This document shows, one piece after another, positions 1 to 64,000 of a stretch of 64,000 bases of DNA. Both the position numbers and the translations under genes were made by a program. The DNA comes from Phaeodactylum tricornutum CCAP 1055/1. Its lineage: Eukaryota; Bacillariophyta; Bacillariophyceae; Surirellales; Neidiaceae. The notes beneath the pieces are model-generated. The model searched no databases and was not told the DNA's origin. It saw only the letters and a program-made list of their open reading frames with translations. The stretch is taken from assembly GCF_000150955.2 (NCBI RefSeq), contig NC_011698.1:62001-126000 (forward strand). Reading direction: 5' to 3'. Within the stretch, counting starts at the first letter, position 1, and every line of letters starts with the position of its first letter.

Positions 1-444
1 TTGTTCCTGTATCCATCGACCTTTAACCTGTTGGAGATTGCTGCAATCGAAAGACCACAGCTTCATTTATGGGAAACCGGCATCACTCGAATCACACGTC
101 ATCCGCAAGCTGTTGGTCAGGTCATGTGGTGCGCCGCACACTCTCTTTGGTTGGGAACATCCACGGCATTGGCCGCATCGGTCATGTTGATTGGCCACCA
201 CGCCTTTTCGGTGTATCACGGGGATCGCCGGTTGCAAACTCGACACGGCGAAGCCTTTGACTACGTCAAGAGTAAAACTTCGGTAGTTCCGTTCCAAGCA
301 ATATGGGAAGGTCGACAAACGCTGCCTCCGGACTACTACAAAGAATTCTTGCGTGGGCCTTACTTCTTGGTTGTTGGTGGGACAGTGGCGGCGTATTTTG
401 CGCATCCTTGGATGCAAGCCGGTGCAGCCTTGTTGCATTGGTAA
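1..444 (+). CDS. Z-ISO: 15-cis-zeta-carotene isomerase (Z-ISO), 3' part
   Basis: The frame is open from base 1 to a TAA at 442-444, so only the C-terminal 147 residues are inside the window and the start lies upstream. The sequence matches the NnrU/Z-ISO family: the [15 protein letters not shown] segment and the [14 protein letters not shown] segment carry the conserved histidines that in this family bind heme, and the DYYKEFLR stretch near the end is typical of plant and algal Z-ISO. Several hydrophobic stretches fit an integral membrane protein. The family isomerises the 15-cis bond of phytoene-desaturase products in the plastid, an early carotenoid step needed for fucoxanthin and beta-carotene. 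Plastid location is inferred from the family because the leader is outside the window. Confident by motif recognition. Confidence 0.9.
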
Positions 445-974
445 ATTTGCGGCATTCGGAAGCGTTTGTGGACCATCCGAATACAGTTCGCAAACCCAAT
501 TCTCTGGATACATCCGAGAAGAAACGAACAGTTGCTGGAGTTTGTACAAACCTGGGTACAAACCTAGTGTGATGCTGCCACGAATAATGTGAGAGAAGTT
601 CTAGCTAGCTAGCGTAAGGTAAGGTAAGAATCACACCTTGTTCTGGACAAAACGTTTAAGGTTAAAAGACTATGAAATTTTAATTTCCAGAAGCAAGTAT
701 TTTACTGTTAATGCATATGTCGAGAATAAAAATATACGTGAGGAGTGACGTGTCAAGATGATATCTTCTATTCGTGTGACCAGGTACAACTTTCGACAAC
801 TACTGAGAGTGACGTCCCACACACTCGGATGCAATGAATCGTGGTTCCAGGGGCTAGCTAACGGGTACCAGGTTCAAACGCAAAAAACAGCTTCGGAACG
901 AATATTCTCGACTCTACTGTTACGCAGGCGAGACCAAAGACTAAAATCACCACCAGGCCAGCAATTACTTGACG
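445..974. other. Intergenic, no gene seen
   Basis: This is 530 nt between the Z-ISO stop and the C2-protein start. It is A+T-rich in the middle (about 640-740). The short frames here overlap the flanking genes and show no domain. It probably holds the 3' end of one transcript and the promoter of the next. Confidence 0.5.
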
Positions 975-1394
975 ATGGGAGTCTTTACGGTCTACTTGGA
1001 CAGGATCGCCAATCTTCGAGACAGCGATACGCTTGGAAAGTCTGATCCATACGTCAAGTTTGAGCTAGAACAAGACAATTTCGTCTTCGATAAGGGATTT
1101 GGCAAGCAAATTTCTTCCAAAAAGAAGAACGATCTTAATCCTGAGTACGGCGAAACGTTCACATTCAAAGGTGTTCCGTCCATGAATAATATCGTGCTAC
1201 ACGTCAAGGTTATGGACGACGATATCGGTTTTGATGACGAAATTGGATCAGCGAAAATATCTATGGAAAAGCTTGGGTTGACGAAAGTACCAAAGGAGAT
1301 CGAGAGGGTAATTGACCACAAAAAGGGTGGAGGCTGGTTTTCGAGAAAAGCCAAGATTTATCTGAAGGTCTCCTTTGACGAGGGTGGCGAGTAA
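975..1394 (+). CDS. Small single C2-domain protein
   Basis: The 139-residue protein starts at the ATG at 975; a TTG two codons earlier is in frame but unlikely in a eukaryote. Almost the whole length is one C2 domain: an N-terminal strand MGVFTVYLDRIANL, the SDPYVKFEL loop with the usual acidic residues, NPEYGETFTF, and the acidic loop VMDDDIGFDDEIGSA. C2 domains bind phospholipid, often with calcium; the aspartates in the DSDTLGKSDPY and MDDDIGFDD loops are suitable ligands. There is no signal peptide and no second domain, so it resembles small plant C2 proteins that act as calcium-dependent membrane adaptors. It is convergent with the gene at 1668. Specific function is unknown. Confidence 0.8.
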   Translation: MGVFTVYLDRIANLRDSDTLGKSDPYVKFELEQDNFVFDKGFGKQISSKKKNDLNPEYGETFTFKGVPSMNNIVLHVKVMDDDIGFDDEIGSAKISMEKLGLTKVPKEIERVIDHKKGGGWFSRKAKIYLKVSFDEGGE

Positions 1395-1667
1395 AAGAGT
1401 GGGTTGCGTGGACACACAGACGTCCAGCAATACGTCTTTCGGTTTTCGATGAATACATTGTCTATGTGACAGCTAACTTTTTAGAATTGAGGAATGCTCA
1501 GCGTCTTTCGTAGTGTCTTTGAATAGGGAAGAAATTCAGTGCGTCGCTCTTACCGTCGGCAAATGCAGAATTCGCTATTCTTGCTCTCTGCTCGATCAAA
1601 GAGGTTGTTATAAAAAGACGGCTACAGGTGACGGTCCGGAGCCATCACAATTTGATAAATATCTCAA

Positions 1668-2480
1668 CTAGGCTGCCGCTGCTGTATGCTTTTCGATGCT
1701 ACTGTCAGTGATTCCGACAAAAAATTCGGATTCTTCTGCCATTCTTTTGATAACACGGGTGAGACTCGCATGCGTCGAGTGCGCTTCCAAAAGGCTCCCT
1801 CGGGAAAAAAGAAGCACGCCGATAGTATTGAGATGCATAGCGGCAGCAATCGTCTGCTGAGTGTATCGCAGATGGTCTTCGGGTGAGGCGCGAATCTGAT
1901 TTTGTAAAATAAAATGTCCCACCCGGAGAACTTTTGCTGCCCGGGTGAGTGCTTTGTTGGAAGTGCCCTTGTCCACTTGCATACGCGCAAGGCAAATCTG
2001 AGAAAATCCCATATTTTGCAGCAAAATTGCGGCGGTGAGTTCAACATCTTTTTCATCATGAACTCCGTGGAGTCCCCAGTCGATACTGGTTTCTATGCAG
2101 ACACAAATACCGACTGATGTTGCCCGGGTTTGATTCAGCAAAAGCTTCATGGCTGATGATTTCCATTCGTTGCTAGGTATGACAACAATAGGTAGTTCAC
2201 TTTGGGTGGAAACTCCTTTTTTGTTTGAATTAGAAAGGCGCTGTGATGCAAGTCGAAGTCTGTCTTCAGACTCAAACATCGCAGCGCGAGGCGTTGCTAG
2301 ATCGGAAACGTCAGAATCAACAGAATGCCGGAATGATAGCTGAATGGCAGAAATCGCATCTTTGAATGCCGTACAGGCTCCTGAAAAGTCATGTTTCTCG
2401 AGAAGACGAACACCAATATTATTCAAAGCGATGGCGACGCTGTACGCGTGCCGATGAGTGTCGGAGCTGTGGGTGCTCAT
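1668..2480 (-). CDS. TPR-like orphan protein (copy A of a paralogous pair)
   Basis: This 270-residue protein starts at an ATG at 2480. It has no family name I recognise, but it shares its architecture with the gene at 13526 on the other strand. Shared blocks are an N-terminal helical segment (AIALNNIGVRLLEK followed by FKDA), a central ELTAAILLQNMGFSQICLA block, a later GHFILQ/HTILLQ block and a last helical pair (LNTIGVLLFSRG). Both proteins end in four alanines. The spacing of small and aromatic residues in the N-I-G-x-x-L and A-F segments resembles half tetratricopeptide repeats, so a helical-repeat scaffold is a fair inference. There is no signal peptide or membrane segment. It is probably a lineage-restricted diatom family; role unknown. 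Confidence 0.75.
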   Translation of the reverse strand: MSTHSSDTHRHAYSVAIALNNIGVRLLEKHDFSGACTAFKDAISAIQLSFRHSVDSDVSDLATPRAAMFESEDRLRLASQRLSNSNKKGVSTQSELPIVVIPSNEWKSSAMKLLLNQTRATSVGICVCIETSIDWGLHGVHDEKDVELTAAILLQNMGFSQICLARMQVDKGTSNKALTRAAKVLRVGHFILQNQIRASPEDHLRYTQQTIAAAMHLNTIGVLLFSRGSLLEAHSTHASLTRVIKRMAEESEFFVGITDSSIEKHTAAAA

Positions 2481-3580
2481 GGCCTCAAGGGAGATTTATC
2501 ACAATAAATGAGCGTGAAAGAAGTGTCAACAGTAGCAGATAACGAGGAGGAAGCGAGAAAGAATCAACGAGAATTGATTGTGAAACGATTATCGTCGGCC
2601 AAAAACTACTTCCAGTGGTGAATTTCGAAAAATGCATGCTATTTGAGAGGGGAGACATTCATTTCTGTACCGTTTTTTGCGAGAGAGATGGTCGGTCATT
2701 TACTGTCAGAAAGTCCACCGATAAAAAGCTACAGACGTGGTGGACAACGAAAAGACGTAAACCAGATGCCAAAAGATAAGTGTTTAACACTTTACCAGAA
2801 ATCTGTTATCATTTGTTCGGACACCATTTGTTTTACTTGTTTTACCTCCGATGTCAGTTTTATAGCGCTGACAAAGCGGAAAAGTTGATAATTGACTAAT
2901 ATAATAAAACCGGTCTTCCAGGGGTGGCCAGATTGCATTTTGTCCAACCCTAGTCGAGTAACGAACAGTTCCAACGCTGTCCTGCGAACCTATAAACCGT
3001 TGTAAATGGACAAGTTCGTCCGAAATAAAAGACATCCGGTATTGCAATGTCTTTTATGGACTACCTGCCAGATCATTCACGGAAACGCGAGAGCTCGTAT
3101 GTTTCTGATAATCTGTTTGCCGGCAGTGGACCAAGTCGAATTCGAATTTCCGCCTGTGCATATGTCTTTCGATACAGATCAAAACCGGGTCCGTAGCAAA
3201 CTGTAAACGCACAAGTTAGGAGAAATGCGACGTTTTGTCCAGTTTAACGTCCTCGATTTAGCGGCGATACGTGTAAGGCCGTCGACCTTCGGCCAAAAGA
3301 GTAACTGCGACTATATGAAGGTGGCTACTAGCTTTGAAGGTAGATCCATGGTCTTGTGGTTCATCGACAGCAAAACTCTGTTTCATGGTGGCTGTCATCA
3401 AAAGTCAGTAAATCCAAAGCAGACATATATTGGCTAGTGTGCTTTCTGGCCATCCCCTATTCACTCACACTTGTTTTTGATTGCCTGTGACAATGGCAGA
3501 GAGTAACATATGTTTGCACAATTCAGGGAAAGGCCTCAAAAAATTGAGTGCGGCACTTGCATGCACCATCGAGCGCAGGC
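2481..3580. other. Intergenic, no gene seen
   Basis: This is 1.1 kb between the divergent start at 2480 (minus) and the ATG at 3581 (plus). It contains only frames shorter than 100 codons without domain or coding character. It must hold two promoters. Confidence 0.5.
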
Positions 3581-4652
3581 ATGTCCGAGGTGACCGAACT
3601 TGAAATCGGGGACGAGGTGTTGCAGAATAACGGCGGGTTTTCCTTGACTTGTGACGTGCCAAGTTCACCTTTCGGAGACTCCGACGTGTCTTCCGTAGAA
3701 GGGAACGAAGAAACGGCAGTGATGGAAGTTGAATACATTCGTACCACAAAAGTAGAGCAATCATTCGGCAGTAAGGCTATTATTTCTCTTGGAAAACAAG
3801 CCACGGTCGGTGCTAGCGATGTATTTGTCGGCTCAAGCCACCCTTTTCATCACACATCCGAATCGGCTTCGCCGCAAGCAATCAGCGTTAATACATTCAA
3901 ACACCTTGAAGAGAATGCAACGAGCACGACGAATTCCGTAGCGGGAAAACATATAGGAAAGCGGTCGGATCACCAACCGCAGAAACAGCCGAGATCGTCT
4001 TTTGCTTTACTTGAAGAACGTTCAGCGGGTACGGCCTTGAGGCCGAAGACCGCCTCCTTAGATCAGGATGGGCGTTCAACGCCGCGGGCTGCGCTCATGC
4101 ACAGTCTACTACTGAGTACTTCAGTTCCGCCAATATCTTCGGTGGATCCGGTTTGTAGATCGTCAAAGGAGTCCCGACAAGGGCAGCGTTACATCCCAGT
4201 CGAAACGACCTTCTACGTGGACACCGTTTTGAATCGAAATGAAATGGAGTTACTTTGGCTAGGAGAAGAGAGCATGTGTTGCCTGTATAGAACCGAGTTC
4301 GACTTTGACTTCGTATGGGAGTATGCTTCCGAATCGCTGAGGATGGAACTTAGAAAGTTCAGCCCGGACTCATCGGAAAACCAAAAAATTATGCAAATTG
4401 TGCGCACGGAAGACATCATCATTGGCAAACGATTTACGGTACGTGAAGCTTCTATAAATTGGCGTTATTTAAATATGCACTAGCTCCTGATGATTATTTC
4501 TCCAATATTGCTAGATTTTGAGAGAACAGGTCCGCCTCGCGCTCGGAAAGGGTTTTCGGCGTCCTATGATGAAATCGGTTATTGCCGATCTCCGGTTGCA
4601 GCAGAGAGATTCGAAACTCAAGGTCTTTCCGCCTTTGAAGCCGGGGGTGTGA
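3581..4652 (+). CDS. Hypothetical protein, two exons
   Basis: I model exons 3581-4438 and 4530-4652. The 91-nt intron begins GTACGTGAAG and ends AACAG; the join is in phase 0 and turns a short read-through tail into a 40-residue extension ending KPGV. The product is about 326 residues. The first ATG is at 3581 (an upstream GTG is not a credible eukaryotic start). The N-terminal two thirds is polar, rich in serine, threonine and charged residues, and probably disordered. The C-terminal 120 residues, from about TTFYVDTVLNRNEMELLWLG onward, look globular, with alternating hydrophobic and acidic residues. I recognise no domain. Expression and the splice are unconfirmed. Confidence 0.6.
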
Positions 4653-5017
4653 GACTGGAAGGCAGATTGGAATGAATTGCTGCTATGTAATTTCTTTAAA
4701 TTTTTACAAGCGGCAGTTGTTTTTATCCTGCGACGTCAAAAGGTCTTCTTTGTTTGCGAAACGCAAAGGCTGCTAGGACCGCCAAAACTTTTTACACGAC
4801 AATCCTTGATGTGATTTCAATTGAAAGAGCACACGAGATTGTGGCTGCTGACCAAGGTCGCCCATACATTCGACTGCTTCGACAATTGTCGCCATTCAAC
4901 TTTGCAGAGAATTGCTGTACTAATGTAAATGAAACGTTTAAGATTGTATTCTACCGCAAAGAGAGACAGCCTACAATCAGAGGTTGTATTTGTTGAAGGT
5001 TAAGATATTGAATGTGC
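4653..5017. other. Convergent intergenic region, no gene seen
   Basis: This is 365 nt between two convergent stops. A frame of about 80 codons (4754-4996) starts with TTG and lacks a domain. A further 3' exon of the upstream gene is possible but unsupported. Confidence 0.4.
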
Positions 5018-8000
5018 TTACATATCGTCGTCATCCTCGTCGCCAATATCACCATACCGCCACATACCAACTCGAGACTTGCGAGCCACTTCCTGGGCCA
5101 CGTTGAGTGCCGCCGCCAACTCGACCAATGACGAAGGATCGATCATACGACTCGAGATGCTCGTCACAGTTTCTGGCTTGGCCACGCGAGCTAGCCCCTC
5201 CACCACCAGACTTGCGTTGATAGTTTCTTCGTCGGAACCAGCTTCCGTCGCGATGGATAGAGCCGCTTTGCCTGACTCGTCCGGAGCGAAAATCCGGGCC
5301 GTCAAGTTGCGACCCCAGCATTTGCTTTGCAACAGTCGAGCCGCATCCATACCCTCATCGCTGTCCAATGGTCGCGTGTTGGTGAGAGCTAGGACTGCCT
5401 CCTTGGCCACCGGTGGAATACGATCTGTCCCAAGGTTCATATCGAGAGGGCGCAGATGCGTTGCCACCGGGACCGTCGCCACATTTCCGTGATCCAAAAA
5501 CAATACCGCCATCTTGCCAGGCCCTTTGCGTTCGATAACTTTGGCACGGTACCATGCCTTTCCGCTGCCGTCGTTAAACAAGGCGGCAACCACTTTGCCA
5601 ATTTTAGCGTCACACGGAGCGCCGCCCGTGCCGTGGCTTTTGGTGAAAACCTTCATCGATTCCTCCACAACCTTGGCTGTTTCATCATCCACCACGTGAT
5701 AAAAGAAGTGATTCCCGCTGCGAATCTCGCTTAACCGAATCGTGGCGACCGTTTCCTTGGCTTTGACTGCTGTTTTGGCAACCTTAATTTCGGGTTGCTC
5801 TTGGACAATCGACCATAGACCGACCTTACTTTCCTGTGCTGCTGATTGCGCGTCAACGAGCGATCGTGGTGCCTCTCCATAGTCAATCTTGCGTTGGTCG
5901 ACCGTGGCCAAGCCGGCACCAACCAACTCGATGGCGTAATCACGACGTTGTCCACCTTGTCCGACCATCATGTCCCCCGTGATAATTCCACTGTTGGTGA
6001 CACCGTTGCACACAATTTCTACGTGACGCTGTAGGACGTGAAGTCGCGCGTGGCGCTTCGACTCGTCGCCGAAAGGCTCGGCTGCCTTGTTCACCTTACC
6101 ACCCGGACTCGGCGATGGTTGCGGACACCGTATCGAGTTTGGCGCGAAGCGTATGTAACAATTTTCCGAAGGAATGTACAGCTTGAACAATGCGCCGTTG
6201 AAGACGTAGTCCACGATGGCTTTGGTGTGGCCCGAGCGCATGAGGGAACCGGAATACGATTTGGCCTTTCGTGGATCGGTCAAATCATTGATGGTGGCAC
6301 TCTTGTACTCCTTTTCCGAGTGCGTATTCTTCTTTGCCGCCTTGGCAGTGGCCTCGGCCGCCCGCAATTCATCATACCGTGCCGAGGTTTCGTCGTCATC
6401 CCGGTGACGCTGTGTCACAGCCAGTCCCTCCTGAATAAGCACCTCGGCCACGTCCTCGTACTTGGGTGTGGAGAGGGTCGCAAAGGGCCGCGTTTCGTTG
6501 ACACCGGGTTGCAGTGGAATGTCGCGTTCGTAGTGGACTTGGGCTTTCACGGCCCGACCGACAGTCAAGACGCGCAAACGCTCCTTGCACTCGACGGCGT
6601 AGGGTTCGTCGGGCCGTCCAGCGCGTTCGTTCCCGACCCGCGGGGCGCGCATCGACGCCAACGAGACCTTGTACAAGACGGCTTCACTGTCGTAGGCCTT
6701 GCCGTCGGGGAGTATGAGGACGGTGTCGCCGGACACGACTTCGACCACGGTTCCGGAGACTTGCGACGCCGTCTGCAGCGTGGGTGGAGCGTAATTGCGC
6801 CAGACGTTCAAGGCGGTGCGTTTGGCCGTGTTTTCCGCGACGCGGAGCGCCGGAACATCGCCGACCGCGAGGAGGCGGACACTCCAGTCCGCCATGCGGG
6901 CCAAGCCGTTCTTGAGCAATTCGACGGCGATATTGCCGACAGGATGATGGACGACTCCGACGGCGGAGGATCCGACCTTATCGGTGCCGACGAGAGACAC
7001 GTCGAGTTCGCGTTGGAGCAGTCTGGTCTGCGTGAATTCCCGGGCTTGCACGGCGAAGGGTTCGTTCGGAGTGGGTGGATCGGACTTGGCGCTCCCGAGC
7101 CGGGGACACGTGACTCCCGCCAACAAGAGGGTAAAGGAAGTGTACTGGAACTCGGGCAACTGTGCATCCGTCACGTGCAGACGCAGCCGGGATCCGTCAA
7201 AGACGTATTCAATGACGCAACGAATCCGTTTGTGGGTACAGTGCTTTTGCACGGCTTCCACGAACTGGAGCGTCGCGAAGTCTTCGTTGGCGACGCGGAG
7301 GGTCCGTACGAGGGGTAGGGGATCCGTGGCGTGCAGACCCACCCGTGCCGACTTGGCTTCCGCGTAGGCTTTCCCGAGCTGCAGCTCGTATTCCTTGGCG
7401 GCCGCGACTTCCGGTGCATCGTCGGGAGACGGCGCGGTGGGTACGACGGCCGGAGCCTCCGTGTCGTTGCCGGTGGCGTACTTGAGCGATTTGGGCGTCG
7501 CGTGTCCCGCACGCACGCATTCCACGGCTACGTGTACGGGAGGATCCGTGGGAGCGGTGGCGGGCAAAAAGATCCAGCCGTAGACGCGATCACCGGCACT
7601 GTTCGGCTGCTTGCGAGTCTCGAAGCGGACCACTTTGCCCACCAGCTGTTGACGGAGCCATTCGCGGGCGGGAAAGGCGCCCGGCTCGTCGGTAGGATTG
7701 ACCTTGCTCGCCATTCTCTACGGAACAAGTGAGCGAACGAACGAACGAAAAAGTGAGTGGGAGAAGAAACACAGAGCACGAGTGCAACGGCGAGTATACG
7801 GGAGTATTCCAACACGCGTTCAATCGGTGTAGGTATGTATCTGTATGTGAATACCAACTGTGGGTGATAATGATGTTTGTCGATATCGAGACGGCCTACG
7901 TACCGGAGCCGAAAGGCCTTCGAGGGTAAAGAGTACTTCGGGACAGGGCAGATTGGGTTGCGGAGGCTTACCCAAAAGTACCACGGTATCCCCCGAAGTG

Positions 8001-8101
8001 ACGGACTTGACCTTGGCGACGCCTTGTTTGGGTAGTACGAGAGCGGGCTTGGTGGTGCTGGGCGCAAGCGCCGTTTGGCTGGGCAGACTCGTTTCCGTCA
8101 T
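5018..8101 (-). CDS. SND1: Tudor-SN / staphylococcal nuclease domain protein 1
   Basis: There are two exons on the minus strand, 8101-7904 and 7717-5018, with a 186-nt intron (GTACGT...GTAG) joined in phase 0, giving 965 residues. The join restores LSAP-RMASKVN running into TDEPGAFPAREWLR, the hallmark of the first SNase-like domain. At least four staphylococcal-nuclease-like repeats follow (each with a GTV/AxV-SGDT-type start and a PYAVECKERL- or PFAVQAREF-type motif). A Tudor domain lies at about residues 730-815 (AWYRAKVIER, VLFLDHGNVATVP), inserted in a partial fifth SN domain. Length and order match animal and plant Tudor-SN (about 900-1000 aa). The family binds RNA and acts in splicing, RNA decay and stress granules in nucleus and cytoplasm. 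It is divergent from the HEAT gene with about 0.7 kb between starts. Confidence 0.93.
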
Positions 8102-8799
8102 GGGTTGAAGCAGTAGCAGTTAGTTGATGGGTGAACGAAAATAGAAGTAGGAAGAACCTGGGCTGGAATCAGTAACTCTAGGTGTCGGAGAGAGAAAGTA
8201 TCCGATCGATTGTGGTCTCGGTGCAAGCTTTTTTTGGCGTGTGTATCGAGTTATTAGCTGTTCAGTGTTAGCAGGGAACAAACAAACAAACAGAAACGGT
8301 CCCAAAATATCCGAGCCGGACGAGAAGATCGCAATCGCCCACGAGAAAAATCAACCGTCCATTTTCGACGGCCGACTGTCTGTCTGCCTTCCCGACAGGG
8401 ACCATGTGTCGTGGAAGGTGAACGATCCGTCCCGATGGATCGTCATCTCTTTGGCCTTTCCATATGTGCGGTCATAGCGAGGAAGAGAATCGCAAGGAAA
8501 AAAAGACACGCCAGGGTTTTTATATTACGACGAGATCTACTACCTACCTATTTTCTACAGTGAACGCGTCGTTTCCCTACGTTAGCTCGTAGACAGTTAT
8601 TGTTAGTTACTGTTAGCAAACGGAACCTCTCTGTAAAGTTCGCATCTGTGGATCTTACAGAGTTACTACGGGTGCGTACGACCTCTCGACCGTGCATCTT
8701 CCTTTCCTCCCGCTTTCGTTACTCTCACAGAGATACTCCATTCTCATTGTCATTGTCACCCACACAGTCCATTCAATAGTACGTACGTAGCCAGCCCCC
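8102..8799. promoter_or_regulatory. Bidirectional promoter region of Tudor-SN and HEAT gene
   Basis: Two genes start head to head 698 nt apart, so both promoters and 5' UTRs must lie here. I see short A-rich repeats (AAAC tetramers near 8278-8292) and pyrimidine-rich tracts before the plus-strand ATG, but no recognisable TATA box. No coding frame is credible. Confidence 0.5.
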
Positions 8800-11130
8800 A
8801 TGGACTTTTCGTCGATTCCTCGTGCCTTGGAATCTCTCCAACGCCGTCAGCCTCCGCTCGACGAGGAGACGGTGTTGCGTCCCACACGAGCCCTCGTAGC
8901 GAACCCGTCCGCGGACGTCTTTTTATCCTCCATTACGTCACTCGTCTCGTCTACATCGTCTCGTTGGGAACCACTCGCGGTGGGTCTTTACGTGGCGACG
9001 GAAGCCCTCACGCAGCACGGAAAAGCCCTCGCCGCGTCGTCGTCGTCGTCGTCAACCCCCGACGCGGCACCGTCCGTGTATCTGGAAGGTCCACGGGTCC
9101 CATCCACCCGCGACGAAGGAACACCTCTGGAATCGGTCGTACCCGTCCTCGACACAAACCAGGCTTTGGTCCTTTGTCAGACCCTTCACGACGTCGCTTT
9201 GCGACATTTGGAACACGACGAGCCCCGGGTCCGTACTCTCGTCGCCAAGGCCGTGGGAGCCTACGCCAAACTTACCGTCGAACTCGATGATGCACTCCCG
9301 CACAATCGTCAAGCTCTCCACGATCGACTCGTGCAATCCATTCGAACACATATTCAACAAGGTAGAGACGAACAACCTGATCCACAAAACGATCCACACA
9401 CCAACACTCCCGACGATGGGGACGATGATGGGGACCGATCCCCAAAGTACAGTAAATCCTCCACGGGAGCTCTGGACGACACCACGGGATGGCGTGCCTT
9501 GGAAACCAATTGGCAGTGTCTCGCTTCCTTGATTCGGGCACTCGGTCCGGCTTACGTCGTACACTTTGGGGTCCCCCAAACCGTTCTGGACGATTGTCAG
9601 TACAGTTGTATCGAGCACGTCAATCGCCACGTCCGGGCGGCCGGGATTTCCGTGCTGGAACAGTGGCTTTACGCGGCAGCAGCCGGAAGCCCTGTGCAAC
9701 AGGCCCTCTTGACGGAGTCCGACGGAGTTCTGCGCAAAACCTGCCGGGTTGTACTCAAACACGGGCTCGCCGACAATTGGTCACAAGTCCGGATGGCCGC
9801 CAGTGTCCTCTGTCGCGTTTTGTTCACCACCCTACAGGCTCTACAGGCACCAGCGGACGATTTGTATCCCGTACTCCTACCCCGCATGTGTTTGAATCGA
9901 TTCTATCTCGCGCAAGGGGTCAAGCTCTACAGTCACGAAACGTGGAAACTCGTCTTTGTCGATTCCGGCGTGTCCCTGGTGGCCGCTAACTTGCCCGCCG
10001 TTTGCCGTTACTACGTTCAAATGTGCGACGCCGATAATCACGTCGTCCGGGAAGCCGCTTGCCAGGCCGTCGCCGAACTGGCCATCCGCCTCGGGTCGGA
10101 TCCGAACCATCACGACGAGCTCCTGCCACACATGGACCTACTGCTGCAGGCCTTGCTTATGTGTTTCCACGACGAGTCCTGGCCCGTGCGTGACGAAGCC
10201 TGTTTGGCGTGCGGCCTCCTCTGCAAAGCGTATCCCGAGTCCTGTCGTCCCGAACTCGGTAAACTTTGGGAACGCTGGACGGGACAGCTCACGGACCAGA
10301 TTTGGTCCGTCCGCGAAGACGCCGCGGTAGCCTTGGGCGACGCCCTCGAAGCCTATGGTGCCGACTTCCTACAGGAACTCCTAGCCCTCGTTGACAAGCT
10401 TCTTCCGTCGGCTCGCAGCCAATCCGCCATGACGCCGACCGAATACAAGGCCCGCCAAAACGACGCCGCTGCTCACACCGACTCGCAATTGTACAGTTGC
10501 GGGAGTTTGGCGCCGAAGCTGCGCAAGGGCGGTGCCGGCCGCATCGGGTGTTCCTCGTGCGACGTTAATCGCGAAAAATCGCCCTGGGAAGCGACAGACG
10601 GCTGCGTCTACCTGATTCGCGAACTCGTGGTGCGGTGTGCCTCGCCGGAGAGTCCGACACCCCTTGCGGACGAAATCCTGCTTCCCATGCTCCGGGAACT
10701 AGCTGACGTGTGTCGGGTACAGCACTTTCCGCAATCGGACGATTTGCGCACCACGTTGTGGAGAAATCTTCCTGGAATGGCGGAAGCGCTCGGCAAACAG
10801 CGTTTCAAGCGGTTGTACCTGGACGTCTTCCAGAATTTGTTGTTCTCGAGTTTGGATGCGCGGTCGTCCTCGCAATTGTCACAGCACGCGGCGGGACAGT
10901 GTGCGGAAGAACTGGCCGACCTGGTAGGCCGGACTATTTTCCGGGCACGTTTGGAAGATGACCAGCGGGATACTTTGGATCGCGTTTTGCGCGAACGCGC
11001 TGCCATACCGGCGGGGCCGGCAGACGGGGCCGTCTTTTCGCCCTTTGGACCGCCCGGATTGCTCGATCACATTCACAAGGGTACGGTGCATCCGGGTGTG
11101 GCGGGGATGACGCGAGGAACGGCGCCGTGA
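8800..11130 (+). CDS. HEAT/ARM-repeat protein
   Basis: This is a single-exon gene of 776 residues with an ATG at 8800. Helical repeats with HEAT signatures are visible: HVNRHVRAAGISVLEQW (about 270), HVVREAACQAVAELA (about 410), WPVRDEACLACGLL (about 460) and WSVREDAAVALGDALE (about 505), each with the conserved V-R-x-A core. A short cysteine-bearing insert (IGCSSCDVN) lies near residue 585, followed by a WEATDGCVYLIRELV segment I associate with uncharacterised plant and algal ARM-fold proteins. Two low-complexity stretches (a serine run near residue 80, an acidic run near 205) break the fold. There is no signal peptide or membrane helix. HEAT proteins act as scaffolds; the partner is unknown. 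Confidence 0.75.
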   Translation: MDFSSIPRALESLQRRQPPLDEETVLRPTRALVANPSADVFLSSITSLVSSTSSRWEPLAVGLYVATEALTQHGKALAASSSSSSTPDAAPSVYLEGPRVPSTRDEGTPLESVVPVLDTNQALVLCQTLHDVALRHLEHDEPRVRTLVAKAVGAYAKLTVELDDALPHNRQALHDRLVQSIRTHIQQGRDEQPDPQNDPHTNTPDDGDDDGDRSPKYSKSSTGALDDTTGWRALETNWQCLASLIRALGPAYVVHFGVPQTVLDDCQYSCIEHVNRHVRAAGISVLEQWLYAAAAGSPVQQALLTESDGVLRKTCRVVLKHGLADNWSQVRMAASVLCRVLFTTLQALQAPADDLYPVLLPRMCLNRFYLAQGVKLYSHETWKLVFVDSGVSLVAANLPAVCRYYVQMCDADNHVVREAACQAVAELAIRLGSDPNHHDELLPHMDLLLQALLMCFHDESWPVRDEACLACGLLCKAYPESCRPELGKLWERWTGQLTDQIWSVREDAAVALGDALEAYGADFLQELLALVDKLLPSARSQSAMTPTEYKARQNDAAAHTDSQLYSCGSLAPKLRKGGAGRIGCSSCDVNREKSPWEATDGCVYLIRELVVRCASPESPTPLADEILLPMLRELADVCRVQHFPQSDDLRTTLWRNLPGMAEALGKQRFKRLYLDVFQNLLFSSLDARSSSQLSQHAAGQCAEELADLVGRTIFRARLEDDQRDTLDRVLRERAAIPAGPADGAVFSPFGPPGLLDHIHKGTVHPGVAGMTRGTAP

Positions 11131-11266
11131 AAAGAAAATAGGTCATACAGATGTTGACTTGGAAAAGCCGCCTACCGTCTTTAGGAATACAGTACGCACG
11201 ACGTACATATAGATTGTTACTGTACAAATATTTTCTAGTTTTACATTACAAGTCACCCTTGTTGTC

Positions 11267-11981
11267 CTACTGTCGCAAATACAGCAAACCCCCAATTGCC
11301 GCCGCCACAACGATTGGAACTCCCAGCAAAATTGCTTTCGAAGCATTCTTCGAAGGCGTCGGGGCAGCACTGCTTCCGAATCCTTGCATGCGTTGCTTGC
11401 CAGTAACTGTTGGTTTCGGTTTCCGAGGTGGCAATAGCGTCGGCTCCGTTATTCCTTCGACACGGGCTTGCAACCGACAACGATATAGCTCGGCCACATC
11501 GTTGTCATACTTGTCGCGGACACTGGTATCCGCGTCCACCGGTACGCCGTGCTCTTGCAAATACGTTCGACAGCGATCGTTTCCTCCCAATCTCATATAC
11601 TGTAGTTGCTGGTCGGTCCAAGCATCCATATGGACTGATCGCACAAAGGAAATGTGCGTACCTAGGCCCCTGTTATGGACAAAAAATGATAGATTTTTCA
11701 ATACAATGACAAATTTTTCTGTGAGCCAACGTCTCGGCGCGAGCTCTATCTTCTCTGATGATGTAGATAGGTAAGAAGCTACCGGAGACTTACCTATGTT
11801 TACCACTACAATCGGTGCAAAACAAGATTCCGAGCTTCGGTGATCCCCAGTTCGGGTTGACCGCCCCACAGTCAGCACACACACTATTTCCGGGCATGCT
11901 GAGCAGCTCGGCATAGTCAGCCGTCTTCATTTCGTACACCGTGTTGCTGGCTGTGTTCAGTTCTTTCTCATAAATTGCCAT
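11267..11981 (-). CDS. ArfGAP with C-terminal membrane anchor
   Basis: Exons are 11981-11794 and 11669-11267 on the minus strand, with a 124-nt intron (GTAAGT...AACAG) joined in phase 2, giving 196 residues. The start is the ATG of MAIYEKEL; a TTG nine codons upstream is rejected. The exon join completes the ArfGAP zinc finger: CADCG, then FCTDCSGKHRGLGTHISFVR, giving the C-x2-C-x16-C-x2-C pattern and the catalytic arginine in the GKHRGLG segment. WTDQQLQYMRLGGND follows, as in the family. After a polar linker the last 20 residues are hydrophobic (ILLGVPIVVAAAIGGLLYL) and end RQ. That is a tail anchor, which would place this GTPase activator on a Golgi or ER membrane. It is convergent with the HEAT gene, 136 nt apart. 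Confidence 0.85.
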
Positions 11982-13525
11982 CGTTTTCACGCAATGGAGG
12001 CTTGTCAACCTCGAACTTGATCGAATTGAAGCGACTCGTGGCGGTTCAGAGGGCGTTGTCGAGCGACGTTGAGCGAAGACTTCTCTACCTGTGAAGAAAA
12101 CAGAGGAAAGTCAAGTACTAGTTGGATTGCTTCGACGCATACGATAGAGTGTCAAGCAATAATCCTGCGATGCGATTTGTGTGGGATTTTTCGAATCATT
12201 TATTCTACCGGCTTTGTCTACAGTAGTTGGTTTAATATCCACTACTTTGAAATTCCGAGTTCCCTACCTTTCACAATCGGCAAAATTCGAACGGAGCGAT
12301 TTTCTGTTGTATGGTCAATAGGAATCCAACCACAAGGATTATGTCTCGCAATCATGTAACAAATGTCATCTTGACCTTATTTAAATATGTTATATGTATG
12401 GAAAAGGCCTCAGCAATGTTGAGGTGTTTTTCATGCAAGACGACGAAATGGGAGCTATCCAATCTAGTGGGAACCGATGAGGGTCAACGCGACAACCGAA
12501 TATATCACGACAGTCATTGACGGAGATGTTTTCTGATAATCTTCACTTCATAGATCTTGGACTGTACGCCAAGTATTGACTGTGAGCGCTTATAGCTAAT
12601 TTTGTTCTGTGCTGAGGTGTAGTAGAGAAGGAAAAATCTGAAAAGAATCGCTGAGCAGAAGGTTTAACATTGCATATAGTGGCTGCGCAAAGGAGGTACC
12701 CCAGGTGGACAAGGTTGAGCCAGGTAGCAAGCAGACTAACATTAGAAATTCTTAAAATCTCGATCGAGTAGCTGCCATTATCTCATGTCCATAAGTAGGT
12801 TGGATATATTGAGGAAACTTCTGAAGGGCCAAAGTAAAATTGTCCGAGCATCCGACGGGATAGACGTGGCGGCTAAGATGACTCAGGCATCAGAACCTAT
12901 AGAAAAACAGCATATCAGTGAACAATAAGTCATATTCGGTATAACTCATAGTGGCGGTTTGTTGATCTACAATGTGACTGTGATCGGCAAATCAACCCAA
13001 CGTTAATAGCCGGGACCGATTTCATTTTCGAATTCATCCGCATTCTCAGTCCTGCATGATATAAAATATCGGCACCTCGATTGAAAAGACCCATAAGAAA
13101 ATGTTGAAAATGGATTACTATGGCCAAAATGATCATAGATCTGAATCAATCTATCCATCCAACGACAGACTCCAATATGCTTCGAGATCCCATAATATCG
13201 ACCTACATTGTGAATTTGACAGCTTTCCAGCAGATATACTAAGAGGATTTTTAAAAAACGAGAAGCACCTGATGAGTTTGGCTTTTACTTCAGAAATCTC
13301 AGTCTTGGTATTGTGACTGAAGACCAGTTCAAAATCCTTTCAGATTATTTGACTTTTGTTCTTAATAAAGGCTCAGAAAGCCTACTTAACGAAAGTGGCT
13401 GACTTGGCAGTTAGAAGGCGAGCAACATACCTGCGAAGATGCTCGGTGAATTGCACCTACCCTGAGTGAGCTCGGTTGGTAAGCACACAAATTCTCCGAC
13501 AGAATACAATCGATTGACTCCAGCA
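11982..13525. other. Gene-poor 1.5-kb stretch
   Basis: Between the ArfGAP start and the TPR-like copy B there are only short frames: 12069-12359, 12311-12520, a 47-codon ATG frame at 12785-12928 and 13101-13316. None shows a domain, biased composition or a plausible partner exon. The region is A+T-richer than its neighbours. I see no terminal repeats or transposase remnant. Confidence 0.5.
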
Positions 13526-14350
13526 ATGGCTAGCCACAGCATTCAGACTCGCACTGATGCCTACAAATGTGTTATTGCACTCAACAATATCGGAGTATCG
13601 CTAATGGAACGTGGAGCATATCTACAGGCCGCGCAAACCTTTAAGGAGGCCGTGGTTGCTCTGCAATTGGCGATGCGAGTGGGCCTTCCTCTAGACTTCG
13701 ACGAACAACACGCCGTCAGCTTGGCCGCAATTCATGAATCTGTCCGTTCCGCTTACCAACGAGTCGCAAAATCCGTGCTTTCGTCTGTCGCTACAAGAAC
13801 CGAATGCTTGCATGCCCCCGAAGTTTCGGTCAGATCAATTTCCAACGATGAATGGGATCCTATCGTAATGAAGTCGATTCTCGCTGACTCCGAGCATTCT
13901 TTTTTTTCGAATCCCCTGTGCATTCGCATTGAACCCTCCACATGCGGATTCGAGCAAGAGTTAGGCGACTGCGAGCTCAATGCAGCTATCTTATTGCAAA
14001 ATTTTGGTGTCGCTCAAATGTGCTTGCTAGCGACAACATCAATACGAGAAAAAACTTGCCGGTATCAGAGTGGCGCCATGAAACTCTTTCGAATCGCCCA
14101 TACGATCCTTTTGCAACACCGTGGTGTCATCGAGCACAACGAGAATGATCAGTTGCACACCACTTTAATGATTACGTCCGCTACAACGCTCAATAGCCTC
14201 GGCCAACTGCTCTTGCTCGGAAACCGCGAAGAAGAAGCCTCACAAGTTTCGGCCAATCTGGCAGCTTTGGTGGATTCCGTGACGGAAACCGAAAACCTTC
14301 TGGGCCACGAATACTATTTAAAAACCAGCCGCTCGGCAGCTGCAGCATAG
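13526..14350 (+). CDS. TPR-like orphan protein (copy B of a paralogous pair)
   Basis: This 274-residue protein starts at the ATG of MASHSIQ; the upstream in-frame GTG at 13466 is not used as a start here. It is paralogous to the gene at 1668-2480: CVIALNNIGVSLMERG with FKEAVVALQLA, ISNDEW, CELNAAILLQNFGVAQMCL, AHTILLQ and LNSLGQLLLLG all have counterparts in the same order and spacing, and both end in four alanines. The repeat-like helices resemble TPR half-repeats. By eye identity is roughly one third, so the duplication is old despite the short distance. No targeting signal is visible. Function unknown; lineage-restricted family likely. Confidence 0.8.
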   Translation: MASHSIQTRTDAYKCVIALNNIGVSLMERGAYLQAAQTFKEAVVALQLAMRVGLPLDFDEQHAVSLAAIHESVRSAYQRVAKSVLSSVATRTECLHAPEVSVRSISNDEWDPIVMKSILADSEHSFFSNPLCIRIEPSTCGFEQELGDCELNAAILLQNFGVAQMCLLATTSIREKTCRYQSGAMKLFRIAHTILLQHRGVIEHNENDQLHTTLMITSATTLNSLGQLLLLGNREEEASQVSANLAALVDSVTETENLLGHEYYLKTSRSAAAA

Positions 14351-15227
14351 TAGATATGGGATAAAAATAGTTCAATTTTCTAGCAGGCTTGCGCATTTGC
14401 TAGCGACACACACGTTACGTAGATTTGATTCACAGACCTGCCTTGACTGTGAAATAGCGTTTCTGTATTTCATAGTCAGGCCCTGTCGGCCAATCGGTGA
14501 AAAGAGTTTTCATATATTTTTCAAGGAAACAGAACATCTGATGTAGGACAGTCCGCTCGAATGCTGTCATTTCCTTCTTATCTATACCGTTTCGTGCGTC
14601 AGATTCTCTGTATATTGAATTTCATACGAAGCAGACTGTTCGCTGTGGTGCATCCGATTTTATCAGAGGATTGGATGACCCACAAGTACCTATTTGAAGA
14701 CATATTTAATTGATTGTGAAACAAATGTTTCTGATAATGAAACCATGTGTTCTGATTACTTATTGTTGCATAACGAATCCGTCAAGGATCGAACGGCTTT
14801 TTCAACCACGCGCGAGTGACGCACGATCCCATACACGCGACTGTTTCGTTTCGTGAAGAGTCTGTCATCGACCGCAGCAAAACCAGTGACTCACTGTCTT
14901 GCCAACGGATTGGTCGGCGTGAGCTGGGTTTGAAGTCCGCAGGATCGGCACCCGTTGCTCGGCTCTCGTGATCGCGCGTCCTTCCCTTCTTTGGCGTGTG
15001 GCGTGTCCTTTCCTCGTCGAATGCCGTACGAGAGAGGAGTAGCCAGTCAGAAAAGGACTCAAGCTTGGTGTTCTGTATCCCCAATTTTCCTCTCCTGCGT
15101 GTGTTGTACATTTCATCGCTTTGTGAGATCCAAATATCGACTCACTCTTTTCAGGATCAGCTACAAGCCATTAACCTTCTGTAGCTTGTAGCTACCCCCT
15201 TGATATTCGTATTCAAGGCTAAAAAGT
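14351..15227. other. Intergenic, no gene seen
   Basis: This is 877 nt between tandem plus-strand genes. A minus-strand ATG frame of 109 codons at 14782-15111 exists but shows no domain or family feature. A pyrimidine-rich zone precedes the desaturase ATG. Confidence 0.45.
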
Positions 15228-16819
15228 ATGAAATTTCTCCATTCTGCTCTGATAGTTTTGACATCGGCTTCGGCGTCGTCTGCGTTTACCGCTACCAATG
15301 TTCCGCTGAAAAGACCTACCGTCTACAATAAAAGCAGTTTTTCTGCTTATCGCAGTACGGCTCTTCGGTCAGCGGTTGCCCCGAAGATTTCATCCGTCAA
15401 TGGAAAGCAGCAGGTTCCACAACAAACAGAATCAGCAAAAAAAATGTGGCTTATGATTGCGATGAAGACGCCAACTGCGTCATCGTCGACGCATGCGACG
15501 ACGAACAATGCCGAACTTCGCTCGACGTTCGCATTCACGGAAAATGGTATGATCTCTCCGGCTGGCGCAAGGCTCACCCTGCTGGAGCCCACTGGATTGA
15601 CTGGTACGATGGCCGCGATGCTACCGAAGTTATGGATGCCTTTCATTCCGAAAAAGGACGCGCTATGTACAAGCGCTTGCCTGCCAGCTCTACTGAAAGT
15701 GTCGCCATGTTGGAAACTACTATTGCTCCTGACAGTTCCACACAAATTGCTTTTCGCCAACTACGAGACGATCTGGAAAAGGAGGGTTGGTGGAAACGTG
15801 ACATGGTGCACGAATTTACGCAGCTTGGTATTTGGGCCTCGCTCGTGGTCGGTGCCGCCGTAACTGCACATTCAGCCCCTCCACTTGCTACTTTTTTGTT
15901 GGGACTTTCAATGACGGCAGCCGGTTGGTTGGGCCACGATTTCATTCACGGCGTTGACTCGTTCACCGATCGCCTCCGGAATTTTGCCGGTGTTGCCGCT
16001 GGTCTCGGGCCTACCTGGTGGTCCGACAAGCACAACAAGCATCACGCTTTGACCAATGAACAAGGCGTAGATGAGGATATTGCTACGGATCCTTTCTTAT
16101 TCACGTGGGCGCCGGATCCTAAGGATGATTCACCCTTGCGCAAAATCCAGCACTTGATTTTCTGGGTTCCATTCTCGGCACTTTTTGCGCTGTGGCGTGT
16201 CGATACCATGCAGGTAGTAATTGAAGCCGTCGAAAACAAGCGTGTCGGGGCAAAAGGTGAACTGTATGGACTTTTACTGCACTATGCTGTGTTGTTTACT
16301 GTCTTTCCGGTCACTGTCTGGCTTCCCGCGATCTTTTTGAGCGGACTGATGTCAGCCTTGATCGTCACGCCCACGCACCAATCCGAAGAAATGTTTGAAA
16401 CTTATCAGCCAGATTGGGTCACGGCGCAGTTCCAATCGACCCGCAACGCAGTAACCACCAATCCTTTTTCCGAATGGCTCTGGGGCGGCATGCAGTACCA
16501 ACTCGAACACCATTTGTTTCCTTCTATGCCACGCAATCGCTATCCGGCACTGCGCGAACGCCTAATTCAGTTTGCCGCGGACAATAAGATTCCCGGTGGC
16601 TACCGAGAAAGCGGCGAGTTTGAAATTCTACGCATGAATTGGAATCTTTACAAGTCGGTGGCGGAAGCAGATGCGGTCCCTGGTGCACCTCCTACTCGTG
16701 GTCGTCTAGGACAGCAAGGTGCAATTCGCGAAACAAACAGTCCGGCTGCTCAGCAAGAAAAGGCGAAGATCGACCAGACGGTAGCAAAGGGGAATGGCCC
16801 GGCGTTGGAATCTGTGTAG
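15228..16819 (+). CDS. Plastid-type front-end fatty acid desaturase with cytochrome b5 domain
   Basis: The leader begins at the ATG at 15228: a hydrophobic signal peptide ending SASASSAF, then TATNVPLKRP, which fits the diatom bipartite plastid leader (S/A-A-F junction). The body is in another frame (open from about 15446 to 16819) and has no ATG before its first domain. It holds a cytochrome-b5-like domain with AHPAGAHW in place of the usual HPGG and a second histidine in DAFHS. Three desaturase histidine boxes follow: HDFIHG (15935-15952), HNKHH (16031-16045) and QLEHH (16499-16513). A glutamine replacing the first histidine of box three is the front-end desaturase mark. The frames could be joined by an indel in the A8 run at 15437-15444 or by a short intron (for example 15355-15410). 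Substrate position cannot be read from sequence. Confidence 0.85.
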
Positions 16820-17218
16820 AATGCTTATACTTCCATTTTATGCCGTTTTATGAACACGTCTTTTTGATAATACTGGTCTATAAGCCACAACACCATACAA
16901 CTTTATGCAGTTCGCGCAATGCAGTGCATCCACTAGGTAAAAAAAGTGATCGTTCATCGTTGTATGTAGACTGGGCTTCATTGTTTGAAAAAACTCTCTG
17001 GATGGTGTTTATTGTAGAAACTGGCAGAGCTGAAATCTGAAAGATTGCGAACTCGCCCGAGACACAACGGGATCAACAGGAACAAGAAGTAATAGGCTGA
17101 GGAAGCTAGACGATTCCCTGAGTCTTCTTTTCCCGCCCAGAGGCTCGTCGTTGCGCATTCCATCGAGCACAACCTGAAAAATCAGATTGTCCTGAAGAAA
17201 AAAAAAGAAAAATGAGGC
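16820..17218. other. Intergenic, no gene seen
   Basis: This is 399 nt between the desaturase stop and the tRNA terminator. It contains an A-rich run near 17198-17216 (T-rich on the minus strand) that could serve as a back-up RNA polymerase III stop. No coding frame is credible. Confidence 0.5.
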
Positions 17219-17224
17219 AAAAAA
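17219..17224 (-). terminator. RNA polymerase III terminator (T6)
   Basis: On the minus strand six T residues follow the outer flank of the permuted tRNA by four bases. A second T run (nine T) lies at about 17198-17206. T runs of this length normally end Pol III transcription. Confidence 0.7.
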
Positions 17225-17236
17225 GGTGAGCAGACG

Positions 17237-17326
17237 CCGTAGTCAGGCGCCTTACCATTGGGCCAACAGGTCAGGATGTACAGGGCAATGAAACCTGCCC
17301 GGGATTCGAACCCGGAATCTCCTGAT
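17237..17326 (-). tRNA. Circularly permuted tRNA-Arg(ACG) gene
   Basis: Read on the minus strand, the 3' half comes first (17326-17291): A38, anticodon-stem strand TCAGG, variable loop AGATT, T-stem CCGGG/CCCGG with loop TTCGAAT, acceptor strand GCAGGTT and base T73. An 18-nt spacer (17290-17273) follows. Then comes the 5' half (17272-17237): acceptor GACCTGT, TG, D-arm GCC-CAATGGTAA-GGC, G26, anticodon strand CCTGA, then CTACGG, with U33, anticodon ACG (17240-17238) and G37. Rejoined at 37/38 it gives a cloverleaf: five Watson-Crick pairs in both the anticodon and T stems, three in the D stem, and seven acceptor pairs including two G-U at the ends. The D-arm, CTACG loop and AGATT variable loop resemble yeast tRNA-Arg(ACG) as I remember it. 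Flanks 17333-17340 and 17228-17235 are perfectly complementary. A normal-order reading gives no tRNA. Confidence 0.88.
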
Positions 17327-17377
17327 AACTGAGTCTGCTCAAGCGAGCTCGGCTCTGATGTAATGTAGCATTTTTGG

Positions 17378-17389
17378 ATTATATAAATT
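17378..17389 (-). promoter_or_regulatory. TATA-like element upstream of the permuted tRNA
   Basis: On the minus strand the sequence AATTTATATAAT lies about 40 nt before the first base of the outer flanking helix. Internal A and B boxes are in reversed order in a permuted gene, so an upstream TATA box may help set the start site. Placement is inferred from distance only. Confidence 0.5.
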
Positions 17390-17852
17390 CATAATAAAGA
17401 TTCACAATCTTTTGACTTTAAAAACTCAAATATATCTCTCTTCTCTGACGTCGTTCCCAAACGAAAGCGAGACATATCAGAGCATCTGCTATATCATAAG
17501 TATTCATGTTTTCCTTATACGAACGAGCCTGGCTACGAAGTAATCCACGTATGCTTTTCGTGACGCCGCTACGACCTCCGACGTCGGCATGCCCATATCA
17601 GGATTTCACCGCCAGTGTATTGCGAACCATTTTGGTGTGACGACGGCGATCTATGGAAGATCCCCGCGCCAACGAATCTTGGAAGCTGGCGTGAGCGAGG
17701 GTGAGGAAGAACGCAGACGAGACAAAAGACATGCGTGTTCCGTTCACTTGCGGTTCGCACAAAAACACAAATCTTCCATTCGAAAGACGAACAACGAGCC
17801 TCCCGAATATCCTACGGTTGGTTGCTTAATAACATTGCTTTGACAACTCAAG
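17390..17852. other. Intergenic, no gene seen
   Basis: This is 463 nt between the tRNA promoter and the UGP-PGM start. It carries the 5' region of the fusion gene and no credible frame. Confidence 0.5.
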
Positions 17853-20800
17853 ATGCCTTCTTTCGATCCCATTCGTGTAAGTAAAGTACCACGTACACAA
17901 GCATGATGTTTGAAACTGAAGCGGCTCTAGTTCGAGCGGCGCGGTTGAATCGGAATCGCTAACTCGCGTTTTCGATGACGACGACGGCCAGTCTACTTAT
18001 TCTTTGTGCTACTGTAGGATCTCTCTGCATGTTCTCTCACTGTGAATTTGCGTTCCTTCAGGCAAAAATGGAAGCCGGAGGCTGTGCTCCATCGGCGATT
18101 GCCGCCTTCGAGTCGACCTATGGTAGTCTCGTCTCGGGTGATTCCGGAATGATTTTGGAAGACTCTATTGCGCCCGTCCCCCAGCTGGACAAGACCGCGG
18201 AGCTGGATATTGCACCCAACGCCACCCTTCTTGCCGAGACGGTAGTTCTCAAACTCAATGGTGGACTCGGCACGGGTATGGGTCTGGACAAGGCCAAGTC
18301 CCTGTTGCCAGTCAAGGGGGACGACACCTTTTTGGATTTGACCGCCAAACAAGTCATTCAAATGCGTAAGGAATACGGTTTGAACGTCAAGTTTATGCTC
18401 ATGAATTCGTTTTCTACTTCCGACGATACCTTGAGCTTTTTGAGTTCCAAATACCCTGATCTTGCTTCCGAGGAAGGTTTAGAAATGATGCAAAATAAGG
18501 TCCCCAAGTTGAACGCGGAGACTCTCGAGGTATGAATTTGGTAGTCGAATGGATACAGGTGACCACTCTCATCGGGTTGACTTCTGACGCCATTTCTTTG
18601 CTTCTTTGGATTAGCCGGCATCTTGTGAATCCGATCCGGAAAATGAGTGGTGTCCGCCGGGACACGGTGACTTGTACGCGGCCTTGGTTGGCTCTGGTCG
18701 TCTTGATGCCCTGCTCAAGGAAGGGTTCAAATATATGTTTGTCTCCAATTCGGACAACCTTGGTGCTAGCCTGGACCTTGAAATTCTGACTTACTTTGCC
18801 GAGAAGAATGTACCCTTCTTGATGGAGTGCTGCGAACGTACAGAAAACGACAAAAAGGGAGGGCACTTGGCCGTCCGCAAATCCGATGGACAACTTATTC
18901 TTCGGGAATCTGCTATGTGCGCTGAAGAGGATGAAGATGCATTCAGTGATATCAGCAAGCACCGCTTTTTCAACACCAACAATTTGTGGGTTCGTCTCGA
19001 TAAACTCAAGGAGATCATCGACCGCAATGGCGGCTTTATTCCTCTGCCCATGATCAAAAACAAAAAGACGGTCGACCCCAAGGACGACTCGTCGACCCCG
19101 GTACTGCAGTTGGAAACCGCTATGGGTGCCGCTATTGAATGTTTCGAAGGCGCCAGCGCGGTGGTTGTTCCTCGCACACGCTTTGCGCCCGTCAAAAAGT
19201 GCAGCGATCTGCTCTTGCTGCGCTCCGATGCATACTTGCTCGTGGACCACAAGCCGGTACTCAATCCAGCCTGCAACGGGAGCGCGCCCGTGATCAATCT
19301 CGACAGCAAACTATACAAGCTGGTCGGCGCCTTGGAAGAAGCAACCCAGGACGGCATTCCGTCCCTCGTCAAGTGCGACAAATTGACTATCAAGGGTTTG
19401 GTCCGGATGTCGAAAAAGACCAAGTTTGTGGGTGATGTCAAGATTGTCAACTCGAGCGCCGAATCTAAGTTTGTGCCCACCGGTGAAGTAACAGGGGAAC
19501 ACGATCTGACGTCTAATGCTGGTCTTGGCAAGCTAAAGCCCACCTCTGTTTCAACAGCACCAATTGCGGGACAAAAGCCTGGTACTTCAGGACTCCGGAA
19601 GAAGGTTGCCGAATTCAAGAAGGAAAACTACCTTAACAATTTTGTACAAGCTGCTTTTGACGCCATCAAGGCCAGTGGTACGGACATATCGAAGGGGTCC
19701 TTGGTAATTGGTGGTGATGGTCGCTACTTCAACCCTGAAGCAATCCAAATACTTATTCAGATGGGTGTTGCTAACGGCGTCAGACGTTTCTGGATTGGAC
19801 AGGACGGCCTCTTGTCGACACCCGCCGTTTCTGCGATCATTCGGGAAGGCGGCCCGCGTTGGCAAAAGGCATTTGGAGCCTTTATTTTGACGGCTAGTCA
19901 CAATCCCGGTGGCCCAACGGAAGATTTTGGTATCAAGTACAACTGCGAACATGGTGAGCCCGCTCCGGAGAGGATGACGGATGAAATTTACGCCAACACA
20001 ACGACGATTAAGTCCTACAAGATTTGTAAGGAATTCCCCAACATTGACATTGGCGCTGCGGGCCACTCCAAGATCATGTCTGACGACGGCAGCGCCGAAG
20101 TCAATATTGAAGTAATTGATTCCACCGAAGCTCACGTCAAGTTGTTGAAATCTATTTTTGATTTCTCGGCCATCAGAGGGCTGTTGGATCGCCCCGACTT
20201 TTCCATGGTCTACGACGCCATGCACGGTGTCAACGGGCCGTACGTAAAAAAAGTATTCTGCGATATTCTGGGGCAGGACCTCTCCGTCACACTGAACTGT
20301 GTCCCCAAGGACGACTTCAACGGAGGCCATGCCGACCCCAACCTCACGTACGCCAAAGAGCTTGTTGCCGTCATGGGGCTTAATCGCAAGGGCGAAAAGA
20401 TCGATATGGGCGGACGTCCTATTCCCAGCTTTGGTGCGGCCGCCGACGGCGACGGAGACCGCAACATGATTCTGGGCACACAGTTTTTTGTCAGTCCGTC
20501 CGATTCCTTGGCAGTCATTGTTGCCAACGCCGACACCATTCCATTCTTCCGCACGCAAGGTGGACTCAAGGGCGTCGCGCGGTCCATGCCAACGTCCGGC
20601 GCCGTCGATCTCGTCGCCAAGGACCTGAACTACAGTTTGTTTGAAACACCTACGGGATGGAAATACTTCGGGAACCTGATGGATTCCAAAGAGCTTTTTG
20701 ACGGTGCCGAATACACTCCGTTTATTTGTGGGGAAGAATCGTTCGGCACAGGCTCCGATCACATTCGCGAAAAGGACGGACTTTGGGCCGTGCTGGCTTG

Positions 20801-21296
20801 GCTCAGCATTTTGGCGCACGCCAATACTAACAGCCTAAGTGACACACTGGTGACCGTGGAAGACATTGTCAAGGCTCATTGGGCAAAGTACGGACGCAAC
20901 TACTACAGCCGCTGGGATTTCGAGAACATGAATGCGACCAAGGCGAACGCCATGATGGACAAGATGCGGGCGGAAACAGACGCGAACACGGGCAAGACGG
21001 TGGGCAAGTACTCGATCGAAAAGTCCGACGACTTTGTGTACGTGGATCCCGTGGACGGCTCGGTGGCCAAGAAGCAGGGGATGCGGTTCCTAATGACGGA
21101 TGGCTCGCGGATTATTTTCCGTTTGAGTGGCACGGCGGGCAGTGGCGCCACGGTCCGCATGTACATCGAACAGTACGAACCGACGAAGATTGACATGGTG
21201 GCTTCAGAGGCTTTGGCAGATTTGATTCGAGTCGCACTGGATTTATCTGACCTCAAGGGATTCCTCGGAACTGAAGAACCAACCGTAATTACGTAA
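17853..21296 (+). CDS. UGP/PGM: UDP-glucose pyrophosphorylase / phosphoglucomutase fusion
   Basis: I model exons 17853-17876, 18062-18529 and 18615-21296 (1057 residues). Intron 1 is GTAAGT...TTCAG (185 nt); intron 2 is GTATGA...TTAG (85 nt). Both are in phase 0. The first exon gives MPSFDPIR followed by AKMEAGG. Residues 1-480 are a UTP-glucose-1-phosphate uridylyltransferase, with the nucleotide-binding LKLNGGLGTGMG loop. From about residue 495 the chain is a phosphohexomutase: phosphoserine loop LTASHNPGG (about 589), metal loop DGDGDRN (about 774), sugar loop CGEESFG (about 872) and phosphate loop RLSGTAGS (about 999). The fusion links glucose-6-P to glucose-1-P to UDP-glucose in one chain, feeding chrysolaminarin and glycan synthesis. 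Such fusions are known in diatoms and relatives. An alternative ATG at 17975 would add a hydrophobic leader. Confidence 0.92.
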
Positions 21297-22283
21297 CTGA
21301 TGTTCGAGCTCTGGCAACACGTCCTGCTAGGTCTCAGTGTGGCTAACTAAACGAGCCAGCCAGAACAGTTTCCTCCGTCTGATATATGAATGATGTGACT
21401 CGCTCAGGAATCGATTCGTAATTGTCGAGTAGAGCAACTTAATAGTGCAACAACGATAGCCCTAGTGCAAAATCCTCGTCTCGTTTCGATGGGTTCATGC
21501 ATCCTAATGCAAGCTGAATATTTCGTTGTCTATCCGAGTAATACAAAGAGAAAATTCGGTATTTGGGATGAGCAGGGGTGAAATTTTCGCTATTTGGGAA
21601 AAATCACACTGTTTCTAAGTGTTTTTATTTTCGCGGGAAATACTTTCTAAGTAATCTTTTTAGGTAAGAAAAACCCCTTATTCTATGTTAGATCACAAGG
21701 ATTGTTTTCATGTGGTCATCCCTTCACATTCACAGTTAGTTGCTTCCAATGGTGAGGACTTCGGGATGGCATTGACCCATGCAAACGATTACTAACTTCC
21801 AACCAACAAAAGTCAGAACTAGGGTAACGTTGTCGTCTGTATGTCGTCCCAAATCTAACTCTATATTATTTCAGGATAGGGTTCTTTAATCTTGTTTGTC
21901 GATTTCGAGTCACTTGTATGTCGTCATGAATCCAACGGACACTCGTGCCTGTTTTTTCCGCGCCGAGTCACTAGCACGCCACGGGACAACCGCGTGATCG
22001 GGTACCATGGACTCGTACCGAAAGGAAGCCGGGATAACGCCTTTTGCCTAGTAGGTCAAGTGTATCCTGTCGGTCGACCACAAGGTTTGTCTACAACCAA
22101 AAGTACCTTGGTCGGTGACACGTTTTGTCGAAAGCAAGACGTGGGTGGGTGCCGTTCAGTGAAGAGGGCGTGATCGATTTTTTCGGCTGTTGCTGCTGCA
22201 ACGGTGTCTTCTGTAAGGAAAGTCGTTGATCTAGACTGCAAGGCACGGGACGTACCGCATCCCGTTCGGCGTGGTCGTTGACA
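21297..22283. other. Intergenic, no gene seen
   Basis: This is 987 nt between tandem plus-strand genes. It is A+T-rich around 21530-21700, with short repeated TATTTGGGA and TTCTAAGT words. Frames here are short and featureless. Confidence 0.5.
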
Positions 22284-25200
22284 ATGTCGCCAGAAATACC
22301 GGACGAGTCGAGGGAAGCAAACGGTTCCGTCAACGGGAAGATTCGGACTCCAGCGGGGGTAGTGTCGCGACGGCAGGCGGAGGCGTTGTCGCAAGCGTCC
22401 CAGGTTGTAGATTCTTTACACGGCGGAGAGTCCTATCTCGACGGCTTTAATCTGCTGGGTGTTGTAGCCAATCCCCGTGGTCTGCATCCTACGACTGCTC
22501 CGTCTTTGCAGACTCCGTCTCGCAATCAATCGACGAACGCCTCATCGTCTACGGCAACCACCTCTACGGATGTATTTTCAGGTACCTATCATTCCATCGA
22601 AATGACCATGACCTCGGTTACGGAACAGATTACACACTTGAATGCCGTGCTGGAAGATTGGAGTCGCTTCATTCTGGAACAGGACAATACGGATTACGAC
22701 AAGGCTATCCCGGATGCGCAACTACTCGAACTCCCAGCCTATTTGGGCAACATGGACTTGCAAAGCCTACAGACTCATCTCGAACGGTCCGGAGCATTGG
22801 CCCACGCGTTTCGATCCCGACAACAGCAACACCCTACAACGCGATATTCTTCCGCAAACAGCAGCCGTGCGAGTTCCCCTGTATCGAGTGCCAGTGATGC
22901 GGACCACATACCAGAAATCTTTTACTCGGCCGAGTTCGATTTGACCGACCCGGAAACCTTTGGACGACTGTTGCTCACAAGGAAAGACCGTATGGTGCCG
23001 CCGTCCACGCCACCCGACCAGCGTACCGGAGGTCTACACGAATACACCCCGGTCTCGTCCTGGTTTCCTCTCGAACCTCCGGAAGCATTTTCCCTCGCCC
23101 TCGACAAGGTCGAACTTTCGTTGCTACAGCAGGTCCGGACCAAGTCGGGGGCCTTTTTTGAAGAATCACTCCGCTTTGCTCAGCTCCAACAACATATTCA
23201 GAATTTACTCGCACAAACACAGAGCTTACAGAATGTCACAACCTCCATTGAACGTGACGGTCTTTCGCCTTTGGTCGAGGTTCCTCGCTTCGACGACCAA
23301 CGACAATCCCTGCAAACGCTGGATGTAGTCTTGGAAGCTGCCTGTGAGTTGTACGAAGTAAAATCGAGTATCGGTGGATATCTTGCGGCCCGGGATGATC
23401 TGCACGCTACTTTACAAATTCAACTCGCCCGACGGCTACTAAATACACCCTTGTCCGTGGACGGTGCCGGTAATGTTGCGCTAATTCAACTGACTGCTTT
23501 GGAAAACGTCTCGTCCCAGCTGGATCAGTACGAAATGCTAGTGACTTCAAATCTTCAGGATGAACTTGTGGAGTTCTTCTTAGAATGGAATGTGAATGCA
23601 TCACCGGCCTCGCCTAACGCTTTCTATACAAACGCGGCGCTAGAAGATAGGAACAATCGAGTCCGTGAGCTGGTGCACGTGTTGACCCAATCCTCCGGTT
23701 TACCTTCTACTCTGGAAACTTACCGCAACCGCGTTTTGGAGACCACAAGATTGACCGTTCGGACAGTCGTGAGTGAGTGCTGCGCTGGAGAAGTCAACGC
23801 CAACATTGCCAACCTTTCTCTGGAGCGGTTTTTGGAGTGCCTCGATCTCATGATCGAGCAGCTCGTGGTGGTCTTGTCGAATACGGCGGCGGTGGATGAA
23901 TTTTGCGTGCAAAATGATATTCTGTTCACATCTAATGATGCACAAAATCCCGAGATGGAAAGTGACAACACGAATGGAGAGGCTGCTGTCGAGAATGGAG
24001 ACCATGAAGACACGGAAGCCTTATCTACACCGATAGGTGGTGTTGTTGTGGCGGCTGCCGAGCTCTCGTGTAAGTCCATCGCGGAGCTACTACGCTTGCG
24101 GAAAGATGCACACTCGCTTGTTAGTCTCGAAGAAATGAAGCGGATTTGGGATGTATGCTTTGGTTTTGTATCACAAACGGAATCCATGACAAGCGGTCAC
24201 AAAGCTGCGACCTTGAGGAGTACACTAATGGCTCAGGCAAAGGCTTTTATCGAACGAAAACACGAACGCAACATGTCGTCTCTGGTGGCTGCCTTGGATG
24301 CTGAGCAATGGACGCAGTGCCAGGTTAGTCCAGAGCGACAAGGCGTTTTGACGAGGCTATGTGCTGGGCGATCCGTGCTGCTACGCACGCGTTCTACGGA
24401 CATTTTAAACACGGTTTTGGGTGAAAATGAGCCCGAAGCGCAAGTGGAGGGTTCTGGCTACAAGGTAGTCTGGTCCTGTCTGCTACTGGTCGAAATGTTT
24501 ACCCAGAATATCGCCGCTAGCTCGCACTTTACGTTTTTGGCTTCGAATTTAGTTGCCAAAACAACCGAGCTTCTACGCTTGTTCAACTCGAGAACGACCA
24601 CGCTCGTGTTGGGAGCTGGTGCGATTCATTCGGCTGCTCGACTCAAATCCATCAATGCCAAGCACCTCTCGCTAGTGACCCAGTGCTTGGGAATGATTCT
24701 AGCATTGCTACCGCATGTAAGAGCCGCATTTATGGCCCAGATGCCCACCAAGCAACATGTATTGCTCAACAGTTTGGACCAAATCAAATCAGAATACAGT
24801 GATCACAACGAAAAGGTCCTTAACAAATTTGTCACGATTATTGGTAGCATTGTGGAACGTATTTTGGCACCCAAGATTGGCGGTACGGACTTCGATAAAC
24901 GCGCCACCGTATTCCCTATTCCGGAAGACGGCATTGTTCCGTGTTGTGCCTTTTTAGACGGTATCTTTATCAATACACGTAAAATGCACCAAGTGCTGAG
25001 TGCCTCGTTGCCATCCGATCACCTGCAGGATGTTTTTTCAAGAATTTTTGCATTTCTTGATCAAAAAATTCCAGTTTTTTGGATTGCCGCATCAGAATCA
25101 CAGTCACAGTCGTTTGTTTTGCCGCTCACTGAGGATGGCAAGCGACGCATGCTATTTGAAGTGCAAACGACGATGCAAAATCTGAACGCTTTGAATGGGG

Positions 25201-25793
25201 TCCAACCTTGGGATTTTACTGCAATGAATGTGCTGGAACGGCGCTTGGAATACTTTCTCTCGGCTTCAAACAATGAAGCAAGCAACGTACAAATATCTCC
25301 ATCTGGAACGCTAACAGAGGCCACACTTGGGACTGACGATTTTGATGACAGCAGGCAGTCCGGTTCCACCGATGAGTCAACTCAAGGAGTGTCTCCCGTA
25401 GCTAAGCCGAAATTAGCCACGGAAACAGAAAAACCAGCAGAACCTTCCTTAACATCGATGATTACAGCACAAATAGCAGAAAGTGACGATGTGGGAGCTC
25501 CGAAAGCTGATCATCCGTTGTTTGATGGGCCATCCCCTATGGAAACTGATTGCGAAGCAGAGAAGACACACGAAACGGGTTTGAACGAGGCGGAAACGAC
25601 TATAGGGATGCCGACGGGGCAAGATGCTGACGACGGGCAGGCCTTAACCGATAGCCCCGGGTCCCGTAGCGATACGGAAGTAGAGGACGACGAGCCTCTC
25701 TTTAGTAAATCGACAGACGACCAAGACGGGCACGAGGCCGGTGCGACCAATGCTGGTGAATACCCCTCGGACATAGCGACACTGAAACTGTAA
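22284..25793 (+). CDS. VPS54: Vps54 subunit of the GARP tethering complex
   Basis: This is a single-exon gene of 1169 residues with its ATG at 22284; a TTG two codons upstream is ignored. The N-terminal coiled-coil region has the Vps54-like VPEIFF-type motif here as HIPEIFYSAEFDLTDPETFG, then the long helix VELSLLQQVRTKSGAFFEE with glutamine- and leucine-rich coiled coil. The C-terminal Vps54 domain is clear at about residues 790-930 (KSINAKHLSLVTQCLG, LLPHVRAAFMAQMP, DQIKSEYSDHNEKVLNKF, LAPKIG). The last 150 residues are acidic and low-complexity. GARP captures endosome-derived vesicles at the trans-Golgi network. It is convergent with cofactor E, 119 nt apart. Confidence 0.85.
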   Translation: MSPEIPDESREANGSVNGKIRTPAGVVSRRQAEALSQASQVVDSLHGGESYLDGFNLLGVVANPRGLHPTTAPSLQTPSRNQSTNASSSTATTSTDVFSGTYHSIEMTMTSVTEQITHLNAVLEDWSRFILEQDNTDYDKAIPDAQLLELPAYLGNMDLQSLQTHLERSGALAHAFRSRQQQHPTTRYSSANSSRASSPVSSASDADHIPEIFYSAEFDLTDPETFGRLLLTRKDRMVPPSTPPDQRTGGLHEYTPVSSWFPLEPPEAFSLALDKVELSLLQQVRTKSGAFFEESLRFAQLQQHIQNLLAQTQSLQNVTTSIERDGLSPLVEVPRFDDQRQSLQTLDVVLEAACELYEVKSSIGGYLAARDDLHATLQIQLARRLLNTPLSVDGAGNVALIQLTALENVSSQLDQYEMLVTSNLQDELVEFFLEWNVNASPASPNAFYTNAALEDRNNRVRELVHVLTQSSGLPSTLETYRNRVLETTRLTVRTVVSECCAGEVNANIANLSLERFLECLDLMIEQLVVVLSNTAAVDEFCVQNDILFTSNDAQNPEMESDNTNGEAAVENGDHEDTEALSTPIGGVVVAAAELSCKSIAELLRLRKDAHSLVSLEEMKRIWDVCFGFVSQTESMTSGHKAATLRSTLMAQAKAFIERKHERNMSSLVAALDAEQWTQCQVSPERQGVLTRLCAGRSVLLRTRSTDILNTVLGENEPEAQVEGSGYKVVWSCLLLVEMFTQNIAASSHFTFLASNLVAKTTELLRLFNSRTTTLVLGAGAIHSAARLKSINAKHLSLVTQCLGMILALLPHVRAAFMAQMPTKQHVLLNSLDQIKSEYSDHNEKVLNKFVTIIGSIVERILAPKIGGTDFDKRATVFPIPEDGIVPCCAFLDGIFINTRKMHQVLSASLPSDHLQDVFSRIFAFLDQKIPVFWIAASESQSQSFVLPLTEDGKRRMLFEVQTTMQNLNALNGVQPWDFTAMNVLERRLEYFLSASNNEASNVQISPSGTLTEATLGTDDFDDSRQSGSTDESTQGVSPVAKPKLATETEKPAEPSLTSMITAQIAESDDVGAPKADHPLFDGPSPMETDCEAEKTHETGLNEAETTIGMPTGQDADDGQALTDSPGSRSDTEVEDDEPLFSKSTDDQDGHEAGATNAGEYPSDIATLKL

Positions 25794-25912
25794 AGTTAAG
25801 CGATTACAATCTGATGCTTGTCCCTGGGTTGCACACAGTTTGAGTCAAAATGGAGTTTACTTCGTACGTTGCCATAGCCACATTGAGACCAGAACGGGCT
25901 CGCTGCTGTCGT

Positions 25913-27739
25913 TTACGGCAAACGCTCATGATTGCTCGTAGCCGCAGCCGGCACCAAAGAAATTACGCCGTGTGTCATTTGCCTTTGCTGAAACGCGACC
26001 AATTCAGCTTCCTGCTCTGTTATCCTTTTTTCCAATGCCTCTTTAGCTTGCTGGGCTTGCTCCCCACGGTTTAAAGTGGGAAACGCTCGTTCATTCATCA
26101 GAATTTCGGCGCCATGCATAGGAATTCCGAAATAAGCCAAGTCTCGGTCGTCTTCGTCCATGGCCGTAGGAAACGCAGACTCGGATGTTTGCCAATGTAA
26201 AGTTTGAAGGTCCCAGTCTAAGCCAAATGCGCGAGCGCACAATGCTTTTAGACGGCCTACTGACATGCCGCTAGGTAGACGACGAATCAATGGTTCCATT
26301 GTACAGGAGCTAGCAGCCATGCTGCGAATTGTCACGTTCAAAACTGTGTCTGCTAGACTCAACGATCCGTTGGTGCTGTTTGAAGAGGACCACGCCCCCG
26401 CTTGGTATTTCGTACGCAAACGATCTAATTGTGGATGCTCGCTTGAATCAATGACAACCACTTCTCTATCGTTCGAAAACGTTCCAGTAGGGTGCTGATT
26501 GACACGAAGTGATTGTTGCTGCTGTTGCCGTAGTATAACCGACACATACCGTCTTTCTGCTTCAACTCGTTCTTTTTCTGAAACGTTGGACGCGTTGACC
26601 ATATTCAGCTGTGGAAAACGTGCAATCAGCATACTCCGTGAAGATTCCGGACCGAGTTTGTTAGTCAAAGGGCATGATCGAAGACGCAAACTCTTGAGAA
26701 GCGGGAAAGTATTCAATGCTTCCAGACTTCTCCAGGAATCAATTTCAGTTCCGGCAAGCTGCAAATGACGTAGTTTTCCCAGACCACTATCTTCACAACA
26801 TAGTAATTTGATTGGGTTGTCATCTAGCAAGAGTCGCTCGAGACTTGATATCCTCATTAGTGAAGCAGTTTGATCAGAAACTAGTTGACAGTCAGACAGA
26901 TCCAAAACCTGTAGATTGGAAAAGGCACTTGCCAAGGCGTCCTTGTGTGACTGATTCAAATCAACCAGGCGGCACTGTGCCACCGATAGCTCTCGTAAAT
27001 TGGGCAAAGCCTCACCTACTCGCAGTAATGTTTGCACTGACGAAATGTTGGTTTGGTGCAAATTTATCTGCATCACATTATCGTGTCTTGACAACATATC
27101 TGGTGGTAGATCGTTCAATCGATTGCAAGTCAAACTAAGGGATTGTAAATTCGAGAAAATATGCAGCACATCCCGCACAGGTTCCCAGGACGCCAGCAGA
27201 TTTCCGGCCAAGTCCATTTCCAACAGCTGCGTTGCCGTAGCACTCCACGAATTGATGGCACCCGAGTCGATTCGTAGCACATTCCTGATAGCCATACGCC
27301 GTAAACCAATCGAGTGCAGGTCTTCAATTTGTTGGTACTGTCGAATCTTCATTTCTCCCAGAAACTCAATAGGCTTGTCCCTTCCCGAAGCCGTCTTTGC
27401 CACATGCGGCAGCACGTTGTCCGGAGCGACCCTCTCGGCACTCGCCATTTCGACATAGCGAGTTTGCAGCAGATGCGGCGTCAACGTTTCTCCCAAGTAC
27501 AATTTCGAGAGTCTTATGAAGCTCGCACCCGTCGCGTGATCGCAGGCGAACAGTCGTACCAATCGAGATGTTTGTCTACACACAACACTGCCGTCGTGTT
27601 TGCCTCGAGTTGGATCGTCCCAGATAATCCCGGCGTATTGCTCATTGGAGTTCTTGGCACTTGGAACCGATCCGACGTACACGATGGTCCCTGTAAAGCC
27701 TTCTGCATCCTGCATTCGTGTCGTGCCGATATCAATCAT
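25913..27739 (-). CDS. TBCE: Tubulin-folding cofactor E
   Basis: A single-exon gene of 608 residues; the ATG at 27739 gives MIDIGTTRM (a TTG three codons upstream is ignored). An N-terminal CAP-Gly domain (about residues 12-75) has GFTGTIVYVGSVP and WDDPTRGKHDG. A leucine-rich-repeat region runs from about 130 to 400 (LEMDLAGNLL, LQSLSLTCNRLNDLP, LQVLDLSDCQLV, LRHLQLAGTEI). The C-terminal 100 residues look like the ubiquitin-like domain (LNVTIRSM, LPSGMSVGRLKALCARAFGL). This order, CAP-Gly, LRR, UBL, is specific to TBCE, which with cofactors C and D assembles the alpha/beta-tubulin dimer in the cytosol. Length is near the usual 530-600. Confidence 0.93.
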   Translation of the reverse strand: MIDIGTTRMQDAEGFTGTIVYVGSVPSAKNSNEQYAGIIWDDPTRGKHDGSVVCRQTSRLVRLFACDHATGASFIRLSKLYLGETLTPHLLQTRYVEMASAERVAPDNVLPHVAKTASGRDKPIEFLGEMKIRQYQQIEDLHSIGLRRMAIRNVLRIDSGAINSWSATATQLLEMDLAGNLLASWEPVRDVLHIFSNLQSLSLTCNRLNDLPPDMLSRHDNVMQINLHQTNISSVQTLLRVGEALPNLRELSVAQCRLVDLNQSHKDALASAFSNLQVLDLSDCQLVSDQTASLMRISSLERLLLDDNPIKLLCCEDSGLGKLRHLQLAGTEIDSWRSLEALNTFPLLKSLRLRSCPLTNKLGPESSRSMLIARFPQLNMVNASNVSEKERVEAERRYVSVILRQQQQQSLRVNQHPTGTFSNDREVVVIDSSEHPQLDRLRTKYQAGAWSSSNSTNGSLSLADTVLNVTIRSMAASSCTMEPLIRRLPSGMSVGRLKALCARAFGLDWDLQTLHWQTSESAFPTAMDEDDRDLAYFGIPMHGAEILMNERAFPTLNRGEQAQQAKEALEKRITEQEAELVAFQQRQMTHGVISLVPAAATSNHERLP

Positions 27740-28543
27740 CTTGGACAATCTTTACGATTTTTCTCTACGATTAGAAGAGTGAAGTATGCTTTGTCTTTCT
27801 TCAATCTTCGTGCACAGCCGGATCATGTGGCTTTTTTTTCTTGTTGCTTTGCCTTCCATGTTTGACCAAACAAATCGGGATTCAATTCGTGGGAACATTC
27901 AAGATTTGAATGTAAATTTCAGTTACGACACAAAACACAAAGGAGATACGTCGGTTTATCTGTCGGTAATTTTGCTCTCCGTAGAATTTCACATCTCTAT
28001 TCGTCATTGAAGAAAAGTCTTGAAACTCTTGAGGTTAGATGGTGCTAGTAAGCCTGATGGTTATACATTGGTGCATACATACGGACGACATAGTGTTCTG
28101 CTACAAGGCTGAAAGCTTACAGGGTGGAACTTTGGGTCGTGAGCTGTCCACGGCACGATCTTGGGTCAGACTGCAATTTAGTCGTTTTGGCTACCCCTCC
28201 TAACCTAAGAGTCGCCACAGGCTGTCAGAATTGTGAAACTGCTATAAAAGTAGTTGTACTTCCTTCTGTAGGGACAGCCTCTTCTGTACAGAATTTCATA
28301 GGCAAACTTGTGGGGTGGAGAAACGAAGACTTTTGCTGAAGTAATACAAACCTCCAAAAGTGTAAGCCGCCTCCACAGCTGGGTTTCGTGTATCAGACGT
28401 GGAGGGGGTATTTTGTTCGACGAGCTTCCTTTCTATGGTCCCAGCAGCAAAGCTAACGCAAACGACTTTCCTTTAACAATTACGGTAGAAATCACTTTTT
28501 GTTGACGATTGCTTCTTCACTCTCTGTCGTAGACTTGTAATTC
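27740..28543. other. Intergenic, no gene seen
   Basis: This is 804 nt between two minus-strand genes. It holds the cofactor E promoter and the 3' region of the ATPase. Several plus-strand frames under 75 codons show nothing recognisable. Confidence 0.5.
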
Positions 28544-31500
28544 CTACCAAGGCATGGTAGTCTGCTTCGAGCGATCCCCTCGATTCTGAAAAAAAGCGGA
28601 TCCCTGCTGCGCCAAGATGCTGTTAACCCGACGCCGATCAACAAAGCCTTGATTCCAGCCGCCCCCGTCTCCCGAGAAAAACCCTTCCGACATCATACGG
28701 CGCCGACGTCGCACTTGGACCATGTGCTGACGATCCTCTGGTTCTAACAGCGATTCGTTGTGTACAACATATCGCAGTTTCTTTTCCAAGTTCTTCGCCG
28801 TTTCTGTCTTGATGGGAGAAACGGACAAAAGCTCATCACTTGCAATGATGTCGCCGGGCTCCTCACCAATAAGTGCACGAAACATGATTTTGCCGAAATC
28901 AACCAATACCAATGTTCCGAGGTTGAAAAGAAGAATCCAAACCACATTTAACCCCGACAACTCACTCCCGTACATTGCAATGAATGCACTACCGGCACAA
29001 GTGCCCAACACTGAAATAATCAAAAATATGGAAGGTGTCGAGTACAGCATGGATCCGGGGGCACGCACCGAGAAAATCATAAGTTCCGTAACCAGGGTCA
29101 AATGAAACCAAATAAAACCTCGCGTTTCCGACGAACACGCTCTATTGAGTGCAATTGGCCCGTCCAAATCTTTAGCATGATCCATGATGAAGATAAAAGA
29201 AAGACCCAACGCAGTCTGGCAAATGCCGTAGTAGAGAGACATTAGCACCAACTTGCTGGCTCGAGGAAGCTGTGGTTTCGTTGTGGCGGACGCATTGTCG
29301 TATGCCACAGGAATCATAGAAATATCATTCAACAATGCCAATATGATGACCAACAATGAGTCAACTGCGCAGCCCGACGCAAATATGATGATGGAGAGAG
29401 TCAGGACCATGATAATCGACGCTGCTACGCGATAAATCACGTATCCTTTAATGCGTAGAAAGATACGGCGGGACTCCAGAACCGCACCATAAATCGGACT
29501 GAGACCGGGCTCGGTAAGAATGAGGTCTGCCGCATTCTTGGCGGCGTCGGTGGCTCCTTCAACGGCAATTCCCACCTGAGCGGCCGAGAGGGCTGGAGCA
29601 TCGTTAACACCCTAGACGATACGGTGACCAAAATTGGTTTCAAATGAGTAAGATGAAACGACCACATCCTGGCAACACCAACATCATCACTTACATCCCC
29701 AGTCATGCCTGTCACAATCCCGTATTCGTTGCGGAGAATCATGACAACCTCACGTTTGTCACTCGGTAGAACTGCCGCGAAGCCGTCCGCCTCCCATACA
29801 AGTCGTTTCTTATCCTGACTAGATGCATGACGAATCTCTTCTCCGGTTCGAATGTCCGTTCCCAGACCGATCAAACGAGCGGTCTCTTTTCCCACTGTAG
29901 TCAAAATGCAGCGGTGTCAAAAGAGAAAGCCCGAAGGGGAACTACTAGCATACCGGTCCTTTCGAAAGAGATACATACCATTCTGATGATCGCCCGTGAT
30001 CATTTTGATCGAAATGTTGGCGTGATGGAGCGATTCAATTGTCGCCCGGGTATCTTCCCGTGGAGGATCCAACATTGGTACGAGTCCGGCAAATTTCCAG
30101 ACCGGATTCTTCATTGTCCGAGCGTTACCGAAACAGACGCCAATCCCGATCGTCTTGTACCCCGCCTTGCTCAAACCCGTATCGACGTTTCCCACGCGAT
30201 CGAGAAAGTCCCGATCGGCCGCCCGGTTGACCTGCCATTGAAGTTCGTGATCGTCCTCGCCTCCAGCTTGGGTATTGACAATTTTGGCCGGCAAGCCCTT
30301 GGCAATCGTGATGGTTTCGTTGCCGTGTCCGACAAAGGCCACCACGCGTTTCACGGTGGGGTTGAACCCGATGATTTCGGTTTGCACGTAATCGTCTTTT
30401 TCGTTGGCTTTGGCCGACTGTAAAAAGGCGGCAACCACGGCTCGATCAATCGGATCGTCTTTTTTGTCGGGATTGGAACACAGGTAGGCGTACAACAGGA
30501 CTTGCTCCGTGGTAAAGCCCTCGGCCGCAAAGACTTGTTCCGGAATCACGGACATGTTGGCCGTGGTGAGTGTCCCTGTTTTGTCACTGGAGTATTCCCA
30601 GCAAATAATAAACCGAAACGTGAGTATTGAACGTGCTGTTATTACATATATACACTTGCATACACACATACACACACGCCAACGTACCTGCACAACATGG
30701 ACATGGAGGCAATATCTTGTAGAGCGGGAATGGACGTGACAATGGCGTGATGTTCCTTGGCGAGGAAGGAGGCTCCCAGAGCCAGGTTTACCTGTACGAC
30801 CAGGGGCAGGGCGACGGGGATGGACGCAATGAGGATGGACAAGGCGTCCAGAATCGTTTCCTTGACGTTGTCGTCAAAGCCATCGTAGACGATTCCCTTG
30901 ACGAGTAGGACGGCGAGTACGACAATGAGTGAACCGGCAATGAGCATCTGAACGACCTTCATAATTTTTTGCTGAAAGACGGAAACGATCCGCACGGACT
31001 TGTCCTGTAGAATGTCTACCTGCGCTTGTCCAATTTCGGTGGCCGTACCGATACGGAGGACTTGTCCGTAGCATTCACCGGCCGTGACGGTGGTTCCGGA
31101 CAAGAGTGTCCGTCCGTGTTCGGCACTGGGATACTTGCGGGGCAAAGGTTCGCCGGTGAGTGCGGCGGTATCGAGCTGGACAACGTCACCGGAAATCCAG
31201 AGAACGTCGGCGGGGACAATGGTCCCGCCCACTAAAAAGACAATATCACCCGGGACGAGCTGCTTGACGAGAAGGCTGGCTGTGAGGCCGTCCCGGCGGA
31301 CGGCGATTTCGGAATCTAAACTGGCGCTGACGGCTTGTAGACTCTTCTTGGCGTGGTACTCTTCCCGGAATCCGAGACAGCCGTTGACGAGTAGAATGCC
31401 TAGAATGATCCCGAAATCGATGTAATCTTGGACGGCGAGGGAGACGATGGCGGCGAGTTCAATGAGAAAGGGCAAGAATCCGACGAATTGTCGGACGAAG

Positions 31501-31721
31501 AGTAGATAGAGGGGTGTGTCGGGGACGGGTATTTCGTTGGGACCGTAGCGAGCCAAGGCTTGGGCGACTTGTTCCGAGGTTAATCCGGATGTGGGATCCG
31601 TCGGTACCCAGTCATATTCACCTTCCGTGGGCTGTTGGGGGATCGTGCTCGTCGTGGGGTGGGTACCGCCCCCAATGGCGGCGGTTTCGGTGAGACGGCC
31701 TCCTTCTTCCAGATCCGGCAT
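28544..31721 (-). CDS. P-type IIIA plasma-membrane H+-ATPase
   Basis: There are four exons on the minus strand: 31721-30688, 30586-29979, 29894-29695 and 29611-28544. Introns of 101, 84 and 83 nt are all GT-AG with matching phases, giving 969 residues. The start is ATG of MPDLEEGG. Hallmarks in order: N-terminal cation-ATPase domain (GLTSEQVAQALARYGPNEIP), actuator motif LTGEPLP (TGE), the PVALPLV membrane helix, phosphorylation motif CSDKTGTLT (Asp at about 346, made by splicing exons 1 and 2), MITGDH, and the hinge TGD-GVNDAPAL (about 613, split by intron 3). About ten membrane segments are visible. The class pumps protons out of the cell and is related to yeast Pma1 and plant AHA pumps. 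The C-terminal tail is basic and arginine-rich (RRRRRMM) and could be regulatory. A vacuolar location cannot be excluded. Confidence 0.93.
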
Positions 31722-32582
31722 GATGATTTGTGTGAGTATTGGAGTGTGTATGTATGAGTGTATCAATCAATCAATGATTGTGTACTGCAACTGCTTGCTC
31801 CTGGGCAGACACCGTGACAAACATCCCATTGCTTTCTACCAAACCAGCAGGCACACCAGCGCCATTGCTATTCCTATGATATATATAATTATATAATGTT
31901 TAATTATATCGTATGTTGTTACTTGTACTTGTACGGCCGGAACCTCGAATAGGAAATCAACAGTGTCACATTCGTCCGGATTGTGTGAACCAGTGGGAAT
32001 GCGCACCGCGTTCGGGGACGGAACCGGTGGAGACGAACCCTTGTTCGAGAATACTTCCGGGGATGAGAATCGGTCATTCTGGAATCGACCACCACCACCA
32101 CACCCACGAGCCAAATGACCCTGACAGTGAGTAAAACGTGTCGCAGCTTGTGGGTAGAAAGAAACCCGGGTTCGATGCGGAGTGCGACTCCGTCGTGTGG
32201 TCATCCTCCCCGAGGCACAGTACGCGTACGCGGAGCACGGCCTGTGCGAACGGGGGGGGGGGGAAAACGTGGCGGGGGGTGCGCGTTCCGCGCGTCGGGG
32301 GGAGACAAACAGTCGTTTGGTTCGAGTACGGAACTCGAGAGCGAGAGGAATGAAATATGCCTGTTTCGTCTCGGGTGTAACACGGCAGTGTGTGTGGGAA
32401 TAGTCGTACCTACACGAGTACCGACCGATGGCACGGTGTATTGCACTGGACTGACTACCCAACGTCACTGCACTTTTACTGTAGTACCCAACCGTGCTAC
32501 TGGACTTATTTATACTGTGCCTTGGAACAACTCGTGTTCTCCTTTCGTTTTGACTACCTACTTCCTACTACCTCCTGGAAGT
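31722..32582. promoter_or_regulatory. Divergent promoter region of ATPase and fusion oxidoreductase
   Basis: The two starts are 861 nt apart, head to head. The region contains a T/A-rich tract (about 31876-31912), a run of 12 G at about 32252-32263 and more G-rich sequence to 32300. The plus-strand frame is open from 32115 into the gene, but the arginine- and glycine-rich composition before 32583 looks like untranslated sequence. Confidence 0.45.
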
Positions 32583-35500
32583 ATGAGTTTGTTCGTGGCG
32601 ACGAGTCGTCGTTTGGACGGTTGGACGGGTCCCTCCGCGGATCCCGACGCGGAGTCCTGTGCCAGTTCCCCGGCATCCGCCTCGCCGCTGCGCACGACCC
32701 CGCGCCAGTACTTGTGGAGTCCCCGTGGCGTCACACGCACCCCGGAACGAGACCCGACCGCTACAACCGAATCGGGACACAAAGACGCAACCGTACACGA
32801 TGATGTAGAAAGACGTTGGACGCCGATCCAGTCCACAACGGCACGGACTCTGTTCCCTCCGACCCACTGCGACGTGGGCACGGTGTGGGACACTCGTGCC
32901 GTCGAAACCCACGCGCCGGTAGTTCCGGACACCGTGTGCCGGACCAAGACGTCCCGTTTCGCCGTGTGGCACGACACGTCCGAACCCGTGGTGCCGCTTG
33001 CGGTCCGTTCGACGACGTCAACTTTGGTGGTGGTACAGCCGTCCGTGTCGTTCGCGATCGAGACGTGTCGGAATCATTCCGACACGGTCGTCGCACGGGA
33101 ACGCTGCGATCCCGAATGGCTTCGGATCGATCACTATCGTCGAGCGAACGACACGACCGCAGCACCCAAACGTACCACCACCGCGACTAGCACAACCAGT
33201 ACAACCAGTACAATTAGGACTACTCCAAAGACCGCAGCCACAAACACAACGACCATGTCTCCTACCGTTCCTTCCGTATCCGCCACTTCCCGCCACACCA
33301 CGCTTGGTCGTGCACTGGTGGGGCCTCGGGGAGTCGATCCCGTTACGGCTCCCACCCCGACTCGGACAACACTCCCGAGTCTCACCCACACGAAGCCCCT
33401 AACTCCCACCCCGAGCAACGCCCGTATACTCCGTGACGCCTCCGGCAATCAACCCGGACGACCGGCAGTTGCTCCGTCCGAAGAACCCACGCACGACTTC
33501 CCTACCAAGATGCCGTCCCCACCCGTCGCTTCGTCCATTGCCAAAGAAAACGCCCCCACGGTCTCTCCTTCGGTCCGTAGCGATTCTCACGACGTTGTTA
33601 CCATCACCTACACCACCACTACCGAGTCCGTTCCCGAAACGTTGTGGAGCCGGGTCGTCGAGAGTGATGTTTCCTTTTTGGGAGACATTACGGACACTCC
33701 CGATCGCGACACTAGTCACGTCCACGCCAACCCTTGCGATCCGATGGACCACGCGATTGTCACGGACGACGAAGATTCGGTCACGTCCACCAGCGTGCAC
33801 GCCGTGGGAAACACCAGCACCCGCATGCTGGACGTTTCGACCACGGAGGAGTCCCACATGCTGGACCTTTCGATCGAGACGGGTCCCCAGTGTGCGCCGT
33901 CGGCTGAGCACGATGGACACGGCTTGTTCGGAGCGGATCGTACGGGTGACACCGATAACGACTCGGGGAAAGAGGAAGAAACGATCGAGACTATACTTGA
34001 TGATTCGGTCGACACGGGATCCGTTCTACCGTTGCCCGACGCCAACGGCATGGACGAATCGTCGACTGCCGGTGAGGATGATCCACGGCCGGCCCCACAA
34101 AAAAACGCACCCTTGTTGGAGACGGCCACGGTCCAAACCGAACAGTCCAACGAATACATGTCGGATCGCAAGTCATCAACGGTGGTTCCGCCAGAAACCG
34201 AGCACCCGGAGTCAGCGCCCGTCTTGTCGTGGGCGGCCGTCGCCAAAACAACACCTTCCAAACCCAAGACTTTGAACAATAGAGCGACGTCGCCAAGCAC
34301 AATTCCGGTATTCCCGGCGCCCACGCACAACAAAGTTACCACCGCCCCCCTCGATACCTCGTCCAGTACCTGGGAGCACGATGGGCTCCTCGTCTTGTGC
34401 TCGCATCAATCATTGGACAGATCCGTCACGGTCAACCAAATCAAAGTCTTTACTATATTGGGAGGTCACAACATCTCCTACGAAACCATCGACGGTGCCG
34501 ACCCGGTGCACAAACAAACCCGCAATCACCTGTTTGAAGTCTCGGGCTTGAAGGCGCAATATCCCCAGTTCTTTTTGGTCCGGAATGGCGAGCTGACCTT
34601 CTGGGGTGATTTTCACCAGTTTGTGCAGGCCGACCAAAACGGTGAATTGCAAGTGGCTTTGGCCGCAGGTGTGGAGCTAGCTCCCGTGATTCGTCCAATC
34701 GAAACGGCAATGGTCGACACCGAAGACACTTATTCTATAGAGGCGGGGAACGTCCCGAAATTATTGGTGCTCTGTTCGAATCAAACCATGAGCCGAAGAG
34801 TAACGTCGCATCAAGAAAAAGCATACACTATTCTGAAGGCTCACCGTATCCCTTTTGAAACTCTGGACGGAGCCGACGCGTGGAACAAATCTCGACGCGA
34901 GGAGCTCTTTCAGATTTCGGGACTGCGCGCGCAGTACCCCCAGTTCTTTCTGATTGACGAGACAAGCGGCACCACGACGTTTTGGGGAGATTGGGAGCGT
35001 TTCATGTACGCCAACGAAGACGACGTGCTCGTGAACGAGCTCGGTTTGACACCTTCGTATGCTCCCGAACAGCTTCAGAACCATGTGAACACGGCCAACG
35101 ATACTCACGCTAGCAAGACAGAACGGATGGAGTCCTTCGACTCCAACGCTGGAAATTCGGAAGGAACAGACGCTAATGAAAAGCGGTTCCTGGTGCTGTA
35201 CTCCAGTCAATCGCTTGATCGCCAGGTGACGGTCAATCAGGAGAAGGCATATTCCGTACTGACGAACAAAGGTATACCGTTCGAGACACTGGACGGGATC
35301 GATCCCGACAATGTCCAGCGCCGCAACACGCTCTTTCGAATCTCGGGATTGCGTGGCACGTATCCGCAGTTCTTTATCGTTGACGGTCACACCACCGAAT
35401 TCTGGGGCGACTGGAATCGTTTCAACAAGGCGAGGAAAGCTGGAAAATTGAGTATATTATCTACGCCGATCGAAAAGGAGAAAATTGCGAAGGGAATTGC

Positions 35501-37103
35501 CCAAGCATCTACGGGACAATCGGCAGCCGGAACGGGCAAGGCTCACACCGAGAATCAAAATACCTCCGCTTCCAGTAGCGCAGCTACCTCTTCTGGAACC
35601 GGTGGGCCTTCCTCACACAGCGAATCGAATAGCAACACTCGAAGTAGCCAAGCAGTAGCTACAGTACAAACAACGGACCGGATCTCTACCAAGACCGACA
35701 TTACTATTTATGGAGCTACAAGTTTTGTTGCAAAGCACGTCATTACGTATATAATGCAAACAAGCATTCATGGTGCCAATACTCTGAAAGTGACGCTGGC
35801 CGGACGCAGTTCATCCAAGGTCCAAGCCCTAACAGACGAATTCTCACAAAAGATGAAGAATCTCTTTATTGTGAGCGAGAAACCACAAGGCAAATGTGTC
35901 TTTGACTTTTTTATTGCCGAGAGTTCAAACCCTTCCGCTCTTGGCAAAATGGCATCCCGAACCAAAGTCGTCCTCAATTGCGCTGGCCCGTTCACTCGAC
36001 TTGGCTCTAACGTCGTTGCGGCCTGTGCTAAGACTGGTGCGGACTACGTCGACATAACGGGCGAGATAGAATGGGCATCCGAGATGCGGCAGCTGTACAG
36101 TGCCGACGCTGCCAAGTCTGGCTCGCGTATCATTTCATTCTGCGGATTCGATTCCATACCTTCTGACCTGGCTGTTTACACTGCGATCAAGGTCATGAAA
36201 GAAAAGTTGAAACAAAACGCGAAACCTATCGAAACAGCGTCGACATATCACTCCAACTTTGGGCTTGCCAACGGCGGCACGTTGCAAACGGTCTCGGAAA
36301 TGTCGCTAAACCTACGGCATTGCCTTTTCCGTTGGGTCCCCTACCTTCTCAACGATCCTTTGGCGCTGACCCATCCCAGCGATCGCAGTGCGCAGTCGCC
36401 GCAAGAAACGCGAAACAGAATGGCCAAGGCAGAATGGATCAACCAGTTGCCGTTCTTCCATTCAATTTTTCGAATGGGTGTGTCGTCGCCATTCTTTATG
36501 GCTCCAGTCAACACCAAAGTTGTCAACGCCTCCGCCGTTGCCAACAACTACGGGCCGAGCTTCACTTACTACGAACGATATGTGCCGACGGGCTTTCGTT
36601 TCACAGTTCAGCTAGGAACACTGTCGCTGCTTCCCGCAGTCGTCACTCAATTTTTAATATATCTCGCGGCGTTTCTGATCAAATTTCCCATTCTTGGGCC
36701 GTTGCTGATCCAATGGTTTATGCCACCAGGCTCTGGTGCATCGGATCTTTTCTGCAAAACGGGATATGCTGAAGTCTATGCGGACGTTGTTACTTCCCCC
36801 AATGCCGCGGGAAAGGTTGACAAGGCAAACTGCTTCCTGGCCTTTGAGGGAGATCCCGGGAATTGGGTGACAGCTCAAACAGTAGCCGAGTCGGCACTCG
36901 CCTTGGCACTGAACAAGAAGGATCTTCCGCCTCGTAGCCAGGACGGCTTTGGTACGCCAACCGAAATTCTCGGTGGTGTTCTTCTGAAACGTTTGACCGA
37001 GACCAAGATTCGCCCTGTGGTTGTTGTGACCGACGTGCGTGCGGCGACATCAAAAATAGAGTGGTCTATGTTTCCCCTACATGTGACAATGAGCGCCCAC
37101 TAG
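32583..37103 (+). CDS. Three tandem thioredoxin-fold-like repeats fused to saccharopine-dehydrogenase-like oxidoreductase
   Basis: One uninterrupted frame of 1506 residues from the ATG at 32583. Residues 1-590 are threonine-, serine- and acid-rich and probably disordered. Three repeats of about 95 residues follow (about 600-693, 725-820, 867-957). Each begins LLVLCS/FLVLYSSQSLDR, has VNQEKAY, an ETLDGAD segment, a SGLRAQYPQFF motif and an FWGDW end. The cis-proline-like YPQFF and overall length recall SH3BGR/glutaredoxin-like folds, but there is no C-x-x-C. From about 1039 to the end it is a saccharopine-dehydrogenase/trans-enoyl-reductase-like protein: Rossmann start TDITIYGATSFVAKH, VVLNCAGPFTRLG, DYVDITGE and FCGFDSIPSDL. 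A hydrophobic stretch near residue 1360 suggests membrane or lipid association. Relatives of this C-terminal part act on lipid substrates; the reaction here is unknown. Confidence 0.8.
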   Translation: MSLFVATSRRLDGWTGPSADPDAESCASSPASASPLRTTPRQYLWSPRGVTRTPERDPTATTESGHKDATVHDDVERRWTPIQSTTARTLFPPTHCDVGTVWDTRAVETHAPVVPDTVCRTKTSRFAVWHDTSEPVVPLAVRSTTSTLVVVQPSVSFAIETCRNHSDTVVARERCDPEWLRIDHYRRANDTTAAPKRTTTATSTTSTTSTIRTTPKTAATNTTTMSPTVPSVSATSRHTTLGRALVGPRGVDPVTAPTPTRTTLPSLTHTKPLTPTPSNARILRDASGNQPGRPAVAPSEEPTHDFPTKMPSPPVASSIAKENAPTVSPSVRSDSHDVVTITYTTTTESVPETLWSRVVESDVSFLGDITDTPDRDTSHVHANPCDPMDHAIVTDDEDSVTSTSVHAVGNTSTRMLDVSTTEESHMLDLSIETGPQCAPSAEHDGHGLFGADRTGDTDNDSGKEEETIETILDDSVDTGSVLPLPDANGMDESSTAGEDDPRPAPQKNAPLLETATVQTEQSNEYMSDRKSSTVVPPETEHPESAPVLSWAAVAKTTPSKPKTLNNRATSPSTIPVFPAPTHNKVTTAPLDTSSSTWEHDGLLVLCSHQSLDRSVTVNQIKVFTILGGHNISYETIDGADPVHKQTRNHLFEVSGLKAQYPQFFLVRNGELTFWGDFHQFVQADQNGELQVALAAGVELAPVIRPIETAMVDTEDTYSIEAGNVPKLLVLCSNQTMSRRVTSHQEKAYTILKAHRIPFETLDGADAWNKSRREELFQISGLRAQYPQFFLIDETSGTTTFWGDWERFMYANEDDVLVNELGLTPSYAPEQLQNHVNTANDTHASKTERMESFDSNAGNSEGTDANEKRFLVLYSSQSLDRQVTVNQEKAYSVLTNKGIPFETLDGIDPDNVQRRNTLFRISGLRGTYPQFFIVDGHTTEFWGDWNRFNKARKAGKLSILSTPIEKEKIAKGIAQASTGQSAAGTGKAHTENQNTSASSSAATSSGTGGPSSHSESNSNTRSSQAVATVQTTDRISTKTDITIYGATSFVAKHVITYIMQTSIHGANTLKVTLAGRSSSKVQALTDEFSQKMKNLFIVSEKPQGKCVFDFFIAESSNPSALGKMASRTKVVLNCAGPFTRLGSNVVAACAKTGADYVDITGEIEWASEMRQLYSADAAKSGSRIISFCGFDSIPSDLAVYTAIKVMKEKLKQNAKPIETASTYHSNFGLANGGTLQTVSEMSLNLRHCLFRWVPYLLNDPLALTHPSDRSAQSPQETRNRMAKAEWINQLPFFHSIFRMGVSSPFFMAPVNTKVVNASAVANNYGPSFTYYERYVPTGFRFTVQLGTLSLLPAVVTQFLIYLAAFLIKFPILGPLLIQWFMPPGSGASDLFCKTGYAEVYADVVTSPNAAGKVDKANCFLAFEGDPGNWVTAQTVAESALALALNKKDLPPRSQDGFGTPTEILGGVLLKRLTETKIRPVVVVTDVRAATSKIEWSMFPLHVTMSAH

Positions 37104-37199
37104 ATGATTGAGGTCGACATTTGCTTACAGTCAGCTTTGAAAGTAAACGATATAATCAAAATATTGGTAGGAACCGTTTTTCGTCACACCAGATTAGGT

Positions 37200-40031
37200 T
37201 TACAACTGCATAATTTCAGCGGCAAACTCACATCCCACGGGGATGACGCCCTTGGCACGCAAAGTCGAAACGAGCTCGTCAATCGGCACCTTGTGCTCCG
37301 TCTTGGCCTTCAGATCCTTGACGGTAACTTTGCTCTCCGCCAGCTCCTCTTCTCCCACGATTACCATAAAGGGTATGTCACGATCCAAAGCATTCTGTAA
37401 TTCCTTTTTCAGTTTCGCGTTCTCTTGTTGACTAAATTCTGCACTGAGTTTATTGTCCCACAAAATTCGTGCAATGCGCATCTTTTCCTTCATCATGGTT
37501 CCGCCAGCAGCCGCGATCAAAATATTGACGTTCGCGCGCTTGATAGATCCCCCTTGCTGCTCGCGCAATCGAGCCTCCATCAGGGTAAACACGCGCTCGA
37601 TCCCTACACTTACTCCAACGCACGGTGTCTGCTTGCCGGCTTCCTGAAACATGGAAACCAAATTGTCGTAACGCCCACCTCCACCAATACTGCCGACTTG
37701 CGCTTCACCGCTCATACAGACGGCTTCGTAAATGACCCCAGTGTAGTAATCGAGACCGCGCGCTAGACTCAGGTCGAAGGAAATAAATTTGAGTTTGTCC
37801 ATGGCTTCGAGGTATTCAAACAGAATGCGTAAGTCTTCCATGGCTTCGTTGGCACCCTTGTGGTTGCCAAAACGGTTTCCGTCCATCAAGGATTTGTACA
37901 TATCCCAAGGTGGTCCCTTGTTTAACACAAAGGTTCCAATCTTGTCCGCTACGCTTTCTGGCAGACCCTTGTCCTCCACCATTTCCCGTTTGACTTCGGA
38001 CCATGCTTCTTTATCAAGCTTGTCCACGGCGGAACAAATGGTCCGAAACTTGTCGGCTGGTACGCCACACAAATCGAGAATAGCGTCCAGCAGTCTTCGG
38101 TGATTGAGTTTGATCCCAAAGTCTCCAATGGGCAAGGCGTCGAGAATATCACAGGCCACACAGAGACATTCCGAGTCCGGCACCATGCGTCCGTACGTTC
38201 CGGCTATATCGAAATCGCACTGATAGAATTCCCGGTACCGCCCACGATTCAACTGGGGTTGATCCCGACGGTACACCTTACCAATATGGAAACGTTTAAT
38301 GTTACCGACACTGTTAAGGGACAAGAACCGGGCAAAGGGTACGGTCAGATCGTACCGCAGGGCCAAGAGCTCCCCACCTTGATCGGCCAAATCGTAAATG
38401 AGTTTGGAGTCTTCGCCGTACTTGCCCGTCAAGGTATCCTTGAGTTCGAATACGGGTGTGTCAATCTCCACGGCACCGTGCGATTCGAAAACGCGTCGAA
38501 TAATGTTGAAGGCTTCCTGACGAATCATCATTTGTTCCGGTAGGTAGTCCCGGGTACCTTTGGCAATTTTCGGTTTGCGTTGGACTCCACCCGACAATAG
38601 CTTGTCGCACAGTTCACTCACGGCCTGGCAACGGTCCGGGGTCAGTTGGATCGGGGCCGCGTCCTGGACTCCTGTCCTTAGAATTTCGAGGAGCGGTACC
38701 GTTCCGGCTCCAAAGAGGGCGACACCCTTCTTTTCCTTGGCCATCCGCTTGGCGGCGGCCTTGGCTTCCTTTTCGGCACGTTTTTTGAGAATTTTGGCCT
38801 TTTGTGCAGTCGTCAGGCCGGCAAACTCATCGTCGTCTGTACGGGGAGCGTCCGTCGGTGCCGCCGTCGTAATCGTAGGAGTGCTCTCTTTGGTCCGGGC
38901 GTCCACTTCGGCTTGTGCCGTCACTTGATGAATTCGGGCACAGGCCCATTCCACTTCACGTTCCAACGAGAGTTGTAGAGTGGCCACGAGGTCGGTATAG
39001 GAAGCGAGGGAGAGTGTGGGGGAAGGTCCGGTCGGTACCGGTGTGGCTTGCCGGGCTTGTGAGGTTTCCCAGAGTACTTGTACGGCCCGGGCTGCCTGTG
39101 CACGAGCCAAGTCCTGAACGGTCGAGTCGAGTACGGTAGCGGGCGTGGCCGCCATGCCGTTGAGTTCCAATTCCATCGTCTGGGCCACGGCTTGCAGCGT
39201 AGCCCCGGCGGGACCGACGTATTGCGGAATATTCGTGTAGACGGCATCGTCGTTGTCGTCGTCGTCCCGATGGGTCTCGTACTTGCTGGCGTTCAGGAGG
39301 GCCCGGAGGAGGGCAGCGGCGGCACTCATGGCACGGTGCGGTCGCAACACATCGTAGTGAAGTTCAGCGGCCGCGTCCAAAACGACCGTGGCCATCCCAC
39401 GGGCGTCGACCGTCAGCGCGGCCACCGGAACGGAAACCGCCGCCAACCGGACGGCGCCATGCGTCGCCAAACCATCCAACGCCAATGTGACGCACCGTGC
39501 CACGGCGTGAGTAATGTCGAGAGCAGGGTCGGTACGAGGATTCCCTTGGCGACTGCTACTGCTACCCGCCGTGGTGGTGGTAGTGACACCGACGGCGAGG
39601 AACGCCGCGAGGACGGCGACGCAGGCGTCCGTGTCGCGGGGCAGGGTTCGTGCGATGGCCGTAGAAGATTGCTGAAGGGCGGAAACGGTCCCGACGAGTC
39701 GTTCGGCGGCCACATGGGCGTCCGACGGCGTGGAGAAGAAACGTCCCGGCTGTGCCACGTGCAAGGCTAAAACGGTGAGAATGGCCAAGGTTTCCGGGAT
39801 GCTCGTTGTTACGGTCGTACTAATGGGAGCGGTAGCGGACGTTGCCGTTGCTTCGTCGCGCAAGTTCCAGGACGCAAAGAGTTGCGTCCCGACGCCATCG
39901 TCGTCGGTGTTGTTCTTATTGAGCGGTGTCTCCGTCGACGGCGTGGCCAATTCCAAAGGTTCGCCGAGAAAGGCGACGGCGGACAATTCGGTCAACGTCA
40001 AACGACGTCCTTTCCCAATCAGAACCGTCAT
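37200..40031 (-). CDS. HARS: Histidyl-tRNA synthetase with long N-terminal extension
   Basis: 943 residues from the ATG of MTVLIGKGRR at 40031; the frame is open further upstream but without a credible earlier start. The class II catalytic core starts near residue 490 (IAKGTRDYLPEQM). It has motif 2 (RGRYREFYQCDFD), the HisRS-specific ARGLDYYTG (about 757) and GGGGRYDNL (about 782), and an anticodon-binding domain at the C-terminus. The first 480 residues form an alanine-rich helical extension with His/Asp and low-complexity inserts, followed by a lysine-rich linker (KKRAEKEAKAAAKRMAKEKK). Plant cytosolic HisRS has a comparable extension, so this is probably the cytosolic enzyme; I see no clear targeting peptide. 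It charges tRNA-His. It is convergent with the fusion oxidoreductase, 96 nt apart. Confidence 0.93.
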   Translation of the reverse strand: MTVLIGKGRRLTLTELSAVAFLGEPLELATPSTETPLNKNNTDDDGVGTQLFASWNLRDEATATSATAPISTTVTTSIPETLAILTVLALHVAQPGRFFSTPSDAHVAAERLVGTVSALQQSSTAIARTLPRDTDACVAVLAAFLAVGVTTTTTAGSSSSRQGNPRTDPALDITHAVARCVTLALDGLATHGAVRLAAVSVPVAALTVDARGMATVVLDAAAELHYDVLRPHRAMSAAAALLRALLNASKYETHRDDDDNDDAVYTNIPQYVGPAGATLQAVAQTMELELNGMAATPATVLDSTVQDLARAQAARAVQVLWETSQARQATPVPTGPSPTLSLASYTDLVATLQLSLEREVEWACARIHQVTAQAEVDARTKESTPTITTAAPTDAPRTDDDEFAGLTTAQKAKILKKRAEKEAKAAAKRMAKEKKGVALFGAGTVPLLEILRTGVQDAAPIQLTPDRCQAVSELCDKLLSGGVQRKPKIAKGTRDYLPEQMMIRQEAFNIIRRVFESHGAVEIDTPVFELKDTLTGKYGEDSKLIYDLADQGGELLALRYDLTVPFARFLSLNSVGNIKRFHIGKVYRRDQPQLNRGRYREFYQCDFDIAGTYGRMVPDSECLCVACDILDALPIGDFGIKLNHRRLLDAILDLCGVPADKFRTICSAVDKLDKEAWSEVKREMVEDKGLPESVADKIGTFVLNKGPPWDMYKSLMDGNRFGNHKGANEAMEDLRILFEYLEAMDKLKFISFDLSLARGLDYYTGVIYEAVCMSGEAQVGSIGGGGRYDNLVSMFQEAGKQTPCVGVSVGIERVFTLMEARLREQQGGSIKRANVNILIAAAGGTMMKEKMRIARILWDNKLSAEFSQQENAKLKKELQNALDRDIPFMVIVGEEELAESKVTVKDLKAKTEHKVPIDELVSTLRAKGVIPVGCEFAAEIMQL

Positions 40032-40576
40032 TCTGTCAAACGAAAGGTACACCAACGAAAGGGAATGTACGTGTGTATGTGTGTATAATATGTAAAGGAT
40101 AGGAGACCAGAGAGTGCGATTGCCAGAGGCACGGCGTACAACACAATGAGAACACGTCTCTTTTGGAGGAAGCGCGTGGTGGGAGGAAAACGACGTTTTC
40201 GTCGGGTCACCAAACCGGACACAACACACACACTCGAACGTGCGGCGGAGAGAATGTGTCCCCGGCTCGATAAAGTATATAGGTAAGTAGGTCGGGTAAG
40301 ACAGTGCATGTATATATGTTTTGACTTCCAATTCCGGCAATCACTACTAAAACAATAGTCTTGTATATGTCGTATCCGAATAAACGGATCGAGAACGAAG
40401 CGACGCGAACGACCCGGAACTGACAGATCACCCCAAACCCACCACATTCGTACAGTTACGAACAGTAATGTAAAAATGCTCACCGACAAGAATGGAACTT
40501 CGGACACACTGTCCAACAAGGCCAATAAGGGGACCTTGGAACACCATCCGGAACGGCGGGACACAACCACGAAACC
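40032..40576. promoter_or_regulatory. Divergent promoter region, HARS and a small gene
   Basis: This is 545 nt between head-to-head starts. I see no TATA box with certainty. Short TATA-like words near 40275 and 40310 are possible. No coding frame is credible. Confidence 0.4.
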
Positions 40577-41134
40577 ATGAAGAATGACGACAACAACAAC
40601 AACAACATGGATTGCTCGGTATCGTCCCGTACGGCGGCACTCGCTCACATCCTCCCGTACCAAGCCTCGCACGTCGCCGACTACGTCAACGCTCAAACGG
40701 CCTGGCACGACGCCGTCACACAAACCCACCGACCCACGGATCCGGTACCGACCTCCGCGACGTACTACACCGTGGTGGAAGCCTTACACGACGCACTCGT
40801 CCGGGTCCAGCACGATGTGCAGGAATTGCAACGCGTCTACGCGACCTTCACCGACGACGACGACACGGCGTCCACCACTACCACCATGCCGTCGTCGCGT
40901 CGGCGACGGGAGGACGGGAACGCCAAAGAGTTACTCCGGACGCATTTGGACCGGACCGTGCGGGTACTACAAAGTATTGACGGGGGAGTGGCCTTGGGAC
41001 ATCACCGACACGGGATACCGGCCATTACTCCACGGAATTCGCGGGATGGAGCCCTCGTCGCCGTGGCCACGCTAAGGGCGTCCGTGGCGGCCTTGCCCGG
41101 GGAATGGCGCGAGGCCCCTCCTGCCTCGGTGTAG
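40577..41134 (+). CDS. Small hypothetical protein
   Basis: 185 residues from an ATG at 40577. The start is followed by an asparagine run (AAC repeat). The body is mostly helical in character: SSRTAALAHILPYQASHVADY, then YYTVVEALHDALVRVQHDVQELQRVYATF, an acidic and threonine-rich loop, and KELLRTHLDRTVRVLQSI. I see no known domain, signal peptide or membrane helix. Amphipathic spacing of leucine and valine suggests a helical bundle or coiled coil. The overlapping frames on both strands carry arginine-rich shadows, so this frame has the best coding character. Confidence 0.5.
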   Translation: MKNDDNNNNNMDCSVSSRTAALAHILPYQASHVADYVNAQTAWHDAVTQTHRPTDPVPTSATYYTVVEALHDALVRVQHDVQELQRVYATFTDDDDTASTTTTMPSSRRRREDGNAKELLRTHLDRTVRVLQSIDGGVALGHHRHGIPAITPRNSRDGALVAVATLRASVAALPGEWREAPPASV

Positions 41135-41384
41135 TGGAAGGGAAAAAAGGATCTGCCCACTGACAGTGACCACAAGGATGGACGGAGCAGATTGTGTATA
41201 TAGGTAGATAAATAGATAGATAGATACCATTGTACAAATTGTAGTTTGGGAGAGGAATCCCTCGCTCGTGACACGTCAAAGTTGCTTCCTTATTTTGGAC
41301 TACTATTGATTGGTAGGAGTAACGTTCCGGAAACATACTAGTTACAGTCAACTGCGAACTACACTCGTTCATTTTTGACTTCTA
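41135..41384. other. Convergent spacer
   Basis: This is 250 nt between convergent stops; it contains an imperfect GATA-type tetranucleotide run (about 41200-41226). No gene. Confidence 0.4.
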
Positions 41385-42980
41385 TTAGACACTGTCTTCC
41401 GTAAAGGCGTCAGCATCGGCCAGGCTTTTTTGCGTAGGCGAGCTGACGTCCTCGTGTATTGCTTCCACGTCCCCCTTCTCGCCAAGCAAATCCTTGTCCT
41501 TGGTCTCCAAAGCTTCCTCCTCTTCTTGCTGCCAATTCTCTTCCAGCTCCACCTCAATGCCGTCGATCAAATCGGTCGGGATCACCAAATTCAAAATAAT
41601 TGCACAGATACTACCAATAAAGTAGGGCGTATTCACGGCAATCATAACCCCGACCCGGAACGAGTCCGTCAATGTCGACATGTCGTCGTTGTACGGCCAC
41701 CACTGGTTTGGACGAGTCGCCGCCGCACCAATGCCCGGAGCGGACCACGCTGGAACCAGCGCAGTGCCAACTCCCAGCGCCAACGAAGTCGCCACAATGT
41801 AGTGCGTCCGACGATCAATGCGACTAAAGCCAATGAGCTTGATGCCCGACACTATTATGATGGCAAACAGAAAAGTGAGAGCTCCGCCCAGGACGCAGTC
41901 AGGGATTGACAAAATCCATCCTCCAATCTTGGCAAGCACGCCAAAGCACAGCAACCAAAATCCGCAGGAGTAGCCCGCAGAAGTAGAAGCACATCGGGTA
42001 AGGGCCACAATGCCGTTGTTTTGTGACAATGTTGTGTTGGGCGGAGTCGTTCCCAGGGCCGCAAAGAATGTCGCGACCGCATCGCCGAGCAAACCGCCCT
42101 GTACACGACGAGTATGAGCCTCTCCCGAAGGGCGCAGACGAGATGCATGCTCGGTAGCCGTGACGTCGCCCATGGTTTCCATGGCAGTCACCATAAAGGC
42201 AAAGAGTATAGGAATAATGGCAGGACCGTAGATGCTAATCGGAAAGGTCTCCACCCATAAGAATGTAAAAGCACTGCTGCTCTTGATGCGATCAGCGGTG
42301 ACAAAACGATCCCCTTCGTAAGTTGCCATTGCCGAGATAGCATAACCACCCAAGAGCCCCCAAATCACCATGGTGTTCCGCATAAACGGACTTCCGAAAA
42401 TCTCGACAATCAAGAAAATGAGAAAAACGGAGAATCCTAGGCCAATATAGGGGCCGGAAACGTATCCGAGTTGCACGTCACCGTTCCCTAGACACGGATT
42501 ATCGGCACTCGGGTTGCCGGAGCAGCCCACGCCGCCTCCCCAAAAGCGGATTCCTGCGCCAGTGAGTTGATCTCCGATTAACATGACAGTAACGCCAAGC
42601 ACGTAGGGAGGACAGATTCGTTGTAGAATTTTGTTGGGCGCGAGAGAAATCAGCGCCTCTAGCCAGACGCAAACCATGATCGTACCAAGTAGTTTACCCC
42701 ACGCTTCCTCAAGGGTAAAACCACGTGACACAATGTCGAACAAGATCACCGGGAAGATGGCGTTATACTGATTCGCAGTTCCCATGGTACTCAAAATACC
42801 TGTTCCAAGTTGATACTTGGTAAAGGGGATTGGAATGGCACTGACTTGCATTACTGTTCCCAGTCCAGAACAGATCAAGGATGCGCTTACAAGGTACTGC
42901 GCAATATCCAACGCTTCCTCTCGGTTGGCCCCTTGCTCTGCTCCCAAGGCTGGGTCGTACGTTTCGGGAAAGTAACTCAT
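41385..42980 (-). CDS. NCS2 family purine (xanthine/urate) permease
   Basis: The frame from 42980 gives 531 residues with about twelve hydrophobic segments. NCS2/NAT signatures are clear: QYLVSASLICSGLGTVMQV, YQLGTGILSTMGT, MVTAMETMGDVTATE (substrate-site glutamate region) and TTLSQNNGIVALTRCAS, the QNxG motif of fungal UapA-type urate/xanthine carriers. The C-terminal tail is acidic and cytosolic. The N-terminus is incomplete in this frame: family members have a helix with a GLQHALAM-like motif before this point. A coding-like 57-codon frame directly upstream (42977-43150) supplies a family-like lead-in but is one base out of register. Proton-coupled purine uptake at the plasma membrane is inferred from the family. 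Confidence 0.85.
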   Translation of the reverse strand: MSYFPETYDPALGAEQGANREEALDIAQYLVSASLICSGLGTVMQVSAIPIPFTKYQLGTGILSTMGTANQYNAIFPVILFDIVSRGFTLEEAWGKLLGTIMVCVWLEALISLAPNKILQRICPPYVLGVTVMLIGDQLTGAGIRFWGGGVGCSGNPSADNPCLGNGDVQLGYVSGPYIGLGFSVFLIFLIVEIFGSPFMRNTMVIWGLLGGYAISAMATYEGDRFVTADRIKSSSAFTFLWVETFPISIYGPAIIPILFAFMVTAMETMGDVTATEHASRLRPSGEAHTRRVQGGLLGDAVATFFAALGTTPPNTTLSQNNGIVALTRCASTSAGYSCGFWLLCFGVLAKIGGWILSIPDCVLGGALTFLFAIIIVSGIKLIGFSRIDRRTHYIVATSLALGVGTALVPAWSAPGIGAAATRPNQWWPYNDDMSTLTDSFRVGVMIAVNTPYFIGSICAIILNLVIPTDLIDGIEVELEENWQQEEEEALETKDKDLLGEKGDVEAIHEDVSSPTQKSLADADAFTEDSV

Positions 42981-43150
42981 GACGACGTTGAAAACAAGAA
43001 TTGCCCGTGGGCGTAGAAAGGTGGGGCTTGATACTTCTTGTCTTTGTCACAAAAGGGAAAGCGTGGGATGCATAAGAACTTCCAATCATAGTCGCCAAAG
43101 AGGAGGGCCTTTCTGTCTTTACGAGTCTTGAGTTTTTGCAAAAAGGTCAT
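42977..43150 (-). CDS. Out-of-frame N-terminal segment of the purine permease
   Basis: An ATG at 43150 opens 57 codons ending in TGA at 42979-42977, overlapping the ATG of the main frame. It reads MTFLQKLKTRKDRK, then LFGDYDWKFLCIPRFPF, CDKDKKYQAPPFYAHG, which looks like the cytosolic lead-in of NCS2 carriers (a charged stretch, then a P-P-F-Y motif before helix 1). It is preceded by a splice-acceptor-like CTCACAG. The two frames differ by one base, and the expected first membrane helix is not visible in any frame between them. Confidence 0.5.
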   Translation of the reverse strand: MTFLQKLKTRKDRKALLFGDYDWKFLCIPRFPFCDKDKKYQAPPFYAHGQFLFSTSS

Positions 43151-44059
43151 GTTGGTGCCGTTGCCTGTGAGTAAAAGTTGAGCAACTGATTCTGTCCCTT
43201 GCTTTGTCTGTTAGTACCTTCCGGTGATTGTACCACAAACAAGTCCGTCTCGTCAAATTTTTTGGTTCAACAAATGATACTAATTGGCAAACACTAAAAA
43301 ACTTCATATTCTTCTAGTGGCAGATCTTTGTGCATAGATAGATACGAAAACTTCCGATTCAACAAGCGGATCAAAGTTACTTCCTGCCGATGAACGCTCG
43401 GAAGATACTGCTTCAGAAGTATGGGGTGTCCATATGCGTAAGAAATCTTAATACCGCGTAACAAAGTATATAGGTATTGTTGGCGAAGTCTTTGCCGTTT
43501 CGTCCGAAGGAATCATTAGACTCGGGGTATCAGCCGTTGGAAACGGCTACATCAGAGGTGACGCCATCGATTATCTCTTCTTTGCCCTCGTAGGGGACCT
43601 GGAGGTTTTGTTGTGGACCCGGAATGGACTAAGTTCACAATCGATAGCCATGTCCGTATGCAGGTCAGACGCAGTTTGTACACAGATGTGAGTGGTCTAA
43701 CGTATGGTAACGTCATTTTTAGATGTGATAAACTGTGACCAAAACCACGATCAAACCTTCTAGGAATGAGTCACTCCCGGTCTGTCATTCACGAAGTACA
43801 CCCTGAATGCACCGCAAAACTCACTGCTATTCCACGTTCACTGTCTCAGTCAGACATCTATTGACTCTTTCGTCATCGAGGCCGAACACAATCGTCCAAT
43901 CCGACCAATCTGTTCTCCGCTGCCATTGCATCGGGAGGGTAGAAGCAACCGAGTACATTTGAAAGTTTTGGTTGTTGCTTTTTGACTGGTCCCAGTCGTG
44001 TTCTTATTAACAATAAATACCATACAGCGACAAGGCCTCGCACGAAAGTCAACGGCAAA
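43151..44059. promoter_or_regulatory. Divergent intergenic region
   Basis: This is 909 nt between the permease and the MDR gene. The permease transcript may have a 5' non-coding exon here (donor-like GGTACTAAC near 43215). No other gene seen. Confidence 0.4.
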
Positions 44060-45193
44060 ATGAACGCCAATCAAATAGCCGTCCAGAAATGGACCTTGGT
44101 AAATTACCCCGAAGACCATTTCGTAGCGTCCCGGGACGCGAAATACGTGTCGGACGAAACGATCGAATTGGACAACCTCCAGTTTGACGGTACCAAGGAA
44201 AGCACTTCCTCCACGACCTTCCCACCCGACCACGTCGTCGTTCAAGTCGAAGCCTTATCGGTGGACGCCTTTATCCGCACTATGTTGGATCGTGAAGCCT
44301 ACCATGGCAGTGTCAAGCCGGGTGCCATCTTACCAGCTATGGGATACGGTGTAGTCCGTGCCGCAGGCCCGGACGCCAAGTACAAGCCCGGTAGTCGTGT
44401 CACGGGAATACTCGGGGCCACCACGGTCGCCATTCTCCCCAACGATCAACTCAACCCCGTCCTCATCTTCCCCCGCATTCCGTCGTCACTCAGTCTGGGA
44501 TATCTGGGACTCTCCGGTCTAACGGCGTACGTGGGTCTCTTCGGAGCGCCGCCCAAGGCCCCAGGCCGTGGCGACACAGTCGTCGTGAGCGCGGCGGCCG
44601 GGGCGGTCGGACATATTGCGGCGCAAATGGCGCGATTGGCTGGAGCAACCCGGGTCGTTGGTATTGCCGGTGGTCCCGACAAAAAAGCCTTTCTGTTGGA
44701 AACGCTGGGACTTGATGGCGCGATTGACTACAAGGACGAAACGCAGAGTCTGGAAGCGCAGCTGGACACGCAGTGCCCGGACGGTGTAGATTTCTTCTTC
44801 GACAGCGTCGGTGGGGATACGCTGGAGACTGTGTTATCACGCATCAATCAGAGCGCGCGGGTGGTCATTTGTGGTGCCATTTCGCAGTACTCCAGTGGCA
44901 ACATCAACAAGAAGAATCAAGTGCAGGGCCCGTCTACGTACATAAAGTTGGCGGAAAAGTCGGCTTCTATGACCGGGTTCAACGTGATGCACCATCCCTG
45001 GGCCATGGCTAAGGCTATTCCGTATCTGGTATGGCACTACTATCGGGGTAACATTCACGTTCCCGAACACGTTGAAGGCGATTTGAAAGCCTTTCCTTCG
45101 GCGCTGGAAAGTATGTTTGAAGGTGGCACCCATTGCGGTCGACTGTTGATTGACGTCGACGGTAGTCTCGGCAAGGCCCGTGACCGATCGTAG
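44060..45193 (+). CDS. MDR-type NAD(P)H-dependent alkenal/one reductase-like protein
   Basis: 377 residues from the ATG of MNANQIAVQKW. This is a zinc-less medium-chain dehydrogenase/reductase of the leukotriene-B4 dehydrogenase / CurA group. It has an N-terminal GroES-like domain (VVQVEALSVDAFIRTML, GYGVVRAAGPDAKYKPG) and a Rossmann domain with AAAGAVGHIAAQMARLAG, VVGIAGGPDKK and DGAIDYKDE. VDFFFDSVGGDTLE and ARVVICGAISQY complete the family pattern. The alcohol-dehydrogenase zinc cysteines are absent. Family members reduce the double bond of alpha,beta-unsaturated carbonyls using NADPH, often in lipid-peroxide detoxification. No targeting peptide is evident, so the cytosol is likely. Confidence 0.88.
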   Translation: MNANQIAVQKWTLVNYPEDHFVASRDAKYVSDETIELDNLQFDGTKESTSSTTFPPDHVVVQVEALSVDAFIRTMLDREAYHGSVKPGAILPAMGYGVVRAAGPDAKYKPGSRVTGILGATTVAILPNDQLNPVLIFPRIPSSLSLGYLGLSGLTAYVGLFGAPPKAPGRGDTVVVSAAAGAVGHIAAQMARLAGATRVVGIAGGPDKKAFLLETLGLDGAIDYKDETQSLEAQLDTQCPDGVDFFFDSVGGDTLETVLSRINQSARVVICGAISQYSSGNINKKNQVQGPSTYIKLAEKSASMTGFNVMHHPWAMAKAIPYLVWHYYRGNIHVPEHVEGDLKAFPSALESMFEGGTHCGRLLIDVDGSLGKARDRS

Positions 45194-45721
45194 ACAAACG
45201 CATACACACACGTGCCGCCCGGGTGCCGCCAGGCATACTGATTACGTCAATAGTAGCCCATTTCTGTAATAGCTGTAGATCTTGCAAAACTTCCTTGCTT
45301 TTGCTGCTATTAGGTTCGCAGGACCATCCATCCATTGCGTACTGATTCTTCAGCAATTTTGCACGTTTCCAGTGAGGACGTAGTCCATGAGATAGCTGTC
45401 AATAGCTATGCTCGGTTGGTCCTTCTATATAACTACTTTTGGCATAACGGCTCTAGGTGTTAACGCGGGACTCGACCTAGTTGATTACGCACTCCACGTG
45501 AAACTCCCGTGCCCATCCCAATCCCTACTTTGGGGAACGCATCGTGACGAAGACCAATCGAGAAAGGAAGCCATCATACCGTCGACTTTACTGTTAATAC
45601 CCGTTCCATCATCGCAGTCAAAACGTAGCAGAACACGAGAGAGTTGATCCTACCGGAAAGTATCTTTAGCCAGTCAGTCAGTGAGTGAGTAACGTCTACC
45701 GGAGGTGTTTTTGTCAGACAG
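45194..45721. other. Intergenic, no gene seen
   Basis: This is 528 nt. A 79-codon frame at 45408-45647 has one hydrophobic stretch but no family feature. The sequence before 45722 probably contains the dioxygenase promoter. Confidence 0.4.
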
Positions 45722-47908
45722 ATGAAACGAATGGTTCACAGAATGAGGCGAATGCCCGTTGCGGATTCAAGCCGTCGGCTTGGTCGGGTGGGGTACTTAT
45801 TGTTGCTTTTGTGCTGGGCATGCCCGTCGCAACTCGGACAATCATTCGTGCTGGAGCCCAGGAAGTCGAAGCGACGCGTTTCGATTCTTTCGAGTCCACT
45901 ATCCCAAACATTCGTGTCGACAACATCAGCAAGTCGAACGTCGCGGTCGCGCAGTCTTGATGTTCTGACGACGGAAGCTCCACCGACATCCTGTACTCGC
46001 CTCGCTAATGCTGCGGATGACTCCGACACTCGCCCCGGTGACGAAGGTTCGTCATTGGCTGGCCAAGTTGGCAGTGGTCCCAACTGGATCGAGCGTTCCT
46101 TTCCGGTGGACGTCTTGGGTACGTCCAACGTCGATCCCAAGAAGGTGGACGACTACAATCTGGGAATTTGTGGACAATCCTACCAAGTTGGACCACTCGG
46201 GGCACGCATGTACGAGGCCATCACTCGCAACGTCAATAGCTCCGTCCAACTGGCCACACCCGAAATCACCAAGGCGTATAAAGTCTACGCCATGGACTTT
46301 ACAGCGAAGGAAGCCGTCCGGGCGGCGTTGAAACAGAACGGTCTCGAAATGGTCCTCACCGAAGAAGAAGAGGATGAAGGCATGTGGGCTGATATTGATT
46401 CCATTCGCTTGCTTACCACCAATGAGGACGGTAGTGTGACAGTGACTGGTCCGCTCTACGATTCTTGGCAAGATGCGGTGGACGTCTGGAAGCCGGGACA
46501 GGCTTTCCACTTTGTCGCCCGCCAAGTCCCGGCCAAGATGCGGGAATTGGAATTGGACGAGCTTTTGCAAGCATTGGATCCGAAAGGAGAACTACGCGCC
46601 CAAGCTAAAGAAGCCGGTATGGCCTTGCCGGGTGAAGACATTGATAGTCTAGCCGTCTTGGCCAGTGACAATGTCCGACGAGTCGAAACGGCGCCTCGGG
46701 ACGCCGTACCGGTAGCGGACGCCTACGCCGGCACGGACGAAAAACGCGGTTACCGGGTTGTGTACGCCAGTGATCTATTACAGGATTCCATGAACGCCGA
46801 TGGCACGGAACAGCGGAAAACTCTCATGCACGTGATGGAAGCCTTGGTCGCGCATGGTTGTGTAATCGTGGATTTGACGGACGGTGGACTGGCTCTGCAA
46901 AAAGCCTTTGAGATGGCCCAAATGTGGGATACGGCACAAACTTTCTTCGGACAGCCCGATAAAACATCTTTACCGGGTATGGAAACGGTCCAAGAAACGG
47001 GCTCAACGCACGCCAAGGCGGGTTACGCTTCGTACGATGACGGCAATTTGCAGTTTCTCGAAACGCGGTACGACCGGGAAGGAAATCTACTTCCGGAAGG
47101 GGCGCGAGCACTACTGGGACCCCAGGGCTGCGCGGCTTTGCGAAAGGCTTTTCACATTGTCACGAATGTAGCCAAGGACGTAACTCGTATTGCGGTCTCG
47201 GCGTCGTCTGTCGAATACCAAGCATTGGATGGCGTCGCGGCGTCCGCAGCCGCTATCCAGCTTACCGACGAACTGTTGGACGACGGTGAACCATTGACGG
47301 CGAATATTCCGCACTCTGAAGGATCCGTCAGTATGAGTCCACATCGATTGTGCCGCTATTCCAACAATGGCAGCAATAGCAAGGAAAAATCGGACGACCA
47401 ATCGGATACGGTCGATGCGAAAACGAAAGAAGTGTTCGGTGCACACACCGATTCCACCTTTGTTACGGCCGTGCCGGTCGCCGCCGTCGCCGGCTTGGAA
47501 GTGTACGATGAAGACGCCGAGCAATGGTACCGCCCCGAATTAGCCGCACTCCGGCACTGGCAAGGCTTGCAAAAGGGCTTGGGTTTGGACGTGAACGAGC
47601 TCGTGGAAACGATTGATGGCCAACAGTTACCTTGGTTCGCCCGCTACGTAGTCCTAATGCCAGGCGAACTGCTACAGATCGCCACTCGCAACGAAATTTT
47701 GGCAGCCGTGCATCGCGTGGTGGCGACCGAGGAGACCTCCAGTCGGTTGAGCGCTCCTATCTTGTTGCGGGGACGACCGGGCACCACCTGGGACGTATCG
47801 CGGTATCTCGGCGGTGCTTTAGATAATCCGCTGCTAGAGGAGATTGACGGCATGACGATAGAACAAATACACGACGCGATGCAACCGAAATCATCGTCGT
47901 TCGAATAA
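45722..47908 (+). CDS. Isopenicillin-N-synthase-like 2OG-Fe(II) dioxygenase with secretory leader
   Basis: 728 residues, single exon, ATG at 45722. A hydrophobic segment (GYLLLLLCWACPSQLG, about residues 28-43) followed by QSFVLEP looks like a signal peptide with an S-F junction, so targeting to the secretory path or plastid is possible. Residues 100-300 have no known domain. The C-terminal half carries the double-stranded beta-helix: an iron-binding VFGAHTDSTFV (His-x-Asp), a glycine-leucine GLEVYDED segment, and a distal VHRVVATEETSSRLSAP with His and the Arg that binds 2-oxoglutarate. This matches the isopenicillin-N-synthase/gibberellin-oxidase superfamily. The protein is about twice the usual 300-350 residues because of its N-terminal region. 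The substrate is unknown. Confidence 0.75.
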   Translation: MKRMVHRMRRMPVADSSRRLGRVGYLLLLLCWACPSQLGQSFVLEPRKSKRRVSILSSPLSQTFVSTTSASRTSRSRSLDVLTTEAPPTSCTRLANAADDSDTRPGDEGSSLAGQVGSGPNWIERSFPVDVLGTSNVDPKKVDDYNLGICGQSYQVGPLGARMYEAITRNVNSSVQLATPEITKAYKVYAMDFTAKEAVRAALKQNGLEMVLTEEEEDEGMWADIDSIRLLTTNEDGSVTVTGPLYDSWQDAVDVWKPGQAFHFVARQVPAKMRELELDELLQALDPKGELRAQAKEAGMALPGEDIDSLAVLASDNVRRVETAPRDAVPVADAYAGTDEKRGYRVVYASDLLQDSMNADGTEQRKTLMHVMEALVAHGCVIVDLTDGGLALQKAFEMAQMWDTAQTFFGQPDKTSLPGMETVQETGSTHAKAGYASYDDGNLQFLETRYDREGNLLPEGARALLGPQGCAALRKAFHIVTNVAKDVTRIAVSASSVEYQALDGVAASAAAIQLTDELLDDGEPLTANIPHSEGSVSMSPHRLCRYSNNGSNSKEKSDDQSDTVDAKTKEVFGAHTDSTFVTAVPVAAVAGLEVYDEDAEQWYRPELAALRHWQGLQKGLGLDVNELVETIDGQQLPWFARYVVLMPGELLQIATRNEILAAVHRVVATEETSSRLSAPILLRGRPGTTWDVSRYLGGALDNPLLEEIDGMTIEQIHDAMQPKSSSFE

Positions 47909-48186
47909 AATATCAAAGCTACGAAAGGAATTTTTAAGTTTTGAGCTTTTTGAAGTATCGTACTTGCCATCGTACGCTGTTTGCGCGTCCATCTAGCATT
48001 CTACTACACGTATCGATTCCCGCGCTGCAATAAAGTCTCCAAACTTGTAAATTAGGCCTTCCATAGGCGCTTGCACCAACCTTTACGCTCGCCAGTCGGT
48101 ATGACTACCACTCGACTTTGGTGTGCAAACACAAGGTCGAGCGCCTCCATAAGCGTTTCAGCAAAGAGCCGAGACGACGGGAGCTC

Positions 48187-50329
48187 TTACCTGCGTTTGC
48201 GCTTCCGCGATGACTGCGCGCGCAAGTGCGCTGTGTTCCCGTGTTGTGGGATGGGAATGCCACTGTCCCCGAAACTGTGCGCGCGAAAGGCTGCCATTGC
48301 GACCTCCTCCGTAATACCGCTCCGTTCCAGTCGTCGTTTGCGGCGTTCACGATCGCGGATATACCGATCCTCCCGATCCAACAAGGAGAACGTTTCCAAG
48401 GACGCCCAGTGCCAGTCACGGGACGTACCATCCGGCTCGAACTCTGACTGAAACTTGTGTGATTTCAAAACATCCGCTTCCTCTATGGCGCGCAGCGTAC
48501 CAGCAAGCAAGGTGGGAACCAGCGCAACTTGCTTTTTCCGCAAGGCCTCTTCCAGTGCGGGCTGGATGTAGTTGATGTGTCGGTAACTCGTCCAAATAAT
48601 CTGCATGGCCGCTTGCCGGAGTTTCACACACTCGAGACCAATTTCATGCAGCGATTGACATAGTTCCAATACCGGTGGAACGGAATTCTCCGATACCAGC
48701 AGCGACGCAGCAACTTCGCACATCCACGCCAGTCGGGGCAAGCGTGCCTGGTTTGCGAGCACCAAGGTTGCCAACGTGACTTGTAGGGAGACGGTGGGGG
48801 CGCCCTGATTGGGCCACTGCCGTTTGGTTTGACTGCCCAACGGGTAGGGCGGTACCGGACCTTGTAATGTCTTGGCTACCGGCTTGGTCCGACAACTTTC
48901 CACAAAGGCTTGTGCTCCGAGTGCTACTACGCGGTTGGTGTACACATATTCCAACAAGAGTTTGACGGCATCCGGAGGGTATTCCTCCAATACGATCCAA
49001 GTGAGCTTATCCTCGTTGGTTGTGACCGCAACGTGGAGCATCATTTCGTCGTCGTCGTTCTCGATGGCGTTGGCTGGTAGTTGTACTTCAGCTTGTCCTC
49101 CGGGCATTGATCGTGACTCTGGTTGCTGTACCGGAGCTTCTGCTGCCTGCTGTAGTGGTCCGGATGCGAGCGCTACTTTATCTTCGTTCGATACTACCGT
49201 ACGATCGTTCGCGTCGTTGTCAGTGTCGTTGGTGTCGTCACTGATGCGGAGTTGGTGTTCAGCAGGCGAGACACATGGATGCGGGGGCATGGACGATGCG
49301 GCGGCTACGGGCGACGCCTTGCGGTTCGCTCGGGCCTGCCGTACTTGATCTCCCAACCAGGGACAGCGTTGGAACAGTAGGTAATCGTGACAGTACAACA
49401 GGATGGGTGTAGTGAGGACCTTCTGGATGCGTCCGTCTTCATCCTTGACTTTCCCGCGACAGTCCAAGACGACGTTGGCGTCGCGGACTTGCATAGTGCC
49501 GGCGGATCCGGAGAGCATGGAGTGTAGCTGGTGGTAGTAGTTCTTGTCCGATTCTCGTTCGAGGCGAATGCGTTCCTGTTCCACCGCTTTTCGGTTACTC
49601 CGGTTGGGCCGAACCTGCACCCGATCGCTCTTCATGAGGGCGGCCGATTCGGCCGTATCTTTGCCGTCAAGTTTTTGCACGTGGACGAATTCCAAATCGT
49701 GTACGGCGACGGACCCTTCCGGGAATCTTTCCCGACACACCTGTACGTACCGGTTCATGACGGCTTCCAAACGCACGTTCTTGTCGAGTCCAATCTGGAC
49801 CGTCGTGTTGAGTTGCAGAACCGGGTGATTGGGATAAGACGGGTGCACTTCGGTGCAGGTGAAAAAGAGCGTCTGTGGCGGTGCGACAATACCACAAAAA
49901 AAAAACAGAACAACGTGAGGCAAAGTGTAACAACCAAACACACAAGGGTTCGCAGCGGGGAGAGGAGTTTCTAGAATTGTATTGTTTGTCGTCCGGGTGC
50001 GTGGTGTACGATCAATGGTGTGTTCCGGTACGTTTCTCTTCCGGCAAAGGACTTACAATGTCGGCTTCCTGTGCCGTGCGCGTGGCTTCGGTTTCTTCCG
50101 ATGCTTCGGCCACGCCCCCTTCGATAATGTCAGCGTGTCCCGCTCCTTCTTCCTCGTTGTCGTCGTTGTCCCCCTCTTCTTCTTCCATTGGATCTTCTTC
50201 TTCATCGTCATCATCGTCATCACCGTCCTCTTCTTCTTCGTCGTCGTCGTCGTCTTCTTCCGGTTCACCCAAGACTACCGGAGCATCCGGAAGAATGCCT
50301 TCGGGTGCTTCGTCCTGACGATCGTTCAT
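48187..50329 (-). CDS. Ubiquitin-like plus BTB-like domain protein
   Basis: Exons are 50329-50057 and 49872-48187 on the minus strand, with a 184-nt intron (GTAAGT...CACAG, phase 0), giving 652 residues. Exon 1 encodes a strongly acidic stretch of Asp/Glu. Exon 2 begins TLFFTCTEVHPSYPNHPVLQ. Next comes LNTTVQIGLDKNVRLEAVMN, with EFVHVQKLDGKDTAES and MKSDRVQV, a layout like a SUMO/ubiquitin-like fold. A BTB-like region follows: DANVVLDCRGK, then TPILLYCHDYLLFQRC, an acidic insert, then EYPPDAVKLLLEYVYTNRVV, the usual BTB end. The chain ends in a basic SSRKRKRR, a probable nuclear signal. BTB proteins often present substrates to Cullin-3 ligases; that role here is only inference. Confidence 0.75.
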
Positions 50330-50823
50330 CGATGGCGTAGGTTATATGTAATTGGGAAACGAAAGGTCGTGGTAACTTATCCCCAGCGACCGTACAAGAT
50401 TGATTGAAAACGTATCGGTCGATGCAGTGCGTTCAATCGTCGATTTTACTAGGGGACATTCGCCCGACTGCGTGGAATGGAAAAGAATAGTGAGTGTGGT
50501 CGTGTGCGCCATGGTCCGCTGGGGTGCCACGAGCAATCGGGATGCCGTTCCCGAGTTCGTACGGTACGTACGGCATATGCCTTCCCCACCCTCGGAGCGG
50601 TATCTACTGTCTACTTGTAAATGTCGTTTACGACTGACTTGTACCGTCGTCTGGACTCGTCGGAGAGCCAGCAACCTACCCAACACGAATCTAACTAGAC
50701 GGCCACAAACGGCCATGGGAACTACGGATCTCACACCCGTATCGATTCGACAGACGACTAGTTGATCACCGTGCCAGTATTCTGGTGTGACACAGACGCG
50801 TGTGTTGTTGTCCAAAAAAGGCC
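50330..50823. promoter_or_regulatory. Divergent promoter region, UBL/BTB gene and HISN3
   Basis: This is 494 nt between head-to-head starts. Frames that span it on the minus strand run antisense into HISN3 and look like shadows. No clear promoter word. Confidence 0.4.
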
Positions 50824-51663
50824 ATGAAGTTTCGTCCATGCATTGACTTGCACCACGGCCAAGTCAAACAAATCGTCGGGTCGACACTCCGGTTCACGAG
50901 CCCCACGACCGACCACGATGACGACACCGTGACGGCTTCCTCGGTTCCGGAATTGGCCACGAACTTTGCGACGGAGCGTCCGGCACGGGAATTTGCCGAA
51001 CGCTACGCCCGGGATGGTCTCACTGGTGGACACGTCATTCTCCTGGGTCCGGGCAACGCGGACGCGGCCCGTGCCGCGCTCCGCGCCGCTCCCGGAACCT
51101 TGCAGGTCGGGGGAGGTGTCCACGACGCCAACGCACGGGAATGGCTCGATGCCGGAGCCTCGCACGTTATTGTCACCAGTCACGTCTTTAGTAACGGACA
51201 AATCGCCATGGATCGTTTGGAACGGCTGGTACAACTCATTGGCAAGGAACGTCTCGTGCTCGATTTGTCCTGTCGGAAACGTCCCGATGACCACAACAAC
51301 GGACCGTACTACGTCGTCACCAATCAGTGGCAAGTCTTTACCGAGTATGCCGTCACGACGGAAAGTCTCCGGACGTTGGCGGCCTACTGTGACGAATTCC
51401 TCGTCCACGGCGTGGATGTCGAGGGACTCCAGTGTGGAATACTGGACGATCTCGTGACGCTCTTGGCCACGTCCCCCGTACCCGTCACCTACGCCGGTGG
51501 CGTCCGATCGATCGACGATCTCAATCGCGTCGAACAACTTGGACAAGGCAAGGTTGATTGTACCGTCGGCAGCGCACTGGATATCTTTGGCGGCAGCTTG
51601 CCCTACGCAGACGTTGTGGCCTGGCATCACCAACGCAACGGTGGGGCCGTGGCGCCGGCGTGA
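50824..51663 (+). CDS. HIS6: ProFAR isomerase, histidine biosynthesis
   Basis: 279 residues from the ATG of MKFRPCIDL. It is the eukaryotic HisA/His6 form of the (beta-alpha)8-barrel: start FRPCIDLHHGQVKQIVG with the catalytic aspartate, then GHVILLG, TLQVGGGV, ASHVIVTSHVF and LVLDLSCRK. Later come EFLVHGVDVEGLQCG (second catalytic aspartate region), TYAGGVRS and TVGSALDIFGG (phosphate-binding loops). It converts N'-[(5'-phosphoribosyl)formimino]-5-aminoimidazole-4-carboxamide ribonucleotide to its ribulosyl form, the fourth histidine step. Length matches yeast His6 (261) and plant HISN3 without a transit peptide. It therefore may be cytosolic unless an unseen 5' exon adds a leader. Confidence 0.93.
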   Translation: MKFRPCIDLHHGQVKQIVGSTLRFTSPTTDHDDDTVTASSVPELATNFATERPAREFAERYARDGLTGGHVILLGPGNADAARAALRAAPGTLQVGGGVHDANAREWLDAGASHVIVTSHVFSNGQIAMDRLERLVQLIGKERLVLDLSCRKRPDDHNNGPYYVVTNQWQVFTEYAVTTESLRTLAAYCDEFLVHGVDVEGLQCGILDDLVTLLATSPVPVTYAGGVRSIDDLNRVEQLGQGKVDCTVGSALDIFGGSLPYADVVAWHHQRNGGAVAPA

Positions 51664-51864
51664 ACACGATTGACGTTGCGCAAACCGACAAAACACACTA
51701 GCATTGCACCTGATACTAGTCCGCTACCTAGATATTTCTCTATAATTAAAACCTAATCGGACCACACCACTCCTTATGCGCATGCCTCCGTGTCGCTCCA
51801 CAACCATTGCACGGGGCCACTATTCTCCCTTTCCACCACAATCCCTTGGTTCGTAGTCCATCCT

Positions 51865-54583
51865 CTAATCCGTCTCCATAGTTTCGGCCGGTTTCGCTTC
51901 GCTTTCTTCGACTCCCTCCATGGGCTCGGGGGGAGGAACCTCGTCGGCCGTCTTGGCTTCGCCTTCCGGCTGCGCCGCGGGTTCGGGCTCCTTTTTCGGC
52001 GCCGCCGGCTTGGGCTTGCGCAAGACTGGTCCACAGGTATCGATCAAGTCCTTGTTCTTGGCCTGCAAATCAAACACGGTCAAAACCGCGTCCTGATGAT
52101 TGGGAAGAGCACCCTGTTGATCCAACATGTCGTACATCCAGGCACTGATTTCGTCACATTTGCTCTGGACACGCTGACGTTCATCGTCGGTAATGTGTGC
52201 GTAGGCCTCGTCCGTCGCTTCCTGGTTGACCCAATTCTGGTACTTTTCCAGACTCTGCTGCAAAGTACTCACGGCCGCCGGCCGACCTTCTTGTTCGGCC
52301 TGACGGCGCTCCATGGGACTGCCCAATTTTTGCAATTCCTTCAGTTTGGTAGCGTACGTTTCCTTGCTCGCGTCGAACCCGTCCTCGTACAACCAATTCT
52401 CCATCGCCTCGTTTTGGGTAATAAAGGCTGCCTTTTCCGCGTCGGTACCGAACGATCCCAGAGCCGATTCTGAACCAATCTTGTCCCGCATATCGTAAAT
52501 GTAGGACTCGAGTTCGTTACGTTTGTCCGACGTTTCCTGCACGAGTTTGTCTTTGAGCGCCATGGCCAGTTCGGCCTGGTACGCCTTTTGGATTTCGGCC
52601 TCGGTCCAATCCAACGGACGCGTCGTAGTAAACACTAAATTGGTCTTTTTGACCTTTTTCTTCTTGTTTTCCGGAGCGGCGGCTTCCTCACCGTCCTTGA
52701 GGGGTGCAGCACCCGACGACTCGGGTTCTTCCTCGTCGGCAATCTCTTCCACCATTTGTGCCGAACTCAGTTGGATGATACCGTGAATATCCTGTTTGAC
52801 ATTGACGCGAATCTTTTTGGCTTCTTCGGATATGGGCGCCTGCACGGAAAAGGTCGCAATCGCGTTCCCCGACGCCGGCAAACCGTACTCGAGGGCCTTT
52901 TCGTTGTATTCCGCCTGCACGGCGAAGGTTCCCTGGTTGCGTTTCAATGTCACACGACGCACAATGGGAAAGGACAAACCGCGGTCGAACATGACGACCG
53001 CGTTGGTCGGCTGGGCCCCCGTGGTGGCGTCCACTTCCATGCCTTGTGCCTCGTCGTTGGCGTCCTCGTCCCAACGCAGTTGAATGGGCCAGGCTTGGAA
53101 TTCGTGAATGTCGTAGGGGAGGACCTTGAATCGGGGTGAGAGAATAGCGGATTGCAGGGCCGCGCCGCGGGCGACGGCTTCGTCGGCGTTGAGCGTCGTG
53201 GAGAGCAGTTCCGTGGCGGCCGCGCCGGCGCCACTGTTGGTGAGGAATCCCGTGAGGGCCCGTTTGACGCAACCGATACGGGTCGAACCACCCACAATTT
53301 CGACCGAGTGCAAATCGGCCGCCGTGAGCTTGCCTTCGGCCAAGGCCTGGACAATGGGAGCTTCCAAGCGCGCCAGGAGTGGTTCGCACATTTGCTCGTA
53401 CTCGGCTGCCGTTAGGGTAATGCTAAAATCCAAATCGTCCATGAGCATTTCTAGATTGATGCGGGCTTCCTTGACGCCCTGCGGACTGAGTGTTTTCTTG
53501 GCCTTTTCGGCGGCGGCGAGGAGTTTGAGAACCGTTTTGGGACGATCGAGTGGATTGCCGGACAGCTTGGCTCCGAACTTTTCGGCAAATTTGTTCGCCA
53601 TCCAGGTAACGATCATCCAGTCGAAATCGCGTCCACCGAGATTGGCGTCCCCGGTGGTACTCTTGACGATGAGTTTGCCCGGTTCAAAGGCCACGAGCGA
53701 TACGGTGTAGGCCGAGGCGCCCATATCGAGAAAGAGCACGTGTGTGGGTTGATCCGCCTGGAACTCCTTCTTGAGATCCTTGAAGATCCCGTAGGCGAGG
53801 GCCGTGGCGGTGGTTTCGTGCAGGAGTCGTTGGACACCGGTAAGTCCCACCATGGCACACCCCGCGAGCAAGGCTCTACGTTGTGCGTCGGTGTAGTAGG
53901 AGGGAATGGTCAATACCCAGTCTTGCGGCATGTTGGCTTCCACGGACGTGTTGGTCTCTTGCGCGATCTTTTGCGCCACGATGGTCCCCATGTGTCGGAC
54001 CATCATTCCGGCCACGGCTTCCATGGGCACGACGGTAGTCGCGCTGTCGTTCGCGTCGGGGTCCTTGGACGTTTGTACGCCAATCGAGTCGACGCCGTCC
54101 GCGTGCGGAACACGACAAAACTGGAGCGGCAGACGCTGCATTTCCAGCGTCGCGACGGGATCGTCAAAGGCCAAACCGATCAAGCGCTTCATGGCCGTCA
54201 CGGTGTACTTGTAATTACTCGAGGCTCCGGACGTGGCGAGTTCACCCATCTTGCGACTCTCGTCAAAGCCCACCATGGACCTGTTGGACAAGTACAAGCG
54301 AATGAATGAACGAACAAACGAACACATAAGCAAGCCACAAACGGGGTGAGCACAAGAATCGATTGGTCCAAGTACGGTACAATTCGATACGGACGGGTAC
54401 CGAGCGCATATCTCTTCTTCCGCCGAAATCAACCACACGCATCTACATTGTTATCTAGTATTTGGGTACGTACGGATTCAAACGGTTGGAATTCCCGTTG
54501 AGAATGACATCGACGCCACCCCGTCCCGCCGCAGCAATCACGCTGTTTTGGTATCCCAAATCCACACCAACTACCGAAGACAT
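51865..54583 (-). CDS. Hsp110 / Hsp70-family nucleotide exchange chaperone
   Basis: Exons are 54583-54474 and 54280-51865 on the minus strand, with a 193-nt intron (GTACGT...CAACAG, phase 2), giving 841 residues. Splicing joins NGNSNRLNP to SMVGFDESRKMG, restoring the first ATPase block; the start is MSSVVGVDLGYQNSVIA. Other hallmarks are YTVTAMKRLIGL, VLTIPSYYTDAQRRALLAGC, HVLFLDMGASAYTVSLV, GGRDFDWM and VEIVGGSTRIGCVK. The DLGYQN loop (rather than DLGTTY) and the lengthened C-terminal region with an acidic linker place it in the Hsp110/Sse group. The tail ends in acidic METD rather than HDEL or EEVD, so it should be cytosolic. It acts as exchange factor for Hsp70 in protein disaggregation. 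Confidence 0.93.
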
Positions 54584-55297
54584 GATGATGTGAGAAGGAC
54601 AAGCAGAATGGAGGAATTGGATTAGTTTGGATTGGATTCGTGTCGAGCAAAGATTGACGACGACGACGACGAGCTCGAGAGCGATGGAAACGCTACGCGA
54701 CGGTTGTGGATATTGGTACCGTTCGTTGTACGTTGTGTTCATCCGCTTCGAAGGACTGGGAAAGCCAGCGAACCGAATCGTACCACGCCGTACCGCGGGT
54801 ACGTACGTACAAACGTAAACTTGATTGTACCCGCGAGTGTGTGTGTGTGTGTGTATACAAACACACAGTCCATGCGCCCCCACGGCCACCAAGACGAACA
54901 AACGGTCCACTCGTGTATCTCGGTGAGAGATTGACAGACAGACGTTGGCTGGAAAGGACGACGAGGATGAGTCGTGCGAGAGAAGGGGTTCCACTTATCG
55001 TCCGCACGAGAGACGGAAACGTTGACAAGACAGATAGACAGACTGATAGGTGCGACAAGATGCCACCCTTGCACGGTCACGGTCCATTCACAGTAAGACA
55101 GGACCCCGTCTTTCTCACAAAAGTCAGGGCAGACGAGAAACTGTGACCACGAATCACACCCCTGCTTTACACCGGCTTGCCTGTTCTACGTACCTACCTA
55201 CCTACCTACTTACAGTTAGGTCACGTACGACGCGTGACCTTGTGAGTAACCTGATGAGGGAACCAAGACTAACTAACAGGAAGCACAATTGTGCTCG
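54584..55297. other. Intergenic with GT microsatellite
   Basis: This is 714 nt upstream of Hsp110 and downstream of PSTK. It carries a GT dinucleotide run at 54837-54854 and CTAC tetranucleotides at about 55196-55210. No heat-shock element could be called with confidence, and no gene is seen. Confidence 0.5.
54837..54854. repeat. (GT)9 microsatellite
   Basis: An uninterrupted GT run is followed by TATAC, in the 5' region of the Hsp110 gene. Confidence 0.85.
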
Positions 55298-56317
55298 TCA
55301 TATCTCGGCCTCGTGGAGACGACGGTCCAATTCGTGGTGGTGGGCCTCGTCCCAATCCTGGCCGCACGCCACGACGAACGCGTCACGAAACAATCGTCGC
55401 AACGCCGCAGTGTCGGCGACTCCCGGACGACCACCCCCCAAAGTCCGTCGCGTTTGGTTCGCCACGGCAGCCCATTCGGGTCGCCACACGGCCACGGCCC
55501 GCACCAGACGTCGCAGTTGCTGGTCCCGCACGTGCGCCTCGTTGGCGGGTACCGGGACCGCGTCCGTCTCCACCACCGGCGGTAGCCACGGCACCGTTTC
55601 GTCGTTCCGTGGTGCGGCCGACGCAATCCAGTCGCGCAGTACGGATACGTGGCGTGTGGACGCATGCGGGTCGTCGGTAGTGTGGTCGCCCAGACGAAAG
55701 ACCCGCACGTGGGTTTCCCATGACCGCGTGGGGTCCGGGGGTTCCGCCGCGGCGGCGAGACGGTCCCACGTGACGGTCGTCACGCGCCGCGGCGGATCCC
55801 GACCCGCATTGCGGGACAGGGCCCGGTCCGACGGCACGGCGAGCCACGCAATCCCGAACGCGACGGCCACGGTGGGCGTGACGAATGATCGACAAACACG
55901 GTAAACTTGTTGGCGCATACCGCGCAAATGGAAATTGTCGTCGAGCAGCAACACGTGTGGTTGTGCTGGTTGTTGTGGTTGTGTGTTTGTAACGATCGGA
56001 CCCGTGGTCACGGCGTGGGTCAAAAAGGAACGAACGTGTTCCAAAGCAACGGTCCGGGTCCGACGCCAGGCTTCGAGGGGTGTCAGATTGTCGCGACGAG
56101 CCAAGGTTTCCTGCAGAGCGTCGTATTCCACGTAGTCGACGTGTATGGGAGAATGCGGATCGTCCGTGCAACTACTGCACAATGATCGAGCAAGAGTTGA
56201 TTTGCCGCATCCCGGGAGACCGCACACCAACAACACGACGACGACGGACGGAGGGGCGTTGTTGTTGGCGGTGGTGATGGCGGCGGTAGGACGGGTCGAC
56301 GAGGGATTCTCCGTCAT
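55298..56317 (-). CDS. PSTK: O-phosphoseryl-tRNA(Sec) kinase
   Basis: 339 residues from the ATG at 56317. A P-loop (VCGLPGCGKSTLA, about residues 31-43) opens the domain. The PSTK-specific block LLLDDNFHLRGMRQQVYR lies at about 123-140, then FGIAWLAVPSDRALSRN, in the position of the family's leucine/cysteine strand and following Arg. DPTRSWETH corresponds to the family NPEKN-W-E-H segment. The enzyme phosphorylates seryl-tRNA(Sec), the step before SepSecS makes selenocysteyl-tRNA. The organism therefore should encode selenoproteins, as known for diatoms. G+C is high, and long overlapping frames on the plus strand are shadows. It is divergent from the gene at 56986. Confidence 0.85.
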   Translation of the reverse strand: MTENPSSTRPTAAITTANNNAPPSVVVVLLVCGLPGCGKSTLARSLCSSCTDDPHSPIHVDYVEYDALQETLARRDNLTPLEAWRRTRTVALEHVRSFLTHAVTTGPIVTNTQPQQPAQPHVLLLDDNFHLRGMRQQVYRVCRSFVTPTVAVAFGIAWLAVPSDRALSRNAGRDPPRRVTTVTWDRLAAAAEPPDPTRSWETHVRVFRLGDHTTDDPHASTRHVSVLRDWIASAAPRNDETVPWLPPVVETDAVPVPANEAHVRDQQLRRLVRAVAVWRPEWAAVANQTRRTLGGGRPGVADTAALRRLFRDAFVVACGQDWDEAHHHELDRRLHEAEI

Positions 56318-56985
56318 GGCGGCGACAGGTAGTTTTCTTGTAATATTGGTCTACGGCCCTTGCTCAACGACCAGTCCAGTGTCATGGTTGTAAAGTATAG
56401 AGGATGATAGACGGACACACTAAAAGTACCATACCATAAAGTACCATACCGTGTCTACCTTACCGAATAGATGCGCAACACCGGTCGGAGGTTTAGGAAC
56501 TTTTCCCTGACGGTGAGAGCGATGTATGTTGTTTGGGTGAGGTCGTCTTCGAAATTGGCGACACGGGGAGAGGAGGATCAAAGGTGGCACGAACGTTGAA
56601 AAATATAGGGGTAGTTACGTTTAGGGTTCTCCGGTCCGTCCAAACGTCTCGGTAGTACCGTACGACATTCCGTGGAAGCGTTAGACAGACGCTTCCAACG
56701 GACCGAGATCGCGGCAGCCGCGTCCCGGATCCCCCGCCTACGGGCACACACACACACAGGTCACATGTGTGTGTGTGTGTGTGTCTCTGGTCGTGTTGTG
56801 GTGTTACGTATCTGTGCACCTTTATTGGTGTGTCGTCGTCGCGCTCTCCTCGACTGTGAGTGTCGGTCGAATTCCAATACTACATTCCAGGAGACACGGT
56901 TTTGTGGTTATTCCGTTGTCCATTGGTGATAAGAACCTTTTCACATCCCCCCCTTTTCCAAAACCCTTTTTTGATCTGGAGAAGT
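56318..56985. promoter_or_regulatory. Divergent promoter region with CA/TG inverted microsatellite
   Basis: This is 668 nt between head-to-head starts. A (CA)7 run (56745-56758) is followed after seven bases by a (TG)9 run (56766-56784), so the two arms could form a hairpin. No gene seen. Confidence 0.5.
56745..56784. repeat. Inverted CA/TG microsatellite pair
   Basis: (CA)n and (TG)n runs are separated by a short GGTCACA-type spacer; the arms are self-complementary. Confidence 0.8.
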
Positions 56986-58168
56986 ATGGAGTCGGTACGG
57001 ATCCCGCAGCGGAGGAGGACGTCGTCGTCGTGGTGGCGACGGACGTGGGTGTGGGTGGCGACCTTGCCCCGTCCCACGTCGGCCGTGGAGGTTCGTCGAC
57101 ATCCAATCCGGATGCGACGGATACCGTCCCCGTACGTTGCGTACGGTAGTACTACATCAGCGTTGCCTTTTCGCATCGTTCGGGGAGGCGCGCAATCGTC
57201 CCGACCGTCGTTCGACAAGAAGGATGATGATGATGACGAATGGGAAGACTGGGATGATCTGGATCGTGACGATTCGGAACACGATACGACGGAGCGTTCG
57301 ACTCAATCCAAGCCACAACTAGACGATGATGATAACGAGTTTATGAAAGACGCAGACGAGGACGGGGCGATTCTGTCGAGTCCCTTTCTCGACAGTTTTC
57401 AGGAAGAAGTCCATCGGATCGTGGCGGAATACCGCTCGGAGGTCCGACAAACCTTTCAACAATTGCAAAGGGAAATACTGTTGGAACGTCAGCAATGGGA
57501 ACCGACAACGTCGGATCGATCCCCGAACGATCTTTCCGACGCGGGTCTGTCGGACGACGACGAGATCGACCGGGATGAGGGGCCGGACCAAGCCGGGGAT
57601 TGGAGTTCTACCGACGAGGATAGTAACAACCTAGACGACGAAGACTACCAGGACAAAGACGAAACCGATCCGGTACCCGAATATCTGGATGTCTTTCGCG
57701 ACTTGGACGCCTCACACGTGGGAATGGGGGAAACCGAGGACTACAACAACGACAACTTCGACGACGACGACGACAATCTGGCCGTGGATCATTCATTGTT
57801 ACCAAAGGGAACGTCCGCAGCAACGGATACGAGCAACGAAACCACGGAAGCGAACGTCGAGGTACATTTACCGCGTACCAACGAAAAGCGCCGGAAGAAA
57901 AAGAAGAAAACAAAGAAAAAGGCCACACCGTCCCGACCGACCGATTGAAGTCGTCCGCACCGTCAACCACGTTGCCGATGCCGTTGCCTACCGCGGGGCG
58001 GGAGGAAACAATGTGGAGATCACCCGCGACGACAATCGTCCCACCGAACTCCGGCAATCCGTCTTGAGGATTGTCACCATTACGCTACTCATGGTGTTGA
58101 CCCAAATGGCGGGCCGTATCCTCTCCCGAGTATTGAACAAGCCCACCGAAACTGCCGCTCCCGCATAA
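56986..58168 (+). CDS. Acidic protein with possible C-terminal membrane segment
   Basis: The ATG at 56986 opens 320 codons ending at 57948. The product is extremely acidic (Asp/Glu runs), with one helical block DSFQEEVHRIVAEYRSEVRQ continuing TFQQLQREILLERQQWE (coiled-coil-like, about residues 130-165), and ends in a lysine-rich stretch. A SALPFRIVRGGA segment near residue 60 resembles a diatom leader junction, so the true N-terminus may be spliced differently. The next frame (+1) continues without a stop from the lysine stretch to 58168 and encodes NHVADAVAYRG, then a hydrophobic helix (SVLRIVTITLLMVL). Either a 76-nt intron (about 57875-57950) or an indel in the A-rich stretch could join them. 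No known family. Confidence 0.5.
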
Positions 58169-58659
58169 ATTGTGACCCCAATACCGAACAAAAGTAACAA
58201 ACAAACGAAATACGAAGCTAAACAGAATAGGTACACACGCGTGTATACCGACTCCGCTAGAATGCTTTTTCGACACAATTTTAGCACTGCGTCGTAATCT
58301 CCCTGCTTCTTCGTACTCGAACAAATTAGACATTCCAAGAAACTGGCGCCGCAGGCAGGCAACCCGGTTTGCTATCACAATCAACGGCAAATGATAGCGC
58401 AGGTAAAAAATTATTTCGAGAGACAAGAATCGACGCCCGAGTAGAATGCCTTCGAAGGGGATCTTTAGTAGGTTCAACCGGAGGTCGTCCTCGCAGACTG
58501 GGAAAATTGAGTTGGGTATCACTCGTGCCCAAAGAGGTCGCGCAGTGGTGTTTTGTACCTATCCGACTGGAACTGCTGTCGGATTGTGACAGCAAATTAC
58601 AGTTCGATATTTTGAGACCTGTGATTTCCAAGATCTGACTGCGATGTAACAGTCGAAGC
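58169..58659. other. Intergenic, no gene seen
   Basis: This is 491 nt between the acidic-protein gene and the MITE. A minus-strand frame at 58085-58522 overlaps the gene and shows no domain. Confidence 0.4.
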
Positions 58660-58668
58660 AATCTTTTA
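58660..58668. repeat. Target-site duplication, left copy
   Basis: AATCTTTTA directly abuts the left TIR; the same nine bases follow the right TIR at 59276-59284. Confidence 0.9.
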
Positions 58669-59275
58669 GAGGAAATTCACTAAAGGGGATGGAAAAAGGT
58701 GAAAACTCCCTTAAAGGGGACAGAACGTGTTCACTCTAAGTAGCATCATTTGGCGCTCAAACATTGTTATGTATTCAAACTATTTAAACTAAACAACAAA
58801 ATTTTAACCTTGATGCCGACGTTTCCCGCCACGATGTTTATTGCATGGTCTCCGATGAGAGTGAGATATGCGATCGTACTCGTCTTCGTCGTTGGTAAAA
58901 ATTGCCACCCACCGCTTGGGATGCTGAACAATCAACGTACCTCGCATTCGGACGACGGCGCGATTGCTGGAGGTCGAACGACGTTGTGGCGGTCGTCGAA
59001 GACTCGGAGGGGTCGACGATCCCTTCCAAAATTCGATGGGGATCGTACAAATAAAACGTAACCTCGGCATTGACGTGTGCCCGTGAATGCTTGTCATGTT
59101 GGGGCTGCTTTCTCATCCAACACGCAGATTTCCTCGTTGAAATTTTGTTGTTTAGTTTAAATAGTTTGAATACATAACAATGTTTGAGCGCCAAATGATG
59201 CTACTTAGAGTGAACACGTTCTGTCCCCTTTAAGGGAGTTTTCACCTTTTTCCATCCCCTTTAGTGAATTTCCTC
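58669..59275. mobile_element. MULE-type MITE with 136-bp perfect TIRs
   Basis: This 607-bp element has terminal inverted repeats at 58669-58804 and 59140-59275. I compared them base by base and found all 136 positions identical. It is flanked by the direct repeat AATCTTTTA (58660-58668 and 59276-59284), a 9-bp target-site duplication. Long TIRs with an 8-11 bp duplication are the mark of Mutator-like elements. There is no transposase, so it is non-autonomous. Perfect arms imply a recent insertion or recent gene conversion. The 335-bp interior does not resemble the arms and has a coding-like minus-strand frame. Confidence 0.92.
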
Positions 59276-59284
59276 AATCTTTTA
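59276..59284. repeat. Target-site duplication, right copy
   Basis: AATCTTTTA directly abuts the right TIR and matches the left copy exactly. Confidence 0.9.
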
Positions 59285-59528
59285 CTTAGGCCCGCGGAAA
59301 AGCCGATTTGAAACGATGTATACTTTCGAACCGACGCACAAGAACATAAACAACTGCCCGTAAAATTGCTATTAACAAAAGACAAAAATGATAACAATTT
59401 ATGTCAATTGCTTTCTTATGTTTAGAATTTTGAAATACCAACGGCACCGACTGCAAACGACCATCATCGGTAGGATAACGCAAAGTCCAGCAAAGGCTTG
59501 ATTCAATCAACGCCAGACAACCATAATC

Positions 59529-60514
59529 ATGGTATTCACTCGCAAACAGCGTTCCGTTCTACGTGGTAATGCTGCTCTACTCATTGTAAGTGCAAGTTTC
59601 GCCTCTTTTAGTAGGGTCTGGCGATCGATCCATGTCACGTCGGGAGTGAGGACCTTGGACAAATACTGGCGGCTGCACACAACCAGTTCCCATCTACATG
59701 GCACACAGTGCTGTCATTGCCGGAGCTCAAAGTCAGCGAGGTAACGCCAAGGGTGCCGCATATTTTGCATTTTGTACACACCAAAACCAATATCTTGGAA
59801 GACAAGCAGCCTGAGCATTTTCACAAGAATATTCTGAATACGATTGCCGTGTACGAGGCCACCTGGAACAGCACCGCTGAGGTTCATTTTTGGACCGACC
59901 CTGACTGTGTGAAAATGATCAACCAATCAGCGCCGGAATTGTTGGTGCACTACCAGGAGGACCCACATGGTCCCAATCAGTCAGACATCTGTCGACTTGC
60001 AGCTTTGGATATATACGGCGGCTACTACTTTGACAACGATATGGTAACTCGAAAGGCGTGGGAGTTTAACGATGGTAGATGTCCGTTTGCGTCTTCGTGG
60101 GCACCCGATCGGAAATCGGGCATCATGCAGAGTTTTATTGCAGTTATCCCACACCAACCAATAGTGCAGTCGAGTTTTCGTTTCATGCACGAACACTACA
60201 AGCGACGGCTACCCAGCGACCCCGAAGGCATGAAAATTTTGTTGGGCCCCCGAAAGATGAAAGACGCGTACGTCGACCTCGGACTTGGGAGGGACAACAG
60301 TACTTTTGATGAGGCAGCTTGCATGCTGGAAGAATTGAATTTGGATGACCACGCGTACCGTTCACTCTATCCGAATGTGACAAGACAGAACGGATCCGGT
60401 TGGGGATGCAACTTTGCTATGCATAGTATTGCCGAAGATGAGGTTTTCTTTTTCAGCAGAATGGTTGGGGCTGGATATCCCGCTTGCGACTATCCGTTTG
60501 CAATGAACGTGTAA
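59529..60514 (+). CDS. GT32-type glycosyltransferase (sugar-binding DXD)
   Basis: I model exons 59529-59585 and 59687-60514, with a 101-nt intron (GTAAGT...AACCAG, phase 0), giving 294 residues. Exon 1 encodes MVFTRKQRSVLRGNAALLI, a short basic-then-hydrophobic start. Exon 2 continues into TPRVPHILHFVHTKTNIL (the GT32 I-P-x-I/H-x-x-W/H-like opening), VHFWTDPDC, NQSDICRLAALDIYGGYYFD and the DND metal motif, as in Och1- and capsular-type GT32 enzymes. SGIMQSFIAVIPHQPIV and GPRKMKDAY follow the family pattern. The N-terminus could be a weak signal anchor for the Golgi. The donor sugar cannot be read from the sequence. It lies 244 nt downstream of the MITE. Confidence 0.8.
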
Positions 60515-61144
60515 CAGGCGCTCATTAGTTGTTGCTACTTTGTTCGACGTACGTGCAAATGAAAATGCAACCGATTGCTGACAACGAGTCACAATAATGA
60601 CAGCCTATCGAGAGGTTCCTCCTTGTGGTTATTTCAAAAACATGATTGTTCGAAGAGCACACTGTTTCCCGATTCTGATATGACTATTCGCTTGGTGATC
60701 GACAAGCATATAGGAAATATAACTACCCTTCGGTCAACATATGCACAGCTCATGCATCTAATTAGCCCTAGGAGGCGGTGACGTGTCTTTTTGGATCCTC
60801 GATTGATGCGTGCCAATAAAATGAGGCAGTATTGGATGCAAGTCTGTTGGGAACAAGGAAAATACAAATTTTATTAATAACGTTGGGAGCCCACAAACAG
60901 GTACATATTAGAAACCCAATCTCGGTTGGTCGCGCAGGCGCGGTTTATTCTTCCACTGGGTTATTTCTTGTCCGCGGAAAGGACACGAGCGAGACAGAAA
61001 GAAAGGCATCGAAAGTCGCTACGCCCCCAAAATTGCGTTCGGAATTCGCTGGCGATTCTCAATTACCACGGACCCTTTCTCTCACTTCCGGTAATGGCGT
61101 GTTCATCCATAAAATAAAAAAACAGCAAGGCCAACCCACACACC
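60515..61144. other. Intergenic, no gene seen
   Basis: This is 630 nt between tandem plus-strand genes. Frames of up to 117 codons (60832-61185) overlap the next start and have no domain. Confidence 0.45.
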
Positions 61145-64000
61145 ATGAACACGAACACGGCGCCAGGTCGCGAAGAAAAGGATGACCCGCAACGCATCGA
61201 CGGTTCGGAATTTTTGGCCCAAGTACGGGGAACGGGTGGAGGCAATCCGTCACGGGATACAGCGATCGCCACCGCTCACAGCGAAGAAACCTTGCGAGCC
61301 CGCAACGGATCTTTGGGACAACGACAGAATCTTGCCGCGTTGGCCGACCTTTTCGTCCAACCAACATCGGTGTCTAGTCATCCTACACTGGCTAGCTCGG
61401 ATGGCGGCAGTACTTCCGCGACCTCGACAAGTAACTCCCCACAGCCAGAGCAAGTGCATACTTTGCCGGCCAATAATGGAGCCTCGCAGTTGCCAAATTC
61501 CTTGCCACCACGGCATCCCCCACATCACCAACGCAAGGTCTCATGGGGGAGAGATGTTCCGCAGGGAGAAGAGCAAACTCAACAAAGTCGTCAGAAACGC
61601 ACGAGCAGTGGTGATCTCGGTTTGAACTTGCCCGAGCTGGACTCGACGTCTTCAGCTCCACCGGTTCTCGAACAACAGGTTGGAGACTCGTGGATGCCTC
61701 CGCCTAGGCTTCGCCTGACCTCTTCCAATTCCGTCGGGGGTGCTCCACAGGGAGGCGATCGCCTTCGCCTGGATCACATCCTCCATGCCGGACCATTTGA
61801 ACAGGAAGCCGAAACCCATATTCTCAAAGCTTTGGAGCAACAAGCCGCGGAGGAAGGGGCGATGCACCGCGACCGAGCGGACACGGGAACCTCCACGATT
61901 CTGAGCCACATTCCCGATTCCGTTCACGGTTTCCGTCTCGAATCGCCTAGGAACTCTGTAGATTCTAACCAGGCGAACGCTACGACGTCGGACACCGGCG
62001 ATCCGGTAACGTCGGAGTCACAATCGGCGAGTCGCCAAGAGCAAACACCCCTGGTACGAGAGCGTCCCGTCCCCCTACACAAACGTAACCAGAGCGTGGA
62101 GCAGACGTTGTTTGGTCTCACTACTGCTTTGTCAGCCTTACACCACGGAGAGCCCTTACCTCATCAGGCACCGACGCACAATCAGCGGCGACAGTCGCAT
62201 CCTCCTCCTCCTGATACGAACTCTTCTCCGGAAGAAGAACCTTTGGGGTCCGCGGATCAATTGGCCAACAACGCGGTACGTATTGCCAAAATGGAAGAAG
62301 AGGGGACGAAAAAGCAGAACAAAGGTGCAGAACGGTGGGCATCAATTCAGCAAAATTTGCCCACTTTGTTGGAGGGAAAGCTGGAGAAGGTAGAGGCACC
62401 AGAAGGAGGCGACGTAGAAATAGGCAAGCAAGAACCCAGTTCCAATTCTGTGACGAGCAGCAATAGTGCATCAGACGGAGTAACGCAACGCCATCGTTTC
62501 CGAAAAAATGGCCGTGGCGCTGCTGTCTTTGGAAACGCCAACACCCGTTTTAAAGAAGACGTAGAGCTGTGGCGCTCCTTTTTCCAACCCCGCCGAGGAG
62601 CCTTGAGATCTTATGTAAAAAATGTGCTTCTCTATTTGATATTGCCAGCGGCAGGTGTTGCAGCAATACTATACTACTTGGTGGAGAATCCACCCACAGG
62701 AAAGTCAGAGGATGGCTCCAGCGGCGATCATGCTTCGGCGTCTTGGTGGATCTTATTTATCTGCATTCGCCAAATTATTACTTTTTCGATGGCTCTCGGT
62801 GCCCAAACACTGATTATTGACTATCTCGCTCTGGGCAGCCGCAATCTGCTCCGCCTCGCGGGTCCAGTTGTCACCCTGCTCATCGTTCAAAGCAAGGGAT
62901 GGCCCTTTTTGTTCTTCTCTTGGTCGTTGTTTGACTTCGCGATGCTGTCTGGTACGGGTCCTTTTGCTGCGCACTGGGCCTTCTGGCAGAATACTGTCGG
63001 GCTTTTCAACGAAAAGAATCCAAGCGGAAATGTGGTCTCAAATGAATGGAATATTCGTTTGTTGGCTGTTGCGATGTGCGTAAGCTTGGTTGTGGCCGTC
63101 AAACGCTTTTTGATAGGATTATACCTGGGTCGACAAACCTTTGCTCATTTCGGGAAGCCTCTGGCGAAAGTTATGAAGAAAATGCTGCTCGTAGGTGAAG
63201 TGGCTGCACTGGCAAGGGATATCGAAAAAAAGGAATCAAATCGAAACCAATCAAATCGAGAAGGGAACTCACAGTTTGGTTATAGGCTTGATAGTCATGT
63301 TAGCTTGAGAGGCTTAGCATTGTCTTCCGACGACGAAGATGGATCTACCACCGAATCGCCAACATCGCGTAGAGGAAGTGTGGACACTTTGCAATCCGAC
63401 AGGGTGATCAATATGAACGATCGCGACCCGCTGACGGGAAACCTGCAGTATTCCGAAAAGATGAAGTTGAGACAACTGTTAGAGCGGTGGGAAGAACCGG
63501 ATCGGGAATTTGATCAGCAGAGGGTGAGTCCTTTTGTCGCTAGTAAGGAAGCTTCGATAGTTCAAAATTCTCACGAAGATAAACTTGCAATTCCACAGGA
63601 TCAAAAAGCCTCCATTTCCGCTGTTTTAAACTTTCGGAACGCTCTCACCTTTATTCAGACAACCTACCCGTTCTCTTTTGCGTTTGGCCCCGCACATTAT
63701 AGAGAGCAGTGTATCGATTCTGCACAAGAAGTCTACATGCGCCTTTATAAGCACAATGCGGAAGAGCTGGTCCTTCACTTTGAGACTATTGCCCTTATTG
63801 CTCTTCGTGAGGACGGCAGCGTTGACCAGGACAAAGCGAAGGATTTGGTTAAGCTCTTTCGTCCAGACCGCGAGGGAAATTTGACTATGCTGGATTTTGT
63901 AAAAAGCATCGATGCTGTTTACAAAGACTTTCGGCTTTTGAGTGCTTCGATCGAGAACTCTACACAGATTGACCGTGCATTCGAAAACATTTTCAATATT
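61145..64000 (+). CDS. MscS-family mechanosensitive channel, 5' part (runs off window)
   Basis: From the ATG at 61145 one frame stays open to the last base (952 codons), so the gene is cut by the window end. Residues 1-475 are polar, rich in Gln, Ser and Pro, and probably a disordered cytosolic region. At least four hydrophobic segments follow between about 490 and 670 (YVKNVLLYLILPAAGVAAIL, WWILFICIRQIITFSMALGA, VTLLIVQSKGWPFLFFSWSL, LLAVAMCVSLVVAVKRFLIG). A long charged region comes next, then an EF-hand-like pair (DGSVDQDKAKDLVKLFRPD, REGNLTMLDFVKSIDAVYKD). The last visible part, RLLSASIENSTQIDRAFE, is the usual lead-in to the MscS pore domain of plant and fungal MSL/Msy channels. Fungal Msy channels share the EF-hand. 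It probably senses membrane tension; the pore lies beyond the window. Confidence 0.8.
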   Translation, partial: MNTNTAPGREEKDDPQRIDGSEFLAQVRGTGGGNPSRDTAIATAHSEETLRARNGSLGQRQNLAALADLFVQPTSVSSHPTLASSDGGSTSATSTSNSPQPEQVHTLPANNGASQLPNSLPPRHPPHHQRKVSWGRDVPQGEEQTQQSRQKRTSSGDLGLNLPELDSTSSAPPVLEQQVGDSWMPPPRLRLTSSNSVGGAPQGGDRLRLDHILHAGPFEQEAETHILKALEQQAAEEGAMHRDRADTGTSTILSHIPDSVHGFRLESPRNSVDSNQANATTSDTGDPVTSESQSASRQEQTPLVRERPVPLHKRNQSVEQTLFGLTTALSALHHGEPLPHQAPTHNQRRQSHPPPPDTNSSPEEEPLGSADQLANNAVRIAKMEEEGTKKQNKGAERWASIQQNLPTLLEGKLEKVEAPEGGDVEIGKQEPSSNSVTSSNSASDGVTQRHRFRKNGRGAAVFGNANTRFKEDVELWRSFFQPRRGALRSYVKNVLLYLILPAAGVAAILYYLVENPPTGKSEDGSSGDHASASWWILFICIRQIITFSMALGAQTLIIDYLALGSRNLLRLAGPVVTLLIVQSKGWPFLFFSWSLFDFAMLSGTGPFAAHWAFWQNTVGLFNEKNPSGNVVSNEWNIRLLAVAMCVSLVVAVKRFLIGLYLGRQTFAHFGKPLAKVMKKMLLVGEVAALARDIEKKESNRNQSNREGNSQFGYRLDSHVSLRGLALSSDDEDGSTTESPTSRRGSVDTLQSDRVINMNDRDPLTGNLQYSEKMKLRQLLERWEEPDREFDQQRVSPFVASKEASIVQNSHEDKLAIPQDQKASISAVLNFRNALTFIQTTYPFSFAFGPAHYREQCIDSAQEVYMRLYKHNAEELVLHFETIALIALREDGSVDQDKAKDLVKLFRPDREGNLTMLDFVKSIDAVYKDFRLLSASIENSTQIDRAFENIFNI

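Follow-up and report, generated by a model that had tools for sequence, protein, structure and literature searches.

Circularly permuted tRNA genes, in which the two halves of the tRNA are encoded in reversed order, have been described in Cyanidioschyzon merolae, prasinophytes, Auxenochlorella, chlorarachniophyte nucleomorphs, and Thermofilum (open-access text of PMC3978253, PMC4033280, PMC4494063, PMC12633428, PMC12636532, PMC13353863, PMC3218864, PMC8450103, PMC4090602, PMC10085705, and PMC9433436). In the pathway published for permuted algal tRNAs, a linear precursor is cut at a splice motif and ligated into a circle, from which RNase P and tRNase Z remove the spacer, followed by CCA addition (PMC3978253, section 6). 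The spacers of the eukaryotic genes span 5-74 nt in Table 1 of PMC3978253; for type II genes in general, a spacer of 1-74 nt with neither promoter nor terminator is expected, and no CCA is encoded in eukaryotes.

Several of these systems resemble the locus analyzed here, each with its own differences. The type II genes of Ostreococcus, Micromonas, and the Bigelowiella natans nucleomorph, as presented in PMC3978253, share with it the 37/38 junction, a relaxed splice motif, a short spacer, an almost complete lack of other introns, and, upstream of some of them, AT-rich DNA, but they belong to the green lineage and represent the isotypes Ser, Cys, Leu, iMet, Asn, and Arg(TCT), with Arg(ACG) not listed in that source. 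The permuted genes of C. merolae share the reversed halves, the upstream TATA-like site, and the downstream T run, and 6 of 11 are joined at 37/38; according to the same source, they differ in using several junction positions, in having an extra intron in 4 of 11 genes, and in that the permuted Arg tRNA is CCT, joined at 59/60. The permuted genes of Auxenochlorella (PMC12636532), which are likewise nuclear, have reversed halves, and were absent from the first tRNAscan-SE set, come from a green alga. Outside tRNA genes, the bacterial YrlA RNA (RF02553) has the same order of T arm, closed acceptor stem, and D arm between paired ends, but it is no tRNA gene, and its middle helix is absent from the diatom locus.

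An earlier interpretation of this DNA made from the letters alone (hereinafter, the sequence-only reading) named Cyanidioschyzon merolae, some green picoalgae, and a nucleomorph as known carriers of permuted genes, and none from diatoms. Our search of the open-access literature likewise found no permuted tRNA reported from a diatom or any other stramenopile. The locus is thus a known kind of gene in a lineage for which no report was found in the open-access literature. A permuted gene in the nucleus of a diatom would extend the range by a whole branch, the stramenopiles, since the carriers described in these sources are a single red alga, a number of green algae, the nucleomorphs of chlorarachniophytes, and a single archaeon.

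The locus occupies positions 17237-17326 on the minus strand of the window, that is, the whole 64-kb stretch of DNA that was analyzed. Judged from its sequence, it is most probably a functional diatom nuclear gene for tRNA-Arg(ACG), circularly permuted and of type II (37/38). Its parts, in the order of transcription, are as follows.

17380..17385, minus strand: TATATA, TATA-like, candidate upstream Pol III promoter element, starting 59 nt upstream of the 3' half
17327..17341, minus strand: leader, starting with TGAGCAGAC (17341-17333), which is one strand of the outer helix, followed by UCAG and by the UU that belongs to the bulge at the 3' splice site
17326-17291, minus strand: tRNA 3' half, ATCAGGAGATTCCGGGTTCGAATCCCGGGCAGGTTT (36 nt), with A38, the 3' strand of the anticodon stem, variable loop, T arm, 3' strand of the acceptor stem, and U73
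17290-17273, minus strand: intervening spacer, CATTGCCCTGTACATCCT, 18 nt between the acceptor ends, with no encoded CCA
17272-17237, minus strand: tRNA 5' half, GACCTGTTGGCCCAATGGTAAGGCGCCTGACTACGG (36 nt), with the 5' strand of the acceptor stem, D arm with U20, 5' strand of the anticodon stem, and C32 U33 ACG G37
17227..17236, minus strand: trailer, in which C(+1), part of the bulge at the 5' splice site, is followed by GTCTGCTCA, the strand that pairs with the leader
17219..17224, minus strand: TTTTTT run, candidate Pol III terminator, 12 nt after the 5' half

The halves are thus reversed on one strand, the 3' half lying 18 nt upstream of the 5' half, and the order that the sequence-only reading had assigned to them, with the T-arm half before the D-arm half, is correct. 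When joined at 37/38, the halves yield a 72-nt tRNA that ARAGORN calls tRNA-Arg(acg). Its acceptor stem consists of 7 bp (5 Watson-Crick and 2 G-U pairs), the D stem of 3 bp, the anticodon stem of 5 bp (CCTGA/TCAGG), and the T stem of 5 bp; the conserved bases U8, A14, A15:U48, G18G19, A21, U33, G37, A38, U54U55C56, and A58 are present, and the D loop reads A14 A15 U16 G18 G19 U20 A21. The cloverleaf that had been proposed after swapping the halves, with all stems paired, U33, ACG, and G37, is therefore borne out and accepted by ARAGORN, and the join falls exactly at 37/38, with G37 ending the 5' half and A38 starting the 3' half. To the permuted tRNA-Arg(ACG) so recognized, the present analysis adds the leader/trailer helix with its splice-site bulges, the TATA-like site, the T run, and U20. 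The joined tRNA also has U73 and a G1-U72 wobble pair, both unusual in eukaryotic tRNA-Arg.

In its natural order (221 nt), the locus yields no tRNA in the standard mode of ARAGORN, nor does the whole 64-kb window in that mode, with or without introns; the lax mitochondrial mode makes 18 calls in the whole window, the permuted locus not among them. Rfam at gathering cut-offs gave no matches. If the locus is what it appears to be, diatom tRNA sets compiled with standard tools may miss genes. A permutation-aware scan, which the sequence-only reading had suggested, was run on the window in a strict form that specified a T arm, 7/7-bp acceptor pairing across a gap of 3-89 nt, and then an A box; the anticodon stem, the anticodon loop, and the flanks were left out of its criteria. 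It returned no match on the plus strand and one on the minus strand, the tRNA-Arg(ACG) locus alone, compared with one match in total in 300 dinucleotide shuffles of the window searched on both strands. A laxer ARAGORN scan based on tandem duplication also found only this locus in the window, in seven sub-windows, one of which was read as tRNA-His. Some match also came from shuffled sequence, in 21 of 150 shuffles and in 37 of 300 (7 of 300 a confirmed match with an intron at 37/38, and 1 of 300 one with both box motifs), so the lax scan is poor evidence by itself and was replaced by the strict one.

Beside the 37/38 junction, the leader TGAGCAGAC and the trailer GTCTGCTCA form a 9-bp helix with no mismatches, a feature used in none of the scan criteria. 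When 20,000 pairs of stretches with identical spacing were drawn at random from the window, 35 reached a helix of 9 bp, as did 11 of 20,000 shuffled pairs. The segment separating this outer helix from the anticodon stem is 7 nt long on both strands. Read as a bulge-helix-bulge, the 5'-half side is C32 U33 A34 C35 followed by the bulge G36 G37/C(+1), and the leader side is U C A G followed by the bulge U U/A38. In splice motifs of this kind, the anticodon-loop/intron pair is that of position 32 with -3, and cuts follow the second bulge base. The locus has two 3-nt bulges, and in the central helix 2 of 4 pairs are possible (C32-G(-3) and U33-A(-4)), whereas the other two cannot form; in ViennaRNA, both central pairs together cost 2.6 kcal/mol (-38.0 with them vs -40.6 without). 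The bulge-helix-bulge described in PMC4090602 comprises a 4-bp helix and two 3-nt bulges; on the pairs that its bases allow, the junction motif here is a relaxed bulge-helix-bulge, the strict form being ruled out by the 2 of 4 central pairs. According to section 8 of PMC3978253, relaxed motifs are found at 37/38 in the permuted tRNAs of green algae, and the yeast splicing endonuclease uses the anticodon-loop/intron pair.

The anatomy of the locus fits the published pathway, each step of which is deduced here from sequence. Pol III would produce one transcript comprising the leader, 3' half, spacer, 5' half, and trailer. By likeness to C. merolae, TATATA is a candidate Pol III promoter element; the TATA-like site of the red alga lies within 50 bp and is accompanied by a T stretch (PMC3978253, section 4), and that of the diatom gene, at 59 nt, is slightly farther away. 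The 18 nt of the spacer contain no T run, and beyond the T6 run downstream of the 5' half there are further T runs of 5 and 9. The tRNA-splicing endonuclease would then cleave both bulges, and a ligase would seal G37 and A38 together into an RNA circle of 90 nt, from which RNase P and tRNase Z would excise the spacer, with CCA added afterward. Conversion of A34 to inosine would allow the tRNA to read CGU, CGC, and CGA. In 17 of the 23 listed ORFs (all except those starting at 29917, 30642, 32115, 50758, 55298, and 56986), these codons occur 132, 166, and 94 times, respectively, together accounting for 392 of 569 Arg codons, so that a tRNA-Arg(ICG) would be in demand.

The predicted energies count against easy folding of the precursor and the circle. 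With the acceptor stem enforced, the linear precursor reaches -45.2, a near tie with the best fold at -45.3 (ViennaRNA), and in its ensemble the acceptor stem has a probability of 0.12-0.14 and the D stem of 0.12. For the 90-nt circle, the prediction is a misfolded structure at -26.6 in preference to the cloverleaf at -19.3, and the acceptor, D, and anticodon stems all have a probability of 0.0. The fold of the precursor has a z-score of -1.95, with 8 of 200 shuffles equally or more stable. These energies leave out tertiary contacts, proteins, and modified bases.

This competition between folds around the spacer, along with U73 and G1-U72, is what might be expected if the rearrangement were real and the copy a relic or a spare, untranscribed or unneeded, with intact tRNA-Arg(ACG) genes elsewhere doing the work. 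We consider such a relic unlikely, given that 20 of 20 stem pairs, the bases of the tertiary interactions, the anticodon loop, the T run, and the perfect 9-bp pairing of leader and trailer have all been preserved, and that nothing would maintain an outer helix, otherwise without use, once the gene was dead. Another possibility is that the arrangement is an assembly artefact or reflects the random breakdown of two ordinary tRNA-Arg genes in tandem. An artefact would not place 9 bp of pairing exactly at the splice sites. In one published model of origin, a gene is duplicated in tandem and the outer halves are then lost (section 10 of PMC3978253), but the flanks contain no traces of outer halves: the best ungapped matches are 16/36 upstream and 18/36 downstream, a chance level, as 1883 and 616, respectively, of 1990 random stretches reach these values. 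Artefact or decay is accordingly a very improbable explanation of the locus.

The strand topology is also that of a tRNA mimic of the YrlA type, a bacterial Y-RNA-like molecule that would not be a tRNA gene at all. The Rfam model RF02553 aligns over its full length to 17341-17224 with 29.4 bits and an E-value of 1.6e-4 (351 bases searched), and the T, acceptor, and D arms as well as the outer stem of the model are all included in the alignment. The gathering score, however, is 69, and any precursor of a permuted tRNA would possess the aligned arms. The middle helix of YrlA is not kept, as 4 and 8 columns are deleted there and non-standard pairs occur, and matches below the cut-off were obtained in 11 of 14 ordinary control genomes. 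Moreover, a mimic has no need of a complete anticodon loop, whereas the locus has one, with ACG, U33, G37, and A38. With 29.4 against 69 bits, the loss of the middle helix, and the sub-threshold matches in 11 of the 14 control genomes, we rejected the Y RNA identity, which appears hardly credible for this locus. Other sub-threshold Rfam matches in 17100-17450 included SCARNA7 (23.8 bits vs 65) and a T-arm piece of tRNA (14.3 vs 29).

The interpretation of the locus as a working permuted gene thus draws on the ARAGORN call that appears only after joining, the rarity of strict-scan matches, the helix, the splice geometry, the TATA-like site, and the T run. The 37/38 junction, the 18-nt spacer, and the lack of an encoded CCA, all of which are inside the range published for algae, also speak for it, as do U20, the demand for the Arg codons, and the adjoining gene for a fusion of UDP-glucose pyrophosphorylase (UGPase) and phosphoglucomutase (PGM). 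Counted against it are U73, G1-U72, the 2 of 4 central pairs, the unfavorable predicted folds, and the failure of exact patterns to find a relative in the prokaryote and virus collections.

U20 also bears on the origin of the gene. The available nuclear tRNA-Arg of diatoms has C20 or U20, "without exception" in the text of Igloi 2022 (PMC8975779), although in Table 2 of that paper A appears alongside C/U in Asterionella and alongside U in Chaetoceros. The same source reports A20 in all other algal groups surveyed (103 species, including eustigmatophytes, pelagophytes, and brown algae). Departures from A20 are also seen in fungi, some Rhizaria, and possibly some other stramenopiles. The permuted tRNA, with U20, conforms to the diatom rule. 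Considering U20 and the absence of Arg(ACG) from the permuted genes listed in Table 1 of PMC3978253, we infer that the gene arose from the diatom's own tRNA-Arg rather than having been acquired from a red or green alga. The position-20 mark serves as an origin tag of the gene and bears on the question of an ancient versus a repeated recent origin of permutation. A broader proposal, which we put forward tentatively and regard as possible rather than probable, is that diatoms make their main cytosolic tRNA-Arg(ICG) only via a permuted gene and a circular RNA; the gene would have arisen within diatoms from their own U20 tRNA-Arg, so that permuted tRNA genes would have originated independently once more, in the nucleus of a stramenopile, and ordinary finders would have overlooked an essential diatom tRNA.

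The gene context is consistent with a diatom genome. The UGPase-PGM fusion gene adjoins the tRNA locus at 17975-21296 on the plus strand, with the first ATG of the reading at 17975, an intron at roughly 18.53-18.65 kb, and an ORF at 18735-21296 after the intron. As reported in PMC8541152, this fusion has been described in Phaeodactylum tricornutum, Thalassiosira pseudonana, and Nannochloropsis gaditana, so the fusion alone points to a photosynthetic stramenopile rather than to a diatom. Taken together, U20 (PMC8975779) and the neighboring fusion gene (PMC8541152) support the diatom-like genome that had been proposed from the sequence. The window contains 23 ORFs of at least 250 aa, and 13 of 17 scanned proteins belong to a Pfam family, several of them typically eukaryotic (Tudor-SN, Vps54, and CAP-Gly with LRR). 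From U20, the fusion gene, and these proteins, we regard a diatom source as very probable. Two proteins of about 270 aa, encoded at 1668-2480 on the minus strand and 13526-14350 on the plus strand, appear related by eye (motifs "ALNNIGV" and "AAILLQN") and have no Pfam match at 1e-4; they resemble a family abundant in diatoms. At 28544-31721 on the minus strand, a P-type ATPase is apparently split over several ORFs by introns, with Pfam matches in the 30642-31721 ORF and none in 28544-29410.

Exact-pattern searches of prokaryote and virus collections, in which a diatom gene would be a stray, found no relative of the gene. Among viral contigs, the first exact pattern matched 12 loci; for 11 of the 12 matches ARAGORN reads the surrounding cluster as ordinary tRNAs, which is not the case for the twelfth (L008); the exact Arg D-half pattern had no matches, and the exact U20 pattern had two, both in ordinary tandem tRNAs. 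In prokaryotic genome contigs, all 15 loci matching the exact pattern are located in tandem tRNAs of planctomycetes or their kin.

Phage-like contigs of 78-529 kb carry permuted-tRNA-like elements, often among tRNA genes, in the order T arm, 3' acceptor strand, short spacer or hairpin, 5' acceptor strand, and D arm; these elements are no evidence on the diatom gene. On the 452-kb contig IMGVR_UViG_3300037484_000445 (L008, L030, and L031), they are located at about 8720, 10748, 12027, and 22006, and other such elements occur in L036, L040, L046, L049, L056, L066, L067, L078, L106, L114, L122, and L127. We aligned 20 elements, namely, 16 of 32 candidate rows outside intact tRNAs (from 150 loci) and 4 from G001. 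ACA[ACT]GC precedes the T arm in 20/20 aligned elements and ACTCG occurs downstream in 17/20, the elements having been selected by acceptor pairing and ACAAGC having itself been the search pattern for part of the loci, among the matches listed. In 13 of the 20, read by eye, the element is followed by an anticodon-like arm of 5 perfect base pairs and a loop of 7 nt, which would place the break close to the variable loop. Ro60 (TROVE) was found in none of 13 phage-like contigs and the RtcB ligase in 6 of 13, and the one phage-like contig searched for the splicing endonuclease (PF01974) had no match. The element at 8720 scores 29.4 bits against YrlA, under the cut-off. These elements could be permuted phage tRNAs or a new family of tRNA mimics.

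Two more permuted-tRNA-like elements with other flanks are present in the same phage array, at 2240-2425 and 2440-2580 of L008. The fold of the first has a z-score of -1.62, with 12 of 200 shuffles as stable; the second folds as a permuted cloverleaf (z-score = -3.59, 0 of 200 shuffles as stable) and, by eye, is without U33. Five further matches with permuted-tRNA topology come from L004, L014, L022, and L023, four of them in three planctomycete loci. With their paired ends, T arm, closed acceptor, and D arm, these look like YrlA-type Y RNAs, a label assigned by eye and not by a model match.
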